Shown here: positions 1 to 64,000 of the stretch, piece after piece
How the letters are laid out: each line of letters begins with the position of its first letter
Position numbering within the stretch: position 1 is the stretch's first letter
DNA from: Microbacterium sp. A20
Lineage (GTDB): Bacteria; Actinomycetota; Actinomycetes; Actinomycetales; Microbacteriaceae
DNA length: 64,000 nucleotides
Direction: 5' to 3'
Assembly (NCBI RefSeq): GCF_004794515.1
Contig: NZ_SSDF01000084.1
Span: 1 to 64,000 of the forward strand
The notes under the pieces: model-generated
What the model was told of the DNA's origin: nothing
Databases searched by the model: none
What the model saw: only the letters and a program-made list of their open reading frames with translations
Made by a program: the position numbers and the translations under genes

Positions 1-146
1 CCGGGGGCCCCCGCCCGCCGCAGCCACGCGGGCGGCTCCCCCGCGGCGAGCAGTCCGGCAGCGAGCGCGACGGCTCCCGCGGCCAGCAGTACCGCGCCCA
101 CGAGGAAGAGCACGCTGCGATTCACGAATCGGTTCGTCGCGTTCAT
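1..146 (-). CDS. Partial AmaP-like alkaline-shock membrane anchor protein (N-terminus only)
   Basis: Only the first 48 or so residues lie in the window; the gene runs off the left edge. The ATG at 146 overlaps the stop of the preceding gene by four bases (ATGA). The visible protein starts MNATNRFVNRSVLF and continues into one hydrophobic helix of about 25 residues rich in Ala, Leu and Gly, then a basic stretch. In Gram-positive Asp23 operons a membrane protein of this shape (AmaP) anchors Asp23 to the membrane. Assignment rests on operon position and the N-terminal helix, because the diagnostic region is outside the window. Confidence 0.6.
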   Translation of the reverse strand, partial: MNATNRFVNRSVLFLVGAVLLAAGAVALAAGLLAAGEPPAWLRRAGAP

Positions 147-709
147 GCGACCACTCCGTGCGCTTCGATGACGACGCGCGGGGTGGCCGAGAAGCCGAGC
201 CCCGCGAGGATGTCGTTCGCCGCGTCCTCGGCGTCGGCTACCCGCACGAACACGCCGCTGGTCGGAGTGATGCGGACCTCGACCGTGCGCCGGCCCACGA
301 ACACGGCCACGCGACCGCGGTCGACCCCGGCGCGACGGGCGACCGCCGCGGCGATCGAGTCGGCGATCACGCCGTCGTCCACGAGCAGCGCGGTGCGCTC
401 GGTGATGCGCGCGCGCCGCGCCCGGCGCCCGGGCAGCAGTGCGAGCGCGAGGAGCACGACGGCGAGGACTGTGAGCCCCCCGCCGATGCCGAACAGCACC
501 GCCGGCTGCTGCACCCCGACGGAGATCCCCTCGAGCCGTGACGCGGCCGCGTCACGGAAGCCACCGTCGACCAGCCACCACACGGCGCCCGCAAGCAGCG
601 CGATCAGGAGCAGTGCGCCGATGGACGCCACCACCATCGCCGCGGCCGTGCGAGACGTGTACGTCTCGCGACGCAGGACGCGGCGATACGTCGTCTGTTC
701 GTTCGTCAT
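143..709 (-). CDS. DUF6286-like membrane protein of the Asp23 operon
   Basis: The 188-residue protein has two membrane helices (about residues 22-48 and 70-93) and a soluble C-terminal half of about 90 residues. That half looks like an Asp23-type alpha/beta fold (RRTVEVRITPTSGVFVRV and following), as in DUF6286-type proteins of actinobacterial Asp23 clusters. Start and stop both overlap neighbours by four bases, so it is translationally coupled on both sides. A GAGGAGAG ribosome site precedes the ATG at 709. A role in linking Asp23-family proteins to the membrane is inferred from context. Confidence 0.65.
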   Translation of the reverse strand: MTNEQTTYRRVLRRETYTSRTAAAMVVASIGALLLIALLAGAVWWLVDGGFRDAAASRLEGISVGVQQPAVLFGIGGGLTVLAVVLLALALLPGRRARRARITERTALLVDDGVIADSIAAAVARRAGVDRGRVAVFVGRRTVEVRITPTSGVFVRVADAEDAANDILAGLGFSATPRVVIEAHGVVA

Positions 710-1053
710 CGCACTCTCCTCTCGGTACTCCGGCGCACGCCCGAGTACCGGACGTCCACGGTGCCGACCTCGCGGCCGGCCAGTTCTCGCATGCCGTCGA
801 TCAGACCGTTGCGGAGGTCCTCCCCGCTGTCGACCAGGGGCCGTCCGCTCTTCGTCGCGATGGCCACGGGCACCGTGACCGCGATCCGCAGTGCACCGTG
901 CTCATCCGACAACTGCACCCCGACGTCGCGGACGGAGACCCGGGCGACATCGTGCGCGATGCCGACGGCGAGCCGCTGCAACGCGCGGGCGGTGAAGGTC
1001 GTCGTCCCCACGACGATGCCCTCCTCCGCCCGCGATGAGCGGTCGACCGTCAT
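706..1053 (-). CDS. Second Asp23/Gls24-family protein
   Basis: This 115-residue soluble protein has the Asp23/Gls24 pattern: an N-terminal strand (EEGIVVGTTTFTARALQRLA), a variable middle, and a C-terminal helix with VGTVDVRYSGVR. It is a shorter, diverged relative of the protein encoded at 1238-1681, so the operon carries two Asp23-like subunits. The ATG at 1053 and the stop at 706 each overlap the adjacent gene by four bases. In Firmicutes Asp23 is an abundant membrane-associated envelope-stress protein; the exact role in Actinobacteria is unknown. Confidence 0.7.
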   Translation of the reverse strand: MTVDRSSRAEEGIVVGTTTFTARALQRLAVGIAHDVARVSVRDVGVQLSDEHGALRIAVTVPVAIATKSGRPLVDSGEDLRNGLIDGMRELAGREVGTVDVRYSGVRRSTERRVR

Positions 1054-1241
1054 GAGGAGGAGCGCCGGCCTCGGAAGACCGCGGCGAGCGCCCGCAGGTC
1101 GAGCCGACCGTCGATGATGCGGCCGGCGACCGCGCCCACCAGCATCGCCAGAGCCACGAGCACGAAGGCCCAGAAGCCCAGGGCCAGCCAGGTCAACGCG
1201 AGAGCGGCCGCAGCCGCCGCTCCGATCACCGACGCGGTCAC
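1050..1241 (-). CDS. Small two-helix membrane protein (DUF2273-like)
   Basis: The 63-residue protein is mostly one long hydrophobic stretch (about residues 5-42, probably two short helices) followed by a basic tail ending GRRSSS. Small DUF2273 membrane proteins are standard members of Asp23 clusters. The start is a GTG at 1241 that overlaps the upstream stop (GTGA), and its own stop overlaps the next ATG. It is too short for a confident family call; position and topology carry the assignment. Confidence 0.65.
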   Translation of the reverse strand: MTASVIGAAAAAALALTWLALGFWAFVLVALAMLVGAVAGRIIDGRLDLRALAAVFRGRRSSS

Positions 1242-1681
1242 TGGACTCGCGTCTCCTGCGTGCCGTCGCCCTCGTCGTCGGAGGGGATGTGCACGTCGTT
1301 GACGGTCACGTTGACCTCGGCGACGTCCATGCCGACCAGTTCCACCATGGCGCGGTGGATGGCGGCGCGGACCTCATCCGCGACCTTCTGCAGGGAGACC
1401 GGGTACTCGGCGACGATCGTCACGTCGACCGCGACCTGCGTCTCGCCCACTTCGACGCTGATCCCCTGCGAGAGGTCGGTCGTGTTGAGCGCATCGCGGA
1501 TCGCTCCCACCATGCGCGCGGCTCCCCCGCCGAGCGCGTAGACGCCGCTGACCTCGCGAGCAGCGATGCCGGCGATCTTCGCCACCACCGCATCCTCGAT
1601 CGTGGTCTTCCCCGCAGCAGCCCCCAGCTGCGGTGCGACGATCTGGGTCTTGGGCTGAGTACTGCCGGTCACGTTCGCCAT
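1238..1681 (-). CDS. Asp23/Gls24 family envelope stress response protein
   Basis: First gene of the coupled operon, 147 residues. The start at 1681 is chosen because AAGGAG lies at ideal spacing before it; a longer reading frame to 1747 would ignore this site. After an unstructured N-terminus comes the Asp23 core: the IAGIAAREVSGVYALGG region, then ISVEVGETQVAVDVTIVAEY, and a C-terminal segment with VAEVNVTVNDVHIPS. Family members coat the inner membrane face and respond to alkaline or envelope stress. The acidic tail (DDEGDGTQE) is typical of the family in high-GC Gram-positives. Confidence 0.85.
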   Translation of the reverse strand: MANVTGSTQPKTQIVAPQLGAAAGKTTIEDAVVAKIAGIAAREVSGVYALGGGAARMVGAIRDALNTTDLSQGISVEVGETQVAVDVTIVAEYPVSLQKVADEVRAAIHRAMVELVGMDVAEVNVTVNDVHIPSDDEGDGTQETRVQ

Positions 1682-1838
1682 CTCGAGCTCCTTCATCCGT
1701 GTGTCCGTTCCCCCTGCGGAGTGCGGGTCGCCGTACAGCGACACCACTAGGACGGATGCCGGGCGGAGAACGTCACAGATTCGTCGGAACGTTTTCCGAT
1801 CGATGGGTACGGACGCTCACAGTGCACTCCAAGGAAGA
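1682..1838. promoter_or_regulatory. Divergent promoter region between Asp23 operon and TetR gene
   Basis: This 157-base spacer separates the minus-strand Asp23 operon from the plus-strand tetR-like gene and must hold the Asp23 promoter. It also contains the AGTGCACT palindrome at 1821-1828, a half-size relative of the larger operator next to it. I could not place -35/-10 elements for the Asp23 side with confidence. Confidence 0.4.
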
Positions 1839-1856
1839 GAGTGCAATATTGCACTC
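1839..1856. promoter_or_regulatory. Perfect 18-bp palindromic operator at the TetR gene start
   Basis: GAGTGCAATATTGCACTC is a perfect palindrome ending 1 nt before the ATG at 1858. A second, shorter palindrome AGTGCACT lies at 1821-1828 with the same GTGCAC word. CAATAT at 1844-1849 sits 8 nt before the ATG and could serve as the -10 of a leaderless transcript. A repressor bound here would then cover the -10, the usual layout of TetR autorepression with control of the linked exporter. Confidence 0.7.
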
Positions 1857-1857
1857 C

Positions 1858-2469
1858 ATGAGCGACAGTGCAGATTCATTGCGAGAGCAGCGCAAGCGCG
1901 AGACGTCCCGCGCACTCACCGATGCCGCACGCCGACTGACGACCGAGCAGGGCTTCGCCGGTTTCACCATCGAAGAGCTGTGCGCCGAGGTGGGTGTGTC
2001 CCGACGCACCTTCTTCAACTACTTCGAGAGCAAGGAGAACGCGGTCTTCGGGTTCGCGACCATCGACTCGCGTCAGGAGGCCCTCGAGGAGGAGTTCGCC
2101 TCTCAGCACGGCGACCTGCTCGACGACTTCATCCAGCTGACCATCCGCCGCTTCGAGCTCTTCAACCCGGTCGAGGATGCTCCGGCGATGTTCGCCGTGA
2201 TCGAGCAGGAACCGCGTCTGCTCAAGGCCGCGTTCGAGCAGCTCGCGAAGAACGAACGCCGCGACATGGGGCTGATCGTCCGCCGCACCCCGGATGCCGC
2301 CGACGCCGAACTCCGCGCCGAGGTGATCGTGCACACCGTCGGCGCGCTCGTCCGGATGAGCATGGACCAGCTCCTGCACCACCACTCCACCGAGCCGTTC
2401 AGCGACCTCATCGCGCGACGCCTCGACCTCGCCCGCTCGCTCTACGCACCGTCACAGAAAGACCACTGA
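1858..2469 (+). CDS. TetR/AcrR family regulator of the adjacent drug exporter
   Basis: The 203-residue protein has an N-terminal helix-turn-helix at about residues 36-55 (FTIEELCAEVGVSRRTFFNYF), the standard TetR signature, followed by an all-helical ligand-binding domain. The ATG at 1858 is preferred over an upstream-extended frame because homology begins here. AAGGAAGAG upstream is about 18 nt away, too far for normal ribosome binding, so translation may be leaderless. The gene abuts the DHA2 exporter (stop 2469, next ATG 2470), which makes it the likely repressor of that exporter through the operator at 1839-1856. Confidence 0.88.
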   Translation: MSDSADSLREQRKRETSRALTDAARRLTTEQGFAGFTIEELCAEVGVSRRTFFNYFESKENAVFGFATIDSRQEALEEEFASQHGDLLDDFIQLTIRRFELFNPVEDAPAMFAVIEQEPRLLKAAFEQLAKNERRDMGLIVRRTPDAADAELRAEVIVHTVGALVRMSMDQLLHHHSTEPFSDLIARRLDLARSLYAPSQKDH

Positions 2470-4140
<1,671 letters not shown>

Positions 4141-4148
4141 CGCCGCCG

Positions 4149-4181
4149 GCGCCCTCGCCTTCCGATGAAGGGTGAGGGCGC
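4149..4181 (+). terminator. Probable hairpin terminator after the DHA2 exporter
   Basis: GCGCCCTCGCC and GGTGAGGGCGC form a stem with one bulge and a loop around CGAT, starting 8 nt after the exporter stop. There is no long T-run, as is common for terminators in high-GC actinobacteria. Confidence 0.6.
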
Positions 4182-4252
4182 TGTGGTGTCAAGCCCCTCC
4201 CCTTCTGCCACGCCATCGGTCATTCTTCACCGTGGGGACAGGTAGGAGAATG

Positions 4253-4561
4253 ATGGAGCACGACCCGGACCGCAGGTTCGCCCTGGTGCACGTCAGCGAC
4301 ACCGATTGGGCGATCCACGATCTGCACTACCCGGAGGGCGACCACCGCCGGGTGGTCTGCACGATCTTCGAGGACGCACCGACGGAGTTCGAAGTCCTCT
4401 GGCGACGCGACCTCCCCCTCGCGTTGCGGTACTGCTCCGCCGAGGAGGTCCTCGACGCCGTGCGCCGGTTCCAGGACGCCTCACGGGCGACCCGCCCCAT
4501 CCCCATCCCGCACCTGCCTCCGACGCGCAACCGGGGAGCCGGTCGAAGCGCTCCTCGCTGA
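4253..4561 (+). CDS. Small hypothetical protein
   Basis: I do not recognise this 102-residue protein. The second of two adjacent ATGs (4250 and 4253) is chosen because AGGAG at 4244-4248 is then 4 nt away rather than 1. The sequence is soluble and acidic in its first two thirds (MEHDPDRRFALVHVSDTDWA, then FEDAPTEFEVLWRRDLPLA) and ends in a Pro/Arg-rich tail. The pattern of short strands and one helix (SAEEVLDAVRRFQDA) suggests a small alpha/beta domain. It has its own ribosome site and follows a terminator, so it is probably transcribed alone. Confidence 0.6.
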   Translation: MEHDPDRRFALVHVSDTDWAIHDLHYPEGDHRRVVCTIFEDAPTEFEVLWRRDLPLALRYCSAEEVLDAVRRFQDASRATRPIPIPHLPPTRNRGAGRSAPR

Positions 4562-4649
4562 CGCACCGAGTCACCCTGCTGGACGCGATGGACCGGTGTG
4601 CGCAAAACTGACGAGAACACGCCGGCCTTCCCCACCGCCTGGAGCCCCC

Positions 4650-5480
4650 ATGTCCTCTCCCGCACCCGCCCCCTCGTTCTGGAAGAGCTTCTGGGAGAAG
4701 GGCGGCTGGTGGCGAGCGCTCCTCCTCACGGCCGCCTACTTCATCCTCTTCCAACTGCTCTCGCTGGCATTCACCCCGCTCGCGCTGAACATCGAGGAGC
4801 CGAGCAGCGCGGCGGGCATCGCCGTGTTCTATGTGCTCCCCGAACTCGTCGGAGCCGTCATCCTCGCCGCGTTCACCCTCTCGGTCGGGTGGTGGGCTGA
4901 GCTCTTCGGCCGGCAGCCGATCCGCGGGAGGGGCTGGATGTGGATCGCCATCGTGGTGGTGCTGCTGTTCAACGTCCTCCGCTTCGCGACGATCGACTAC
5001 GGTCGCGCCGGTTTCGACGTCGTCGCGACCTGGCTCCTGGCGGGACTCCTCATCGGGTTCACCGAAGAGGTGCTCACGCGCGGTCTGGTGGTGAACCTGT
5101 TGCGGAAGGCCGGCTACCGCGAGGTCGTGGTGGCCGTGATCTCGGCCGCGCTGTTCGCGGGGCTGCACGCGGGCAACCTGCTCAGCGGGCAGAACCTCTT
5201 CGCGACCGGATTCCAGCTCATCTACACCTTCGCCTTCGGCATCCTGATGTACCTCGCCCTCCGCGTCACCGGGACGATCATCGCGCCGATCCTGCTGCAC
5301 GCGAGCACCGACCCGAGCATCTTCCTGCAGACCGCGTACCCCGCGGAAGGCGCGCTCACCGGCGTCGCCGGGTTCGGCAACATCGCCGTGATCGTCGCCG
5401 GCTTCGTGCTGATCTTCTTCATCCGCGGACGGGTGGGTGACGCACAGCCGGAATTCGCCGTGCCGAGCAAGTCTGCGTAA
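4650..5480 (+). CDS. CPBP family intramembrane metalloprotease
   Basis: 276 residues, about seven to eight membrane helices. All CPBP/Rce1 signature residues are visible: EExxxR as E139-E140...R144 (TEEVLTRG), FxxxH at F169-H173 (FAGLH), and a final H217 (HASTD). In this family these residues bind zinc and cleave peptides inside the membrane; in bacteria several members act in bacteriocin self-immunity or protein maturation, and the target here is unknown. The ATG at 4650 has GGAG 5 nt upstream; a longer frame from 4596 lacks support. A strong hairpin terminator follows at 5517. Confidence 0.85.
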   Translation: MSSPAPAPSFWKSFWEKGGWWRALLLTAAYFILFQLLSLAFTPLALNIEEPSSAAGIAVFYVLPELVGAVILAAFTLSVGWWAELFGRQPIRGRGWMWIAIVVVLLFNVLRFATIDYGRAGFDVVATWLLAGLLIGFTEEVLTRGLVVNLLRKAGYREVVVAVISAALFAGLHAGNLLSGQNLFATGFQLIYTFAFGILMYLALRVTGTIIAPILLHASTDPSIFLQTAYPAEGALTGVAGFGNIAVIVAGFVLIFFIRGRVGDAQPEFAVPSKSA

Positions 5481-5516
5481 CCGCCGCGCCGAACGGGTCG
5501 ACGGTCTGCAGAAACG

Positions 5517-5544
5517 ACAAAACCCCCGGGAAGCCGGGGGTTTT
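5517..5544. terminator. Bidirectional rho-independent terminator
   Basis: AAAACCCCCGG and CCGGGGGTTTT form a perfect 11-bp stem around a GAAG loop. It reads with A/T flanks in both directions, so it can end the CPBP gene on the plus strand and the tRNA-Met transcript on the minus strand. Confidence 0.9.
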
Positions 5545-5550
5545 CGTCTG

Positions 5551-5624
5551 TAGCAGGAGCGGGGCTTGAACCCGCGACCTCACGATTATGAGTCGTGCGC
5601 TCTAACCAGCTGAGCTACCCTGCC
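5551..5624 (-). tRNA. tRNA-Met(CAT), elongator type
   Basis: On the minus strand a 74-nt cloverleaf begins GGCAGGGTAGCTCAG; the anticodon arm ACGACTCATAATCGT gives anticodon CAT, and the T arm is GCGGGTTCAAGCCCCGC. A GG start and ordinary D arm fit elongator Met rather than the initiator, which normally has a mismatched first pair. An Ile2 tRNA with lysidine cannot be fully excluded. CCA is not encoded. Confidence 0.9.
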
Positions 5625-5658
5625 GCGAGGCATCCGTCCGCGTGAGAAGAATGCTGCG

Positions 5659-5730
5659 AGCCCCGAGTCAGGATTGAACTGACGACCCCTTCCTTACCAT
5701 GGAAGTGCTCTGCCACTGAGCTATCGGGGC
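5659..5730 (-). tRNA. tRNA-Thr(GGT)
   Basis: The 72-nt minus-strand gene has a perfect GCCCCGA/TCGGGGC acceptor stem, a D arm AGCTCAGTGGCAGAGC, and an anticodon arm CTTCCATGGTAAGGAAG with anticodon GGT. It lies just upstream of tRNA-Met and is probably co-transcribed with it. CCA is not encoded. Confidence 0.93.
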
Positions 5731-5799
5731 GTGCTGCCCCTCGCGGGGCAACCGTACGAGAATACCATCACTGTGGCGTCCTCATGAAATCCGGGCCGG

Positions 5800-7068
5800 T
5801 CAGTACGACGTCCGCCCGGCGTTCTCGTTGAGCCAGGGCATCGGATCGATGGTCGACCCGTTGACGATGAGCTCGAAGTGCATGTGTGCGCCGTAGGAAC
5901 GACCCGTGTTTCCGGTCTTGCCGACGATCGTGCCGACCTTGACGGTCTCGCCGGCCTTGACCTGCAGCGAGCCGTACTGCATGTGCGAGTAGTGGCTCGT
6001 GATGACCGACCCGTCGATGACGTGGTCGATGTAGACGGTCACGCCGTAGGCGCCGCCCTGCTCGGTCGCGATGCGGACGGTGCCGTCGGCGATCGCCTGG
6101 ACCGGGGCGCCGTCGCCGGGAACGAAGTCGATGCCCTCGTGCAGGCGGCCGCTGCGCATGCCGTACCCGTAGCTCATGCCGACGCCGACCAGGAAGGGCC
6201 ACTGGATGGCCGCGTCGGGGTCATTCGTGAAGATCTCGCCCGAGTAGTTGATGCCCTGCTCGGCAGCGACCTGGACCAGCGAGATGGTGCTGAAGTCGTC
6301 GGACCGTGCGAGCGACTCGTTCTCGACGCCCGAGGGTGCGACGAAGGCCTGGATCTCGTCGTCGGCCGCCCCTTTCGCGTCGGAAGCGGCAGCCGAGACC
6401 AGCGAGGTGGCCGCGACCGAGGTTCCCTGAACCGCGGCGACCGCCTCGGCGGGAAGAGTCATGGAGACGGCGAGGAGTCCTGCGAGGCTCATCACACCGA
6501 CGCTCGCGCCGACGGCCACGACCTTGCGGAAGTTGCGCGGGCGACGGGAGGCGACATGCGCGGACGCCTCGGGCCGCTCGGAATCGGCAGCAGACTTGTG
6601 CGCGGTGAACGCGGAGGCGGAAGAGTCGACCGTCGGGATCGACCCCGTGCGGAAGGCTCGTGATGCGCGCTCGAAGGCGTCGACGTCATCTTCGAGCGGC
6701 AGGTCACTCGCCGGCTCCGGCGTCAAGTCGGCCGGGGCAGCGTCGACCTCATCGCCGACGACGATCTCGATGATCTGCTCCGCCGTGTCGACGGCCGACG
6801 GCGTGGCAGGCACATCGGCGATGATCGGCTCGGGAGTCGCGGCGATGAAAGGCTCGACGGGGGATTCGACCACGACGTCGTCGGTGGCCGGTCTCTGGCG
6901 TGCGGCGCGACGGGAAAGCGGTGCGACGACAGCGAGGGCGACGGCGGCGGCTTCTGCGGCCACGCTGGGTGCCGTCGTTCCCGCCGCGGAGGCTTCGGGC
7001 GCCTCAGTGCGGAGTCGGCTGGACCGGCGCGTGGGCGCAGAGGCAGCCTGGGGATTCTCGAAGGGCAA
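5800..7068 (-). CDS. M23 (LytM) family peptidoglycan endopeptidase
   Basis: 422 residues. A long Ala/Pro/acidic cytosolic region (1-180) precedes one membrane anchor at about 184-205. The external C-terminal M23 domain carries the zinc motif HxxxD (H310-D314, RLHEGIDF) and the final HxH (H395, H397 in YGAHMHFEL). It should cut peptide cross-links of peptidoglycan from outside the membrane, presumably in growth or division. The start is a TTG at 7068 with only a weak GAGAGAA ribosome site, so the exact N-terminus is uncertain. The leader carries a hairpin and possible MtrA-like boxes. Confidence 0.88.
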   Translation of the reverse strand: MPFENPQAASAPTRRSSRLRTEAPEASAAGTTAPSVAAEAAAVALAVVAPLSRRAARQRPATDDVVVESPVEPFIAATPEPIIADVPATPSAVDTAEQIIEIVVGDEVDAAPADLTPEPASDLPLEDDVDAFERASRAFRTGSIPTVDSSASAFTAHKSAADSERPEASAHVASRRPRNFRKVVAVGASVGVMSLAGLLAVSMTLPAEAVAAVQGTSVAATSLVSAAASDAKGAADDEIQAFVAPSGVENESLARSDDFSTISLVQVAAEQGINYSGEIFTNDPDAAIQWPFLVGVGMSYGYGMRSGRLHEGIDFVPGDGAPVQAIADGTVRIATEQGGAYGVTVYIDHVIDGSVITSHYSHMQYGSLQVKAGETVKVGTIVGKTGNTGRSYGAHMHFELIVNGSTIDPMPWLNENAGRTSY

Positions 7069-7113
7069 AGCGTTTCTCTCGGTCGTGCGTCAAGCTCGGG
7101 AGGGCAAACTCAC

Positions 7114-7153
7114 ACTTTCGCCTTCGGGTGGCGAAAGTAACGATCGGGTAAAC
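7114..7153 (-). promoter_or_regulatory. Leader hairpin and GTAAC-type repeats upstream of the M23 peptidase
   Basis: ACTTTCGCC at 7114-7122 and GGCGAAAGT at 7130-7138 are a perfect 9-bp inverted repeat with a 7-nt loop in the 5' leader. GTAAC at 7137-7141 and GTAAAC at 7148-7153 are spaced 11 bp apart, resembling tandem MtrA-type sites found upstream of wall hydrolases in other Actinobacteria. Binding by MtrA is inference. TAGGGT on the minus strand nearby could be the -10. Confidence 0.4.
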
Positions 7154-7188
7154 CCTACCCTGATCAGCCTGGGAATGCCATGAATCGA

Positions 7189-7983
7189 TCAGTGTTTCGG
7201 GGCGAGGATCTCGAGCAATCGCGCGTGCACATCGCGTCCTCCCGCGACGAGCATCGGGCGCGGTGATCCGACGTCGATTCTGGAGACGCGGCCTCCCGCC
7301 TCCGTGATCAGGAGCGCCCCGGCAGCATGGTCCCAGGGGCGGAGCCCGCGCTCGAAGTACCCGTCGAGTCGCCCGGCGGCGACGTAGGCGAGGTCGAGCG
7401 CCGCAGCACCCATGCGTCGGAGATCGCGTGCCATCGGCATGACCCGCGCCACCGTGGCGAGGTCGCCGTCATGGGTGGCGGGGTCGTAGCCGAAACCGGT
7501 GCCGAGGAGCGCACCCGCGGGAGTCTCTTCGGTCACCGCGAGGCGACTTCCCTTCAACCATGCCCCGTGACCGCGAGCCGCAGTGAAGGTCTCGCCGAGA
7601 GCGGGCGCGTCGACGGCTGCAGCGAGCGCCACCCACGACTCCGGATCGGGTTCGCCCTGCACGGCCGCGATGCTGACGTTGTACGCCGGGATGCCGTAGG
7701 CGTAGTTCACCGTGCCGTCGATCGGATCGACGACCCACGTGATCCCGCTCGCGCCCTGCTCGGCCCCCGACTCCTCGCCGAGGAAGCCGTCTTCGGGACG
7801 GGCGGCGCGCAGGCGCTCTCGGATGAGGGCCTCGACCTCGCGATCGGCATCGGTCACGATGTCGGCGAGCGTCGTCTTGGTCGCTGCGAGACGCACGCCC
7901 TCGGACCGACGGGTGCGGGCGAGCGCTCCGGCTTCCCGGGCGATCTCGGTCGCGAGCTCGCTGAGCTCTATCTCGAGCGTCAC
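7189..7983 (-). CDS. Inositol monophosphatase family protein
   Basis: 264 residues with the complete IMPase metal and substrate motifs: GEESG (E70 region), DPIDGTVNYAYG (from D86), and WDHAAG near the C-terminus. The family dephosphorylates inositol phosphate, histidinol phosphate or sugar phosphates with Mg2+; which substrate applies is not decided by sequence. The start is GTG at 7983, overlapping the stop of the upstream membrane protein by four bases (GTGA), so the two are translationally coupled. No homologous sequence is lost compared with a usual 260-270 residue family member. Confidence 0.9.
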   Translation of the reverse strand: MTLEIELSELATEIAREAGALARTRRSEGVRLAATKTTLADIVTDADREVEALIRERLRAARPEDGFLGEESGAEQGASGITWVVDPIDGTVNYAYGIPAYNVSIAAVQGEPDPESWVALAAAVDAPALGETFTAARGHGAWLKGSRLAVTEETPAGALLGTGFGYDPATHDGDLATVARVMPMARDLRRMGAAALDLAYVAAGRLDGYFERGLRPWDHAAGALLITEAGGRVSRIDVGSPRPMLVAGGRDVHARLLEILAPKH

Positions 7984-8975
7984 GGCGCGGGCTGCTGCGG
8001 TACGGGGGGCGGCGGGGGGAACGCCGGCGGTTCGCCCTGCTGCGGGGTCGGCGGCTGACCTCCGGCAGGAGCGGGTGGAACGAGGTGGCCACCAGGAGCC
8101 GCGGGCGGTGCGGGCTGCGACGGTGCGGGTTGCGACGGTGCGGGCTGGGGCGGGGCGGGCTGGGGCGCAACCGGGAAGCTCGTGGTGGGCGCTGCAAGCT
8201 GCGGCTGCTGCGGCGTCGGGTAGCCGGTGTAGTAGGCGTTCCAGTCGGGCGAGGAGTCGGGAAGCGCCGGCAGCGGGGTGATCCCATCGGCATAGGTCGG
8301 CCACGACGGGGCCGCGGCCAGCGCCGGAACCGCCGAGACCTTCTTCTTCGGCGCGAACAGCGCATTGAGCAGCGGGATGAGCGTGGTTCCGACAGCGACG
8401 AGGATCGTCAGCGCGACGACGATCCTCCAGTACAGCTCGCCGTAGTGGAAGGTGTTCGGGAAGGCGAGGAAGAACACGAGCATGCCGACGAGTCCGACCA
8501 GGAACGTGACCGTGACGATGTAGATCACCCGCGTGAATGTCGTGACGTGCCGCTGAGCGGCCGGAGTGAACAGACGCACATGCAGGAGGGCGAGCTGAAG
8601 GATGCCGATCACGAGCAGCAGCTGGAAGAAGCGCTCCGCCCCGAAGAACACGCCTTCTTCGGGGAGCCAGATCTTGACGGCACCCACCAGCAGCGCCACG
8701 ATCCAGCTCACCATGCTGGCCAGTTGCAGCCAGTCGGGGCGATTCGGTGCGAGGCCCGCCTCGAGGATCGCGATCCCTGCGAAAGCCGCCAGGAGCAGGA
8801 TCGTCAGGAACGCCCTTCCGATCAGACCGTCCTGGTCTCCCACGAGCACCCAGATGACGCACACGAGCGCTGCGGCGATCAGGGCCCCGATGGCGATCCA
8901 GAGTGAACCTCGGATCAGCAGCGACATATTCTTCTTCTCACCCTGCGGCTGCGTGGTGATGTCCGGCTGGGACAT
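7980..8975 (-). CDS. Multi-spanning membrane protein with Pro/Gln-rich tail
   Basis: 331 residues from the ATG at 8975, supported by GAGAGG upstream; a longer frame exists to 9050. About seven hydrophobic helices occupy residues 15-225. The cytosolic tail (about 235-331) is Pro/Gln/Ala-rich with short repeats of QPAPSQPAP. I do not recognise a named family; such tails in actinobacterial membrane proteins often bind partner proteins. It is coupled to the inositol-phosphatase-like gene by a GTGA overlap, which suggests a shared function in phospho-inositol or envelope metabolism, but this is inference. Confidence 0.75.
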   Translation of the reverse strand: MSQPDITTQPQGEKKNMSLLIRGSLWIAIGALIAAALVCVIWVLVGDQDGLIGRAFLTILLLAAFAGIAILEAGLAPNRPDWLQLASMVSWIVALLVGAVKIWLPEEGVFFGAERFFQLLLVIGILQLALLHVRLFTPAAQRHVTTFTRVIYIVTVTFLVGLVGMLVFFLAFPNTFHYGELYWRIVVALTILVAVGTTLIPLLNALFAPKKKVSAVPALAAAPSWPTYADGITPLPALPDSSPDWNAYYTGYPTPQQPQLAAPTTSFPVAPQPAPPQPAPSQPAPSQPAPPAAPGGHLVPPAPAGGQPPTPQQGEPPAFPPPPPVPQQPAP

Positions 8976-9092
8976 GGCGATCCTCTCGTCGAGCGGCGAT
9001 GCCTTCATCCTGCCACGCGCATCGCCAGAGCCGACGGCCGAGCGCCGCACTGAGGAGAAGTCTTCGCAGAACGCCGATGCGGGGAGGAGAGG

Positions 9093-9893
9093 TCAGCCCG
9101 ACTTCTTCGCGGATGCGGCGGCGAAGGCCGCAACCCTGGCCTGCGCATCCGGAGTCTCCAGGGCTGCGCCGATCGACCGCGCCTCTTCGGTCAGCTGCTC
9201 GACGAAAGAGCGTTCGGGCTGCGAGCGCACGAGCCGCTTCGCCTGTCCGTACGCGTCGGCTGCTCCGGCGAGCCAGAAGCGTGCGATCTCCTCACCGCGG
9301 GCCCGCACGGCATCGGCCTCGGCGGACCCGTCCGCGCCCGTCACGGCCTCGGCGACGAGCCCCCACTCCACCGCCTCCGATGCCGACAGCAGCCGATCCT
9401 GGAGCACGAGCTGCAACGCGCGCCGCTGGCCCACGGCTCGGGCGAGCTGCGCCGAGACCGAGAGGTCGGGAGTCAGGCCGATGTTCGCGTACAGGCTGCC
9501 GAGCTTGGAACGCGAGCCCACGACCGCGTAGTCGCTGGAGAGCAGGATGCCGAGGCCTCCGCCGGCCGTGGTGCCGTGCGCGGCCGCGACCACGGGCACC
9601 GCGGACTCGGTGAGCGAACGGATACCGGCGTTGATCACCTCGGCGAGCGCGGTGATCTCCGCTCCGGATGCGCCCATCGTCGTGGCCATGTCGATGACGT
9701 CGCCGCCCGCGCAGAAGGCCGGGCCTGCCGCATCGATGAGGATCGCCTTCACGTCGGGCCGCGATGTCGCCTCGGCGGTCGCATCCTTCCACGCGTGCGC
9801 GAGGTCGGCGTTGAACGCGTTGAGTCGAGCAGGGCGGTTCAGCGTGAGCCGAGCCATACCCTCTTCGACGGCGAACAGGATGGCATCACTCAT
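9093..9893 (-). CDS. Enoyl-CoA hydratase/isomerase (crotonase) family protein, PaaG-like
   Basis: 266 residues with the crotonase fold: oxyanion-hole segments PAFCAGGDVIDMA and TTAGGGLGILLSSDY. The two hydratase glutamates are not present: the first site reads GGGLG and the second SLYANIGL. An Asp is kept in GLTPD, the position used by PaaG-type isomerases, so isomerase activity is more likely than hydration. The ATG at 9893 has AGGAGAAGCC upstream. It stands alone between unrelated genes; the pathway (fatty or aromatic acid CoA esters) is undetermined. Confidence 0.85.
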   Translation of the reverse strand: MSDAILFAVEEGMARLTLNRPARLNAFNADLAHAWKDATAEATSRPDVKAILIDAAGPAFCAGGDVIDMATTMGASGAEITALAEVINAGIRSLTESAVPVVAAAHGTTAGGGLGILLSSDYAVVGSRSKLGSLYANIGLTPDLSVSAQLARAVGQRRALQLVLQDRLLSASEAVEWGLVAEAVTGADGSAEADAVRARGEEIARFWLAGAADAYGQAKRLVRSQPERSFVEQLTEEARSIGAALETPDAQARVAAFAAASAKKSG

Positions 9894-9938
9894 GGCTTCT
9901 CCTTCGAGCACAGGACGTGTGGTCCAGCGTAACCGCGA

Positions 9939-10430
9939 TCAGCTCTGCTCCCAGACCCGCGAGACGAAGCTCTCCATCCGTCGCCGTGTGCCGTCGAGTC
10001 GGAAGTCGACCTGCCCGGGAGTCCTGATCTCGTTGGGCGCGAGCGGGTGCGCCAGACGCACGTTGTCGTGGCAGGAGAGGTCGGCGCACATGTACGTGCC
10101 GAACGAGTCCCCCCGTCGCCCCGCCTCGCCGGCGCGCCGTGCGGAGAGGAGCGCGATCTGGTTGCCCGGCTGCATGGTGTGGCAGATGTTGCACATGCCG
10201 GAGCGTCCGCGCCCCGGCTCGGTGGCGCGAAGCACGATGCCGACGACCCGGTCGCCGTGCGGGATCAGCACGTAGCCGCGGCGAGTGGCGCTCGGATCCT
10301 GCCAGGCGAAGAAGTCGAGGTAGTCCCAGTCGATGAGCACGAAGTCGTGCGGCATCTCCATGGTCCGCAGCTCATCGGCATCCGCATTGACGAACGATGC
10401 CCTGACGTCGGCCTCTGTGAGCGGTCGCAT
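9939..10430 (-). CDS. FBP-domain (EF-G-binding type) zinc-finger protein
   Basis: 163 residues. The C-terminal half has the treble-clef-type cysteine pattern of FBP-domain proteins: MCNICHTMQPGNQIALL followed by MCADLSCHDNVRLAH. Related proteins bind elongation factor G and can free it from ribosomes stalled by fusidic acid, but most actinobacterial members are uncharacterised and intrinsic resistance should not be assumed. The start is set at ATG 10430 because TAGACT at 10437-10442 lies exactly 6 nt before it, the leaderless arrangement; the adjacent GTG at 10433 is the alternative. Confidence 0.85.
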   Translation of the reverse strand: MRPLTEADVRASFVNADADELRTMEMPHDFVLIDWDYLDFFAWQDPSATRRGYVLIPHGDRVVGIVLRATEPGRGRSGMCNICHTMQPGNQIALLSARRAGEAGRRGDSFGTYMCADLSCHDNVRLAHPLAPNEIRTPGQVDFRLDGTRRRMESFVSRVWEQS

Positions 10431-10436
10431 CACTCC

Positions 10437-10442
10437 AGTCTA
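10437..10442 (-). promoter_or_regulatory. -10 element of a leaderless promoter (FBP gene)
   Basis: TAGACT on the minus strand ends 6 nt before the ATG at 10430, leaving no room for a ribosome site if transcription starts at the A of ATG. Confidence 0.6.
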
Positions 10443-11339
10443 TGAACGCTCGACGCCCGACGGCGCCGTGACATCTTCTGCGCCCGCGTCCGACCGATCC
10501 CGGATGAGGAAACCGAAGCCGAACGCGATGAAGAACATGAGCACTCCGTAGACGGCTGCGGGGAGGCTCAGCTCCACGGAGCCGAGCACGGACTGCGCGA
10601 TCACGATCGCGAGCGTCGCGTTGTGGATGCCGATCTCGAACGACGTGGCGATCGCCTGTCGCTTCCCCACCCGCAGCATCCGAGGGACCAGGAACCCGAT
10701 GGCGAGGCTGATCAGACAGAACAGCACGGTGATGAGGGCGAGTTGCGTGAAGTTGGCCACCAGCAGCGTCCAGTTCGAGGCCACAGCGCCGGCGATCACG
10801 ACGATCAGGATGATCACCGAGGCGATGCGCACCGGCTTGTCCATGCCCGTGGCGAACTTCGGCCAGAAGCGCCGCACGAGCATGCCCAGTGCCACCGGCA
10901 GCAGCACGATCGCGAAGACCTCGAGCGCCTTCGACCACTGCAGTCCGAGTCGATCGTCGAACGGCTGGAAGTAGGCGATGGCGAAGTTGGTGATGATCGG
11001 AAGCGTGATCACCGCGATGACCGAGTTGACCGCAGTGAGCGAGATGTTCAGCGCGATGTCCCCGCGGAACAGGTGGCTGTAGAGGTTGGCGGTGGTTCCG
11101 CCGGGAGATGCGGCCAGCATCATCATGCCGACTGCGAGGATCGGCGGGAGCTGGAACGCCAGCACGAGTCCGAAGCAGATCGCCGGCAGCACGACGAGCT
11201 GGCAGAGCAGTGCGATGATCACCGCCTTCGGCTGCTTCAGGACCCTCGCGAAGTCGGCGAGGGTGAGGCTGAGCCCGAGGCCCAGCATGATGATGCCCAG
11301 AGCGACGGGCAGTCCGATGGTGGTCAACGCTGATCCCAT
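10440..11339 (-). CDS. Bile acid:sodium symporter (BASS) family transporter
   Basis: 299 residues with nine to ten hydrophobic helices and no large soluble domain, the BASS/SBF arrangement. Characteristic segments are AASPGGTTANLYSHLFRGDIA in helix 4 and the E-G-I-H-N segment SFEIGIHNATLA in the second half, which form the two crossed sodium and substrate sites of the family. In bacteria without bile acid contact, members carry pantoate, keto acids or other organic anions; the substrate here is unknown. Its stop lies next to the FBP-gene promoter. Confidence 0.88.
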   Translation of the reverse strand: MGSALTTIGLPVALGIIMLGLGLSLTLADFARVLKQPKAVIIALLCQLVVLPAICFGLVLAFQLPPILAVGMMMLAASPGGTTANLYSHLFRGDIALNISLTAVNSVIAVITLPIITNFAIAYFQPFDDRLGLQWSKALEVFAIVLLPVALGMLVRRFWPKFATGMDKPVRIASVIILIVVIAGAVASNWTLLVANFTQLALITVLFCLISLAIGFLVPRMLRVGKRQAIATSFEIGIHNATLAIVIAQSVLGSVELSLPAAVYGVLMFFIAFGFGFLIRDRSDAGAEDVTAPSGVERS

Positions 11340-11417
11340 GGGACTCAGTGTGACGGATGGAGGGCCTCGGTGTCACCCGTTATCGCGTCAATCGATGCAT
11401 ACATACGACCAGGGCGA

Positions 11418-11429
11418 CTAACATGTTAG
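11418..11429. promoter_or_regulatory. 12-bp perfect palindrome upstream of the DUF2087 gene
   Basis: CTAACATGTTAG is a perfect palindrome in the 175-bp region between the divergent BASS and DUF2087 genes. Its size and position suit a dimeric regulator; which protein binds is unknown. Confidence 0.45.
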
Positions 11430-11514
11430 CCGCCCCTCGCGCAGCAGCAGCTTGCCGACGATGCCCCGCGATCAGCGCAGGAGCACGGGCCCTGCTGAGG
11501 AAGAAGATGATGAG

Positions 11515-12039
11515 ATGAACGATTCGCACGCCTGGCGCCCGCTGATTGCCCTTCTCGCGAACCCGGAGACGCGCCGGGTCGCGGCCGAGGTAATGCTCGG
11601 TGGCACCGTCGAGGCGGCGACGGCCGGGCTCTCCCCCTCGCGACGCCGGCGGGTATCGGAGGCCATCGTGCAGAGCGGACTGGTCGACGCGGAGACCCAG
11701 GCGCTCGCGCCCGACGTGTTCCGAGAGATTCTGGCGTCGGCCACCGTTCCCCGGCGCGAAGGAATCGAACGGTTCACGGACGGGAAGCGAATCCGCCAGT
11801 ACCCGGCGAACCTGCAAGAGCGCGGCGAGCTCCTCGCCTGGGTCGCCCGCGAGGTCTTCTCCGCCGACGAAGTGCTGCCGGAACGGGAAGTGAATGCGCG
11901 GCTACTCCCCTACTCCGAGGACGTGGCGGTGTTGCGCCGATACCTCGTGGACTACCAGCTCGTGGAACGCCGCGCGGACGGCACCGAGTACGCGCTGACG
12001 GGCAGCGCCCCGGTGGTGCTAGCCGACGAGGAGCCCTAG
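11515..12039 (+). CDS. DUF2087 domain-containing protein
   Basis: 174 residues. Residues 1-75 are helical and resemble a winged-helix-like region (PLIALLANPETRRVAAEVMLG). The C-terminal part has the DUF2087 signature: ERFTDGKRIRQYP, then EREVNARLLPYSEDVAVLRRYLVDYQLVER. DUF2087 domains are often fused to ArsR-type DNA-binding domains, so a regulatory role is plausible but unproven. The start at 11515 has GAGGAAG upstream at a rather long distance. The 3' end overlaps the convergent UPF0303 gene by 21 bases. Confidence 0.8.
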   Translation: MNDSHAWRPLIALLANPETRRVAAEVMLGGTVEAATAGLSPSRRRRVSEAIVQSGLVDAETQALAPDVFREILASATVPRREGIERFTDGKRIRQYPANLQERGELLAWVAREVFSADEVLPEREVNARLLPYSEDVAVLRRYLVDYQLVERRADGTEYALTGSAPVVLADEEP

Positions 12040-12492
12040 ACCGCGGATGCCGTCGACGACGTTGTCGTGATCCTCTGCCGAGGGCAGACCCGATATCGTC
12101 GCGACCGCGACCACGCCCACTCCCTCCACGCGGATGGGCACAGCACCGCCCGCGACGGTGTACGCAGCGGGATCGAGCCAACCCGATTCGTGCATATCGC
12201 GCCCGCCGTTCTCGATGCGCGCTTCCAGCAGCGCGGTGCTCGTTTCGAAGCGGAGGGCTGTCGCGGCCTTCTTCTCCACCCAGGAATCGTTGTCGGCGGT
12301 CGCGCCCGGCAGCGACGCATGGAACAGGATCCCTGACGAGGTGCGAACGTCGACGGCGACTGGGTGGCCATCTGCGAGCGCCCGTTCTGCGATGAGACGC
12401 CCGAGTTCCCATGCGTCCTTGCGGTCGAACCGCCGCAGCACGAGTTCGAGGTGTTCTTTCTCCAACTGGGCGAGCCTTGCTGCATCGGTCAT
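12019..12492 (-). CDS. UPF0303 / heme-degrading-domain (HbpS-like) protein
   Basis: 157 residues, single-domain, matching the GlcG/HbpS (DUF336) family called UPF0303: DRKDAWELGRLIAERAL near the start, SWVEKKAATALRF in the middle, and a glycine-rich end GGAVPIRVEGVGVVAVATISG. Some relatives bind or degrade heme; most are uncharacterised. ATG at 12492 is chosen with GAGAGG upstream; a frame open to 12609 has no homology. Convergent with DUF2087, the two coding ends overlapping by 21 bases. Confidence 0.82.
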   Translation of the reverse strand: MTDAARLAQLEKEHLELVLRRFDRKDAWELGRLIAERALADGHPVAVDVRTSSGILFHASLPGATADNDSWVEKKAATALRFETSTALLEARIENGGRDMHESGWLDPAAYTVAGGAVPIRVEGVGVVAVATISGLPSAEDHDNVVDGIRGLGLLVG

Positions 12493-12617
12493 CGGCGCTG
12501 CCTCTCGTAGACGGTTCGGTTCAGACTGTAGCGGGCGGCGGCAGGAGTCGGTCGACGCGCAGCGAGTGCGCGTTCGACCCCTGCGCGTCTGAGAGCTGAA
12601 AGAGACCACGCGACAAG

Positions 12618-12653
12618 CCGAAAGGCCGCCGACTCGAGTCGGCGGCCTTTCGG
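12618..12653 (-). terminator. 36-bp perfect palindrome, terminator after tRNA-Tyr
   Basis: CCGAAAGGCCGCCGACTC is followed directly by its reverse complement. It lies 15 nt past the 3' end of tRNA-Tyr on the minus strand and forms a very stable hairpin, so it most likely terminates that transcript. Confidence 0.85.
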
Positions 12654-12667
12654 ACCATCACGGCGTT

Positions 12668-12752
12668 TGGTGGCGAGTGAGGGATTCGAACCCCCGAATG
12701 CAGAGCAGTCTGATTTACAGTCAGATCCCTTTGGCCGCTTGGGTAACTCGCC
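12668..12752 (-). tRNA. tRNA-Tyr(GTA)
   Basis: The minus-strand cloverleaf starts GGCGAGTTACCCAAGCGG, has the anticodon arm CTGACTGTAAATCAG (anticodon GTA), a long variable arm typical of type II tRNAs, and the T arm GGGGGTTCGAATCCCTC. The 3' CCA is encoded (12668-12670), unlike the two other tRNAs in the window. Confidence 0.95.
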
Positions 12753-12838
12753 AGAGCGCACCCGTCCGACTTGAACAGCCAACCGGGGGCACGAAAGACA
12801 AGCATACCTGCCCGAGGCGGGTGCAAGAAATCGAACCG

Positions 12839-13768
12839 TCAGCTGCCGCGGACCCCGCGCTGGGCATCCGCCGACGACTCCGGAGTGCGCAGCAGACCGC
12901 CCTCCGCACGACACGTCGCGGCCGCGATGTCCATGGCCCGGACGAGGAGCACGCGCCATTCATCCAGCGCGGTCGGTGAGTCGGACACCAGCCCGGCGGC
13001 GACGGCTGCGAGCGTCGCGTCTCCCGCACCGACCGTATCGATCACGTCACCGGCGAGCGGGGTGATCGGTGCGGAGACGATGCCCGCGTCCGTGTCGAGC
13101 GTGGCCCCGGCAGCACCTGCTGTAGCCAGCACCGCGGCGGCGCCGATCTCGCGAAGGCGCCCGCGCAGCGCGTCGAGGTCGCCGTCGTAGAGAACGGCCG
13201 CGTCGTCGGCGCCGACCTTGACGATGGCGGCCGATGCGGCGATCCGCTCGAAACCGCGGACGAACTCGACGCGATCGCGCAGCATCCCGAGGCGGGGATT
13301 GGGGTCCACGGCGACACGGGCATCCGCGAGGGCGTCGACGAGAGCAACCACCTCTGTCGGCTCGTCGAAGGGGAAGCAGCTGATCGCGACGAGCCCGGCA
13401 TCCGCGATCGCCGCTCGAGCTTCGTCCGAATACCGGATGCTGCGCTGCCGGGCGGCCTCGTTGAAGACGTACTCCGGTTCACCGTTCGTCGCGCGCCGCA
13501 CGATCGCCCGCGACGAGCCGAGCGGCGCATCGCTCGAGATCAGGCGCACCCCGTGATCGGACAGATACTCACGAATGTGCCCGCCGGCCTCATCCTCGCC
13601 CACCATGGCGATCAGTGTGGTGTCGATCCCCAGCCGACGAAGGCCCACGGCGACGTTCAGCGCTGCCCCGCCGACGAGCTCGCGCACACCGGCACGGTCG
13701 TGGATCTCGTCGATCAGAGCGTCGCCGATCACGACCACGGACCGGGAGGAGGATGTCTCGTTGCTCAC
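12839..13768 (-). CDS. PfkB-family carbohydrate kinase
   Basis: 309 residues. The N-terminal PfkB signature is ELVGGAALNVAVGLRRLG and the C-terminal one DTVGAGDATLAAVAAG, with the catalytic Asp in GAGDA. An ATP-binding segment (AAAVLATAGAAGATL) precedes it. Close groups phosphorylate fructose, ribose or related sugars; I cannot separate these. The start is GTG at 13768 with no ribosome site but a TAGTGT hexamer 6 nt upstream, indicating leaderless translation. A second, distinct PfkB gene is at 27508. Confidence 0.88.
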   Translation of the reverse strand: MSNETSSSRSVVVIGDALIDEIHDRAGVRELVGGAALNVAVGLRRLGIDTTLIAMVGEDEAGGHIREYLSDHGVRLISSDAPLGSSRAIVRRATNGEPEYVFNEAARQRSIRYSDEARAAIADAGLVAISCFPFDEPTEVVALVDALADARVAVDPNPRLGMLRDRVEFVRGFERIAASAAIVKVGADDAAVLYDGDLDALRGRLREIGAAAVLATAGAAGATLDTDAGIVSAPITPLAGDVIDTVGAGDATLAAVAAGLVSDSPTALDEWRVLLVRAMDIAAATCRAEGGLLRTPESSADAQRGVRGS

Positions 13769-13774
13769 CCGCCG

Positions 13775-13780
13775 ACACTA
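13775..13780 (-). promoter_or_regulatory. -10 element of a leaderless promoter (PfkB kinase)
   Basis: TAGTGT on the minus strand ends 6 nt before the GTG at 13768. The same hexamer precedes the other PfkB gene (27495-27500). Confidence 0.6.
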
Positions 13781-13869
13781 CCGCGCCCACTTCCCCGCCG
13801 GCCCCGCACCTCGCACGCGCCACACGATGTCCCCAACCGATCGAGGCTCCTCTCGGCGACGCGTCCGCC

Positions 13870-13951
13870 GCACAACTTCGGAGATCAGGCCCGACACGCC
13901 GCGCCGACGGCCCAGAGGGCGGCGCGCCCACCGCGATCTCCGAAGTTGTGC
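13870..13951. repeat. Intergenic inverted-repeat unit, copy 1
   Basis: GCACAACTTCGGAGATC at 13870-13886 and its exact reverse complement at 13935-13951 flank a 48-nt GC-rich spacer. The same words recur in the same order at 55702-55784. The unit lies between the upstream end of the PfkB gene and the rpoC terminator, in the only stretch over 300 nt without a gene (13769-14112). Confidence 0.85.
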
Positions 13952-13987
13952 ACTCGGCGGGACCGGCAACATCACCGAGAGCACGAA

Positions 13988-14017
13988 GAAGGCCCCGGGG
14001 CGAACCCCGGGGCCTTC
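13988..14017 (-). terminator. rpoBC operon terminator
   Basis: GAAGGCCCCGGGG and CCCCGGGGCCTTC form a perfect 13-bp stem with a CGAA loop, about 95 nt after the rpoC stop. On the minus strand it is followed by TTCG, a weak T-rich tail. The 14018-14112 segment between it and rpoC shows nothing else I can name. Confidence 0.85.
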
Positions 14018-14112
14018 CTCAATCACTCAGCACTCAGTTGTGTCGCGACTTCGTCGCTCGACAACCTCAATCGGCTCGGCCGGACGAGCAAGCTCGCCGG
14101 CTCTCGCCTCAA

Positions 14113-17988
<3,876 letters not shown>

Positions 17989-18027
17989 TGATTCTCCTGT
18001 GTCGGAATTCTTTTTGAGAAGTCTGGG

Positions 18028-18071
18028 CTTCGACAGGCTCAGCCACCCGGTGGGCACTGAGCCTGTCGAAG
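18028..18071. repeat. Inverted-repeat hairpin between rpoB and rpoC
   Basis: CTTCGACAGGCTCAG at 18028-18042 and CTGAGCCTGTCGAAG at 18057-18071 are a perfect 15-bp inverted repeat around a 14-nt loop that itself contains CCACC/GGTGG. This word pair is, to my knowledge, a widespread dispersed repeat in Microbacteriaceae. It begins 2 nt after the rpoB stop and ends 39 nt before the rpoC start. Confidence 0.88.
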
Positions 18072-18073
18072 GG

Positions 18074-21577
<3,504 letters not shown>

Positions 21578-21702
21578 GGGAATAACCTCCGTGAGCCCCG
21601 CAGGGCTTCTCGATTCCTTTGTCGTCAGGTGGAGTGTGCGCCCGGGAACTCAACAGATGCCGACCACCATATGAGGGCAGGGAGAAGCGAGCGCAACTAC
21701 CA

Positions 21703-21731
21703 ACTATACGCACGATTGTGCGACATGGCAA
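21703..21731 (-). promoter_or_regulatory. rpoBC promoter
   Basis: On the minus strand TTGCCA (21726-21731), a 17-nt spacer and TATAGT (21703-21708) form a near-consensus housekeeping sigma promoter, about 125 nt before the rpoB start. The spacer contains CGCAC/GTGCG arms. This gives rpoBC a leader of about 120 nt. The rest of the 297-nt gap to the dpp operon holds only the repeat at 21803. Confidence 0.75.
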
Positions 21732-21802
21732 CCTCAATCCTTGACCAATCTCGGATGCTGCGGTATGAGCATCCGATCACCTCCGTCGAGACCCCGTGTT
21801 CG

Positions 21803-21867
21803 CGCCGAGACCCCGGCCTGCCGATGCCCGCAGTGCGGGGTCTCGGCGGAAGACCGGGGTCTCGGCG
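21803..21867. repeat. Intergenic inverted repeat at the end of the oligopeptide operon
   Basis: CGCCGAGACCCCGG at 21803-21816 and CCGGGGTCTCGGCG at 21854-21867 are a perfect 14-bp inverted repeat with a 37-nt spacer. An extra GCGGGGTCTCGGCG copy lies inside at 21836-21849, and GTCGAGACCCCG at 21785. It ends 7 nt before the stop of the ABC ATPase gene and may help terminate that operon. Confidence 0.75.
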
Positions 21868-21874
21868 AGGCAGC

Positions 21875-23533
21875 TCAGGACGCGATGTTCAGCTCGTTGC
21901 CCGGGATCGACGCCAGCAGACGCCGCGTGTACGGGTCGCGCGGGTTCGTGAAGATCTCCTCCGAGGACGCCGCCTCGACGAGCTTCCCGTCCTTCATCAC
22001 GCACACGTAGTCGCTGATGAGGCGCACCACTGCGAGGTCGTGCGAGATGAAGAGGTAGCTCAGCCCGTACTCGCGCTGCAGGTCGCCGAGCAGTTTCAGG
22101 ATCTGGTCCTGCACCAGCACGTCCAGCGCCGACACCGGCTCGTCGCAAACGATCAGATCGGGAGACAACGCGAGCGCCCGCGCGATCGCGACACGCTGCC
22201 GCTGACCGCCGGACAGTTCGGACGGATACCGGCGCAGCATCGACTGCGGCAGCGCCACGTCGTCGAGCAGCTGGCGAACGCGCGCACGCCGGTCGGCGCT
22301 GCTCCCCCGCTTGTAGAAGTCGAGCGGCTCCCCGATCAGCCGCTCGATCGTGAACATGGGGTTCAGGCTCGAATACGGATCCTGGAAGATCGGCTGCACC
22401 TGCTGGCGGAACTCCTTCGTCTCCGCCTTGCTCAGCGACGCGATGTCCTTGCCCTCGTAACGGATCAGCCCCCTCGTGGGTTCGATCACCTTCAGGAGCA
22501 TCCGCGCGGTCGTGGTCTTGCCCGAACCGGACTCCCCCACGATCGCGACGGTCTCGCCGCGGGGGATCACCAGCGATACATCGTCCACGGCCACGAAGTC
22601 CTCGCCGCGACCCCGCACCGGATACACCTTGGTGAGGTTCTCGATCTCGACGATGTTGTCGGCGGGCGCTGCGTCGACGACGGCATCCGCCTCCGCATCC
22701 CTCTCCTGCACCCGGAACGCCTCCGGCCGCAGTCGCGCCGCCGCCACCGACGGCGCCGCTTTGACGAGCGACTGCGTGTACGGATGCTGCGGGTCCTCCA
22801 GGATCTGTCGGGCAGCGCCCTGCTCGACCACCTTGCCTCGATGCATCACGACCACCCGCTCCGCGCGTTCGGCGGCGAGTCCGAGGTCGTGCGTGATGAG
22901 CAGCACGGCCGTCCCCTGCTCGCGGGTCATCTGCCCGATCTGGTCGAGGATCGTCTGTTGCACCGTGACATCGAGCGCACTGGTCGGCTCGTCGGCGATC
23001 AGCAGTCGCGGATTGCACGCCAGACCGATCGCGATCAGCGCTCGCTGACGCATGCCGCCGGAGAACTCGTGCGGATACTGCTTGGCACGGCGCTCCGGGT
23101 CGGGGAGGCCGGCGGCGGTCAAGGCCTCGACCACCTTCGCCTGTACGTTCTGCCGAGTGGCGAGTCCGTGCGCGAGCAGCGCCTCCGCCACCTGGGTGCC
23201 GATCTTCGCCACCGGGTTCAGGTTCGACATCGGGTCCTGCGGCACGAGGCCGATGTCGCGACCACGGATCATCCGCAGCTCGTGCTCCGGCGCGTGGGAG
23301 ATCTCCTTCCCGTCGAGCCGGATGCTGCCGGACGCCACCTTCCCTCCCCCGGCGAGCAGGCCGATGATGGCCATGGCCGTCGTCGACTTGCCGGAACCGG
23401 ACTCGCCCACGATCGCGACGGTCTCACCGGGACGGATCTCGAGGTCCACCCCCTCGACGGCGTGCACGACCCCGTCCAGAGTGGCGAAGTCCACCGCGAG
23501 TCCCTGGACCGACAGCAGCGGCTCGGTCGACAT
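21875..23533 (-). CDS. Dipeptide/oligopeptide ABC transporter, fused double ATP-binding protein
   Basis: 552 residues containing two complete ABC nucleotide-binding domains, equal to DppD and DppF in one chain. Domain 1 has Walker A GESGSGKST (43-51), signature FSGGMRQRA and Walker B LLIADEPTS. Domain 2 has Walker A near residue 330, signature LSGGQRQRV and IVCDEPVS. OppD/F-type C-terminal extensions after each domain (NPRDPYTRRLLASIP) are present. ATG at 23533 has AAGGAG at ideal spacing. Last gene of the operon with the permeases and binding protein. Confidence 0.95.
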   Translation of the reverse strand: MSTEPLLSVQGLAVDFATLDGVVHAVEGVDLEIRPGETVAIVGESGSGKSTTAMAIIGLLAGGGKVASGSIRLDGKEISHAPEHELRMIRGRDIGLVPQDPMSNLNPVAKIGTQVAEALLAHGLATRQNVQAKVVEALTAAGLPDPERRAKQYPHEFSGGMRQRALIAIGLACNPRLLIADEPTSALDVTVQQTILDQIGQMTREQGTAVLLITHDLGLAAERAERVVVMHRGKVVEQGAARQILEDPQHPYTQSLVKAAPSVAAARLRPEAFRVQERDAEADAVVDAAPADNIVEIENLTKVYPVRGRGEDFVAVDDVSLVIPRGETVAIVGESGSGKTTTARMLLKVIEPTRGLIRYEGKDIASLSKAETKEFRQQVQPIFQDPYSSLNPMFTIERLIGEPLDFYKRGSSADRRARVRQLLDDVALPQSMLRRYPSELSGGQRQRVAIARALALSPDLIVCDEPVSALDVLVQDQILKLLGDLQREYGLSYLFISHDLAVVRLISDYVCVMKDGKLVEAASSEEIFTNPRDPYTRRLLASIPGNELNIAS

Positions 23534-23577
23534 CTGATTCTCCTTCGCGGCGCGCATCGCGCCTTCGTCGCGGGCGT

Positions 23578-24543
23578 TCATCGCGCCCTCGTCCGTGGGT
23601 CCATCGCCTCGCGCAGCGCTTCTCCCAGCAGGGTGAAGCCGAGCGCGGTGACGGCGATGCAGATGCCGGGGAGGAACGCGAGCCACGGTGCGATCGCGAG
23701 CTCGGCCTGCGCGTAGGTGAGCATGCGCCCCCACTCGGCGGTCGCGGGTCCGCCGCCGCCGAGACCGAGGAACGACAGCGCTGCCGCATCGATCACGGCG
23801 GTCGCGAGCGTCAGGGTGCCCTGGACGATCACGGGACCGATGGCGTTGGGCAGCACGTGCGACATCGTGATGCTGCCGCGGCCGAGCCCCAGGGTCTGCG
23901 CCGAGAGCACATAGTCGCTCGATCGCTGCTGCATCATCGAGGCCCGCAGCAGACGCGCGAAGATCGGCACCTGCGACGCCCCGATCGCGATCATGATCGC
24001 GAACGGGGTCTGCCCGAGGATCGCAGCGATCGAGACCGCCAGCAGCAGGTTCGGCACCGAGAGGATGATGTCGACGATGCGCATGATGAGCGTGTCGACC
24101 CATCCGCCGAACGTGCCGGCGAGGAGGCCGAGGATCATTCCGCCGGCGAGCCCCATCGCGGTGGAGATCACGCCGATCATGAGCGATGCCTGTGCACCCC
24201 AGATGAGCTTGGACAGCACGTCGCCGCCGAAGCGGTCGAGTCCGAGGGGGAACTCCGGCACCTCGCCGGGACCGGGGATGTGGGTCGGGGTGATGTACTT
24301 CGCGCCGGGCAGTGCCGTCTCCGGATAGGGAGCGAGCCACGGCGCGAGGGCGGCGACGAGGAGGAACAGCAGCACGATGATCGCGCCGATCCACGCCGTC
24401 GGATTGCGGCGGAGCCGGCGGAACACGTCTCGCCAGTATCCGCCGGAGCCGTTCTTCAGATCCGCCTGGGCGATCGCGACGGTGTCGATGCTGCCGCCGC
24501 TCTCTGCGGACGGGCCCTGGGCGGGCGGGAGAGCGATGCTCAT
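23578..24543 (-). CDS. Dipeptide/oligopeptide ABC transporter permease (DppC type)
   Basis: 321 residues. After a cytosolic N-terminus there is one helix (about 50-70), then a periplasm-facing loop and five further helices. The DppC-type pattern includes GLDRFGGDVLSKLIWGAQASL and the EAA coupling loop (SAQTLGLGRGSITMSHVLPN) that contacts the ATPase. A strong AAGGAGG site precedes the ATG at 24543. It forms the heterodimeric membrane channel with the next permease. Confidence 0.93.
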   Translation of the reverse strand: MSIALPPAQGPSAESGGSIDTVAIAQADLKNGSGGYWRDVFRRLRRNPTAWIGAIIVLLFLLVAALAPWLAPYPETALPGAKYITPTHIPGPGEVPEFPLGLDRFGGDVLSKLIWGAQASLMIGVISTAMGLAGGMILGLLAGTFGGWVDTLIMRIVDIILSVPNLLLAVSIAAILGQTPFAIMIAIGASQVPIFARLLRASMMQQRSSDYVLSAQTLGLGRGSITMSHVLPNAIGPVIVQGTLTLATAVIDAAALSFLGLGGGGPATAEWGRMLTYAQAELAIAPWLAFLPGICIAVTALGFTLLGEALREAMDPRTRAR

Positions 24544-24577
24544 ACGACCGCCTCCTTTCGGACGATGGGGAGGGACA

Positions 24578-25582
24578 TCACTGCACCCTCACTCTCGGGT
24601 CGATGAAGCTGTAGGACACATCGACCGCCAGGTTGATCAGCGCGTACGCGATGGCGATGAAGATGATGAATCCCTGGAGCACGGGGAAGTCCCTGGTGAA
24701 GATGGCCCTCGCGAGGAACGACCCGATGCCGGGGAACGCGAACACCGTCTCGGTGAGCACGGCACCCGAGATCAGGAGTCCGGTCTGCAGACCGATGGTC
24801 GTGATCACCGGGAGCATCGCATTGCGCAGGATGAAGCGGCTGCGGAGTGTCGAGGATCCGACGCCCTTCGCCCGCCCCGTGCGCACGTAGTCCGCGTTCT
24901 GCACCTCCAGCACGCTGGCCCTGGTGATGCGGACGATGATGGCGAGAGGGATGGTGCCGAGCGCGAGCGCGGGCAGGATCAGGTGCAGGATGGCATCCCA
25001 CGCGGCGTCGAACTCTCCGGTGATGATGCCGTCCCACACGTAGAACCCGGTGGGATGGGTCGCGTCTATCCGAGGATCCTGACGGCCATCAGACGGCAGC
25101 CATCCGAGCTGCACGGCGAAGACGTACTTCAGGATGAATGCCAGGAAGAACACCGGGATGGTGATGCCGACCAGGCTCATCACCACCGACGCGTGGTCGG
25201 TGAACTTGCCGTGCCGTCGAGCGGCCCAGTATCCGAGCGGGATACCGACGCCCACCGCGAAGATGAGCGCCATGACGCTGAGCTCGAGCGTCGCCGGGAA
25301 GCGGCGCATGAACTCCTCGACCACAGGTCGGTTCGTCTGGATGGAGGTGCCGAAGTCGCCCTGGAGGAGACGTCCGATCCAGATGAAGTACTGCTCGATG
25401 AGCGGCTTGTCGAAGCCGTAGAGCTCGTTGACCCTGGCGACGGCCTCCGGTGTGGCCTTCTCGCCGAGAAGGGCGACCGCGGGGCCGCCGGGAAGGGCTC
25501 TGACCCAGGCGAACAGCAGGATGCTGAGCCCGAACAGAGTGGGAATGAGGAACAGCAGTCGCCTGCCGATGGTGCGCAGCAC
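24578..25582 (-). CDS. Dipeptide/oligopeptide ABC transporter permease (DppB type)
   Basis: 334 residues, six helices, with the N-terminal MLRTIGRRLLFLIPTLFGLS typical of DppB/OppB. An extracytoplasmic loop carries the family segment YGFDKPLIEQYFIWIGRLLQ, and the EAA loop is RTGRAKGVGSSTLRSRFILR. The start is GTG at 25582 with GGAG upstream. A hairpin at 25617-25644 separates it from the binding-protein gene, so the permeases are probably made at lower level than the binding protein. Confidence 0.93.
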   Translation of the reverse strand: MLRTIGRRLLFLIPTLFGLSILLFAWVRALPGGPAVALLGEKATPEAVARVNELYGFDKPLIEQYFIWIGRLLQGDFGTSIQTNRPVVEEFMRRFPATLELSVMALIFAVGVGIPLGYWAARRHGKFTDHASVVMSLVGITIPVFFLAFILKYVFAVQLGWLPSDGRQDPRIDATHPTGFYVWDGIITGEFDAAWDAILHLILPALALGTIPLAIIVRITRASVLEVQNADYVRTGRAKGVGSSTLRSRFILRNAMLPVITTIGLQTGLLISGAVLTETVFAFPGIGSFLARAIFTRDFPVLQGFIIFIAIAYALINLAVDVSYSFIDPRVRVQ

Positions 25583-25616
25583 GAAGATCTCCGTCGATCA
25601 GAAGGTACGCCGTGCC

Positions 25617-25644
25617 CCGGTCCCGCACACGTGCGGAACCGGGA
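25617..25644 (-). terminator. Intra-operon hairpin between binding protein and permease genes
   Basis: CCCGGTCCCGCAC and GTGCGGAACCGGG pair over 13 bp with one G-U pair and a 2-nt gap. Its place right after the binding-protein gene suggests partial termination or mRNA 3'-end protection. Confidence 0.6.
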
Positions 25645-25670
25645 CTCGGCATATCAGGTGGTCAGGCCGA

Positions 25671-27344
25671 TTACTTGGTGAGGACGATGTCGGTGAAGAC
25701 CTCGTCGTTCACCGGGCTGGCCGGGTAGCTCTTCACGCGGGGATCGAACGCCAGTGTCGGCGCCGGGTGCGCGAGCGGGACGCCGGGGATGAACTCGGCC
25801 ACCATCTCGTTGATGTCCTCGTACAGCGGCGTCTGCTCCTCGAGCTTGGAGACGCCGCGCGCCTCGGTCAGCTTCTGGAACAGCTCCGGGTTGTCGAAGC
25901 CCCACTCGGAGCTCTTCTGTCCGAAGAAGACGCCGACGAAGTTGTCGGTGTCGTTGTAGTCGCCGGTCCATCCGAGCAGGTGGATGCCGTGCTCGGCGGT
26001 GCCGGTGGTGCGATCGAGGTACTCGACCCACTCCTCCGAGACCGGGGTGGTCTCGACGCCGACCTCGGACAGCTGCGACGACAGAACGGTGTAGATCTGC
26101 TCGGGGTCCGGCATGTACGGACGCGAGACGTTGACCGGGTAGTTGAAGGTGAGCTTCAACGGGTTGGCCTCGTCGTAGCCGGCCTCGGCGAGCAGCTCCT
26201 TGGCCTTCTCGGGGTCGTACTCGAACGTCGTGACGTCGGGGTTGTACCCGTTGACGACCTCCGGCACGAACTGCGTCGCCTTCTGGGTGCCCTCGGGGAG
26301 CACCTGGCTGATGAGGGCGTCCTTGTCGACCGCGTACGACAGCGCTTCACGGACCTTCGGGTCCTGCAGCTCCGGGATCGCCTGGTTGAACGCCAGGTAG
26401 AGGATCGTGAACGGCGGGCGCGACACCATCGTGAAGCCGTCGTCGTCCAGCGCCTTGGTGTCGGCCGGACCGACCAGGTCGTAGCCGTCGATCGAGCCGG
26501 ACTCGAGCGCCTGGCGGCGAGCTGTCGGGTCGTCGATCGTGCGGAAGATGATCTCGTCGACCTGGCCTGCCTCGCCCCAGTAGTCGTCGTAGGCCTTGAG
26601 CGTGACCTGCTCGCCCGGCGCCCACTCGTCGAACTGGTACGGGCCGGTGCCGACCGGGTGCCCCATCGCGTACTCGGACAGCTGCGGTGCCTCGGCGGAG
26701 CCGGCGACCTCATCCGCCCCGAACTCCTGCAGCGCCGAGGGGCTCTGCATCGCGAACGACGGGAGCGAGAGCGACGGGATGAAACCGGCGAACGGCTTGT
26801 TCAGCTCGATCGTGACCGAGTAGTCGCCATCGGGGGTGCACGACTTGTACACGGCATCGGCCGCGTTGGAGGCATACCCCTTGAACAGCTTGTTGTAGTA
26901 GTAGCCGAACGCCTCGGAAGCGGCGAGACCGGTCCAGTTGAACCAGCGGTCGAAGTTGACGCAGACGGCCTCGGCGTTGAACGGGGTGCCGTCCTGGAAG
27001 GTCACGTCCTCCTTGAGGGTGAACGTGTGCGACATGCCGTCGTCCGACGACTCCCACTCCTCGGCGAGGAGCGGTGCCGGGTCTGCCGTGCCGGGCTTGG
27101 TGCCGACCAGTCCCTCGAAGATCTGGCGCGAGACGCGGAAGCTCTCGCCGTCCTGAGCGAACGCGGGGTCGAGACTGGCCGGGTCGGAGGATGCCGCGAA
27201 CACGAACGTGCCGTCGACATCGCCGCCGGCGTCCGAGCCGTCATCGCCTCGCTCGCTGGCGACACACCCTGCGAGGGCGATCGCGGCGATCGTGGCTCCG
27301 GTGACGGCGATGAGTCCTCGCCGACGCTTGACTGATTGGTGCAT
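25671..27344 (-). CDS. Peptide ABC transporter substrate-binding lipoprotein (SBP family 5)
   Basis: 557 residues. A basic N-terminus (MHQSVKRRRG), hydrophobic stretch and lipobox ALAGC (Cys 26) give a lipoprotein signal. The mature part has SBP_bac_5 hallmarks: DPASLDPAFAQDG near the start, WNYTG-type aromatic segments, and the C-terminal LLGWTGDYNDTDNF. It captures peptides outside the membrane and passes them to the DppBC-type permeases downstream. ATG at 27344 is set by homology and AAGG upstream; the open frame extends well beyond. Confidence 0.93.
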   Translation of the reverse strand: MHQSVKRRRGLIAVTGATIAAIALAGCVASERGDDGSDAGGDVDGTFVFAASSDPASLDPAFAQDGESFRVSRQIFEGLVGTKPGTADPAPLLAEEWESSDDGMSHTFTLKEDVTFQDGTPFNAEAVCVNFDRWFNWTGLAASEAFGYYYNKLFKGYASNAADAVYKSCTPDGDYSVTIELNKPFAGFIPSLSLPSFAMQSPSALQEFGADEVAGSAEAPQLSEYAMGHPVGTGPYQFDEWAPGEQVTLKAYDDYWGEAGQVDEIIFRTIDDPTARRQALESGSIDGYDLVGPADTKALDDDGFTMVSRPPFTILYLAFNQAIPELQDPKVREALSYAVDKDALISQVLPEGTQKATQFVPEVVNGYNPDVTTFEYDPEKAKELLAEAGYDEANPLKLTFNYPVNVSRPYMPDPEQIYTVLSSQLSEVGVETTPVSEEWVEYLDRTTGTAEHGIHLLGWTGDYNDTDNFVGVFFGQKSSEWGFDNPELFQKLTEARGVSKLEEQTPLYEDINEMVAEFIPGVPLAHPAPTLAFDPRVKSYPASPVNDEVFTDIVLTK

Positions 27345-27494
27345 TGTGTGACCTTCCCTGTCGGGCGCTTCGTTGCGCGTCCCGAGGCTTCTTCGCCTCG
27401 GCGACGGTGATGACTCGACGGTACCCAGCAGATCCTCAGATGCCAAACCGATACACGTTGCAATCCGGTATCGGCGTGAGCCGCGTCGATCGGG

Positions 27495-27500
27495 TAGTGT
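27495..27500 (+). promoter_or_regulatory. -10 element of a leaderless promoter (KDG-kinase-like gene)
   Basis: TAGTGT ends 7 nt before the GTG at 27508; no ribosome site lies between. Confidence 0.6.
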
Positions 27501-27507
27501 CCAGACC

Positions 27508-28428
27508 GTGTCCGACTCCACCCCGCTCGCCGTCTGCTTCGGCGAGGGCATGGTCGCCCTCGTCGCCGCCACTGCCGGACCGCTGGAGGACTGCCGCACC
27601 TTCCATCGCTCCCTGGCCGGCGCCGAGTGGAACACCGCGATCGCCCTGGCCTCTGCGGGCATCCGGACATCGGTGCTCTCCCGCGTGGGCGACGACGGTT
27701 TCGGTCGCTTCCTCACCGCGGAGCTGCGCGCGCACGGCGTGGACGACGCGGCGGTGGAAGTCGACGATCAGGCCCCGACCGGGCTTTACGTGAAGGAGCT
27801 CTCCGCCCGCTCCGACGGGATCGTCGACGGGACGATGCACTACTACCGGGCGGGTTCCGCCGCCGCTGCTCTCTCACCCCGGACGCTGGTGACGCCGACG
27901 GCATCCGCCCTCCTCTCCGAGGCCGCGCTCGTGCACACCTCCGGGATCACGCCCGCCATCTCGGCATCCGCGCTGGCTGCCCAGGATGCGCTGTTCACGG
28001 ACCGTCGTCCCGATCGGCTGGTGAGCTTCGACCTGAACTGGCGGCCCGCCCTGTGGCGTGGGCGTGAAGCGGAGGGCAAAGCGATCGTCTCGGACTTCGC
28101 CCGCCGCGCCGACATCGTGTTCTGCACCCGACCGGATGCCGAGGCCGTGTTCGGGACCGGCGACCCGCAGGAGCTGCGCGCGCTGTTCCCCCAGCCTCGA
28201 TACCTGGCGGTCACCGATTCCCGCGGTGCCGTCGCCTTCGACGGCGAAGAGCGGGCGGAGAGTGACGCACTCGATGTGCCGGTGGTGGAGACGATCGGTG
28301 CGGGCGACGCGTTCGCAGCCGGATTCCTCGCCGGGGTGCTGACCGGCTTGTCCCTCACGGGGAGCGTCGCCCGCGGGCACCGCATCGCGACCCGGGCACT
28401 CCTCAGCACTCGCGACCACGTCGACTGA
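27508..28428 (+). CDS. PfkB-family sugar kinase (2-keto-3-deoxygluconate kinase-like)
   Basis: 306 residues from GTG at 27508. The N-terminus CFGEGMVALVAATAGPLEDC and AGAEWNTAIALASAG resemble the KDG/ribokinase branch of PfkB kinases; the C-terminal signature is ETIGAGDAFAAGF with the catalytic Asp. Substrate could be 2-keto-3-deoxygluconate, a hexose or a deoxy sugar. It diverges from the peptide importer and converges on the RpiR gene, so it is probably not part of either operon; leaderless start. Confidence 0.87.
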   Translation: MSDSTPLAVCFGEGMVALVAATAGPLEDCRTFHRSLAGAEWNTAIALASAGIRTSVLSRVGDDGFGRFLTAELRAHGVDDAAVEVDDQAPTGLYVKELSARSDGIVDGTMHYYRAGSAAAALSPRTLVTPTASALLSEAALVHTSGITPAISASALAAQDALFTDRRPDRLVSFDLNWRPALWRGREAEGKAIVSDFARRADIVFCTRPDAEAVFGTGDPQELRALFPQPRYLAVTDSRGAVAFDGEERAESDALDVPVVETIGAGDAFAAGFLAGVLTGLSLTGSVARGHRIATRALLSTRDHVD

Positions 28429-28440
28429 GCCGCGCGCCGC

Positions 28441-28522
28441 GGGCGGAGAACTCGCCGTGGGGCGGACCTCTGCCTCGGGCTTCTCCGCCTGACACGGAGG
28501 ACTCCTCCCCACGCGGGGAGGG
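28441..28522. repeat. Structured intergenic repeat, copy A
   Basis: The unit begins GGGCGGAGAACTCGCCGTGG and contains GGCGGAGAA/TTCTCCGCC as an inverted repeat (28442-28450, 28481-28489), then CTCCTCCCCACGCGGG. The reverse strand of 38093-38155 has closely related words in the same order. It fills the junction of two convergent genes. Confidence 0.7.
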
Positions 28523-28530
28523 CATGGAGT

Positions 28531-29400
28531 TCAGCTGCGGCGGCGGCGGGCGGGGACCGCATCGTGCGTGCGCTGCAGCGATACGGCGACCGGTTCGCCC
28601 CGGTGCTGCACGACGCGCACGAACAGCACGTCGACCAGAGCGAGCTGGGCGATGCGGCTCGACATCGCCGCCATCCGGAACGGCGACTCGTGCGCGTGGG
28701 TGAGCAGCACCACATCCGCCGCGAGCGCCAGGGCGGACTCCGCGACGCTGGTGACGGCGACAGCCAGCGCGCCGGCGTCCCGGGCGACCTCGAGCGCCCG
28801 CAGGGTCTCTGCAGTCTCACCGCCGTGCGAGAACGCGATCGCGACGTCGTCCGAGGTCCGCAGCGAGGCCGTCGTCACCGCGAGATGCGGATCCGGCGAA
28901 TGCGAGACCGAGCACCCGATGCGCGACAGCTTCAGCAGCAGGTCCTGCGCCGTCAACGACGAAGCCGCCTGGCCGAAGAGATCGATGTGTCGGGCGTCGA
29001 CCACCGCACGAGCCACCCGGTCGAGGGCCGCAGCATCGAGGGCGAGCGCGGTCTTCTCGATCGCGTCGATCTCCTGCGCGGCGAGTTTCGCGGCGATCGC
29101 CATCGGCCCGTCGTCGGGGTCGATGGCCGTCGTGTCCAGGCCGAACCGCGCCTGCTGCGCCTGTTCCAGGGTGATCGCACGCGCGACCGCCACCCGCAGC
29201 TCCCGGTAGCCGCTGTACCCCAGCGACTGGGAGAAGCGCGCCACCGTCGACAGCGAAGTGCGGCAGAGCTGGGCGAGATCGTTGATCGCCAGGTCGACGA
29301 CGAGTGTCGGGTCGCCGAGGATCGTCTCCGCGACACGTGCCTCCGCCGCGCTCAGCTTCGAGAGCGAGCGCCGTACACGTGCCAGAACGTCATCGTCCAT
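28531..29400 (-). CDS. MurR/RpiR family transcriptional regulator
   Basis: 289 residues: an N-terminal RpiR helix-turn-helix (INDLAQLCRTSLSTVARFSQ at about 40-60) and a C-terminal SIS sugar-isomerase domain (SSLTAQDLLLKL, DDVAIAFSHGGETAETL) that senses a phosphosugar. MurR-type members control N-acetylmuramic acid or amino-sugar use. It sits at the end of the GH3/ABC importer cluster and is the probable local regulator. The Arg-rich tail is unusual but common in this genus. Confidence 0.88.
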   Translation of the reverse strand: MDDDVLARVRRSLSKLSAAEARVAETILGDPTLVVDLAINDLAQLCRTSLSTVARFSQSLGYSGYRELRVAVARAITLEQAQQARFGLDTTAIDPDDGPMAIAAKLAAQEIDAIEKTALALDAAALDRVARAVVDARHIDLFGQAASSLTAQDLLLKLSRIGCSVSHSPDPHLAVTTASLRTSDDVAIAFSHGGETAETLRALEVARDAGALAVAVTSVAESALALAADVVLLTHAHESPFRMAAMSSRIAQLALVDVLFVRVVQHRGEPVAVSLQRTHDAVPARRRRS

Positions 29401-29415
29401 GGAGTGATCCTGTCC

Positions 29416-30924
29416 TCAGCCGGCGCTGGTCCTCTGCTGCACGGCGAAACGTCCGAGAAGCGCATCGCGAGCCATCTGCGCACCGAGCATACTGGCCGCG
29501 GCTACCTCGACGGTCGGAAGCGGCAGCGCGTTCGCCGTCGGAAGACCGACGTTCACGACGACCGCTGCCGGATCGCGCACCGCCACCCGCTCGACGAGAG
29601 CCCGCTGCGCGTCATCCGTGTCCGGTCGGTCGATCAGCAGCACCGTCGTGCCCGGGGCCGCGGTGACCTCGTCCAGCACGCGGTCCTGCTCGGCGAGCGG
29701 GGCGGATGCGACATCGAGCCGCACGCGCACGCCTTCATCGGCAAGGGCGTTCGCGACATACGAGCCGGCGCTGTCGACCGCGAGCGTCGAGCGGCGACGG
29801 GCATCGATCACGGCGAGCTCGGATGCCGCAGCGGGGGCATCGCCGGTGACCGTCAGGACGCGACGCACGATCTCCGCGGCGTCGAAGTCGTCGGCGGGTT
29901 CCTGGTCGCGGTCGGCGGCGGCCCGGAGCTTCGCAGCGAGGGCGGCGACCCGGCGGGCCGCCTCTTCGACGCGCTCGCGCGAGAGCGAGCCGTCGCGCAG
30001 TGCGGCGACGATCCCGTCGCGGGTAGCGCGGAAGTCCTGCTCGTCTTGATCGGGGAGCGCGGCATCGCCCGGGTTGGTCGGGTTGCCGATGCAGAGCAGG
30101 TCGGCGCCGGCAGCGAGTGCCAGGGCCGCTCCCCCGCCGAGCCCGACCGTCTCGCGGATGGCGGCCATGTCGAGCGCGTCGGTGATGATGACGCCGTCGT
30201 AACCCCAATCCCGCAGCATGCCCAGCACACGCGGGTTGAGCGTCGCGGGTTGCTCACCCCAGGCGGGGACCACGATGTGCGCGGTCATCACCGCATCCAC
30301 ACCGGCATCGACCGCGGCACGGAACGGCTCCAGGTGCACGCGTTCGAACTCGTCGAGGTCGAGCGTGATGTCCGGGAGCGAGTGGTGCGAGTCCATGTGG
30401 GTGTCGCCGTGACCCGGGAAGTGCTTGACGCATGCAGCGACCGCTGCGTCCTGGATGCCGTCGATCGTGGCGACGACGTGCCGCGAGACGAGTGCCTCGT
30501 CGTCGCCGAACGCCCGCACGCCGATGACCGGGTTGCGGGGGTCGGTGTTGACGTCGGCGACCGGGCCGAGCACGACGTTGGCGCCGACCGCGCGCACGCG
30601 TCGGGCGAGCTCCGCCCCGGTCTTCTCCGAGGCCACCAGGTCGTCGAGGAGACCCAGCTGAGCGGCTCCCGGGACCGTGGACCCCGTGGCGGATTCCAGG
30701 CGGGTGACGCTGCCGCCCTCCTCGTCGATGCCGATCAGGGCGTCGGGGTTCGCGTCGAGGATCGCCGCGCTGAGCGCCGGGAGGCCTTCGCCGACGTTCT
30801 GACCGAAGTACACGACCCCGGCCAGGCCGTCACGCAGTTCGGCGCGCAGCCACTCCGGCGCCTCGGTGCCGAAGAATCCCGGCCACAGCACCCCGTTCGC
30901 GAGGCGCTCGAGCTCGTCGGTCAT
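29416..30924 (-). CDS. Glycoside hydrolase family 3, NagZ-like beta-N-acetylhexosaminidase
   Basis: 502 residues. The NagZ signature KHFPGHGDTHMDSHHSLP (about residues 165-182) contains the Asp-His dyad that distinguishes this GH3 branch, and the nucleophile lies in GVIITDALDMAAI. A C-terminal GH3-C-like region of about 150 residues follows, as in Gram-positive NagZ, which are longer than E. coli's. No signal peptide is seen, so it probably acts inside the cell on imported GlcNAc-MurNAc or chito-oligomers. ATG overlaps the upstream permease stop by four bases. Confidence 0.9.
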   Translation of the reverse strand: MTDELERLANGVLWPGFFGTEAPEWLRAELRDGLAGVVYFGQNVGEGLPALSAAILDANPDALIGIDEEGGSVTRLESATGSTVPGAAQLGLLDDLVASEKTGAELARRVRAVGANVVLGPVADVNTDPRNPVIGVRAFGDDEALVSRHVVATIDGIQDAAVAACVKHFPGHGDTHMDSHHSLPDITLDLDEFERVHLEPFRAAVDAGVDAVMTAHIVVPAWGEQPATLNPRVLGMLRDWGYDGVIITDALDMAAIRETVGLGGGAALALAAGADLLCIGNPTNPGDAALPDQDEQDFRATRDGIVAALRDGSLSRERVEEAARRVAALAAKLRAAADRDQEPADDFDAAEIVRRVLTVTGDAPAAASELAVIDARRRSTLAVDSAGSYVANALADEGVRVRLDVASAPLAEQDRVLDEVTAAPGTTVLLIDRPDTDDAQRALVERVAVRDPAAVVVNVGLPTANALPLPTVEVAAASMLGAQMARDALLGRFAVQQRTSAG

Positions 30925-31754
30925 CCCTTCACGGCTCCCGCGACCATGCCGGAGGCGAGCTTGCGCTGCACCAGCACGAAGAAGATCATGACCGGGACGG
31001 TGATGATGGTCGACGCCGCCATGATGCTGCCCCAGTCGTTGGAGTGCAGGCCGAAGAACGACTTGAGACCGATCGAGACCGTGTACTGGTCGGTCTGGGC
31101 ACCCAGGATCGTCATCGCGAAGATGAACTCGTTCCACGCCGTGATGAAGCTGAAGATGCTCGTCGCGACGAGGCCGGGCATGACCAGCGGCAGCAGCACC
31201 GAGCGGAACATCCGCCACCAGCTGGCGCCGTCGATGTAGGCGGCCTCCTCGAGCTCGACCGGGACGGCGGCGACGAATCCGCGCAGCATCCAGATGCCGA
31301 AGGCGAGCGACAGGGCGACGTAGACGACCATGAGGCCCAGGATGCTGTTGAGCAGTCCGAGGCTCTTGACCTGCAGGAACAGCGGGATCACGAGCGCCTC
31401 GAGCGGCACCATCTGCACCACGAGGATCATCATCAGGATCGTCGTGCGGAACTTGAACTTGAATCGCGCCACGGCGACAGCCGCGAGCAGACACACCAGG
31501 GCGCTGACGAGGACCGTGACGAGGGCGACGATGGCCGAGTTGCGCAGGTAGGTGCCGAAGCCGCCGTCGGTGAGGACGAACGCGAAGTTGTCCCACGTGA
31601 ACTCCTGCGGGATGAGCGACTGCCCACCGCTGGAGGCCTTGCCGTCGAATGCGCTGGAGACCATCCAGTAGACGGGGAAGAGCGTGAAGATCAGGACCGC
31701 GGCGACCGCGATGCCGAGTCCGATCCGGGAACGGAGCCGAGGGCGCGGGTTCAC
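30921..31754 (-). CDS. Sugar ABC transporter permease (MalG type)
   Basis: 277 residues, six helices, with the EAA loop EEAAYIDGASWWRMFRSVLL and the MalG C-terminal end QRKLASGMVAGAVKG. This end matches the usual QKYFVSGLTAGAVKG motif. The start is GTG at 31754, overlapping the partner permease stop (GTGA), and its own stop overlaps the NagZ ATG. Coupling to both sides ties hydrolase and importer together. Confidence 0.93.
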   Translation of the reverse strand: MNPRPRLRSRIGLGIAVAAVLIFTLFPVYWMVSSAFDGKASSGGQSLIPQEFTWDNFAFVLTDGGFGTYLRNSAIVALVTVLVSALVCLLAAVAVARFKFKFRTTILMMILVVQMVPLEALVIPLFLQVKSLGLLNSILGLMVVYVALSLAFGIWMLRGFVAAVPVELEEAAYIDGASWWRMFRSVLLPLVMPGLVATSIFSFITAWNEFIFAMTILGAQTDQYTVSIGLKSFFGLHSNDWGSIMAASTIITVPVMIFFVLVQRKLASGMVAGAVKG

Positions 31755-32725
31755 AGCTCGTCCTCCTTCATGAGGGAGCGGATGTAGACGATCGTGATGC
31801 CGATCAGCACGAGCGTGAGCAGCACGGCGAGCGCCGCGCCGAAGCCGTAACGGTTCTGCCCGAACGACTCCACGTAGGACCAGACGCCGAGGTTCAGCAC
31901 CTGGCGGTTGCCGCCGCCTCCGCCGGGCATCAGGTAGACCTGCGCGAAGACCTTGAAGTCCCAGATGGTCGAGAGGATGATCACGACCGAGAACACGGGA
32001 CGCAGCGTCGGGAAGATGATCTTCCAGAAGCGACGCCAGGCGCCGGCGCCGTCGAGAGCCGCCGCTTCGAGCATCTCCTTCGAGACGCCGAGGAGTCCGG
32101 CGAGCACCGTGATCGCCACGAACGGGAAGCCGTGGTGCACGACGTTGAGGAGCACGATGGCGTAGAAGGACCACTGGTTCGTGAACCAGTTGACCGGGTC
32201 GTCCATGAGCCCGAGGTCGGTGAGGACCTGATTGAAGATGCCGCGGTCGGCGTCGAAGATGAAGGTCCAGACGTAGGTGCCGGTCACGGCGGGCATCGCC
32301 CAGGCGACCATGATGCAGCTGGAGACGATGACGCGCCACGTGGTGCCGAGCCGCGCGAGCAGCAGGGCGACGAGCGTGCCGACGGCCACGGTGACGAACA
32401 CCGCCACGGCGGCGAAGCCGACCGTGTTGGGCAGCACCACCGTCCAGAGAGTCGGGTTGGTGAGCGCCTCGACGTAGTTGTCGAGACCGATCCAGTTGCT
32501 CTCACCGGTGTTGATCTCGCGCAGGCCGTAATCCTGCAGCGAGTAGATGAACACCTGGACGAGAGGCCAGAGCATGAGCACCGCGAGGATGACCAGCCCG
32601 GGCGCGAGAAGAAGCCAGGGGCGGGCCGCGACGATCGAGAGACCGCGTCGCTTCCGGCCGCCGGCCACGGAGGCGGAGGGGGACTCCGCCTTCGTGGCCG
32701 GCAGTGGCGCTTGCACCATCGACAT
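31751..32725 (-). CDS. Sugar ABC transporter permease (MalF type)
   Basis: 324 residues, six helices after a cytosolic 30-residue N-terminus. The MalF-type pattern includes WPLVQVFIYSLQDYGL, and the EAA loop KEMLEAAALDGAGAWRRFWK. It pairs with the MalG-type permease encoded directly downstream with a four-base overlap. Start 32725 (MSMVQ) lies 15 nt from the binding-protein stop; the second Met at 32719 is an alternative. Confidence 0.93.
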   Translation of the reverse strand: MSMVQAPLPATKAESPSASVAGGRKRRGLSIVAARPWLLLAPGLVILAVLMLWPLVQVFIYSLQDYGLREINTGESNWIGLDNYVEALTNPTLWTVVLPNTVGFAAVAVFVTVAVGTLVALLLARLGTTWRVIVSSCIMVAWAMPAVTGTYVWTFIFDADRGIFNQVLTDLGLMDDPVNWFTNQWSFYAIVLLNVVHHGFPFVAITVLAGLLGVSKEMLEAAALDGAGAWRRFWKIIFPTLRPVFSVVIILSTIWDFKVFAQVYLMPGGGGGNRQVLNLGVWSYVESFGQNRYGFGAALAVLLTLVLIGITIVYIRSLMKEDEL

Positions 32726-32740
32726 GGAAGGGATGCTTCC

Positions 32741-34027
32741 TTACTGGTTGAGCAGTTCGGTCATCTCGGCGGAAGCGTCCTTCGTCGCGGTCGCGACGTC
32801 CTTCTGTCCGCTGAGGATGGCCTGGATCATGGAGTTGGTCGTCTTCTTCGCCTGGACGGCGCCGAAGTTCGGGGTGACCGGGACGGATGCTCCGCCGTCG
32901 ACCATCTGCTCGGCGAACGGTGCGACCAGCGGGTCGGTCGAGGCGAGGGCCTCTTCCATCGCGGACTGCACACCCGGGAAGTAGCCGGTCTCATCCGACC
33001 ACTGCTCGGCGAACTCGCCGGTCGTGACGAGCTTCACGAACTCCCACGCCAGGTCGGCGTTCTTCGTCGTGTTGAAGATCGAGAGGTGCGATCCACCGAG
33101 CACCGACGGGGCGATGCCGCCGTCCTGGCCGGGGATGACCGCGGCGCCGATCTTGCCCTCGAGGTCGGGGTTCGCCTCGATGAGCGAGTTCGGCGTCCAC
33201 GAGCCCGAGAGCATCATGGCGACGTTGCCCTGCGTGAACGCGTCACGAAGGTCGGTCTCCTTCCAGGTGGTGGCACCTGCGGAGGAGAAGCCGTGCTCGG
33301 TGGCGAGGCCGGTGTAGAACTCGATGCCGGCCTGCGACTCGGCGCTGTCGAGCTCGCTGGTCCAGGTGTCGCCGTCCTTCGTGGCGATCTCGCCGTCGGC
33401 GCCCCAGACCCAGGGGTAGACCTGGAACTCGGCGTCGCCCGGAACCGGGAACGGCAGCATGTCGGGCTTGGCGGCCTTGATGGCGTCACCGGCGGCGACG
33501 ATGTCGTCCCACGTCTTCGGAGCCTCGAGACCGAGCTCCTCGAACACGTCGGCGCGGTACATGAGAGAGCGGACGCCGGCGTACCACGGCATGCCGTACA
33601 GCTCGTCTTCGTAGGTGCCGGCGACCTCGAGGCCCTCGACCAGGTCGTCGCGCAGACCCTTCTCGCCGTCGACGTACTCGTCGATCGGGAGGAGCGCGCC
33701 GGCGTCGGCGAACTCTGCGGTCCAGGTGGTGCCGGTCTCGGCGATGTCCGGAGTCGTGCCACCGGCGATGGAGGTCACGAAACGGTCGTGTGCGTCGGCC
33801 CACTGGATCTCATCGATCTTGACCGTCGCACCGGTCTCCTTCTCGAACGCTTCGGCGACGTCGTCGTAGAAGGCCGTCGCGTCGGGGTTGGTGCCCTTCA
33901 TGATCCAGACGGTGAGCTCCTTGCCCTCGCCGTCGGTGGAGCCGGTGTCACCGCCGCCGGCGCAGCCGGCGAGGGCGAGCGTGGCCACGGCGCCGAGCGC
34001 CACGGCCGGAAGAATGCGCTTGTGCAT
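32741..34027 (-). CDS. Sugar ABC transporter substrate-binding lipoprotein (SBP family 1)
   Basis: 428 residues with a lipoprotein signal (MHKRILPAVALGAVATLALA, then GC). The mature protein is rich in the family-1 pattern: ELTVWIMKGTNPDATAFYDD, ANPDLEGKIGAAVIPG and many Trp and Asp residues that stack on sugars. GAGGAG lies before the ATG at 34027. First gene of the NagZ-importer operon; its promoter overlaps a CTAACTAATTA element. Confidence 0.93.
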   Translation of the reverse strand: MHKRILPAVALGAVATLALAGCAGGGDTGSTDGEGKELTVWIMKGTNPDATAFYDDVAEAFEKETGATVKIDEIQWADAHDRFVTSIAGGTTPDIAETGTTWTAEFADAGALLPIDEYVDGEKGLRDDLVEGLEVAGTYEDELYGMPWYAGVRSLMYRADVFEELGLEAPKTWDDIVAAGDAIKAAKPDMLPFPVPGDAEFQVYPWVWGADGEIATKDGDTWTSELDSAESQAGIEFYTGLATEHGFSSAGATTWKETDLRDAFTQGNVAMMLSGSWTPNSLIEANPDLEGKIGAAVIPGQDGGIAPSVLGGSHLSIFNTTKNADLAWEFVKLVTTGEFAEQWSDETGYFPGVQSAMEEALASTDPLVAPFAEQMVDGGASVPVTPNFGAVQAKKTTNSMIQAILSGQKDVATATKDASAEMTELLNQ

Positions 34028-34089
34028 GCGGGGATCTCCTCTTTGAAAAGTCCAGGCGAATATCGGGTACTCACCGGGGGTTAGGAAAA

Positions 34090-34118
34090 AGTATCCACGA
34101 CTAACTAATTACCTGCAA
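34090..34118 (-). promoter_or_regulatory. Promoter of the sugar importer operon with operator-like element
   Basis: On the minus strand TTGCAG (34113-34118), a 17-nt spacer and GATACT (34090-34095) form a recognisable promoter. The spacer holds TAATTAGTTAG (34101-34111), an AT-rich motif unusual in this GC context and a likely operator, possibly for the RpiR protein. Confidence 0.6.
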
Positions 34119-34219
34119 GTTCCTCTCACAATCGTCATGCGGCCGTAACATCAGCTCAACGCGGGCTCTCCCAGGTATTGCCCAGGCTCGGCCTGCGCGG
34201 CGCCCGCAGGGTCCGCAGG

Positions 34220-34225
34220 TAGGCT
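34220..34225 (+). promoter_or_regulatory. -10 element of a leaderless promoter (LCP gene)
   Basis: TAGGCT ends 7 nt before the ATG at 34233. The same hexamer serves four genes in the window. Confidence 0.65.
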
Positions 34226-34232
34226 CGCGGGC

Positions 34233-35501
34233 ATGCGCCGCCACGACGAAACCGACCGCTCCACGGTCGCGCGCCACGCGACACTCCCCACTCCCGGGCC
34301 CGCCAAAGGCTTCCTGAAGATCGCCGGGATCACGCTGGGCGTCATCCTCGTCTCCGCGATCGCCGTCGCCGCATTCGTCGTGACGGACTACTTCAACCGC
34401 TTCAGCGATGGTGCGGTCACCCTCGAAGACGCCCCCGAGGTGGAGCCGCCCCAGATCGGCGCCTTCCCCGGCGAGTTCAGCATGCTCATCATCGGCACCG
34501 ACGAGTGCGGTGAGGTCTCGACCGGGTTGCTCGGCGAGCGCTGCTCGGAGGCCGACGGCGGGGTCCTCAACGACGTGAACCTGCTCGTGCACGTCTCGGC
34601 CGAGCCCCGCAACGTCACCGTGGTCTCGCTCCCCCGCGACCTGATGATCGAGACCCCGGAGTGCACCCTGCCGGACGGATCCGTCGCCTCGGCCACGAGC
34701 AAGACGCAGATCAACTCGATCTTCCAGCGCGCCGGCCTGTCCTGCGTCGCGAAGACGGTCACCCAGCTCACGGGCATCGAGATCCCGTTCGCCGCGAAGA
34801 TCGCCTTCGATGGCGTGATGGAGGTCACCGACGCGATCGGCGGAGTAGAGGTGTGCATCGGCGGAGAGGGTATCCGCGACCGGCACACGGCGATCGACTG
34901 GGAGCCGGGACCGCGCACCGTCTCTGGCTACGAGGCGCTCCAGTTCATCCGCACCCGGCACGGTGTCGGCGACGAGAGCGACATGGCCCGCGTCTCGAAC
35001 CAGCAGCAGTACATGTCTCGACTGGTGAAGAAGATCATGAGCGACGAGGTGCTCACCGATCCGGGCAAGGTGCTGGGACTCGCCGACACCGTCGTCGACA
35101 ACATCGACCCGAGCGACGAGCTGGCCAATCCCGTCCGGCTCGCCCAGCTCGCGCTCTCGATCAAGGACGTGCCCTTCTCGGACTTCGTCTTCCTGCAGTA
35201 TCCGGTGTTCGGCGACCCCGACGACTCCGACCGGGTCGTCCCGAACTATGACGCGGCAGCCACGATCTGGGACGCATTGAAGGCGGGTCAGCCCGTCCAG
35301 CTCACCGGCGACGTCAGCAACAACGGGGGCGTCGAACTCGTCGAGCCCGCACCGGGCACCGAACCTGAGGTGCCGGCGACCACCCCGCCGTCCACCGACG
35401 CCCGGGCGACCCAGACTCCGGCGCCGCGCGCGACGCTCGACCCGGCCATCTCGGGTCAGACGGTGGAGCAGGAGACCTGCGCCAACGGCAGGCTGCGCTG
35501 A
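34233..35501 (+). CDS. LytR-CpsA-Psr (LCP) family cell-wall ligase
   Basis: 422 residues: cytosolic N-terminus, one membrane anchor (about 28-52), then an external LCP domain. Typical elements are FSMLIIGTDECG, the Arg-bearing VVSLPRDLMIETP, and QFIRTRHGVGDESDMARVSN. Family members transfer wall polymers or glycans from lipid carrier to peptidoglycan (or arabinogalactan). Two Cys pairs in the domain (GTDECGE...ERCSE, ETPECT...LSCVA) may form disulfides. A Pro/Thr-rich tail ends the protein. No ribosome site; leaderless start. Confidence 0.92.
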   Translation: MRRHDETDRSTVARHATLPTPGPAKGFLKIAGITLGVILVSAIAVAAFVVTDYFNRFSDGAVTLEDAPEVEPPQIGAFPGEFSMLIIGTDECGEVSTGLLGERCSEADGGVLNDVNLLVHVSAEPRNVTVVSLPRDLMIETPECTLPDGSVASATSKTQINSIFQRAGLSCVAKTVTQLTGIEIPFAAKIAFDGVMEVTDAIGGVEVCIGGEGIRDRHTAIDWEPGPRTVSGYEALQFIRTRHGVGDESDMARVSNQQQYMSRLVKKIMSDEVLTDPGKVLGLADTVVDNIDPSDELANPVRLAQLALSIKDVPFSDFVFLQYPVFGDPDDSDRVVPNYDAAATIWDALKAGQPVQLTGDVSNNGGVELVEPAPGTEPEVPATTPPSTDARATQTPAPRATLDPAISGQTVEQETCANGRLR

Positions 35502-35518
35502 CCATCTCACCCGGCGCG

Positions 35519-35524
35519 TAGGCT
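35519..35524 (+). promoter_or_regulatory. -10 element of a leaderless promoter (spermidine-synthase-like gene)
   Basis: TAGGCT ends 6 nt before the ATG at 35531. Confidence 0.65.
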
Positions 35525-35530
35525 CGGGCC

Positions 35531-36391
35531 ATGGGCCGAAACCGATCGCGCGACACCGAGCACCCGCAGGTCCGCCTGGACCACGGCGGCATCGCAAGCA
35601 TCGTGCCGTCGGAGTTCACCAGCGGGTTCGAGCTCATCGTGGACGACACCCCGCAGTCTCACGTCGACCTCGATGATCCGACCCACCTGCACTTCGAGTA
35701 CATCGTCCGCATGGGCGCGGTGATCGATCAGCTCGCGCCGGGGCCACTGACCGCGGTGCACCTCGGCGCGGGCGCCCTCACGATCCCGCGGTACATCGAC
35801 GCCAGCCGTCCGGGTTCTCGCCAGCAGGTCATCGAGCTCGAAGCGCCGCTCGCCCAGCTGGTCCGCGAGCACCTTCCACTGCCGAAGGGCGCGGCCATCC
35901 GCATCCGCATCGGCGACGCCCGGGAGGGAGTCAGCAAGCTGCCGAGCGCCCTGCAGGCGAGCTGCGACCTCGTGGTCTCGGATGTGTACTCCGGCGCACA
36001 GACCCCCGCCCACCTCACGAGCATCGAGTTCTACCGCGAGCTCTCCGCCCTGCTCGCTCCCGGCGGCGTGCTGCTCGTCAACGTCGCCGACGGCCCGGGA
36101 CTCGCCTTCGCCCGCCGCCAGGCCGCGACGATCGCCGAGGTGCTGCCCGAGATCGGCATCCTCGCCGACACGCAGGTGCTCAAAGGACGGCGGTTCGGCA
36201 ACCTCGTGATCGCGGCATCTGCCACTCCCCTGCCGTCCGAGTGGCTGCCGCGGATGCTGGCGGCCGGTCCGCACCCGGCGAAGATCGCGCAGGGAGCCGA
36301 GGCCGAGGCTTTCCTGCAGGGAGCAAGAGTCGTCACGGATGCCGATGCCGTCGCCTCGCCTCGCCCCGACGCCTCGCTGTTCCTGCGCTGA
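35531..36391 (+). CDS. Spermidine synthase-like SAM-fold protein
   Basis: 286 residues with the class I methyltransferase/spermidine-synthase fold: glycine-rich HLGAGALTIPRYI for nucleotide binding, acidic QVIELEAPLAQLV at strand 2, and DLVVSDVYSGAQTP at motif post-II. The D/E pair used by true spermidine synthases to hold decarboxylated SAM and putrescine is not obviously complete, so activity is uncertain. Short actinobacterial members of this kind are usually annotated as fused MFS/spermidine synthase remnants. Leaderless start. Confidence 0.8.
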   Translation: MGRNRSRDTEHPQVRLDHGGIASIVPSEFTSGFELIVDDTPQSHVDLDDPTHLHFEYIVRMGAVIDQLAPGPLTAVHLGAGALTIPRYIDASRPGSRQQVIELEAPLAQLVREHLPLPKGAAIRIRIGDAREGVSKLPSALQASCDLVVSDVYSGAQTPAHLTSIEFYRELSALLAPGGVLLVNVADGPGLAFARRQAATIAEVLPEIGILADTQVLKGRRFGNLVIAASATPLPSEWLPRMLAAGPHPAKIAQGAEAEAFLQGARVVTDADAVASPRPDASLFLR

Positions 36392-36537
36392 CCTCGACCG
36401 TCTCTGCGCCCCGTGACCGATCGACACGGACCCGCGCCGCGGTATGTCGCAGCTCGGATGCGCCGACCAGGGCGCGCCGCCCCGTCGAGCACGCGACCGG
36501 AAGGCAGACTGGACGGGGACGCTGCGGAAGGAGAGCA

Positions 36538-37065
36538 ATGAGTTTCATCCGGGGATACGACCAGGAGACGCTCCGCGAGAAGGTCGATCTCGATGAGTGC
36601 GCGGCCCGCCTCGCGGAGATCGAGTCGCAGCGCAGCCTGCCCGCTCTGCTGGAGCGCGTGTGGCTGCTGAAGGTGCTCGACCGTCTGGACGAGGCACTCG
36701 TGCTCGCCGACGAGACCGTGCGCCAGGCGCGCATGGCCGGCACGCGCAAGGATGTGCTGCGCGCGCGAGTGCTGCACGCGACGATCCTGCAGTACCGGGG
36801 TGCGCACGCCGCCGCCGAGCAGGAGCTGGCCACCTGCGCGACCGAGGCCGAAGGGCAGCGCTGGCTGTCGATCGCGGCATTCGCGTATCAGCACCACGGC
36901 AAGAACGCCTTCGACGCGGGCGACTACGAGACCGCACGTGACAGCTTCAAGCAGTCGCTGTTCCTGCGGCGTGAATCCGGCGCAGAGGACCGCGAACTCG
37001 AAACCGTGCTGCTCGCGATCGAGGCCGCAGAGCGCCGCCGTCCGTCTCAGCTCATCGCGGGTTGA
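36538..37065 (+). CDS. Tetratricopeptide repeat protein
   Basis: 175 residues, all-helical with degenerate TPR units, for example DRLDEALVLADETVRQARMA and DAGDYETARDSFKQSLFLRR. It is presumably a protein-binding scaffold of unknown partner. The ATG at 36538 is supported by AAGGAG 5 nt upstream. The neighbouring spermidine-synthase-like and SprT-like genes use leaderless starts, so this gene has its own translation mode. Confidence 0.75.
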   Translation: MSFIRGYDQETLREKVDLDECAARLAEIESQRSLPALLERVWLLKVLDRLDEALVLADETVRQARMAGTRKDVLRARVLHATILQYRGAHAAAEQELATCATEAEGQRWLSIAAFAYQHHGKNAFDAGDYETARDSFKQSLFLRRESGAEDRELETVLLAIEAAERRRPSQLIAG

Positions 37066-37100
37066 GCCTGCCCTCGACCACGAATGTCGGTCGCAGGGCA

Positions 37101-37106
37101 TAATCT
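37101..37106 (+). promoter_or_regulatory. -10 element of a leaderless promoter (SprT-like gene)
   Basis: TAATCT ends 6 nt before the ATG at 37113. Confidence 0.65.
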
Positions 37107-37112
37107 GGGCGC

Positions 37113-37601
37113 ATGGCGGAACTCGACCGTGTGCGCGTCTGGGGCGAAGCACTGATCACGCTGCATCTCGATGACAGCTGGAGCTTCGGCTTCGACCATG
37201 CCAAGCGGCGGGCCGGGCAATGCGACTACACGAAGAAGCGCATCACGGTCTCGCGCTACCTCGCCGCGCGCTTCGAAGACGACGAGATTCACCAGGTGCT
37301 GCTGCACGAGGTGGCGCACGCCCTCGCCGGACACGCGGCCGCGCATGGGCCGGCATGGAAGCGCGTCGCACACGACCTCGGCTACGTCGGCGGAACGACG
37401 CATCACGGGGAGACCGCCGTCGAGCTCGCCCCCTGGGTGGGTCAGTGCCCGGCCGGCCACGTGACCTACCGGCATCGGCGGCCGACGAGGGCCACCTCGT
37501 GTGCACGCTGCTCACGCACGTTCGACGCCCGGCACGTCTTCGCATGGACGCGCCGAGAGATCCCGTCCAACGTGCGACTCGCCGCGCAGATGCCGCGCTG
37601 A
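37113..37601 (+). CDS. SprT-like zinc-dependent protein
   Basis: 162 residues. HExxH is present as H65-E66...H69 (LLHEVAHALAGH), followed by a second zinc-binding region (GQCPAGHVTYRHRR...SCARCSRTF), the SprT arrangement of metallopeptidase motif plus zinc ribbon. Eukaryotic SPRTN digests DNA-protein crosslinks; bacterial members are poorly studied. It converges on the DUF3054 gene with only 15 nt between stops. Confidence 0.85.
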   Translation: MAELDRVRVWGEALITLHLDDSWSFGFDHAKRRAGQCDYTKKRITVSRYLAARFEDDEIHQVLLHEVAHALAGHAAAHGPAWKRVAHDLGYVGGTTHHGETAVELAPWVGQCPAGHVTYRHRRPTRATSCARCSRTFDARHVFAWTRREIPSNVRLAAQMPR

Positions 37602-37616
37602 CCGCCGCTCAGGGCG

Positions 37617-38036
37617 TCAGGCCGTCGGGCCCTCGGTCTCGGTCTCAGGAGCGACGGATTCCTCGTGCGCCTCCGCGGCGGAACGGCGTCGGCGCAGCAG
37701 GGCGGTGATCGCCCGCCAGCCGACCAGGAACACACCGAGCACGATCGTGGCAACGATGATGAACGGCACCTCGGCGGTGTCGCCGCTGAGCACGCGGATG
37801 AGCATGCCCCCGGCGACCGTCACGACCCACACCACCGCGCCCCACAGCACCGACCACGGTCGACGGTGCCTGCCGGGGAGCAATGCGGCCAGCAGGTGTC
37901 CGACCACCACGGCGATCAGGAACGGCCAGGCGGTGAGCAGGAACCCCGCCGGATTCTCGTCGTGCGAGGCACGACCCATCGCGGCGAAGATGAGCACGAA
38001 CACGATGTCGACGATGACGGCGGGGAGGTACCTCAT
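37617..38036 (-). CDS. DUF3054 domain membrane protein
   Basis: 139 residues with four predicted helices (VIVDIVFVLIFAAMG, LTAWPFLIAVVVGHLLAAL, WGAVVWVVTVAGGMLI, IIVATIVLGVFLVGW), the DUF3054 topology. The C-terminal 25 residues are hydrophilic and acidic. Function of the family is unknown. Start at 38036 follows an ATG shortly after the repeat at 38093-38155. Confidence 0.82.
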   Translation of the reverse strand: MRYLPAVIVDIVFVLIFAAMGRASHDENPAGFLLTAWPFLIAVVVGHLLAALLPGRHRRPWSVLWGAVVWVVTVAGGMLIRVLSGDTAEVPFIIVATIVLGVFLVGWRAITALLRRRRSAAEAHEESVAPETETEGPTA

Positions 38037-38092
38037 GCCACGACCCTACGTCGCGACGCCCGAACCCCCGCCTCCCGCGCGGTGTGGGGCGG

Positions 38093-38155
38093 AGATCCGC
38101 GTGTGGGGAGGAGAGTTCGACGACGAGCGTCCGCCCGACGGGGAGAATTCCGCCC
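38093..38155. repeat. Structured intergenic repeat, copy B (minus orientation)
   Basis: Read on the minus strand it begins GGGCGGAATTCTCCCCGTCG and continues GGGCGGACGCTC, then CTCTCCTCCCCACACGCGG. This tracks copy A at 28441 (GGGCGGAGAACTCGCCGTGG, GGGCGGACCTC, CTCCTCCCCACGCGG). The copy sits between the DUF3054 gene and the ComB-like gene. Confidence 0.65.
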
Positions 38156-38200
38156 GAGCGGCGCGGGCGCGTTCCGGCCGCGGAGCGAATGCGGCGCGGT

Positions 38201-38860
38201 TCACTCGAACCGGGTGAATGACCCATCGCGCAAGACGGGGACGACGTCGACGGCGTCGAGCGCGGCGGCATCCGTCGTCGCGGTCGGCACCAGACCGGAT
38301 GCCTCGATACGAGCGGTGGACGCCACGCCCTCGGCCAGCTCGCGCCCCGACCCGCTCGCGCCGATCATGTGCCGCAGCGCGCCGCGGAGGGCCCGGAAAC
38401 CCTCGGCGGCGACCGCGGCATCCGGCGAGGTGTGATCGATGCCCCGATCCGAGAGCGCCAGGATGATCGCCCCCGCACCGAGCTGATCCTCGACCGCGAA
38501 GCGCAGCGTGCCCGTGGCATCCGCCTCTCCCGCAGCGATGACCGCGACCGAGGTCCGCGCCTGTCGACGCTCCTGGATGGTCTGCACCTCACGGGCGACG
38601 GCGGAGGCGTTGCGGATGCCGCCGACGAGGACGATCGCCTCCGGGGAGGCTGCGGCGGCGACCGCTGCACCGTTCCGCGACCATCCCTCGGCTTCAGCCA
38701 GACTCACGTCACCTCCGGCGGCTGCGGCATCGATCACCGTGGACGAGAACCGCAGGACATCCACGACCACGACGATGTCGGCGGGTGCGAGACGGGCGAG
38801 GCCCGCGCTACCCCAGTCGAGACGGACCTGGTACGTGGACTGATCGAACGGCGACGGCAT
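38201..38860 (-). CDS. ComB-like 2-phosphosulfolactate phosphatase family protein
   Basis: 219 residues. The ComB motif VVVDVLRFSSTVIDAAAAGG is clear, and GGIRNASAVAREVQ and VIAAGEADATGTLRFAVED fit the rest of the family. In archaea ComB makes sulfolactate for coenzyme M; bacterial members have unknown substrates, so only the fold and likely phosphatase activity are inferred. Leaderless: TAGGCT at 38867-38872 lies 6 nt before the ATG. Confidence 0.82.
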   Translation of the reverse strand: MPSPFDQSTYQVRLDWGSAGLARLAPADIVVVVDVLRFSSTVIDAAAAGGDVSLAEAEGWSRNGAAVAAAASPEAIVLVGGIRNASAVAREVQTIQERRQARTSVAVIAAGEADATGTLRFAVEDQLGAGAIILALSDRGIDHTSPDAAVAAEGFRALRGALRHMIGASGSGRELAEGVASTARIEASGLVPTATTDAAALDAVDVVPVLRDGSFTRFE

Positions 38861-38866
38861 CCGACC

Positions 38867-38872
38867 AGCCTA
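38867..38872 (-). promoter_or_regulatory. -10 element of a leaderless promoter (ComB-like gene)
   Basis: TAGGCT on the minus strand ends 6 nt before the ATG at 38860. Confidence 0.65.
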
Positions 38873-38878
38873 GAGCCG

Positions 38879-40335
38879 TCAGTCGGCCGCGAGCGCCTCG
38901 ACCGGAGCCACCCGGGTGGCCAGGCGCGTGGGCGTGGCAGCAGCGACCAGCGTGAGCACCGCCGTGGCGACGACGATGATGGCGACGGGGATCCACGGGA
39001 CCTGCGGGGCCACGAGCCCGGCGGGTGTGAAGTCCGGCAGCGTCGGCACCGAGCCCAGCAGCGACTGCGCCGCGATCCACCCGTACACGATGCCCAGCAC
39101 GAGACCGGTCAGCGTCGCGGCCACCGTGATGTGCGTGGCCTCGAGCAGCACCATCCGCCGCACCTGACGGTTCGACAGCCCGATCGAGCGCAGCAGGCCG
39201 AGTTCGCGGCGTCGCTGCACCACACCGATCGTGAACAGGTTGACGAGTCCGACGGCCGCGATGACCGCGGAGACGGCGACCAGCACCATCATGATCGCCG
39301 CGAACGCGTCGAACGGGGCGAAGAACTCCTCCGGGATCTCGCCGGTCACCTGACTCATCATCAGACGCTTCGCGGACTCGAGCGCGACGGCGAACATGGT
39401 CACGAGCGTCACGCCCATCACCACGCCGATCGCCATCCGCGACGACCGCTCCGGATACCGCAGCGCATTCTCGGCAGCGAGACGAGCGGTGGCGCTCGAA
39501 CCGAACATCCTCCCCACCAGACGCAGCACCGGCGGCATGAACAGCACAGATCCGAGAGCGAGCCCGGTGAACGAGAGGACTCCGCCGAAGAAGGCGATGA
39601 CGACGCCGAGCGGGGTCAGGAGTCCAACGACCACCCCCGCCGCGAGGAGCACCGCTCCGGTGATCAGCAGGATCCAGGCGCCGACGTGCCGGCCGGGCTT
39701 CCCCGACACCTCGTCGTGGGTCCGTTCGACGGATCCGCCCAATGCCTGCAGCGGCGTCACCGACAGCACCCGACGCGAGCCGGCCCATGCCGCAGCCCAG
39801 GTCGTGAGTGCGACACCGATCGCGGGCAGGGCGATGAACGGCTGTGCGAGCGAGAACGAATCCGGCACGTTGTCGATCAGCTGCGACCCGATCTGCACCC
39901 CGATCACGGCCAGCACGATGCCGACGAGCAGACCGATCGCGGCGCCGAGCAGACCGACGACGAGACCCTGCTTGCCGACCTGTGCCCGCTGCGAGCGCGC
40001 GGTCGCCCCGATCAGACGCATGAGGGCGATCTGCCGCGTGCGTCCGGCGATGATCGTCGAGAAGGTGTTCGCCGTGACGATCGCGGCCACGTACATCGCG
40101 ACGACCGTCAGCAGCACCGACAGCAGGGCGACCACGAACGCGAGCGTCTCGCTGTCTCCGATGAAGGGATCGGCCTGCAGGACCGCGCCGATGTAGGCGG
40201 TGATCTCGACCAGAAGCACGCCGAACGCGGCCGACAGCGCGGCGACGAGGATGCTGGCGCCCATGCCCCGGTCGCGCAGCCAGGCCAGGCGGGGTCCGGT
40301 CGCCCGCGACTCGGGGACGACCGTCGCGACCGCGG

Positions 40336-40339
<4 letters not shown>
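38879..40339 (-). CDS. ABC transporter permease, FtsX/MacB type
   Basis: 486 residues with two FtsX-like membrane units, each with several helices. Clear FtsX pattern: TIIAGRTRQIALMRLIGATARS in the first and VVQRRRELGLLRSIGLSNRQVRR in the second half, plus periplasmic loops between. Members pair with ABC ATPases in lipoprotein or peptide/antibiotic export and in envelope signalling. The start overlaps the ATPase stop by four bases (ATGA), so the two are coupled. Confidence 0.9.
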
Positions 40340-41097
<758 letters not shown>

Positions 41098-41104
41098 GCC
41101 TTCG

Positions 41105-41110
41105 ACGCTA
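41105..41110 (-). promoter_or_regulatory. -10 element of a leaderless promoter (ABC exporter pair)
   Basis: TAGCGT on the minus strand ends 7 nt before the ATG at 41097. The 190-nt gap upstream (41098-41288) holds repeated GATC-containing words (GATGATCTGC, TGACGATCTGCC) that could bind the neighbouring response regulator. Confidence 0.55.
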
Positions 41111-41288
41111 TTTCCCGAGCCTCGCGCCGGTCATCGCCCGACCGGAGCATCCGCGTACATCGCAGGGATGATCTGCAGCCGTGACGATCCGCCGAGGTCA
41201 TGACGATCTGCCGACGGATTCGCACAAGTTCCTCGGCGCAGCGTCACCGAGTCCGCGAATCGTCAACGGACGCCGTGGTGGGTGCCGG

Positions 41289-41924
41289 TCAGGCGAGGCC
41301 GTGCTCGAAGGCGAAGACCACCAGCTGCACGCGGTCGCGCAGCGCGAGCTTGGTGAGGATGCGGCTGATGTGCGTCTTGACGGTCGCCTCGCTCAAGTAC
41401 TCCCGGCCCGCGATCTCGGCGTTCGACAGGCCACGGGCGGCGAGCGCGAAGATCTCCTTCTCCCGGTCGGTGAGCGTGGAGTACTGCGGCGGGACGGGCT
41501 TGGGCGCTTCGGCGAAATGCGCGAACAGATCACGCGTCGCCGAGGCGGCGATCACACTCGAACCCGAATGCACGGTGCGGATCGCGGCGAGCAGGAACTC
41601 GGGGTCGGCGTCCTTGAGCAGGAAGCCGCTGGCTCCCTGCCGGATCGCGCGCGCGGCCGCCTCGTCGAGGTCGAACGTCGTGAGCATGACGATGCGCGGC
41701 GGCTCCGGCCGGGCGAGGATCTCGGCGGTCGCCGTGAGACCGTCCATGACCGGCATCCGGATGTCCATCAGCACCACGTCGGGCCGCGTCGCGCGGACGA
41801 CGTCGAGCGCCTCCTGGCCGTTGCCGGCTTCGCCCACCACCTCCAGGTCGGTCTGCGAGGCGACGAGCATCCGGATGCCGGCACGGAACAGCGCCTGGTC
41901 GTCGACGAGCACGACTCTGATCAT
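41289..41924 (-). CDS. NarL/FixJ-family response regulator
   Basis: 211 residues: receiver domain with phospho-acceptor D54 (VVLMDIRMPVMDG), acidic D8-D9 and K at FLLKDADPE, then a LuxR-type helix-turn-helix (LTDREKEIFALAARGLSN, SEATVKTHISRIL). It is coupled to the histidine kinase by a four-base ATGA overlap. Next to it is an ABC exporter, an arrangement typical of antimicrobial-peptide or envelope stress sensing in Actinobacteria. Confidence 0.94.
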   Translation of the reverse strand: MIRVVLVDDQALFRAGIRMLVASQTDLEVVGEAGNGQEALDVVRATRPDVVLMDIRMPVMDGLTATAEILARPEPPRIVMLTTFDLDEAAARAIRQGASGFLLKDADPEFLLAAIRTVHSGSSVIAASATRDLFAHFAEAPKPVPPQYSTLTDREKEIFALAARGLSNAEIAGREYLSEATVKTHISRILTKLALRDRVQLVVFAFEHGLA

Positions 41925-43099
41925 TCGGGGACTCCGATCGGGAGCGTGGCGTGGACGACGAACTGTGCCCCTCGGCGCTCGGCTTGCAGACTACCGCCGA
42001 CGAGCTGCGCCCTCTCCTTCATCCCGATGACCCCGTGCCCTCCGGACGCGATCACGGTGTCCCGCGACACGGTGTTGCGCACGTCGACGTCGACCCGATC
42101 CGGGAACCAGGCCAGGTGCACGTCGACAGCGCCGTCGCCGTGGCGGATCGCGTTGGTCAGCGCCTCCTGGAGGATGCGATACACGGCGAGCTGGATCGCG
42201 CCCGGCGGCTCCCCCGGAGGCATCGGGTCGACCGTGACGCGCGGCTCGATCCCCGCCTGCCGCACCTGTGCGAACAGGGCTTCGAGGTCGGCGAGCGTCG
42301 GCTGCGGGCCATCGCCCTGCCGATGCCGGAGCTGCGTGAGCAGCATCCGCACGTCGCTCAGCGCCCCGCGCGCCGTCTGCGCGATCGTGCCGAGCGCTTC
42401 CGTCGCCAACTCGGGTTTCGCCGCGGCCGCATATCGCGCGCCGTCGGCCTGAGCGATGACCACGGCGAGCGAGTGAGCCACGATGTCGTGCATGTCGCGG
42501 GCGATGCGCACGCGCTCCTGCTCTTCGACCGCGAGAGACTCGGCCTCGAGCTGGGCCGCGCGAGTACGGCGCGCGCGCAGCACGACCCGCCACAGGAGTC
42601 CGCACACCCAGGCGAAGCCCAGGGCCATCACGGACACCACGAGGAGGAGGGTGCCGGCCGTCACCTTCTCCCATCCGGTGCCGGTGCCGAAAGCGACGCC
42701 GTTCACGACCACCATGTAGAGGGCGGCGACGAGTCCACCGAAGAGAGCGGACCCGAAGCCCCACCAGAGCACCCGCCTCGTGCCCCACGCCGCCGTGGCG
42801 TAGAGCACGAGCAGGATGGCGAAGTCGATCGGCAGCGGGCCGAAGCCGGCGACCATCTGCAGTATCGCCCCGGCCCATGCCGCTGCGAGCGCCCAGCCCG
42901 GCGCGAGCCGTCCTATCGCGACCGCGCCGAACATCAGCACGGCAGCGAACACGACCGCCACGACGGCCGCGCCTCCGATCGCCGTGTTCCCGGTTCCCGG
43001 TCCGTAGAACACCAGCGACATCGGCAACAGGACGAGGAAGAGCAGCGCCGCCCCGACGATGTCGAGCGCGAGCGCCGTGCGGGAGAGCGGGCGGATCAC
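41921..43099 (-). CDS. NarL-type sensor histidine kinase
   Basis: 392 residues: six membrane helices in the first 170 residues, then HisKA_3 with phospho-acceptor H204 (RDMHDIVAHSLAVVI) and a compact HATPase_c with EALTNAIRHG and GHGVIGMKERAQLVGG. There is no large external sensor loop, so signals are probably sensed in the membrane or from the partner ABC exporter. The start is GTG at 43099 with TAGCGT 6 nt upstream, a leaderless arrangement. Confidence 0.93.
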   Translation of the reverse strand: MIRPLSRTALALDIVGAALLFLVLLPMSLVFYGPGTGNTAIGGAAVVAVVFAAVLMFGAVAIGRLAPGWALAAAWAGAILQMVAGFGPLPIDFAILLVLYATAAWGTRRVLWWGFGSALFGGLVAALYMVVVNGVAFGTGTGWEKVTAGTLLLVVSVMALGFAWVCGLLWRVVLRARRTRAAQLEAESLAVEEQERVRIARDMHDIVAHSLAVVIAQADGARYAAAAKPELATEALGTIAQTARGALSDVRMLLTQLRHRQGDGPQPTLADLEALFAQVRQAGIEPRVTVDPMPPGEPPGAIQLAVYRILQEALTNAIRHGDGAVDVHLAWFPDRVDVDVRNTVSRDTVIASGGHGVIGMKERAQLVGGSLQAERRGAQFVVHATLPIGVPE

Positions 43100-43105
43100 T
43101 CCCCC

Positions 43106-43111
43106 ACGCTA
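43106..43111 (-). promoter_or_regulatory. -10 element of a leaderless promoter (histidine kinase)
   Basis: TAGCGT on the minus strand ends 6 nt before the GTG at 43099; the same hexamer precedes the neighbouring ABC exporter genes. Confidence 0.6.
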
Positions 43112-43164
43112 CGCGAGCACACCGCACGGGACATCCGTCCGTGGATGTATCCCTGCGGTGTCGG

Positions 43165-43965
43165 TCAGGCGCGAGCGAGGATCTCGCCGTGAGGCACGAG
43201 GAACCAGCCGTCGCCGTCGTCGGCCCAGCGCTTCCAGGCGTCGCTGATCTCCTGCAGATCGGCGGACGTGGCCATATCGCTGTCCACCAGCTGTCGGGCG
43301 AGCGCGGACTCGAGGATGCGGTCCGCCCACATCCCGCCCCACCAGGCTCGCTCCGCGGGAGATGCATAGCACCAGGTGGATGCCGTCGCGGTGACATCCT
43401 CGAAGCCCGCGGCCCGCGCCCAGGAGAGCAGTCGGCGACCGGCATCCGGCTCGCCGCCGTTCGCGCGGGCCGCCGCCTGGTACAGAGCCAGCCACCGATC
43501 GAGCTCGGGCAGGACCGGGAACCAGAGGAAGCCCGCGTAGTCGGCGTCGCGCGCGGCGACGATCCCACCGGGCACCGCCACGCGACGCATCTCCCGCAGT
43601 GCCTGCACCGGGTCGCCGACATGCTGCAGCACCTGGTGCGCGTGCACGACGTCGAAGGAGTCGTCGGGGAAGCTGAGCGCGTGCACATCTTCGACCGAGA
43701 AGTCGAGGTTCTCGATGCCGCGATCCGCCGCGAGGGCACGCGACAGCGACAGGGCGTCCTCGTCGATCTCGGTGGCGGTCACGTGCGCGACGACGCCGGC
43801 GAAGTCCACCGTGATGGAGCCCGGCCCCGCTCCGACGTCGAGGAGCCGCGTCGCAGCTGTGAGGTGCGGACGGAGGTAGGCCGCGGAATTCGCGATGTCG
43901 CGCACGTTGTGCGAGCGGAGAACTGATTCGTGGTGTCCGTGCGTGTACGTGACCATGCGGTTCAT
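43165..43965 (-). CDS. Class I SAM-dependent methyltransferase
   Basis: 266 residues. Motif I LLDVGAGPGSITVDFAG, motif II (acidic TATEIDEDALSLSRALAAD) and VHAHQVLQHVGDPVQALREM place it in the UbiE/COQ5-like group. Because it is coupled by a four-base overlap to a P-loop gene at the end of the menB-menE run, a role in menaquinone or related metabolism is possible, but demethylmenaquinone methyltransferase signatures are not evident. The substrate remains open. Confidence 0.87.
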   Translation of the reverse strand: MNRMVTYTHGHHESVLRSHNVRDIANSAAYLRPHLTAATRLLDVGAGPGSITVDFAGVVAHVTATEIDEDALSLSRALAADRGIENLDFSVEDVHALSFPDDSFDVVHAHQVLQHVGDPVQALREMRRVAVPGGIVAARDADYAGFLWFPVLPELDRWLALYQAAARANGGEPDAGRRLLSWARAAGFEDVTATASTWCYASPAERAWWGGMWADRILESALARQLVDSDMATSADLQEISDAWKRWADDGDGWFLVPHGEILARA

Positions 43966-45038
43966 TCTGGCAGAGCACCCCCGTCGGCAAACTCGATCAC
44001 CCTGTCGACCACCTGCCTCACCGATGGCCTCGACGCGTCGATCAGGGTCTCTCCCGCGCGCAGCGGCGATGCATGCTGACTCTCTCCGATCCCGACGATC
44101 CTCTCGATCTCCGCGGCAGACGCGCCGAGCAGGTCGTCCCCGGCCAGGAGTGCGCCGTCCGCGCCCTCCGCCCTCCGGACCGCATGGTCGCGGCGCGTGC
44201 GCTCGTCGGCATCGAGGCGGAAGAAGCGGACGTCCGCTCGAGGGAAAGCCGCGCGCACTTCTGCCGGATCCACCTCGAACGGCGCGACGGCGATCAGGGT
44301 CTGCGCGTCGACCGCCTCGAACACCCGGTGCAGGGCGGCGGCGTTCTCGACCCCGCTCATATGCCTCACATTCCAGGCGAAACTCAGCTGAGCCACGTCG
44401 ACGAAGCCCGTGCGCTCGCCCGCACTCCACCGGGCGCGGGCCAGCTCCCAACCCACCCGCGAGGCGCCGGAGCACCGCGGACCGGTGACCCAGATGACCC
44501 GCCCTGTCACATGCCTGTCGGGGAATACGGTCTCGACGGTCGTCTGCGCCCCCACGGCCCGGTGGTCGATCACGGACTCCACGATCTCCTCGATGGTCGA
44601 CCGCTCCGTGTCCAATCGCTCCCAGCCGGGGTGCGCCGTCCTCGCCTCCCGAGTACCGGCGGCGAGCGCGGCGTCGACCTGGTCGCGTTCCCACCGGCGG
44701 GGAGCCAGACGCTCCCGCCTCGTCTCCTCATCCGCGTCGAGCCACAGAGAAACCGTCGGATGCCCGTTCATCGGAGGCGGCTGGGTCGGATCGGCGACTC
44801 CGGACACGATGAGCCGCTCGACGCCCGCGTCGCGGAACCGTGCGGCGAGCCGGACGAGCGCGGTCTCCTTCAACGCCCAGCGGTCCGGATCGTCAGGTGG
44901 AGCGGGATAGCACATGCCGAGCTGATCGATGTCGAGATACCCGGTCGGCACTCCGTCGGACGCGAGACGCTCGGCGACAGCCCACGCGACGGCGCTCTTC
45001 CCGACTCCCGGCACTCCTGCCAGCCGCAACACATCCAT
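43962..45038 (-). CDS. Duplicated P-loop NTPase/kinase-like protein
   Basis: 358 residues made of two related halves. Half 1 has Walker A GVPGVGKS (8-15), GYLDIDQLGMCYP, LWLDADEETRRERL and LDTERSTIEEIVESVID. Half 2 has GPRCSGAS (186-193), GFVDVAQLSFAWN, FRLDADERTRRDHAV and IDASRPSVRQVVDRVIE in the same order. The second Walker A lacks the lysine. Half 1 resembles shikimate/gluconate-type small kinases. ATG 45038 is preferred; a TTG at 45065 overlapping the menE stop is possible. Substrate unknown. Confidence 0.78.
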   Translation of the reverse strand: MDVLRLAGVPGVGKSAVAWAVAERLASDGVPTGYLDIDQLGMCYPAPPDDPDRWALKETALVRLAARFRDAGVERLIVSGVADPTQPPPMNGHPTVSLWLDADEETRRERLAPRRWERDQVDAALAAGTREARTAHPGWERLDTERSTIEEIVESVIDHRAVGAQTTVETVFPDRHVTGRVIWVTGPRCSGASRVGWELARARWSAGERTGFVDVAQLSFAWNVRHMSGVENAAALHRVFEAVDAQTLIAVAPFEVDPAEVRAAFPRADVRFFRLDADERTRRDHAVRRAEGADGALLAGDDLLGASAAEIERIVGIGESQHASPLRAGETLIDASRPSVRQVVDRVIEFADGGALPE

Positions 45039-45061
45039 GCGACCCAGTCTGGCAGCGGCGC

Positions 45062-46216
45062 TCAACGCAGGTCGGCGACGGCCCGGCGGATGGCTTCGCG
45101 GTCGGGCTTGCCGGAGACCAGGACATCCATCTCGTCGACCAGGATGAGGCGGGACGGGCGGGCATGCTTGCCGAGTTCGTCCGCCACGGCCTCACGCGCC
45201 TGTGCGAGCTGCTCGGACTCGCTGCGCCGCAGCACCTCGCCGCGCGCGGCGACGATCACCGACGCCTCGCCCCAGTGCTCGTCCTCCACGCCCACCACGA
45301 CCGCCTCGTGCAGCCCCGGGATGCGCCGGACGATCCGCTCGACCCGATCGAGCGAGATGTTGATGCCCCCGGACACGATCACATTGTCGGCGCGGCCGTG
45401 CACGCGCACCACCCCGTCTTCCACGAGCCCGAGATCACCCGTGCGGTACCAGCGGATGCCGTGCTCGTCCCGCACGAAGGTGCGCGCCGTCAAGGAGGCG
45501 TCACCGAGATACCCCTCGGCGAGCATGGGCCCGGCGATACGCAGCTCCCCGTCGACCGTGCGCACACCGACGGTGTCGAGCGGCACACCGTCGTAGACAC
45601 AGCCACCACTGGTCTCGGTCGATCCGTAGGTGCGGACCACCCGTACGCCCAGGTCGTCGGCGCGCTCGCGCAGCGGCTCCGGCAGAGACTGTCCGCCGAC
45701 CAGGATCGCCCGGTACGCCGTCAGCGCGGCACGTACGGCCGTGTCGTCGGCGGCATCGAGCAACGTCGCGATCTGCGCCGGGACCAGCGACGTGTAAAGA
45801 TCGGGAACCCCCGCCCCCGGCGACGGACGCAGCATCGCCAGGGTCGCCTCGGCGAAGGACGCCGGCGAGAAGCGGCCGTCGAGCACGGCCGGCCTGGTGT
45901 CCGCGAGGATCGACCGCACGATCACCTGCAACCCTGCGACGTAGCCGGCGGGCAGAGCGAGCAACCAGCGCCCGCTCCCGATCCGCGCCGCGGTGGCCTC
46001 GGCACTCGCGCGCAGCGCCTCACCGCTCAGTGCGACCCGCTTCGGGATGCCGCTCGACCCGGAAGTCGCGATCACCGCCGCGATGCCGTCCGCCACGTTC
46101 TCGGGCGCGCCGGCCACCATGCCGAGTCCCAGCGCGGGTCCACCCTCGAGGGCGCGCTGCAATGCATCCCGCAGCAGATCCGGATCTTCGGCATCCGTGG
46201 GGATCAGGGCGGTCAT
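45062..46216 (-). CDS. menE: O-succinylbenzoate-CoA ligase
   Basis: 384 residues of the AMP-binding family in the short actinobacterial form. Motifs in order: ATP P-loop SGSSGIPKRVALS, YGSTETSGG, YRTGDLG, GRADNVIVSGGINIS and the catalytic Lys in SGKPDREAIR. It activates o-succinylbenzoate with CoA for menaquinone synthesis, just before MenB. The ATG at 46216 with GGAG upstream lies 13 nt after the menB stop, so both are in one operon; menC is encoded nearby on the other strand. Confidence 0.9.
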   Translation of the reverse strand: MTALIPTDAEDPDLLRDALQRALEGGPALGLGMVAGAPENVADGIAAVIATSGSSGIPKRVALSGEALRASAEATAARIGSGRWLLALPAGYVAGLQVIVRSILADTRPAVLDGRFSPASFAEATLAMLRPSPGAGVPDLYTSLVPAQIATLLDAADDTAVRAALTAYRAILVGGQSLPEPLRERADDLGVRVVRTYGSTETSGGCVYDGVPLDTVGVRTVDGELRIAGPMLAEGYLGDASLTARTFVRDEHGIRWYRTGDLGLVEDGVVRVHGRADNVIVSGGINISLDRVERIVRRIPGLHEAVVVGVEDEHWGEASVIVAARGEVLRRSESEQLAQAREAVADELGKHARPSRLILVDEMDVLVSGKPDREAIRRAVADLR

Positions 46217-46229
46217 GCGGATCTCCGAC

Positions 46230-47150
46230 TCAGTAGTGCCAGGGGAACGACGACCAGTCGGCGTCGCGCTTCTCGAGGAAGGAGTCCCGGCCCTCGACGG
46301 CCTCATCGGTGCCGTAGGCCAGGCGGGTCGCCTCACCGGCGAACACCTGCTGGCCGACCAAGCCGTCGTCGACGGCGTTGAAGGCGAACTTCAGCATGCG
46401 GATCGCGGTGGGCGACTTGGTGAGCACGGTGCGCGCCATCTTCAGCGCCTCCCGCTCGAGCTCAGCGTGCGGCACGACACGGTTGACGGCACCCGCCTCG
46501 TAGGCACGCTGCGCCGAGTACTCCTCGGCCAGGAAGAACACCTCGCGGGCGAACTTCTGTCCGGTCTGCCGGGCCATGTAGGCGGAGCCGTACCCGGCGT
46601 CGAAGCTGCCCACGTCGGCATCCGTCTGCTTGAACCGGGCCTCTTCTGCCGAAGCGATCGTGAGGTCGCACACCACGTGCAGCGAATGCCCTCCGCCGGC
46701 GGCCCATCCGGGGACGACCGCGATGACGACCTTGGGCATGAAGCGGATGAGCCGCTGCACCTCGAGGATGTGCAGGCGTCCGACCGCCGCGCGACTCGCG
46801 CCGTCGACGATCGCCGTCTCGGCATCCGAGTACTTGTACCCGTCGCGGCCGCGGATGCGCTGGTCGCCACCCGAGCAGAACGCCCACCCGCCGTCCTTGG
46901 GGCTGGGGCCGTTGCCCGTGAGCAGCACCGCGCCGATGTGCGCATCCTGTCGGGCGATGTCGAGCGCACGGTAGAGCTCGTCGACGGTGTGAGGCCGGAA
47001 GGCGTTGCGCACCTCCGGCCGGTTGAACGCGATGCGCGCGACCCCGCCGTCGCGCGAGACGTGCGCGGTGATGTCGGTGTAGTCCTCGGCACCGGGCGCG
47101 AGCACCCATTCAGCCGGGTCGAACAGGTCGGAGACGAATGCGGTGGTCAC
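46230..47150 (-). CDS. menB: 1,4-dihydroxy-2-naphthoyl-CoA synthase
   Basis: 306 residues of the crotonase fold with MenB-specific features: CSGGDQRIRGRDGYKY near the active site, VPGWAAGGGHSLHVVCDLTI, the catalytic Asp in GSFDAGYGSAYMARQ and the C-terminal DWSSFPWHY. It closes the second ring in menaquinone synthesis. The start is GTG at 47150; TAGGCT at 47157-47162 lies 6 nt upstream, so the menB-menE operon probably begins with a leaderless message. Confidence 0.95.
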   Translation of the reverse strand: MTTAFVSDLFDPAEWVLAPGAEDYTDITAHVSRDGGVARIAFNRPEVRNAFRPHTVDELYRALDIARQDAHIGAVLLTGNGPSPKDGGWAFCSGGDQRIRGRDGYKYSDAETAIVDGASRAAVGRLHILEVQRLIRFMPKVVIAVVPGWAAGGGHSLHVVCDLTIASAEEARFKQTDADVGSFDAGYGSAYMARQTGQKFAREVFFLAEEYSAQRAYEAGAVNRVVPHAELEREALKMARTVLTKSPTAIRMLKFAFNAVDDGLVGQQVFAGEATRLAYGTDEAVEGRDSFLEKRDADWSSFPWHY

Positions 47151-47156
47151 GGCATC

Positions 47157-47162
47157 AGCCTA
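47157..47162 (-). promoter_or_regulatory. -10 element of a leaderless promoter (menB operon)
   Basis: TAGGCT on the minus strand ends 6 nt before the GTG at 47150. Confidence 0.65.
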
Positions 47163-47231
47163 TTCCTCGGTCCGCGCCGAGCACGCAGGAAGCGCCCCCC
47201 GATCGGGACGGCGCCTCCTCGACCGCACTGG

Positions 47232-48227
47232 TCAGCGGCGACCTGCGCGGACCGTCTTCCTCCAGCCGTCGACGATGTCCCAGCCGACGCCCACGGCGAT
47301 GCCGAACCCCAGCAGCACGGCGAGGATGCGGAACACCCCGCCTTCGTCGGCCGATTCAGCCTGCCCTGCCGCGAATCCTTCCCCGCCGGCCGCGGTGACC
47401 TGCGCGAGAAACTCCGGATTCACCAGGTCGCCGGTGAGCAGCAGCACGAGCACCCAGGCGAGGAACGCGACGGCGAGGACCGTGTTCACCACGGCCAGTC
47501 CGGTGCTCCAGCGCCCCCGGCGGTAGAGCACGATCGCGAACACGGCCTCCGCGACGATGAGCAGGAACAGGACGCCGATGCCCCACGGCCACAGCTGCGG
47601 GTTCAAGATCGGCAACGTCTCGCCGTCCACGTGGACGAAGCCGCGGTAGCGATCCCAGAGGAGAGCGCCGATAGCGATGCCGAGGAAGACGAGTGACGCG
47701 ATCAGCTCGCTGCGCCCCACTCCCTTCTCCGTGGGCTCCGGCAGCTGGTCGACGTCCCACTTCTCGATCGCCGTCGCACTGCCGCTGCGCTCCAGGATCA
47801 CGAAGACGAGCGTGGTCCAGAAGCAGATGTGCAGGATCGCGCCACCGGTCGCGAGGATCGAGGTCGAGATGATCTCACCCACGGGGGCGTTGGAGATGGT
47901 CTGCCCCAGTGCGACGGCTCCGAGCACGCACACCGGCACGATCGTCAGCAGCAGCTTGAGCAGCCGCCACCAGGTCAGATAGAAGCGCGGGCCGATGAGG
48001 TACAGCGGGCGATCCGCATACCCGGCGGCGAGCGCTGCGGGGTCTCCGAGCTCGGTGAGAACGGAGCGTTCGGCGTCTTCCGGCGCCTCCCCCTGCTCGA
48101 TCCGTGCCTCGATCGCATCGGCGATGGAGGCTTCGAGTTCGGCGCGGACGTCGTCCTGGGCCTCGGGACGGAGGCTGCGGATGGTCGCGCTGATGTAGCG
48201 CTCGGTGAGCGTGGCTGTCGTGGTCAT
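47232..48227 (-). CDS. Membrane protein with permease-prefix domain, PadR-linked
   Basis: 331 residues. Residues 1-75 (LTERYISATIRSLRPEAQDD...LTELGDPAALAAGYADRPLY) form the helical permease prefix domain 1; about six to seven helices follow, with no transport motif. The ATG at 48227 follows GAGGAG and the PadR stop by one base (TGACATG), a two-gene unit. PadR-plus-membrane-protein pairs of this kind are common in Actinobacteria; function unknown. Expected to be regulated by the adjacent PadR. Confidence 0.8.
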   Translation of the reverse strand: MTTTATLTERYISATIRSLRPEAQDDVRAELEASIADAIEARIEQGEAPEDAERSVLTELGDPAALAAGYADRPLYLIGPRFYLTWWRLLKLLLTIVPVCVLGAVALGQTISNAPVGEIISTSILATGGAILHICFWTTLVFVILERSGSATAIEKWDVDQLPEPTEKGVGRSELIASLVFLGIAIGALLWDRYRGFVHVDGETLPILNPQLWPWGIGVLFLLIVAEAVFAIVLYRRGRWSTGLAVVNTVLAVAFLAWVLVLLLTGDLVNPEFLAQVTAAGGEGFAAGQAESADEGGVFRILAVLLGFGIAVGVGWDIVDGWRKTVRAGRR

Positions 48228-48228
48228 G

Positions 48229-48561
48229 TCAGTTCTCCTCTGCTGTGAGGGACGCGATCGCCGTGGTGAGCGACCGCCATTCGTCGGTGAGGGTGTCGGC
48301 CAGGCGGATGCCGGCATCCGAGGTGCGGTAGAACTTGCGGGGCCTGGCCTCGTCGGTGTTCCACTCGCTCGTGAGGTACTCCTGCTTCTCGAGTCGACGG
48401 AGCAGCGGGTAGAGCGTGTTGGCGTCGGTCGCGAACCCGCGCTGCTCCAGCTGCTCGAGCAACGAGTATCCGTAACCCGGCGCGCGCAGCAGCTGCAGGC
48501 AGGCGAGCACCACCGTGCCGCGCCGCAGTTCCTGCAGGTGCGTGTCGAGTGTCTCGTTCAT
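48229..48561 (-). CDS. PadR family transcriptional regulator
   Basis: 110 residues with the PadR winged-helix: LRRGTVVLACLQLLR, PGYGYSLLEQLEQRGF and NTLYPLLRRLEKQEYLTSEW, then a short helical dimerisation end. The ATG at 48561 is chosen because TAATGT lies 7 nt upstream; GTG at 48585 would add eight residues. The palindrome TGTGTGTCACACA at 48576-48588 over its promoter is a good self-operator. It is first in a two-gene unit with a membrane protein. Confidence 0.87.
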   Translation of the reverse strand: MNETLDTHLQELRRGTVVLACLQLLRAPGYGYSLLEQLEQRGFATDANTLYPLLRRLEKQEYLTSEWNTDEARPRKFYRTSDAGIRLADTLTDEWRSLTTAIASLTAEEN

Positions 48562-48568
48562 GTCGATC

Positions 48569-48574
48569 ACATTA
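48569..48574 (-). promoter_or_regulatory. -10 element of a leaderless promoter (PadR gene)
   Basis: TAATGT on the minus strand ends 7 nt before the ATG at 48561. Confidence 0.55.
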
Positions 48575-48575
48575 C

Positions 48576-48588
48576 TGTGTGTCACACA
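48576..48588. promoter_or_regulatory. PadR-type operator palindrome
   Basis: TGTGTGTCACACA has perfect 6-bp arms about one central base and directly precedes the -10 of the PadR gene, consistent with autorepression. Confidence 0.6.
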
Positions 48589-48638
48589 CCATTGTCAACC
48601 GCACATCTATGGCTGACACACTCCCGCCCTCCTCAATC

Positions 48639-48720
48639 GCCGAGCGCACGGCTTCTCGTCGAGCGCACGGCTTCGTCGCGTGCACAGGCCGGGCGCTCGG
48701 CAGCAAGCCGTGCACTCGGC
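48639..48720. repeat. Intergenic inverted repeat upstream of menC
   Basis: GCCGAGCGCACGGCTT at 48639-48654 pairs with its reverse complement at 48705-48720 with one mismatch. A second GAGCGCACGGCTT starts at 48661, a 19-nt tandem copy of the left arm. The right arm reads GCCGAGTGCACGGCTT, sharing GCCGAGTGCAC with the flank of the repeat at 13870. Confidence 0.7.
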
Positions 48721-48799
48721 AGAGGGGCAGCGCGGGTCGGGGCGGGGCGGTACCGCGACTCACCCGAGAGGCGAACCACGAACGGAGACCTCCGCGGAG

Positions 48800-48805
48800 C
48801 AGAAT
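48800..48805 (+). promoter_or_regulatory. -10-like element of a leaderless promoter (menC)
   Basis: CAGAAT ends 6 nt before the ATG at 48812; C at the first position departs from TANNNT. Confidence 0.45.
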
Positions 48806-48811
48806 GGGCAC

Positions 48812-49795
48812 ATGATCCCGCCGCTCGCAGACCTGCTCGACTCGGCCAGGGTCGTCGCCCTCCCGATGCACAGCCGCTTCCGCGGAGTCGAGGTGCGGGA
48901 GGCGCTTCTCTTCGAGGGACCGGAGGGGTGGGCGGAGTTCTCGCCATTCACGGAGTACGACGACACCGAGGCGGCGACCTGGCTCGCTGCGGCGATCGAC
49001 TTCGCGTGGCGGGAGCAGCCGGCGCCCGTGCGCGATCGGATCGGCGTGAACGCGACGATTCCCGCGGTGGATGCCGCCCAGGTCGCCGAGCTCCTGGAGC
49101 GGTTCCCCGGATGCCGCACCGCCAAGGTCAAGGTCGCCGAGCCGGGTCAGAGCCTCGCCGATGACGTGGCGCGAGTGCGCGCCGTGCGGGATGCGATGGG
49201 ACCGGAGGGACGCATCCGCGTGGATGCCAACGGCGCCTGGAACGTCGATGAAGCCGAGCATGCCGTCCACGCCCTCTGCGAGTACGACCTGGAGTACGTG
49301 GAGCAGCCCTGCGCGACCGTGCCGGAACTCGCGGATCTGCGCAAGCGGGTCAAGTACATGGGCATCCCGGTCGCCGCCGACGAGAGCGTGCGAAAGTCAT
49401 CCGACCCGCTCGCGGTCGCCCGCGCGGGTGCTGCCGATCTGCTCGTGATCAAGGCGCAGCCGCTCGGCGGGATCACGCACGCACTGCAGATCGTCACGGC
49501 AGCAGGGCTCCCGGTCGTGGTCTCGAGCGCGCTCGACACGGCGGTCGGTCTGTCTCAGGGTGCGGCGCTCGCTGCAGCCCTCCCGACGCTGGATTACGAC
49601 TGCGGACTCGGCACCGCCTCGCTGTTCCTCGACGACGTGGCCGACCGACGCCCGGTCGCCGGCTCGATCTCGGCCGACCGCGTGATCCCCGACGACGGGG
49701 CGCTCGACCGACTCGCTGCCTCTGACGAGCGTCGCGAATGGTGGCTCGCCCGTCTCGCCCGCTCCCACTACGAGTTGTCGAGCCGCGCGCGCTGA
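48812..49795 (+). CDS. menC: o-succinylbenzoate synthase
   Basis: 327 residues of the enolase superfamily. Active-site features: KVKVAE lysine motif, metal ligands in RVDANGAWN, YVEQPC and VAADESVRKS, and the second Lys in LLVIKAQPLGG. It makes o-succinylbenzoate, the substrate of MenE. It is encoded on the strand opposite menB-menE with the PadR pair between, so the three genes are near each other but in separate transcripts. The ATG at 48812 lacks a ribosome site. Confidence 0.93.
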   Translation: MIPPLADLLDSARVVALPMHSRFRGVEVREALLFEGPEGWAEFSPFTEYDDTEAATWLAAAIDFAWREQPAPVRDRIGVNATIPAVDAAQVAELLERFPGCRTAKVKVAEPGQSLADDVARVRAVRDAMGPEGRIRVDANGAWNVDEAEHAVHALCEYDLEYVEQPCATVPELADLRKRVKYMGIPVAADESVRKSSDPLAVARAGAADLLVIKAQPLGGITHALQIVTAAGLPVVVSSALDTAVGLSQGAALAAALPTLDYDCGLGTASLFLDDVADRRPVAGSISADRVIPDDGALDRLAASDERREWWLARLARSHYELSSRAR

Positions 49796-49849
49796 GCTCG
49801 AAGCGCTTGCTGCAGCGAGCGCAACCGACCTCGGGGCGACGTCCGCGCT

Positions 49850-50473
49850 CTACGACTCGATGATCAGCTGCACGAGGCGACCGAGCTGCTCGCTGCCGGC
49901 CTGCCGCAACTGGGCGTCGTCCTGGCCCGCCATCGCTCCGCGCACGGTCATGCCCTCCCAGAGGATCATGAGCATGCGGGCCGCGGTCTCGGCCGGCAGA
50001 CGAAGCTTCAGCGCACTCACCAAGACGATGTCGTCGATGATCTGCGCGATGCTCGACACCATCTCGCTCTCCTGTGCGAGGTAGGCCTCGCCGAACTTCG
50101 CGTCACGCAGGGCGCGGATGCGGATCTCGCTCAGCAGCATCACGCCCAGGCGATCGTCGCCGCCGAGCTCCATGATCTGCTGCACCAGCTCGATGGGATC
50201 GCACCCCTCGACCAGAGCGCCCTCCGCCGTCAGCTCCTCGACGCGGGTGCGCACTCCGCTCACGCGCACCTCGGAGACGCTCGCGGCGAGCATGAGGAAC
50301 AGCTCGTCCTTGGATTCGAAGTTGGAGTAGAACGCGCCGCGGGTGAAGCCGGCTCGTTCACACACGGCCTCGACCGAGGCGCCGTCGAGACCGACCTCGG
50401 CGAAGACCTGCGCCGCTGCCTCGAGCAGCCGGGCGCGCGTGTTCTCACGACTGCGGGTTGCGGGTGTCGACAT
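49850..50473 (-). CDS. TetR/AcrR family regulator of the MMPL exporter
   Basis: 207 residues. TetR helix-turn-helix (ASVEAVCERAGFTRGAFYSNF at about 33-53) and an all-helical sensor domain. The ATG at 50473 is preceded by AGGAGGT. It diverges from the MMPL gene across a 131-nt region carrying two GATACA-N4-TGTATC sites, so it is the probable repressor of both directions. Some relatives control lipid or drug export with MMPL proteins. Confidence 0.9.
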   Translation of the reverse strand: MSTPATRSRENTRARLLEAAAQVFAEVGLDGASVEAVCERAGFTRGAFYSNFESKDELFLMLAASVSEVRVSGVRTRVEELTAEGALVEGCDPIELVQQIMELGGDDRLGVMLLSEIRIRALRDAKFGEAYLAQESEMVSSIAQIIDDIVLVSALKLRLPAETAARMLMILWEGMTVRGAMAGQDDAQLRQAGSEQLGRLVQLIIES

Positions 50474-50546
50474 CGAAACCTCCTGACCCTTCACTCTCGC
50501 ACGATTCACACCCGGCACACAGACTCCGACGCACCGGTCAATTTAC

Positions 50547-50562
50547 GATACATGTATGTATC
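50547..50562. promoter_or_regulatory. TetR operator, site 1
   Basis: GATACATGTATGTATC has 6-bp GATACA/TGTATC arms around a TGTA spacer, in the divergent region between tetR-like and MMPL genes. Confidence 0.75.
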
Positions 50563-50580
50563 GGATACACCTGTGTATCC
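50563..50580. promoter_or_regulatory. TetR operator, site 2
   Basis: GGATACACCTGTGTATCC has perfect 7-bp arms around CCTG, contiguous with site 1 and with centres 17 bp apart. The MMPL GTG lies 24 nt further on. Confidence 0.8.
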
Positions 50581-50604
50581 AATCAGCACCCCTCGGAGGA
50601 ACGC

Positions 50605-53394
50605 GTGTCCACACTCCTGTCCTCGCTCGGCCGCTGGTCCTTCCGGCACCCGTGGCGAGTCCTCGTGTCCTGGCTGCTCGCGCTCGGCATCGCCGGAGCC
50701 GGAGCACTCGTACTGGGAGCGGGCACCGACAACACGTTCTCCATCCCGGGCACGGAATCGCAGGCAGGTCTCGAGCAGCTCTCGCGCTCGTTCCCGCAGG
50801 TGAGCGGCACGAACGCGCAGTTCATCGTCGTGGCCGCCGACGGTGACGAGATCACGGACGACGACTACCGCGACCACATCGAGGATGCCGTCGACGAACT
50901 CGGCGACCTCGACGGCGTGCTCGCCGCCACCTCGCCCTACGACGAGATGGTCGAGGGCATGATCAACGACGACGACACGGCGGCCATCGTGCGTGTGCAG
51001 TTCGACGGCGAATCCACCGACGTCTCGGACGACACGAAGGACGCGCTGCGCTCCGTGGTGAGCGACCTCGACGCCGAACTCCCCGACGGCGCGCAGACCT
51101 CCCTCGGCGGCGACCTCTTCGCGATCTCGATCCCCGGCGTCACGCTCACCGAGGCCGTCGGCCTCCTGATCGCGCTGCTCGTGCTGATCGTCACCTTCCG
51201 CTCCTTCGTGGTGGCCGGTCTGCCGCTCCTCACGGCCATCCTCGGCGTCGGCATCTCGATGGCGGGCATCTTCACCGCGACCGCCTTCGCGACCGTGTCC
51301 TCCACCACCCCCCTGCTCGCGCTCATGCTCGGGCTCGCGGTCGGCATCGACTATGCGCTGTTCATCATGGCCCGACATCAGGACCAGGTCCGCGAGGGCG
51401 TCGACCCCGAAGAATCCGCCTCGCGCGCCGTCGGCACGGCCGGGTCGGCCGTCGTCTTCGCCGGTGTCACGGTGCTCATCGCGCTGATCGGTCTCGGCTT
51501 CGCCGGCATCCCGTTCCTGACGACCATGGGCATCGCCGCCTCCGTCTCCGTGGCGGTCGCCGTCGCGATCGCGGTCACGCTGACGCCTGCCTTCCTCGGC
51601 TTCATGAAGGGGAAGGTGGTGGGCCGTCCGAGGCGCACGCCGAAGGCGAAGAAGAAGAACACCGACAGCGACGATGCGTCCGCAGCCCCCGCCCGCGCGA
51701 AGGGCAGTGCCCGTTGGGTGAACGGCGTCACAAAACGCCCGATCCTGGTCTCGCTGGCCGTCGTGATCGGCCTCGGCATCGTGGCAGTCCCGGCGCTCAG
51801 CCTCAACCTCGCGCTTCCGAACGCGGGCGTGCTGCCGAAGGACTCGGAGGCGCGTCAGACCTACGACCTCGTGGCGGAGGAGTTCGGGCCCGGCTTCAAC
51901 GGCCCGATGATCCTCACCGGCACGATCGTCACCTCGACCGACCCGCTCACGCTGATGGAAGACCTCGGCGATGCCGTCGCGGAGGTCCCGGGCGTCAAGG
52001 AGGTCGCGCTCGCGACACCGAACGAGACCGCCGACACCGGCATCGTGCAGATCATCCCCGAGACCGCGCCGGACGACCCGGCGACGGCGGACCTCGTCCG
52101 CGAGCTGCGGAGCCACCACGACGAGTGGCTCGACGAGTTCGGGATCGACCTCAAGGTCACCGGCTTCACGGCCATCGGCATCGACATCTCCGACCAGCTC
52201 GGCAATGCGCTGCTGCCGTTCGGCATCTTCGTGATCGGGCTCTCGCTCATCCTGCTCACCATCGTGTTCCGCTCGCTGTGGGTGCCGATCACCGCAGCCG
52301 CTGGCTACCTGCTCTCGATCGTCGCCGCATTCGGCGTGGTCGGCGCCGTGTTCGAGTGGGGCTGGTTCGCCGACCTGCTGCACGTCGCCAAGGTCGGACC
52401 GATCATCAGCTTCATGCCGATCATCCTGATGGGCGTGCTGTTCGGTCTCGCGATGGACTACCAGGTGTTCCTCGTCTCGCGGATGCGCGAGGACTTCGTG
52501 CACGACCCCGACTCGAAGAGCCCCGATCGGGCGACGCGCCGCGCTGCCGCGCTGCGCACCGTCCGCAGCGGCTTCACCGGCTCGGCCAAGGTCGTCACGG
52601 CCGCGGGCCTCATCATGTTCGCGGTCTTCGTGGCGTTCGTCCCCGAGGGCGACTCGTCGCTGAAACCCATCGCCCTGGGGCTCGCGGCCGGCATCGCGAT
52701 CGACGCCTTCCTGGTGCGGATGACGCTGATCCCCGCCCTCATGGCGATCCTCGGCGAGCGCGCCTGGGAGCTGCCGGCCTGGCTCGAGAAGATCCTCCCC
52801 CGGGTCGATGTCGAGGGCGAGGCCGTGGAGCGCGAACGACACCTGGCCGACTGGCCGGGAGACGGCTCGATCGTCGCCGCCGATGTTCTCGACATCAGCG
52901 CCGATGCGCCGATCGTCGAGAACCTGTCCCTGCGCATCCCGGAAGGCGGAGCGCTCGTCGCGACCGGTGGCGATGTGCGGGCCCGACGGGCACTCGCGCT
53001 CACGATCGCGGGCCGGGTGACGCCCACCGACGGCCGACTCCGCGTCGCGGGTCATCTGCTCCCCGGACGCGGGGCATGGGTGCGCTCGCACGTCGGCTGC
53101 GTGCTGGTCGACGACGCCGATGCCGCCCTCGCCGATCTCGCCGAGGCGCTGCGCGGAAAGTCGCAGATCGTCGTGATCGACGGGATCGATCGCCTGACCG
53201 GCGGCCAGCGCGACCAGGCGGCCGCGATGCTGCGCGATGCCGCGGCATCCCGCACGCTCGCGGTGTTCGCCACCGCCTCCGATGCCGATGTGGCACTGAC
53301 CACCCTCGCGGAAGCCGGCTGGCCCGCCCCCGAAACTCTCGACACGCGCGCTCCTCGCCGGAGCGCCGCAGAACCCACCGAGGTGACCGCATGA
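50605..53394 (+). CDS. MMPL/RND-type transporter with a C-terminal vestigial ABC ATPase domain
   Basis: 929 residues. Two MMPL units: a first helix near 15-35, an extracellular domain, then helix bundles at about 180-350 and 550-740, with the conserved LAVGIDYALFIM and LAMDYQVFLVSR acidic-tyrosine motifs that couple transport to protons. Residues about 754-905 resemble an ABC nucleotide-binding domain: IVENLSLRIPEGGALVATGG, but Walker A reads TGGDVRARRAL with no Lys, Walker B ends VVIDGID, and no normal signature exists. Start GTG at 50605 with GGAGG. It overlaps the next gene by four bases. Confidence 0.9.
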   Translation: MSTLLSSLGRWSFRHPWRVLVSWLLALGIAGAGALVLGAGTDNTFSIPGTESQAGLEQLSRSFPQVSGTNAQFIVVAADGDEITDDDYRDHIEDAVDELGDLDGVLAATSPYDEMVEGMINDDDTAAIVRVQFDGESTDVSDDTKDALRSVVSDLDAELPDGAQTSLGGDLFAISIPGVTLTEAVGLLIALLVLIVTFRSFVVAGLPLLTAILGVGISMAGIFTATAFATVSSTTPLLALMLGLAVGIDYALFIMARHQDQVREGVDPEESASRAVGTAGSAVVFAGVTVLIALIGLGFAGIPFLTTMGIAASVSVAVAVAIAVTLTPAFLGFMKGKVVGRPRRTPKAKKKNTDSDDASAAPARAKGSARWVNGVTKRPILVSLAVVIGLGIVAVPALSLNLALPNAGVLPKDSEARQTYDLVAEEFGPGFNGPMILTGTIVTSTDPLTLMEDLGDAVAEVPGVKEVALATPNETADTGIVQIIPETAPDDPATADLVRELRSHHDEWLDEFGIDLKVTGFTAIGIDISDQLGNALLPFGIFVIGLSLILLTIVFRSLWVPITAAAGYLLSIVAAFGVVGAVFEWGWFADLLHVAKVGPIISFMPIILMGVLFGLAMDYQVFLVSRMREDFVHDPDSKSPDRATRRAAALRTVRSGFTGSAKVVTAAGLIMFAVFVAFVPEGDSSLKPIALGLAAGIAIDAFLVRMTLIPALMAILGERAWELPAWLEKILPRVDVEGEAVERERHLADWPGDGSIVAADVLDISADAPIVENLSLRIPEGGALVATGGDVRARRALALTIAGRVTPTDGRLRVAGHLLPGRGAWVRSHVGCVLVDDADAALADLAEALRGKSQIVVIDGIDRLTGGQRDQAAAMLRDAAASRTLAVFATASDADVALTTLAEAGWPAPETLDTRAPRRSAAEPTEVTA

Positions 53395-55364
53395 CCCTCC
53401 CCATCGAGCGCGCGCGCTCCCGCAAGCCCATCACGTGGCTGACCATCCTCGGCGTGCTGCTGCTTCCCGCGGCGGTCGGCGGCATCCTGGTCGCGGCCCT
53501 GCAGAACCCGACCGAGCGTCTGGAGTCGATGACCGCGGCGATCGTCAACCTCGACGAGCCGGTGACCATCGACGACCAGGTCACCCCGCTCGGACGCCAG
53601 CTGGCGGCAGGACTCGTCGAGGGGTCGGACGACCTCGACTCCAACCTGACATGGGTGATCTCGAACGAAGAGGATGCGGCCGACGGTCTCGCCGACGGCT
53701 CGTACCAGGCGGTCATCACCATCCCCGAGGAGTTCTCTGCGGCGGCGACCTCGGCCGGTCAGGCGATCTCGGACGGCGGCGGCGAGGCCGAGCAGGCCAC
53801 CATCGCCGTGACCACTCCGGACGACGGCCTCGTCGCCGACGACCTCATCACCGGCCAGATCGCCGACGTCGCGGCCTCGACCATGGGCACCATGCTGTCC
53901 GAGGCGACGACCGAGAATATCCTGGTCGGCTTCACCACGATCGGCGACCAGATCGGTGAGGCGGCAGACGGCGCACTGAAGCTCGCCAACGGTGCACGGG
54001 ATGCCGCGACCGGTGCCGCGGCGATCCCCAAGGGCGCGACGAAACTCGCCTCGGGCGCGGGCGAACTCGGCTCCGGAGCGTCTTCGCTGGCCACGGGACT
54101 CGACACGATCGCCGGCAAGACGCGGGAGGCGGCGGCGGGTGCGGCGCAGATCGGGTCGGGGCTGACCGGCGGCGGCAACCAGCTGCAGCAGAGCGTCGCC
54201 GGCACGCAGCAGCTCGTCGGAGCGATCCAGGGCGCCTCGGCATCGGCGCAGTCCGCAGCGAACGGGTCGGCCGCTCTCGCGCAGAAGCTGGGCGCGCTGG
54301 CGCAGACCGCCTGCACGCCGCCAATCGCGGACCAGGACGAGTGCACCCTGTTCACGTCGCTCGCGAAAGACGCGGGCGCCGTGGCGACCTCTGCAGGAAC
54401 CGCCTCCGGCGTGCTCAACAGCCCGAAGGTCGCAGGCGGAATCGCCGCCCTCCCCGGCTCGCTCAGCACGATCGCCTCCAGCATGACCCAGGCGGGCGCC
54501 GGGGCGACACAGCTGTCCGGCGGACTCACGCAGCTCGCCGACCAGGGCATCGCCGCATCCGCCACCGGCGCGCGCGGCATCGCCACAGGTGCGACCCAGT
54601 TGTCCGACGGCGCCACCGCCCTGGCCGACGGCACGACCGAACTGGCGACCGGGATCGACACCCTGGCGACCGGGACCGGCGACCTCGCGGGTGGGCTGCG
54701 CACGGCATCCGACTCCCTCCCCTCGTTCAGCGACAGCGACTCGAAGTCCCTCGCCTCGGTGATCGCCGACCCGGTGTCGTCGAACTCCTCGATGGACACG
54801 ATCTTCGGTCCGACGGCGATCCCGCTGCTCGCCGCCGTCGTGCTGTGGTTCGGCGGACTCGCCACCTTCATCGTGATGCGCGCCCACACGGCGCGCACGC
54901 TCACGTCGCGGCGCTCGTCCGCCGCGCTGACGCTGCGGGCATTCGCACCCGCCGCCCTGATCGGTGCGGGACAGGGGCTGCTGGTGTCGCTGATCGTGCA
55001 GATCGTCGCGAGCTACGATGCGGCCGCGTGGTGGGCGTTCGCGGGCACCGCGGTGCTCGCCGGCATGGCGTTCGCTGCCGTGAACCAGGCACTCGTCGCC
55101 CTGTTCGGCGGCGTCGGACGCTGGATCTCCGCGCTCGTCGGGGTGCTCGCCGTCGCGACAGGTCTCATCTCCACGGTCCCCGGCTGGCTCTCCAGCATCG
55201 GAGCCGCCCTGCCGACGGCTCCCGCGTTCGCCGGGCTGATCGCAGGAAGCGGTTCGGCGGTTGCTGCCCTGGTGGTCTGGGGAGTGCTGTCGCTGGTCGC
55301 CACGACACTCGCCGTGACGCTGCGGCGCACGACGTCGGCCAAGGCGGTCCTCGCCACGGCCTGA
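53391..55364 (+). CDS. YhgE/Pip-type ABC-2-like membrane protein
   Basis: 657 residues: one N-terminal helix (about 14-36), an extracellular domain of over 400 residues dominated by Ala/Gly-rich heptad-like repeats (GAGELGSGASSLATGLDTI and many similar), and about six C-terminal helices from residue 465. This is the YhgE/Pip arrangement (phage infection protein, type VII-associated EsaA relatives). The ATG overlaps the MMPL stop (ATGA), so the two are one unit; paired MMPL and YhgE genes are frequent in Actinobacteria. Substrate unknown. Confidence 0.88.
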   Translation: MTLPIERARSRKPITWLTILGVLLLPAAVGGILVAALQNPTERLESMTAAIVNLDEPVTIDDQVTPLGRQLAAGLVEGSDDLDSNLTWVISNEEDAADGLADGSYQAVITIPEEFSAAATSAGQAISDGGGEAEQATIAVTTPDDGLVADDLITGQIADVAASTMGTMLSEATTENILVGFTTIGDQIGEAADGALKLANGARDAATGAAAIPKGATKLASGAGELGSGASSLATGLDTIAGKTREAAAGAAQIGSGLTGGGNQLQQSVAGTQQLVGAIQGASASAQSAANGSAALAQKLGALAQTACTPPIADQDECTLFTSLAKDAGAVATSAGTASGVLNSPKVAGGIAALPGSLSTIASSMTQAGAGATQLSGGLTQLADQGIAASATGARGIATGATQLSDGATALADGTTELATGIDTLATGTGDLAGGLRTASDSLPSFSDSDSKSLASVIADPVSSNSSMDTIFGPTAIPLLAAVVLWFGGLATFIVMRAHTARTLTSRRSSAALTLRAFAPAALIGAGQGLLVSLIVQIVASYDAAAWWAFAGTAVLAGMAFAAVNQALVALFGGVGRWISALVGVLAVATGLISTVPGWLSSIGAALPTAPAFAGLIAGSGSAVAALVVWGVLSLVATTLAVTLRRTTSAKAVLATA

Positions 55365-55381
55365 GCTCGTCCCCTGCTCCC

Positions 55382-55681
55382 GTGCCAAAACGGAGACCAT
55401 CCGCTCCCGGCCTCGTGCTCCGGCCCACCGCGGGGGTCGGCGAGGTCTACAGAGAAGTCCAGGATGCTGCGCTCGCGCGCCTCGGCATCCCGACACGGCA
55501 TCCGCACACCGGGCACGTCACGCTCCGAGGGTTCTACGAACCCGAGCGGCGCGAAGAGCTGGCCGAAGTGATCCGCGCATGGGCAGCACGGCAGTCTCCG
55601 ATCGAGGTCATCGCCGAGGCCGAACTGGTCTGGTACCAGGGCGGCATCGAGCACGCCGAGGTCCTGCCGCTACGAGGCTGA
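55382..55681 (+). pseudogene. Truncated 2H phosphoesterase (2'-5' RNA ligase-like) fragment
   Basis: A 99-residue frame from GTG at 55382 contains PHTGHVTLRGFYEPERR, matching the first H-x-T motif (H45-T47) of the 2H phosphoesterase/2'-5' RNA ligase fold. The second H-x-T motif and the C-terminal half are missing: the frame stops at 55681, and the inverted repeat at 55702 begins 21 nt later. There is no ribosome site or leaderless -10. A remnant is likelier than an active gene, but a short functional domain cannot be excluded. Confidence 0.5.
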
Positions 55682-55701
55682 CCGACCGACGAGTCCTCGC
55701 G

Positions 55702-55784
55702 GCACAACTTCGGAGATTCGAGCTCGACGCGCCGCATTCGGGAGCTGCGCGCCCGCGTGTCGGCCGGGATCTCCGAAGCTGTGC
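55702..55784. repeat. Intergenic inverted-repeat unit, copy 2
   Basis: GCACAACTTCGGAGAT at 55702-55717 and GATCTCCGAAGCTGTGC at 55768-55784 form an inverted repeat with one mismatch, of the same words as at 13870-13951. Spacer lengths are alike (50 and 48 nt) but sequences differ. The remaining 55785-55876 stretch holds two GGGGCTCAGCCCAA direct repeats and nothing else I can name. Confidence 0.8.
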
Positions 55785-55876
55785 AGGACGCGGGTGAGGA
55801 GCGGGTGGGGCTCAGCCCAAGACGGGGCTCAGCCCAAACAGGACCCGCAGCCCGTACCCGCGGCCCAGCCCGCAGC

Positions 55877-56851
55877 TCAGCTCAGGCCGGAGTAGGCGTG
55901 CAGACCCTTGAAGAACACGTTCACGATGGTGAAGTTGAAGATCACGGCCGAGAAGCCGACGATCGCGAGCCAGGCCGAGGGGTTGCCGCGCCAGCCGCGG
56001 GTCGCGCGGGCGTGGATGTATCCGGCGTAGATGACCCAGATCACGAAGGTCCAGGTCTCCTTCACGTCGAAGCCCCAGAAACGGCTCCAGGCGTAATACG
56101 CCCAGATGGATCCGGCGATGAGCGTGAAGGTCCACAGGATGAACCCGATGATCGTGAACATGTACGCCAGGCTCTCCAGGCGCACCGCGTTCGGAAACGT
56201 GCGGAGGAAGCCGGGCCCGGTCTTCGCGGCGCCCTCTCCGACGAGACGCTCCCGGCGCGACTGCATGAGCTGGATCACCGAGAGGGCGAACGCGAGCGCG
56301 AAGAACGCCGTGGCGAGCGACGCGACGAACACGTGGATGACGAGCCACACGCTCTTGAGCGGATCCATCAGCGGCGAGACGTCGACGTAGAAGTTCGTCG
56401 CCCCCAGTCCGAGCAGCACCACGACGAGACCGGTGATGAAGGTGCCGAGGAAGCGCAGGTCCAGGCGCGTGAGGACGACGAGGAAGACGGCCACGATGAG
56501 CAGCGTGCCCATCATCGCGAACTCGTAGAGGTTCGCCCAGGGCACGCGGCCTGCGGCGATGCCACGGGTGACCGCTGCCGCGAGGTGGAAGACGAATCCG
56601 AGCACCGTGAGCGACGTGCCGATCCGCGCCATCACGAAACGCTGCGTCGGGACCTCTGTACCGGGGGCGCCCGAGGCGGCGACGGCGGATCCCCCGCCGG
56701 CGCCGACGAGCACCGACTCGCGGACCGTCTGCGCGTCGGCCGTCGCCTGCGAGCGCCGTGCGAGATCGAAGGCGTAGGCCACGAAGGCCGCCGCGTAGAT
56801 CGCGATCGCCGTCCACAGCAGGACCGGCGAGATCACGTTGAGCTCGAGCAT
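55877..56851 (-). CDS. ccsB: Cytochrome c biogenesis protein CcsB (ResC/CcsA family)
   Basis: 324 residues, about eight helices. The heme-handling WWD-like region is SIWAYYAWSRFWGFDVKETW, with histidines in the flanking helices. With ResB it exports heme and attaches it to apocytochrome c outside the membrane (System II). TAGACT at 56858-56863 overlaps the resB stop and lies 6 nt before the ATG, so it may also be transcribed from an internal leaderless promoter. Confidence 0.93.
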   Translation of the reverse strand: MLELNVISPVLLWTAIAIYAAAFVAYAFDLARRSQATADAQTVRESVLVGAGGGSAVAASGAPGTEVPTQRFVMARIGTSLTVLGFVFHLAAAVTRGIAAGRVPWANLYEFAMMGTLLIVAVFLVVLTRLDLRFLGTFITGLVVVLLGLGATNFYVDVSPLMDPLKSVWLVIHVFVASLATAFFALAFALSVIQLMQSRRERLVGEGAAKTGPGFLRTFPNAVRLESLAYMFTIIGFILWTFTLIAGSIWAYYAWSRFWGFDVKETWTFVIWVIYAGYIHARATRGWRGNPSAWLAIVGFSAVIFNFTIVNVFFKGLHAYSGLS

Positions 56852-56855
56852 GGTG

Positions 56856-58703
56856 TCAGTCTACTTTCCGGGTGTCTGGGGCCGGGGCGTCCGGCGCTGC
56901 GGACTCCTCCGCGCTGTCGTCGTCGGCGGCATCCGTCTCGGTTCGCACGGTGGTGCCGCCCGCCGCGTCGAGCAGTCGGGCGTGACCTGCGACCAGGTCG
57001 TCCACGGCGGCTGCGAGCGTGGGGTCCTCACCGCGGGCGAGCGCGGCGTACTCGAGCGCGATCTCGCCGTCGTGCGCGGTGGCCTTGACCCACACGCGCC
57101 GACGCGGCACGAACAGCGCGATCATGAGCCCGCCGAGGGCGAGCAGCGCGAAGCCGAGCACCCACACGCCGGACTCGTCGCGGTGGATCTGCAGCGACGC
57201 GAACCTCTTCACCGATTCGGAGGCATCCGTCGCCCCCGCCGGCGACTCGTCGTCGAAGGTGACCGAGCCGAGGCCGTTCGGCAGCTGCGCGGTCTGCCCG
57301 GGGACGAGCTCGATCGATTCGACGTCGGTGCTGCGACCGGTGAGCTTGGTCATGCCGGTGGTGTCGAGCACGTAGACCGAGCGCGGCACGCCCTCGTTGA
57401 TGCCGAGGTCGCCGGTGTACACATCGAGGGTGAGCGTCGGGTTCGTGAGGTCGCCGTACGCGGAGAAGAACGCGCCGCTCTCGAGCACACCCGTCGTCGG
57501 GTAGAAGAAACCGACCAGTCCGACCTGCTCGGCCAGGCCGTCCGGAATCTTCAGCACCCCGAGCGAGGTCATGTTCGTGTCCTGCGGGAGGAACGGCGTG
57601 CTGTTCGTGAAGACGACGTTGCCGTCCGGATCGCGCACCGTCACGGTCGGGGCGTAGCCGTTGCCGAGTAGGAACACGTCGTCGTCGGCGACCCCGAGCG
57701 GCTCGTTGACCTTGACGGCTCCTGTGCGCTCCTCGCCGTTCTCCTGCACGGTGACGTTGGCCGAGAAGTCGCCGGCCTGGCCCGAGCCCGGCTCGCCGAA
57801 GGGCTGGTAGGTCACGTCGAACGAGTCGAGCCGCATCGAGTACGGCGAGAAGGCGTCGTCGCCGACGAAGCGGCCGCGGTTCATCGAGTCGTAGTCGAGC
57901 AGGGTGTTCGCGAAGGTCTCACCCTCGACCAGCACGCGCTGCCCGGTGTAAGAGAAGCCGCCCCCGACGCCGACCGTGACCAGCACACCCACGAGCGCGA
58001 GGTGGAAGAGCAGGTTGCCGGTCTCGCGCCAGTACCCGCGCTCGGCGGAGACCGAGAACGTGCGGCCCCGGTCGTAGCGCTCGACCCGGTAGCCGAGAGC
58101 CTTGAGCTGCTTGGTGGCGACGTCGATGGACGCGGCGGCCTCCGCCTCGGCGTCCCCCGTCTTCGTCCCCGAGTCGGCGGCGGGATCGCGGGTCACGGCA
58201 CGATAGTCCTCGAGCCGCTGCAGTCGTGCGGGGGTGCGCGGCGGACGGGCGCGCAGCGCCTTGGCGTGGTGCTTGATGCGCGGGATCACGCAGCCGACGA
58301 GCGAGGCGAACAGCAGCAGATAGATCGCCGAGAACCACGGCGAGAGGTACACGTCGAACATCTTGAGTCCGTCGAGCACCGGGAAGAGGTCGGGGTTGTC
58401 GCGCTCCCACTGCGTGACACCGTTCGGGTCGGCCATCCGCTGCGGGAAGATCGAGCCCGGGATCGCGGCGATCGCGAGCACGAGCAGCAGGATCAACGCG
58501 GTGCGCATCGAGGTCAGCTGACGCCAGCCCCACCGCAGCCAGCCGACGAACCCCAGCCGCGGCTGGGTGATCGAGTCGTCGCCGTCGACGTGGTCGGACG
58601 GGCGGAGCGGATCGCTGGAGTCGCTGTTCACGGCACCCTTGTTCTTCGTGGTGGTCTTCTCGGGGCGGGTCTTCTCGGAGTGGTCAGAGCGGGAGGATGA
58701 CAC
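56856..58703 (-). CDS. resB: Cytochrome c biogenesis protein ResB
   Basis: 615 residues if started at GTG 58703, which overlaps ccdA by 20 bases; GTG at 58631 with AAGGG upstream gives 591 residues and may be the true start. Three N-terminal helices (from LTSMRTALILLLVLAIAAIP) and one C-terminal helix (VLGFALLALGGLMIALFV) bracket a large external domain, as in System II ResB. It works with CcsB in heme delivery to cytochrome c. The acidic tail is typical of Actinobacteria. Confidence 0.9.
   Translation of the reverse strand: MSSSRSDHSEKTRPEKTTTKNKGAVNSDSSDPLRPSDHVDGDDSITQPRLGFVGWLRWGWRQLTSMRTALILLLVLAIAAIPGSIFPQRMADPNGVTQWERDNPDLFPVLDGLKMFDVYLSPWFSAIYLLLFASLVGCVIPRIKHHAKALRARPPRTPARLQRLEDYRAVTRDPAADSGTKTGDAEAEAAASIDVATKQLKALGYRVERYDRGRTFSVSAERGYWRETGNLLFHLALVGVLVTVGVGGGFSYTGQRVLVEGETFANTLLDYDSMNRGRFVGDDAFSPYSMRLDSFDVTYQPFGEPGSGQAGDFSANVTVQENGEERTGAVKVNEPLGVADDDVFLLGNGYAPTVTVRDPDGNVVFTNSTPFLPQDTNMTSLGVLKIPDGLAEQVGLVGFFYPTTGVLESGAFFSAYGDLTNPTLTLDVYTGDLGINEGVPRSVYVLDTTGMTKLTGRSTDVESIELVPGQTAQLPNGLGSVTFDDESPAGATDASESVKRFASLQIHRDESGVWVLGFALLALGGLMIALFVPRRRVWVKATAHDGEIALEYAALARGEDPTLAAAVDDLVAGHARLLDAAGGTTVRTETDAADDDSAEESAAPDAPAPDTRKVD
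56858..56863 (-). promoter_or_regulatory. -10 element of a possible internal leaderless promoter (ccsB)
   Basis: TAGACT on the minus strand ends 6 nt before the ccsB ATG and overlaps the end of resB. Confidence 0.45.
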
Positions 58704-59469
58704 TGCCCATCACCGCCGTCAGTCGAGACATGATGTCGGTCCACAGGCCGGTGACCATCAGGATGCCGAGGAGGATGAGCAGCACCCCACCGATGACGTT
58801 GACCACGCGGATGTGGCGGCGGAGGAAACCGATCGCCTTCGTCGCCCAGCCGAAGCCGAGGGCGACGAGCAGGAACGGGATGCCCAGGCCGAGCGAGTAG
58901 GCGAGCCCGAGGAAGCCCGCGCGCACCGGGTCGCCGGCGTTGAACGACAGCGCGAAGATCGCCGTGAGCGTCGGGCCGAGGCAGGGTGCCCAGCCGATGC
59001 CGAGCGCGATGCCGAGCAGCGGAGCGCCGATGATGCCGGCCTTCGAGTCGACGTGGAAGCGGAGCTCGCGCTGCGCGAAACCGAACAGACCGAGGAAGAC
59101 CAGGCCCATGGCGATGATCACGACACCGAGGATGCGCGTGATGATCTCGCCCCACTGCAGCAGGAACACGCTCGCCACGCCGCCGAGTGCGGTGATCGAG
59201 ACGAACACGAGGCTGAAGCCGAGGATGAACAGCAGCACGCCGAGGACGAGCCGGCCGCGAGTCGCGGTCTCGGTCGTCTGCGTCGTGGCGCGTCCGTCGC
59301 CGCCGCCGGAAGCGACCTGGCGGGGCGCCACGGCACCGCCGAGGAATCCGAGGTATCCGGGAACGAGCGGCAGCACGCACGGAGACAGGAACGAGACGAG
59401 TCCCGCCAGCATCGCGACCGGGATCGCGATCCAGAGGGCCCCGGAGCCGATGATCGCTTCGGGGTTCAC
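58684..59469 (-). CDS. ccdA: Thiol-disulfide transporter CcdA/DsbD-like
   Basis: 261 residues, six helices. Cys31 in SFLSPCVLPLVPGY and Cys163 in IGWAPCLGP are the redox pair that carries electrons across the membrane to keep apocytochrome c and the TlpA-like partner reduced. GTG at 59469 has GGGAG upstream, 16 nt after the tlpA-like stop. It is the second gene in the tlpA-ccdA-resB-ccsB operon. Confidence 0.93.
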   Translation of the reverse strand: MNPEAIIGSGALWIAIPVAMLAGLVSFLSPCVLPLVPGYLGFLGGAVAPRQVASGGGDGRATTQTTETATRGRLVLGVLLFILGFSLVFVSITALGGVASVFLLQWGEIITRILGVVIIAMGLVFLGLFGFAQRELRFHVDSKAGIIGAPLLGIALGIGWAPCLGPTLTAIFALSFNAGDPVRAGFLGLAYSLGLGIPFLLVALGFGWATKAIGFLRRHIRVVNVIGGVLLILLGILMVTGLWTDIMSRLTAVMGSVILPL

Positions 59470-59485
59470 AACGCTCCCGGGCAGC

Positions 59486-60136
59486 TCACGAGTCCTCCGC
59501 GAGCGCGTCCTTGACGAGCGTCGAGAGGATCGAGGGGCCGTCGATCGGTCCGATGATGCGCGCGGCGACGCGACCCTGCTTGTCGAGCACGAGCGTGGTC
59601 GGTGTCGCGGCGATCGGCGTGACCTTGGCGAAGGCGAGTTTGGCCTCGGCGGTGTCGACGTCGATCAGACTCGGGTACGTGATGTCGTACTCCTCGGCGA
59701 ACGCGACGGCCGTGTCGGCCTGGTCGCGGGTGTTGATTCCGACGAACGCGACATCGTCGTCCGAGAAGTCCTGCCACACGGCTTCGAGGTCTGCGGCCTC
59801 GAGCCGACACGGCGCACACCCGGCGTACCAGAAGTTGACGACCGTGACATCCCCGGCGATGTCGGCACTGTCGAACGTCTCGCCGGTCTCGGTGACTCCG
59901 CCGAACTCCACGGGCTCGCCGCGCTCGGCGACGGGGATCTCGACGATCGCCCCATCGGCCGCGACGTAGCCGGTGTTCTCCCCGTTGAGGAAGGATTCGC
60001 TGACAGGATCGGGAGCGCAGGCGCTCAGACCGATGGCGAGCACCGCAGCGAGCGCGGCACCGACCGCGCGGCGTGAGCGCCGGGTGCGGGAGGAGCGGCC
60101 GCTGCGGATCTGACGGACCGTCGAATCGCGTGGCAC
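59486..60136 (-). CDS. TlpA/ResA-family thioredoxin-like lipoprotein
   Basis: 216 residues. A basic N-terminus, hydrophobic stretch and lipobox LSAC (Cys40) give membrane attachment. The thioredoxin domain has the redox motif C107-A-P-C110 (NFWYAGCAPC) and the cis-Pro segment TPTTLVLD. It reduces heme-binding cysteines of apocytochrome c with electrons from CcdA. The start is GTG at 60136 with TAAACT 7 nt upstream, a leaderless arrangement for the whole cytochrome-maturation operon. Confidence 0.9.
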   Translation of the reverse strand: MPRDSTVRQIRSGRSSRTRRSRRAVGAALAAVLAIGLSACAPDPVSESFLNGENTGYVAADGAIVEIPVAERGEPVEFGGVTETGETFDSADIAGDVTVVNFWYAGCAPCRLEAADLEAVWQDFSDDDVAFVGINTRDQADTAVAFAEEYDITYPSLIDVDTAEAKLAFAKVTPIAATPTTLVLDKQGRVAARIIGPIDGPSILSTLVKDALAEDS

Positions 60137-60143
60137 GACTCCG

Positions 60144-60149
60144 AGTTTA
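60144..60149 (-). promoter_or_regulatory. -10 element of a leaderless promoter (cytochrome c maturation operon)
   Basis: TAAACT on the minus strand ends 7 nt before the GTG at 60136. Confidence 0.6.
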
Positions 60150-60199
60150 CGCAGAGGATCCTATGCGCGAGGTGGATGCAGGACCGCCTGCGACGGGCG

Positions 60200-60604
60200 T
60201 CAGAACCTCGCCAGGACGTCGTCGACACCGGCCCGGAACTGCGGGCAGGTCGCGATGTCATGGGCCCGGCACCCCATCGCGTGTTCGGTCATCTCGCGCG
60301 ACCGGCGCATCTCTTCCATGCGCCGATCGAGGTCGTCCAGATGCTGCTGGAGCACCTGATGCCGCCCCGCACTTCCGTCGTCGAGAAGCACGGCGATCTG
60401 CTCGAGCGTCATCCCCGCCGCTTTGCTGCGCTGGATGACGGCGATGCGTACGACCTCGTCTTCGCCGTAACGGCGGCGTCCGGCTGAGTCGCGGGGAGGC
60501 CGCAGGAGACCCACCGATTCCCAGTGCCGGAGGACGTTGGTCGGCAGCTCGAAACGGGCGGCGACATCTCCGACGGACCACGGATGCTCAGCGCTTGACT
60601 TCAT
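60200..60604 (-). CDS. MerR family regulator
   Basis: 134 residues with the MerR winged helix (WSVGDVAARFELPTNVLRHW) and RRYGEDEVVRIAVIQR, then a dimerisation helix. Two C-terminal cysteines (C112, C120 in MGCRAHDIATCPQF) could sense metal or redox state. It diverges from the thioredoxin-reductase-like gene. A 10-bp inverted repeat lies over its start codon, suggesting autoregulation together with control of that gene. Confidence 0.88.
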   Translation of the reverse strand: MKSSAEHPWSVGDVAARFELPTNVLRHWESVGLLRPPRDSAGRRRYGEDEVVRIAVIQRSKAAGMTLEQIAVLLDDGSAGRHQVLQQHLDDLDRRMEEMRRSREMTEHAMGCRAHDIATCPQFRAGVDDVLARF

Positions 60605-60625
60605 GTTGACATGAAGTCACAGACT
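60595..60625 (+). promoter_or_regulatory. MerR-type promoter and operator
   Basis: TTGACT (60595-60600) and CAGACT (60620-60625) are separated by 19 bp, the overlong spacer typical of MerR-activated promoters. The arms TGACTTCATG (60596-60605) and CATGAAGTCA (60610-60619) fill this spacer as a perfect 10-bp inverted repeat with TTGA between. The downstream flavoprotein is the probable target. Confidence 0.75.
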
Positions 60626-60660
60626 GACGGAGAACGCAACCTCCATCGGGAAGGACACCC

Positions 60661-61566
60661 ATGTACGACGCCATCGTGATCGGCGCAGGACCGGCAGGAC
60701 TGCAGGCCGCTCTGACCCTCGGACGCATGCACCGCTCGACGCTGCTCCTCGATTCGGGCGAGTACCGCAACGGCACCGTCCTGCACATGCACAACATGGT
60801 CGGCGAAGACGGCGCACCGCCGGCGGAGTTCCGCGCCACCGCCCGCGCGGAGCTCTCCGCCTACGCCGACGTCGAGATCCGCGACACCGGCGCGACCGGC
60901 ATCTCCGGAGGCGAGGGCGCGTTCCGAGTCGCCCTCGCCGACGGCTCGACGGTCGAGGGACGTCGGGTGATCCTGGCCACCGGCGTCGCCGACGACCTCC
61001 CCGACGTCCCCGGGCTGCAGGAACTGTGGGGAACGCTCGCGTTCAGCTGTCCGTTCTGCGACGGCCACGAGCACACGGGCAAGGCCATCGGCATCCTCGG
61101 CGCAGCTCCGCGGGCCGCCCATCTGATCGGACTGCTCGGGCGCATCGTCGGCGACATCACGGTCTTCCCCGTCGACGAGGTGTTCGCCGACGAGGACATG
61201 CGGATGCTCGAAGCGACGGGCGCCCGGGTGAGCAGCGCCCCGGTCACCTCGATCGAGAAGGACGCCGACGGCGTGCGCGTCCGCACGGACGGCGATGAGC
61301 GCCCGGTCGCCGGCATCTTCGTGGCCGCGGGGTCGATGCGGCAGCGGGCGCCGTTCGCCGCGGACCTCGGACTGACCATGCTCGAGTCCGGATCGATCGA
61401 GATCGACGACTTCGGCCGCACCTCGATCCCGGGTGTCTTCGCCGCCGGCGACCTCGCCCACCGCGCGAGCCTGCCCGGTCCGATGGCCTCGGTGCTGCTG
61501 GCCGCTGCGGCCGGTCAGCTCGCCGCCGTCGGCATCATCCAGTCACTGCTCGCGGCCGAGCACTGA
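60661..61566 (+). CDS. Thioredoxin reductase-like NAD(P)/FAD oxidoreductase
   Basis: 301 residues. FAD motif GAGPAG (8-13), redox pair C130-x-x-C133 (FSCPFCDGHEH) and the C-terminal FAD motif GVFAAGDLAHRA. In true thioredoxin reductases the motif is CATC; CPFC is found in a separate branch, so the partner is uncertain. The NAD-binding site reads GILGAAPRAA, with Ala in place of Gly. RBS GGAAGGAC precedes the ATG. It lies under a MerR-type promoter, so it probably answers a redox or metal signal. Confidence 0.88.
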   Translation: MYDAIVIGAGPAGLQAALTLGRMHRSTLLLDSGEYRNGTVLHMHNMVGEDGAPPAEFRATARAELSAYADVEIRDTGATGISGGEGAFRVALADGSTVEGRRVILATGVADDLPDVPGLQELWGTLAFSCPFCDGHEHTGKAIGILGAAPRAAHLIGLLGRIVGDITVFPVDEVFADEDMRMLEATGARVSSAPVTSIEKDADGVRVRTDGDERPVAGIFVAAGSMRQRAPFAADLGLTMLESGSIEIDDFGRTSIPGVFAAGDLAHRASLPGPMASVLLAAAAGQLAAVGIIQSLLAAEH

Positions 61567-61641
61567 CCCGCCTTCCGAATCGCGCAATCGGTCGTATCCG
61601 AGACCGAGAGAGGAACATTTGCGCGATTCGAGACGGGTCAG
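61563..61641. repeat. Nested inverted repeats at a convergent gene junction
   Basis: CTGACCCG (61563-61570) pairs with CGGGTCAG (61634-61641), and CGAATCGCGCAA (61576-61587) with TTGCGCGATTCG (61619-61630); a small TCGGTC/GACCGA hairpin (61588-61593, 61602-61607) lies inside. Both flanking genes end inside the outermost arms. Together they could form a bidirectional terminator. Confidence 0.7.
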
Positions 61642-62267
61642 ACCGCGCCGACGTCGATCGCGGAGCCCGTCGCGGCGGGCTCCGCGTAGGCGACCTCGCG
61701 CCAGACATCCCCGACGCGCTCGAACGAGGTGACGCTCGACAGGGCGCAGCGGCGGGTGCGCGGGTCGTGCCGCAGCGGCAGACCCGCGACTCGGAGGTGC
61801 GTGATCCAGATCGGGGCCTGGTGCGACACCATCACGACATCGCCGTCCGGCGCTGCGTCCCACGCTTCGTCCATCACTCCGAGCATCCGCTCCGCGATGG
61901 AGGTGTACGGCTCACCCCAGCTCGGCACCGAGGGCTGACGCAGGTGCCACCAGTTGAACGGGTTGAGGAGGGAGCGACGCATCTGCGTGCCCTCGAACAC
62001 GTTGGCCGGCTCGATCAGGCGGATGTCGATTTCGGGCACGAGGTCGAAGCGCTCGGCGAAAGGCTCCGCCGACTCCTGCGCCCGCTCGAGCGGCGAGGCG
62101 TACAGAGCGGCCACGTGCCGGTCGAGCGATGCGACGTGGGAAGCCGCAGCCGCCGCCATCTCGCGGCCGGCCTTGCTCAGGTGATAGTCGGGAAGCCGAC
62201 CGTAGAGCACGCGAGCCGGGTTGTGCACCTCACCGTGTCGGACGAGGTGCAGACGCGACGCCGTCAT
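61638..62267 (-). CDS. Histidine phosphatase family protein
   Basis: 209 residues with the branch motif LHLVRHGEVHNPARV (RHG, phosphoryl-accepting His), SPLERAQESAEPFAERF and the second His in VMVSHQAPI. Members remove phosphates from sugar, lipid or cofactor intermediates, with many unassigned. ATG at 62267 is one base after the stop of the DUF5684-like membrane protein gene. Confidence 0.88.
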   Translation of the reverse strand: MTASRLHLVRHGEVHNPARVLYGRLPDYHLSKAGREMAAAAASHVASLDRHVAALYASPLERAQESAEPFAERFDLVPEIDIRLIEPANVFEGTQMRRSLLNPFNWWHLRQPSVPSWGEPYTSIAERMLGVMDEAWDAAPDGDVVMVSHQAPIWITHLRVAGLPLRHDPRTRRCALSSVTSFERVGDVWREVAYAEPAATGSAIDVGAV

Positions 62268-62268
62268 G

Positions 62269-62667
62269 TCACGCCTTGCGGTAGCGGGAGTCGCCGAAGC
62301 CGAGGATGAAATACCCGATGAACGAGAACACGAAGAGCAGGAAGAAGGAGAAGACCCCGCCCTTGCCGAAGCGGGCGCCGACTTTCACGGCCACGACGAT
62401 CGCGAGCACCACGTTGGCGATCGGCACCAGGTAGAGCAGCACCCACCAGCCCGACATGCCGGCGATACGCAGCAGGACGATGGCGTTGACGATCGGGATG
62501 AGGGCGAGGATGCCGGGGTAACCGGCCTTGGTGAACACCTTCCACCAGGCGACGGCCAGGAGGATGTAGAAGATCAGAGCCACCACACCGGTGGTTCCGG
62601 AGAAGAACTGGCCGAGGAAATCGGGGACGACCGGCACGTCGGCCGCGGGGACGAGAGCGAGATTCAT
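62269..62667 (-). CDS. DUF5684-like small membrane protein
   Basis: 132 residues with four predicted helices (VVALIFYILLAVAWWKVF, GILALIPIVNAIVLLRIA, VLLYLVPIANVVLAIVVAV, VFSFFLLFVFSFIGYFILGF). The pattern WWKVFTKAGYPGILALIPI is that of DUF5684-type signal-peptidase-neighbour proteins; no function is known. AAGG precedes the ATG at 62667. It is followed by the histidine phosphatase gene one base after its stop. Confidence 0.75.
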   Translation of the reverse strand: MNLALVPAADVPVVPDFLGQFFSGTTGVVALIFYILLAVAWWKVFTKAGYPGILALIPIVNAIVLLRIAGMSGWWVLLYLVPIANVVLAIVVAVKVGARFGKGGVFSFFLLFVFSFIGYFILGFGDSRYRKA

Positions 62668-62734
62668 GGGGCACCTTCCGTTCACAGCCACCCTACTGAC
62701 CGACGGACCCCCGCCGGGAGGAGTCGCACACCCC

Positions 62735-62740
62735 CGTAGA
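62735..62740 (+). promoter_or_regulatory. Likely -10 element of aspS
   Basis: TAGAAT lies 41 nt before the aspS GTG. Unlike the leaderless class it leaves a leader with an AAGGA ribosome site; no -35 is clear. Confidence 0.5.
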
Positions 62741-62781
62741 ATGGCCGGGTTCCCCATTTCCCAGATCAGAAGGAATACTCC

Positions 62782-64000
62782 GTGCTTCGCACCCACTCGG
62801 CAGGCTCTCTGCGAGCCGAGCACATCGGTCAGACCGTCACCCTCTCGGGTTGGGTCGACCGCCGTCGTGACCACGGAGGAGTCGCTTTCATCGATCTGCG
62901 GGATGCCTCGGGCATCGCCCAGGTCGTCATCCGCGACGAGGAGATCGCCCACCCGCTGCGCAACGAGTTCGTCCTGAAGGTGACCGGCGAGGTGTCGCTG
63001 CGCCCCGAGGGCAACGCGAACCCGAACCTGCCGACCGGCGAGATCGAACTCATCGCGACCGACGTCGAGGTGCTGAACGAGTCCGCACCCCTCCCCTTCC
63101 AGGTCTCCACGGCTGTCGCCGACACCGAGACGGTCGGCGAGGAGGCGCGCCTCAAGTACCGCTACCTCGACCTGCGTCGTCCTGCCCAGGCAGCGAACCT
63201 GCGCCTGCGCTCGAACGTCTACAAGGCGATCCGCGACGTGCTGCACGCCGAGGACTTCACCGAGGTCGAGACACCGACCCTCACCCGCTCGACTCCCGAA
63301 GGCGCCCGCGACTTCCTGGTGCCGGCACGTCTGAGCCCGGGCAGCTGGTACGCCCTGCCGCAGTCGCCGCAGTTGTTCAAGCAGCTGCTGATGGTCGGCG
63401 GCGTGGAGAAGTACTTCCAGATCGCGCGCTGCTACCGCGACGAGGACTTCCGCGCCGACCGCCAGCCCGAGTTCACGCAGCTCGACATCGAGATGAGCTT
63501 CGTCGACCAGGAAGACGTCATCACGCTCATGGAGTCGCTCATCGTCGCGATGTGGAAGACGATCGGCGTCGACGTCGCGACCCCGCTCCCGCGCATCACG
63601 TACGCCGACGCCATGGCCAAGTACGGCTCCGACAAGCCCGACCTGCGCTTCGGCCTCGAGCTCGTCGAGGCGACCGAGTACTTCCAGGACACCCCGTTCC
63701 GCGTGTTCCAGGCCGAGTACGTCGGTGCGGTCCGCATGCCCGGTGGCGCGAGCCAGCCGCGCAAGCAGCTCGACGCCTGGCAGGACTGGGCCAAGCAGCG
63801 CGGCGCCCGCGGTCTCGCCTACGTCCTGTTCAACGAAGACGGCTCGCTCGGCGGCCCCGCGGCCAAGAACCTGTCCGAGGCCGAGCAGGCCGGACTCGCC
63901 GCTTTCGTGGGCGCCGAGCCGGGCGACTGCGTCTTCTTCGCCGCCGGTTCCACCAAGGAGAGCCGCGCGCTGCTCGGTGCCGCCCGCGTCGAGATCGGCC
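62782..64000 (+). CDS. aspS: Aspartate--tRNA ligase (partial, C-terminus beyond window)
   Basis: The first 406 residues are visible; the frame is open to the window end. An N-terminal OB-fold anticodon-binding domain ([21 protein letters not shown]) is followed by class II motif 1 ([20 protein letters not shown]) and motif 2 ([18 protein letters not shown]). The insertion domain is bacterial type (about 270 onward, [15 protein letters not shown]). The start GTG at 62782 has AAGGA upstream. The enzyme charges tRNA-Asp, and in genomes without AsnRS may also mischarge tRNA-Asn. Confidence 0.97.

Follow-up and report, generated by a model that had tools for sequence, protein, structure and literature searches.

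The MMPL transporter encoded in the window (the whole stretch of 64,000 nucleotides of Microbacterium sp. A20 DNA that was analysed) carries a C-terminal tail which, by predicted structure, is an ABC nucleotide-binding domain (NBD). The favored reading, with a probability of roughly 0.6, is that this tail is a pseudo-NBD, a non-hydrolytic docking adaptor that ties the proton-type MMPL pump to an ABC-2-like membrane protein of the YhgE/Pip family encoded immediately downstream. It is preferred because the nucleotide chemistry of the domain has been lost, one segment of the NBD has been kept and the ABC-2-like partner is constant. The features of the locus are collected in the table. Among the best 80 of 159 relatives the closest to the window is L002 (98% identity over the best segment), and the host is near M. 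oxydans.

Features of the MMPL-YhgE locus (positions in the window; residues are those of the MMPL protein).
Feature	Position	Strand	Basis or remark
TetR-type regulator gene, divergent	49850..50518	-	start taken as the first one listed for the ORF; the real one may lie inside
Adjoining 18-bp palindromes CGATACATGTATGTATCG and GGATACACCTGTGTATCC, putative TetR operators	50546..50580	.	GATACn4-8GTATC pattern
MMPL gene with tail	50605-53394	+	929 aa; GTG start, GGAGG 5 nt before
MMPL/RND pump part, residues 1 to ~734	50605..52806	+	Pfam MMPL, 285.6 bits
Linker PRVDVEGEAVERERHLADWP, pump to tail, residues 732-751	52798..52857	+	conserved; mean entropy 0.53 bits (68 sequences); has invariant columns
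Predicted pseudo-NBD domain without helical subdomain, residues 753-920	52861..53364	+	AF2, Foldseek, VIA-align
Former Walker A GGDVRARR in place of GxxxxGK[ST], residues 788-795	52966..52989	+	alignment of relatives
Tail segment GRLRVAGHLLPGRGAWVRSHVG, the best conserved of the tail, from behind the former Walker A to before the Q-loop, residues 810-831	53032..53097	+	mean entropy 0.35 bits; at least 10 invariant columns
Walker B strand IVVID; Gly860 for catalytic Glu; D-loop-type D862	53167..53187	+	sequence alignment
YhgE/Pip-like ABC-2-type membrane protein, 657 aa	53391..55364	+	TIGR03061, ABC2_membrane_3; ATGA overlap with MMPL gene

The tail is nearly mute by sequence, and it is the predicted structure that settles its identity as an NBD. 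Pfam gave no match of the window tail to ABC_tran (PF00005) at E≤1, the best NCBIfam model was NodI (E 6.5e-4, with 18.6 bits where the cut-off is 549), and a sequence search of the PDB returned CFTR as the best match (E 0.0012) followed by HlyB. The AF2 model, built from 68 tails, reached a pLDDT of 86.7 and a pTM of 0.81. All 50 Foldseek matches listed for this model were ABC proteins by description (best E 7.8e-10), and VIA-align, which is a second look at Foldseek's matches, placed it on an ABC NBD with Z 18.0 and an rmsd of 2.5 over 161 aligned residues, model residues 29-196 corresponding to protein residues 753-920. The comparison of a predicted structure with ABC NBDs had been fixed beforehand in the original prediction, which had placed an ABC domain at residues 754-905, almost exactly where the model has it; the motifs cited there (IPEGG, IVVID and the D-loop-like DGIDRLTGGQRDQ) are all present in the sequence. 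The description of a vestigial NBD fused to a proton-type MMPL likewise agrees with the modelled fold and with the Pfam assignment of the pump.

This assignment (PF03176) scored 285.6 bits on the 929-residue protein against a cut-off of 20.5. The pump part contains both D249-Y250 and D618-Y619, which we take to be the pairs carrying protons in MmpL proteins, and they are retained in 127/127 distinct tailed homologues and in the 43/43 other homologues examined. The tail evolves at about twice the rate of the pump.

The MMPL and YhgE genes overlap by 4 bases and no NBD gene lies between them. YhgE is a member of the PIP family (TC 9.B.74), whose homologues include ABC-2 transporters according to the available part of the source (PMC3924187). 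The window protein scored above the cut-off of the N-terminal model TIGR03061 (100.2 vs 96.15 bits) and below that of the C-terminal model TIGR03062 (53.8 vs 102.2 bits), as a related but divergent sequence would; its match to ABC2_membrane_3 (41.3 bits, cut-off 31.6) indicates the relationship with ABC-2 permeases, and the EsaA N-terminal model TIGR03929 was matched at E 4.5e-10, below its cut-off. The predicted model of YhgE, of modest quality (pTM 0.42), has a long coiled coil; a fold search with it found no PDB match at E≤0.001, the best being 3cni, a domain of a putative ABC-2 transporter, at E 0.021. Two cysteines, C308 and C318, are located at the turn of the modelled coiled coil and are Cys in 56/57 and 57/57 sequences, respectively. 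The pair occurs in 98 of the 118 MMPL-linked YhgE proteins vs 13 of the 47 others, a skew that may reflect ancestry only, because many of the 20 exceptions belong to the clade with full-size tails.

The link between tail-bearing MMPLs and YhgE, which had been proposed from the single locus, held in the wider set: YhgE is directly downstream of 157/157 distinct testable tailed MMPLs and of 0/42 distinct untailed ones, a contrast which rests on few independent events because the tailed MMPLs are one clade. The untailed proteins include paralogues from the window's own genome. The count was taken without the window copies (L001, L083, L164, L168, L203 and L243) and without L038 and L040, which have too little downstream sequence; L198-L207, reached through YhgE, are repeats of tailed loci that tail or pump searches reached as well. 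The tailed MMPL and YhgE have remained unparted since the fusion. In other genomes of the class, the gene directly upstream of YhgE is a separate NBD-like one, full-size and likewise degenerate. Of the 39 fetched stretches with YhgE (L258-L295 without gaps, and L297), 33 have an NBD-like domain, in its own gene or fused, ahead of YhgE under a strict search and 37 under a laxer one, which added four more degenerate domains; the two exceptions, L278 and L284, both hold tandem YhgE-like genes. In 37 stretches no fused MMPL adjoins YhgE, and none of these contains an MMPL match; therefore YhgE and its NBD-like partner exist also without MMPL, and YhgE in general does not need MMPL.

These neighborhoods bear on the rival reading that survives best, in which the tail is a structural domain of the MMPL protein only, stabilising or oligomerising the pump or binding some other cytosolic protein, with YhgE as a mere neighbor. 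The conservation of the linker and of segment 810-831 would suit such a domain, and the cytoplasmic face and C-terminus of MmpL5 bind AcpM, as stated in the portion of the report at hand (PMC12501195). However, the strict association of YhgE with tailed and never with untailed MMPLs, together with the NBD-like genes that adjoin YhgE even where MMPL is missing, makes this reading unlikely.

The catalytic motifs of the tail are lost, as had been noted from the sequence of the window, which lacks the Walker A Lys, the catalytic Glu and a proper signature. GPSGSGKT of the relative L175 aligns with GGDVRARR of the window tail, in which the Lys is gone, and VVDD of L175 corresponds to VIDG, so the Walker B Asp is kept and the catalytic Glu is replaced by Gly. 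The segment that would hold the signature LSGGQ is a gap in the alignment of the window tail, and no H-switch His follows Walker B in its sequence. The helical subdomain is absent: 23 residues separate G831 from Walker B, where L175 has 91. This signature-bearing part is an alignment gap in 136/136 of the tails of this short type (mini tails), of which 120/136 retain the Walker B Asp and 116/136 the D-loop Asp. GGQ of DRLTGGQRDQ was considered as a displaced signature and rejected, since it sits behind Walker B; strings of the type SGG[QEMR] in four distinct tails (L005, L019, L056 and L169) were taken as chance, those of L005, L019 and L056 also sitting behind Walker B, in the helix that follows the D-loop.

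Across 189 distinct domains (157 fused and 32 separate) the catalytic Glu and the SGG signature were found in none and the Walker A Lys in 7, as counted by sequence alignment with approximate P-loop columns for the mini tails. This set was taken without the window copies listed above, L011 (frameshift), L046 (contig end), L315, L316 and any standalone match with E above 1e-10; the C-terminal extension of L315 and L316 differs from the tail, and that of L316 is not an NBD on reading. In the separate NBD-like genes the Lys is replaced by Arg in 23/32 and the Glu by Asp in 20/32, and slow hydrolysis might be possible with the latter substitution. The counts for Glu, signature and Lys suggest that the NBD partner of actinomycete YhgE abandoned normal catalysis independently of the fusion. 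Judging from these residues, both binding and hydrolysis of ATP by the window tail are very improbable.

The suggestion that the tail acts as a regulatory sensor, binding ATP or ADP without hydrolysis and thereby gating the MMPL pump, became less likely with these data. It would be consistent with the NBD fold of the model, the Walker B Asp of most mini tails and the Walker A Lys of seven relatives, but it is unsupported because the P-loop is unconstrained, in contrast to a near-invariant segment elsewhere in the tail, and because 182/189 domains have no Walker A Lys, the window tail reading GGDVRARR there; furthermore, the tail lacks the helical subdomain, to which the second half of the nucleotide site belongs. 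The nucleotide sensor is considered quite improbable.

Conservation has shifted from the P-loop to residues 810-831, the former P-loop (residues 786-796) having a mean entropy of 1.69 bits over the 68 sequences. In 24 chosen pairs the dN/dS of the tail was 0.062-0.306 (median 0.164) vs 0.0835 for the pump; the tail is under purifying selection, which is less tight than that on the pump. Decay of the tail was rejected on the basis of these ratios and of the columns that are invariant across the 68 sequences. The view of the tail as a functionless relic en route to loss, to which the loss of every catalytic motif, the faster evolution relative to the pump and the frameshifted tail of L011 could be referred, is very improbable against this evidence and against the presence of the tail, at least in part, in all 80 loci discussed below. 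The notion that the tail is left over from a former ABC partner fits the origin of the domain, given the separate NBD upstream of YhgE elsewhere, but it is untrue of its present state because the domain is under purifying selection. That the tail is the degenerate half of an asymmetric pair, completed by an intact NBD from a gene located elsewhere, is extremely improbable: pairs of a degenerate and an active site are frequent in eukaryotic ABC exporters, according to the part of the review available (PMC7756269), yet at this locus the overlapping MMPL and YhgE genes leave no room for an NBD gene between them, and the signature-bearing subdomain is missing from all the mini tails.

The survey of homologues that had been suggested found the tail, whole or partial, in 80/80 loci of the best 80 of 159 relatives, a set that leans to tails, since it stops at the top-ranking 80 and a search peptide, one of six, falls in the tail. 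Neither outcome that would have refuted the original prediction, a modelled fold unrelated to ABC NBDs or a tail missing from every close relative, occurred. In this set, the tail of L011 is frameshifted and those of L038 and L046 are truncated by contig ends. The tail model detects more copies in further genera, both within the family and within the order; its tallies of 265/299 and 245/297 genomes are upper bounds, because weak hits to ordinary ABC proteins are counted in them. As to intact versions, graded tails were recovered, but a fully intact NBD of the tail family was found in 0 of the 189 domains, which are a sample of genome draws; an intact ancestral NBD may exist elsewhere. In L175 and L176, which belong to a different order of the class, the fused tail retains GPSGSGKT and the helical subdomain, 19 other full-size tails (L124-L142 except L129, and L177) have the helical subdomain and no Walker A, and GKS is kept in four mini tails (L091, L095, L096 and L148). 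The tail of L175 reached 60.7 bits with ABC_tran, whose cut-off of 25 bits was passed by 5 of the 7 relatives scanned. Such domains may consequently be called ATPases in annotation, yet the catalytic Glu is found in none of the 189.

In a tree of 83 MMPL cores, built by a quick method with near untailed rows picked by similarity, the 63 tailed proteins form one clade (SH-aLRT 100) separate from the 20 untailed ones; L166, L167, L196 and L272 were outside this tree. L175 and L176 are placed among the mini tails with support of 90-94, adjoining the long branch of L148. Size labels in the tree follow length, by which L042, L143 and L160 are full, and content-based sorting disagrees. The single tailed clade and the graded tails would fit one fusion, after which the helical subdomain was lost once or more.

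The separate NBD genes beside YhgE/Pip (for example L258-L268, L270, L271 and L273) belong to the same NBD family as the tail, with profile E down to 1.5e-73. As in the fusion, the order is NBD then YhgE and the catalytic Glu and signature are missing; unlike the fusion, the NBD has its own gene and retains the helical subdomain, and the fetched stretches hold no MMPL. The occurrence of these genes elsewhere in the class identifies the tail as a descendant of the degenerate NBD partner of YhgE that was fused to MMPL and trimmed.

In the proposed mechanism, the dedicated and already degenerate NBD partner of YhgE was fused onto the C-terminus of an MMPL pump, and its helical subdomain was then lost on the branch of Microbacterium. 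The part of an NBD between Walker A and the Q-loop is close to the groove that receives the coupling helix of the permease. In the cytosol the pseudo-NBD may keep part of this permease-facing surface and dock YhgE, with residues 810-831 as the putative docking face. MMPL would be the motor, taking energy via D249/Y250 and D618/Y619, and YhgE would give the long coiled coil outside the membrane, a path into the wall; together they might export a hydrophobic or envelope compound, controlled by the divergent TetR. The tail is probably a plug joining two transporter kinds. The analysis shows the NBD fold, the lost motifs, the conservation, the ancestry and the strict association of the genes; we infer docking, the docking surface, energy coupling, oligomeric state and substrate. 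Against the docking adaptor weigh the modest YhgE model and its lack of a PDB match at E≤0.001, the TIGR03062 score below cut-off, the few independent events behind the gene association, the NBD-YhgE pairs that occur without MMPL and the faster evolution of the tail; the conserved segment could instead serve MMPL oligomerisation or another partner. More tentatively, the docking adaptor may belong to a hybrid transporter class in which an RND motor powers an ABC-2-type protein through a dead ABC ATPase as mechanical coupling, the proton gradient replacing ATP, a possibility that we hold as doubtful; an ABC-type permease would then be proton-powered, and its long coiled coil would extend into the cell wall.

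The proposal of an MMPL motor, a pseudo-NBD plug and a YhgE path draws on likenesses to two known systems. Like the pump of this locus, MmpS5-MmpL5 comprises an MMPL protein with proton-relay D-Y pairs; in M. tuberculosis the coiled-coil domain of MmpL5 bears a disulfide at the tip, and efflux was abolished when this domain was deleted. The coiled coil sits in MmpL5 itself, whereas here it is in YhgE, with two cysteines at the tip, and an NBD-like tail, as in the window MMPL, is not described for MmpL5 in the available part of that report (PMC12501195). The second is EsaA/YueB of type VIIb secretion, which is YhgE-like and, as here, combines a long extracellular domain with a dead-enzyme partner: the available text states that the elongated extracellular domain of EsaA can span peptidoglycan and that EsaA and the pseudokinase EssB/YukC interact, seemingly mainly through membrane helices. 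That partner, however, is a pseudokinase and not a pseudo-NBD, and no MMPL takes part (PMC9600267). ABC exporters with a degenerate site resemble the tail in having lost catalytic residues while retaining the NBD, and differ from it in their full NBD fold and in the active site that remains in the dimer, as far as the accessible part of the review describes them (PMC7756269). Among the matches listed, no paper on an MMPL-NBD fusion or on NBD-YhgE pairs was found by title or start of abstract in the open-licence literature. If the docking-adaptor reading is true, the RND (proton-driven) and ABC (ATP-driven) superfamilies meet in one machine, part of the poorly understood YhgE/Pip family acquires a role in actinomycetes, and living relatives display the path from an ATPase to a docking module (GKT, GRT and no P-loop, with and without the helical subdomain).

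Upstream of the MMPL gene, the two adjoining palindromes are probable operators of the divergent TetR-type regulator. In the best 80 of 159 relatives a TetR homologue occurs somewhere in 80/80 loci (phmmer E≤1e-5, any position), and the pattern GATACn4-8GTATC is found within 200 bp upstream of MMPL in 67/80.

The cysteine pair of the YhgE/Pip-like membrane protein encoded directly behind the tailed MMPL gene is highly conserved, the residues at 308 and 318 being present in 56/57 and 57/57 aligned YhgE, respectively. A cysteine pair in the hairpin-turn region occurs in 98 of 118 YhgE proteins behind a tailed MMPL versus 13 of 47 other YhgE. Its position at the turn of the predicted hairpin resembles that of the tip disulfide of MmpL5 (PMC12501195). 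The palindromes upstream of MMPL are probable TetR operators; among the best 80 of 159 related loci, 67 have GATACn4-8GTATC in the 200 bp preceding MMPL.

Features of the window locus
Feature	Window position	Location
YhgE Cys pair, residues 308-318	54312-54344	turn of predicted coiled-coil hairpin
Two 18-bp palindromes, adjoining	50546-50580	between TetR-type gene and MMPL

Strings of the SGG[QEMR] type were found in the degenerate NBD-like tails of four related loci (L005, L019, L056 and L169), located behind Walker B where position was read (L005, L019, L056); they were rejected as signatures, being misplaced look-alikes by which motif scans could be misled. The tail of L011 (8173-8775) shows an apparent frameshift after ATGGD, either a true mutation or a sequencing error, and the YhgE behind it is intact.

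Tandem YhgE-like genes occur in L278 (the window's own genome, contig C84) and L284, and no NBD-like or MMPL partner was found in these fetched stretches. Separate NBD-like genes precede YhgE in L279-L283 and L290, with order unchanged and degeneration still further advanced, no trace of the P-loop Lys being detected in them. In L315 and L316 YhgE is absent and MMPL carries a different C-terminal extension of ~150 residues (VYGTVRSSDGTPLPGAIVTL), which reads like an extracellular-type beta domain.
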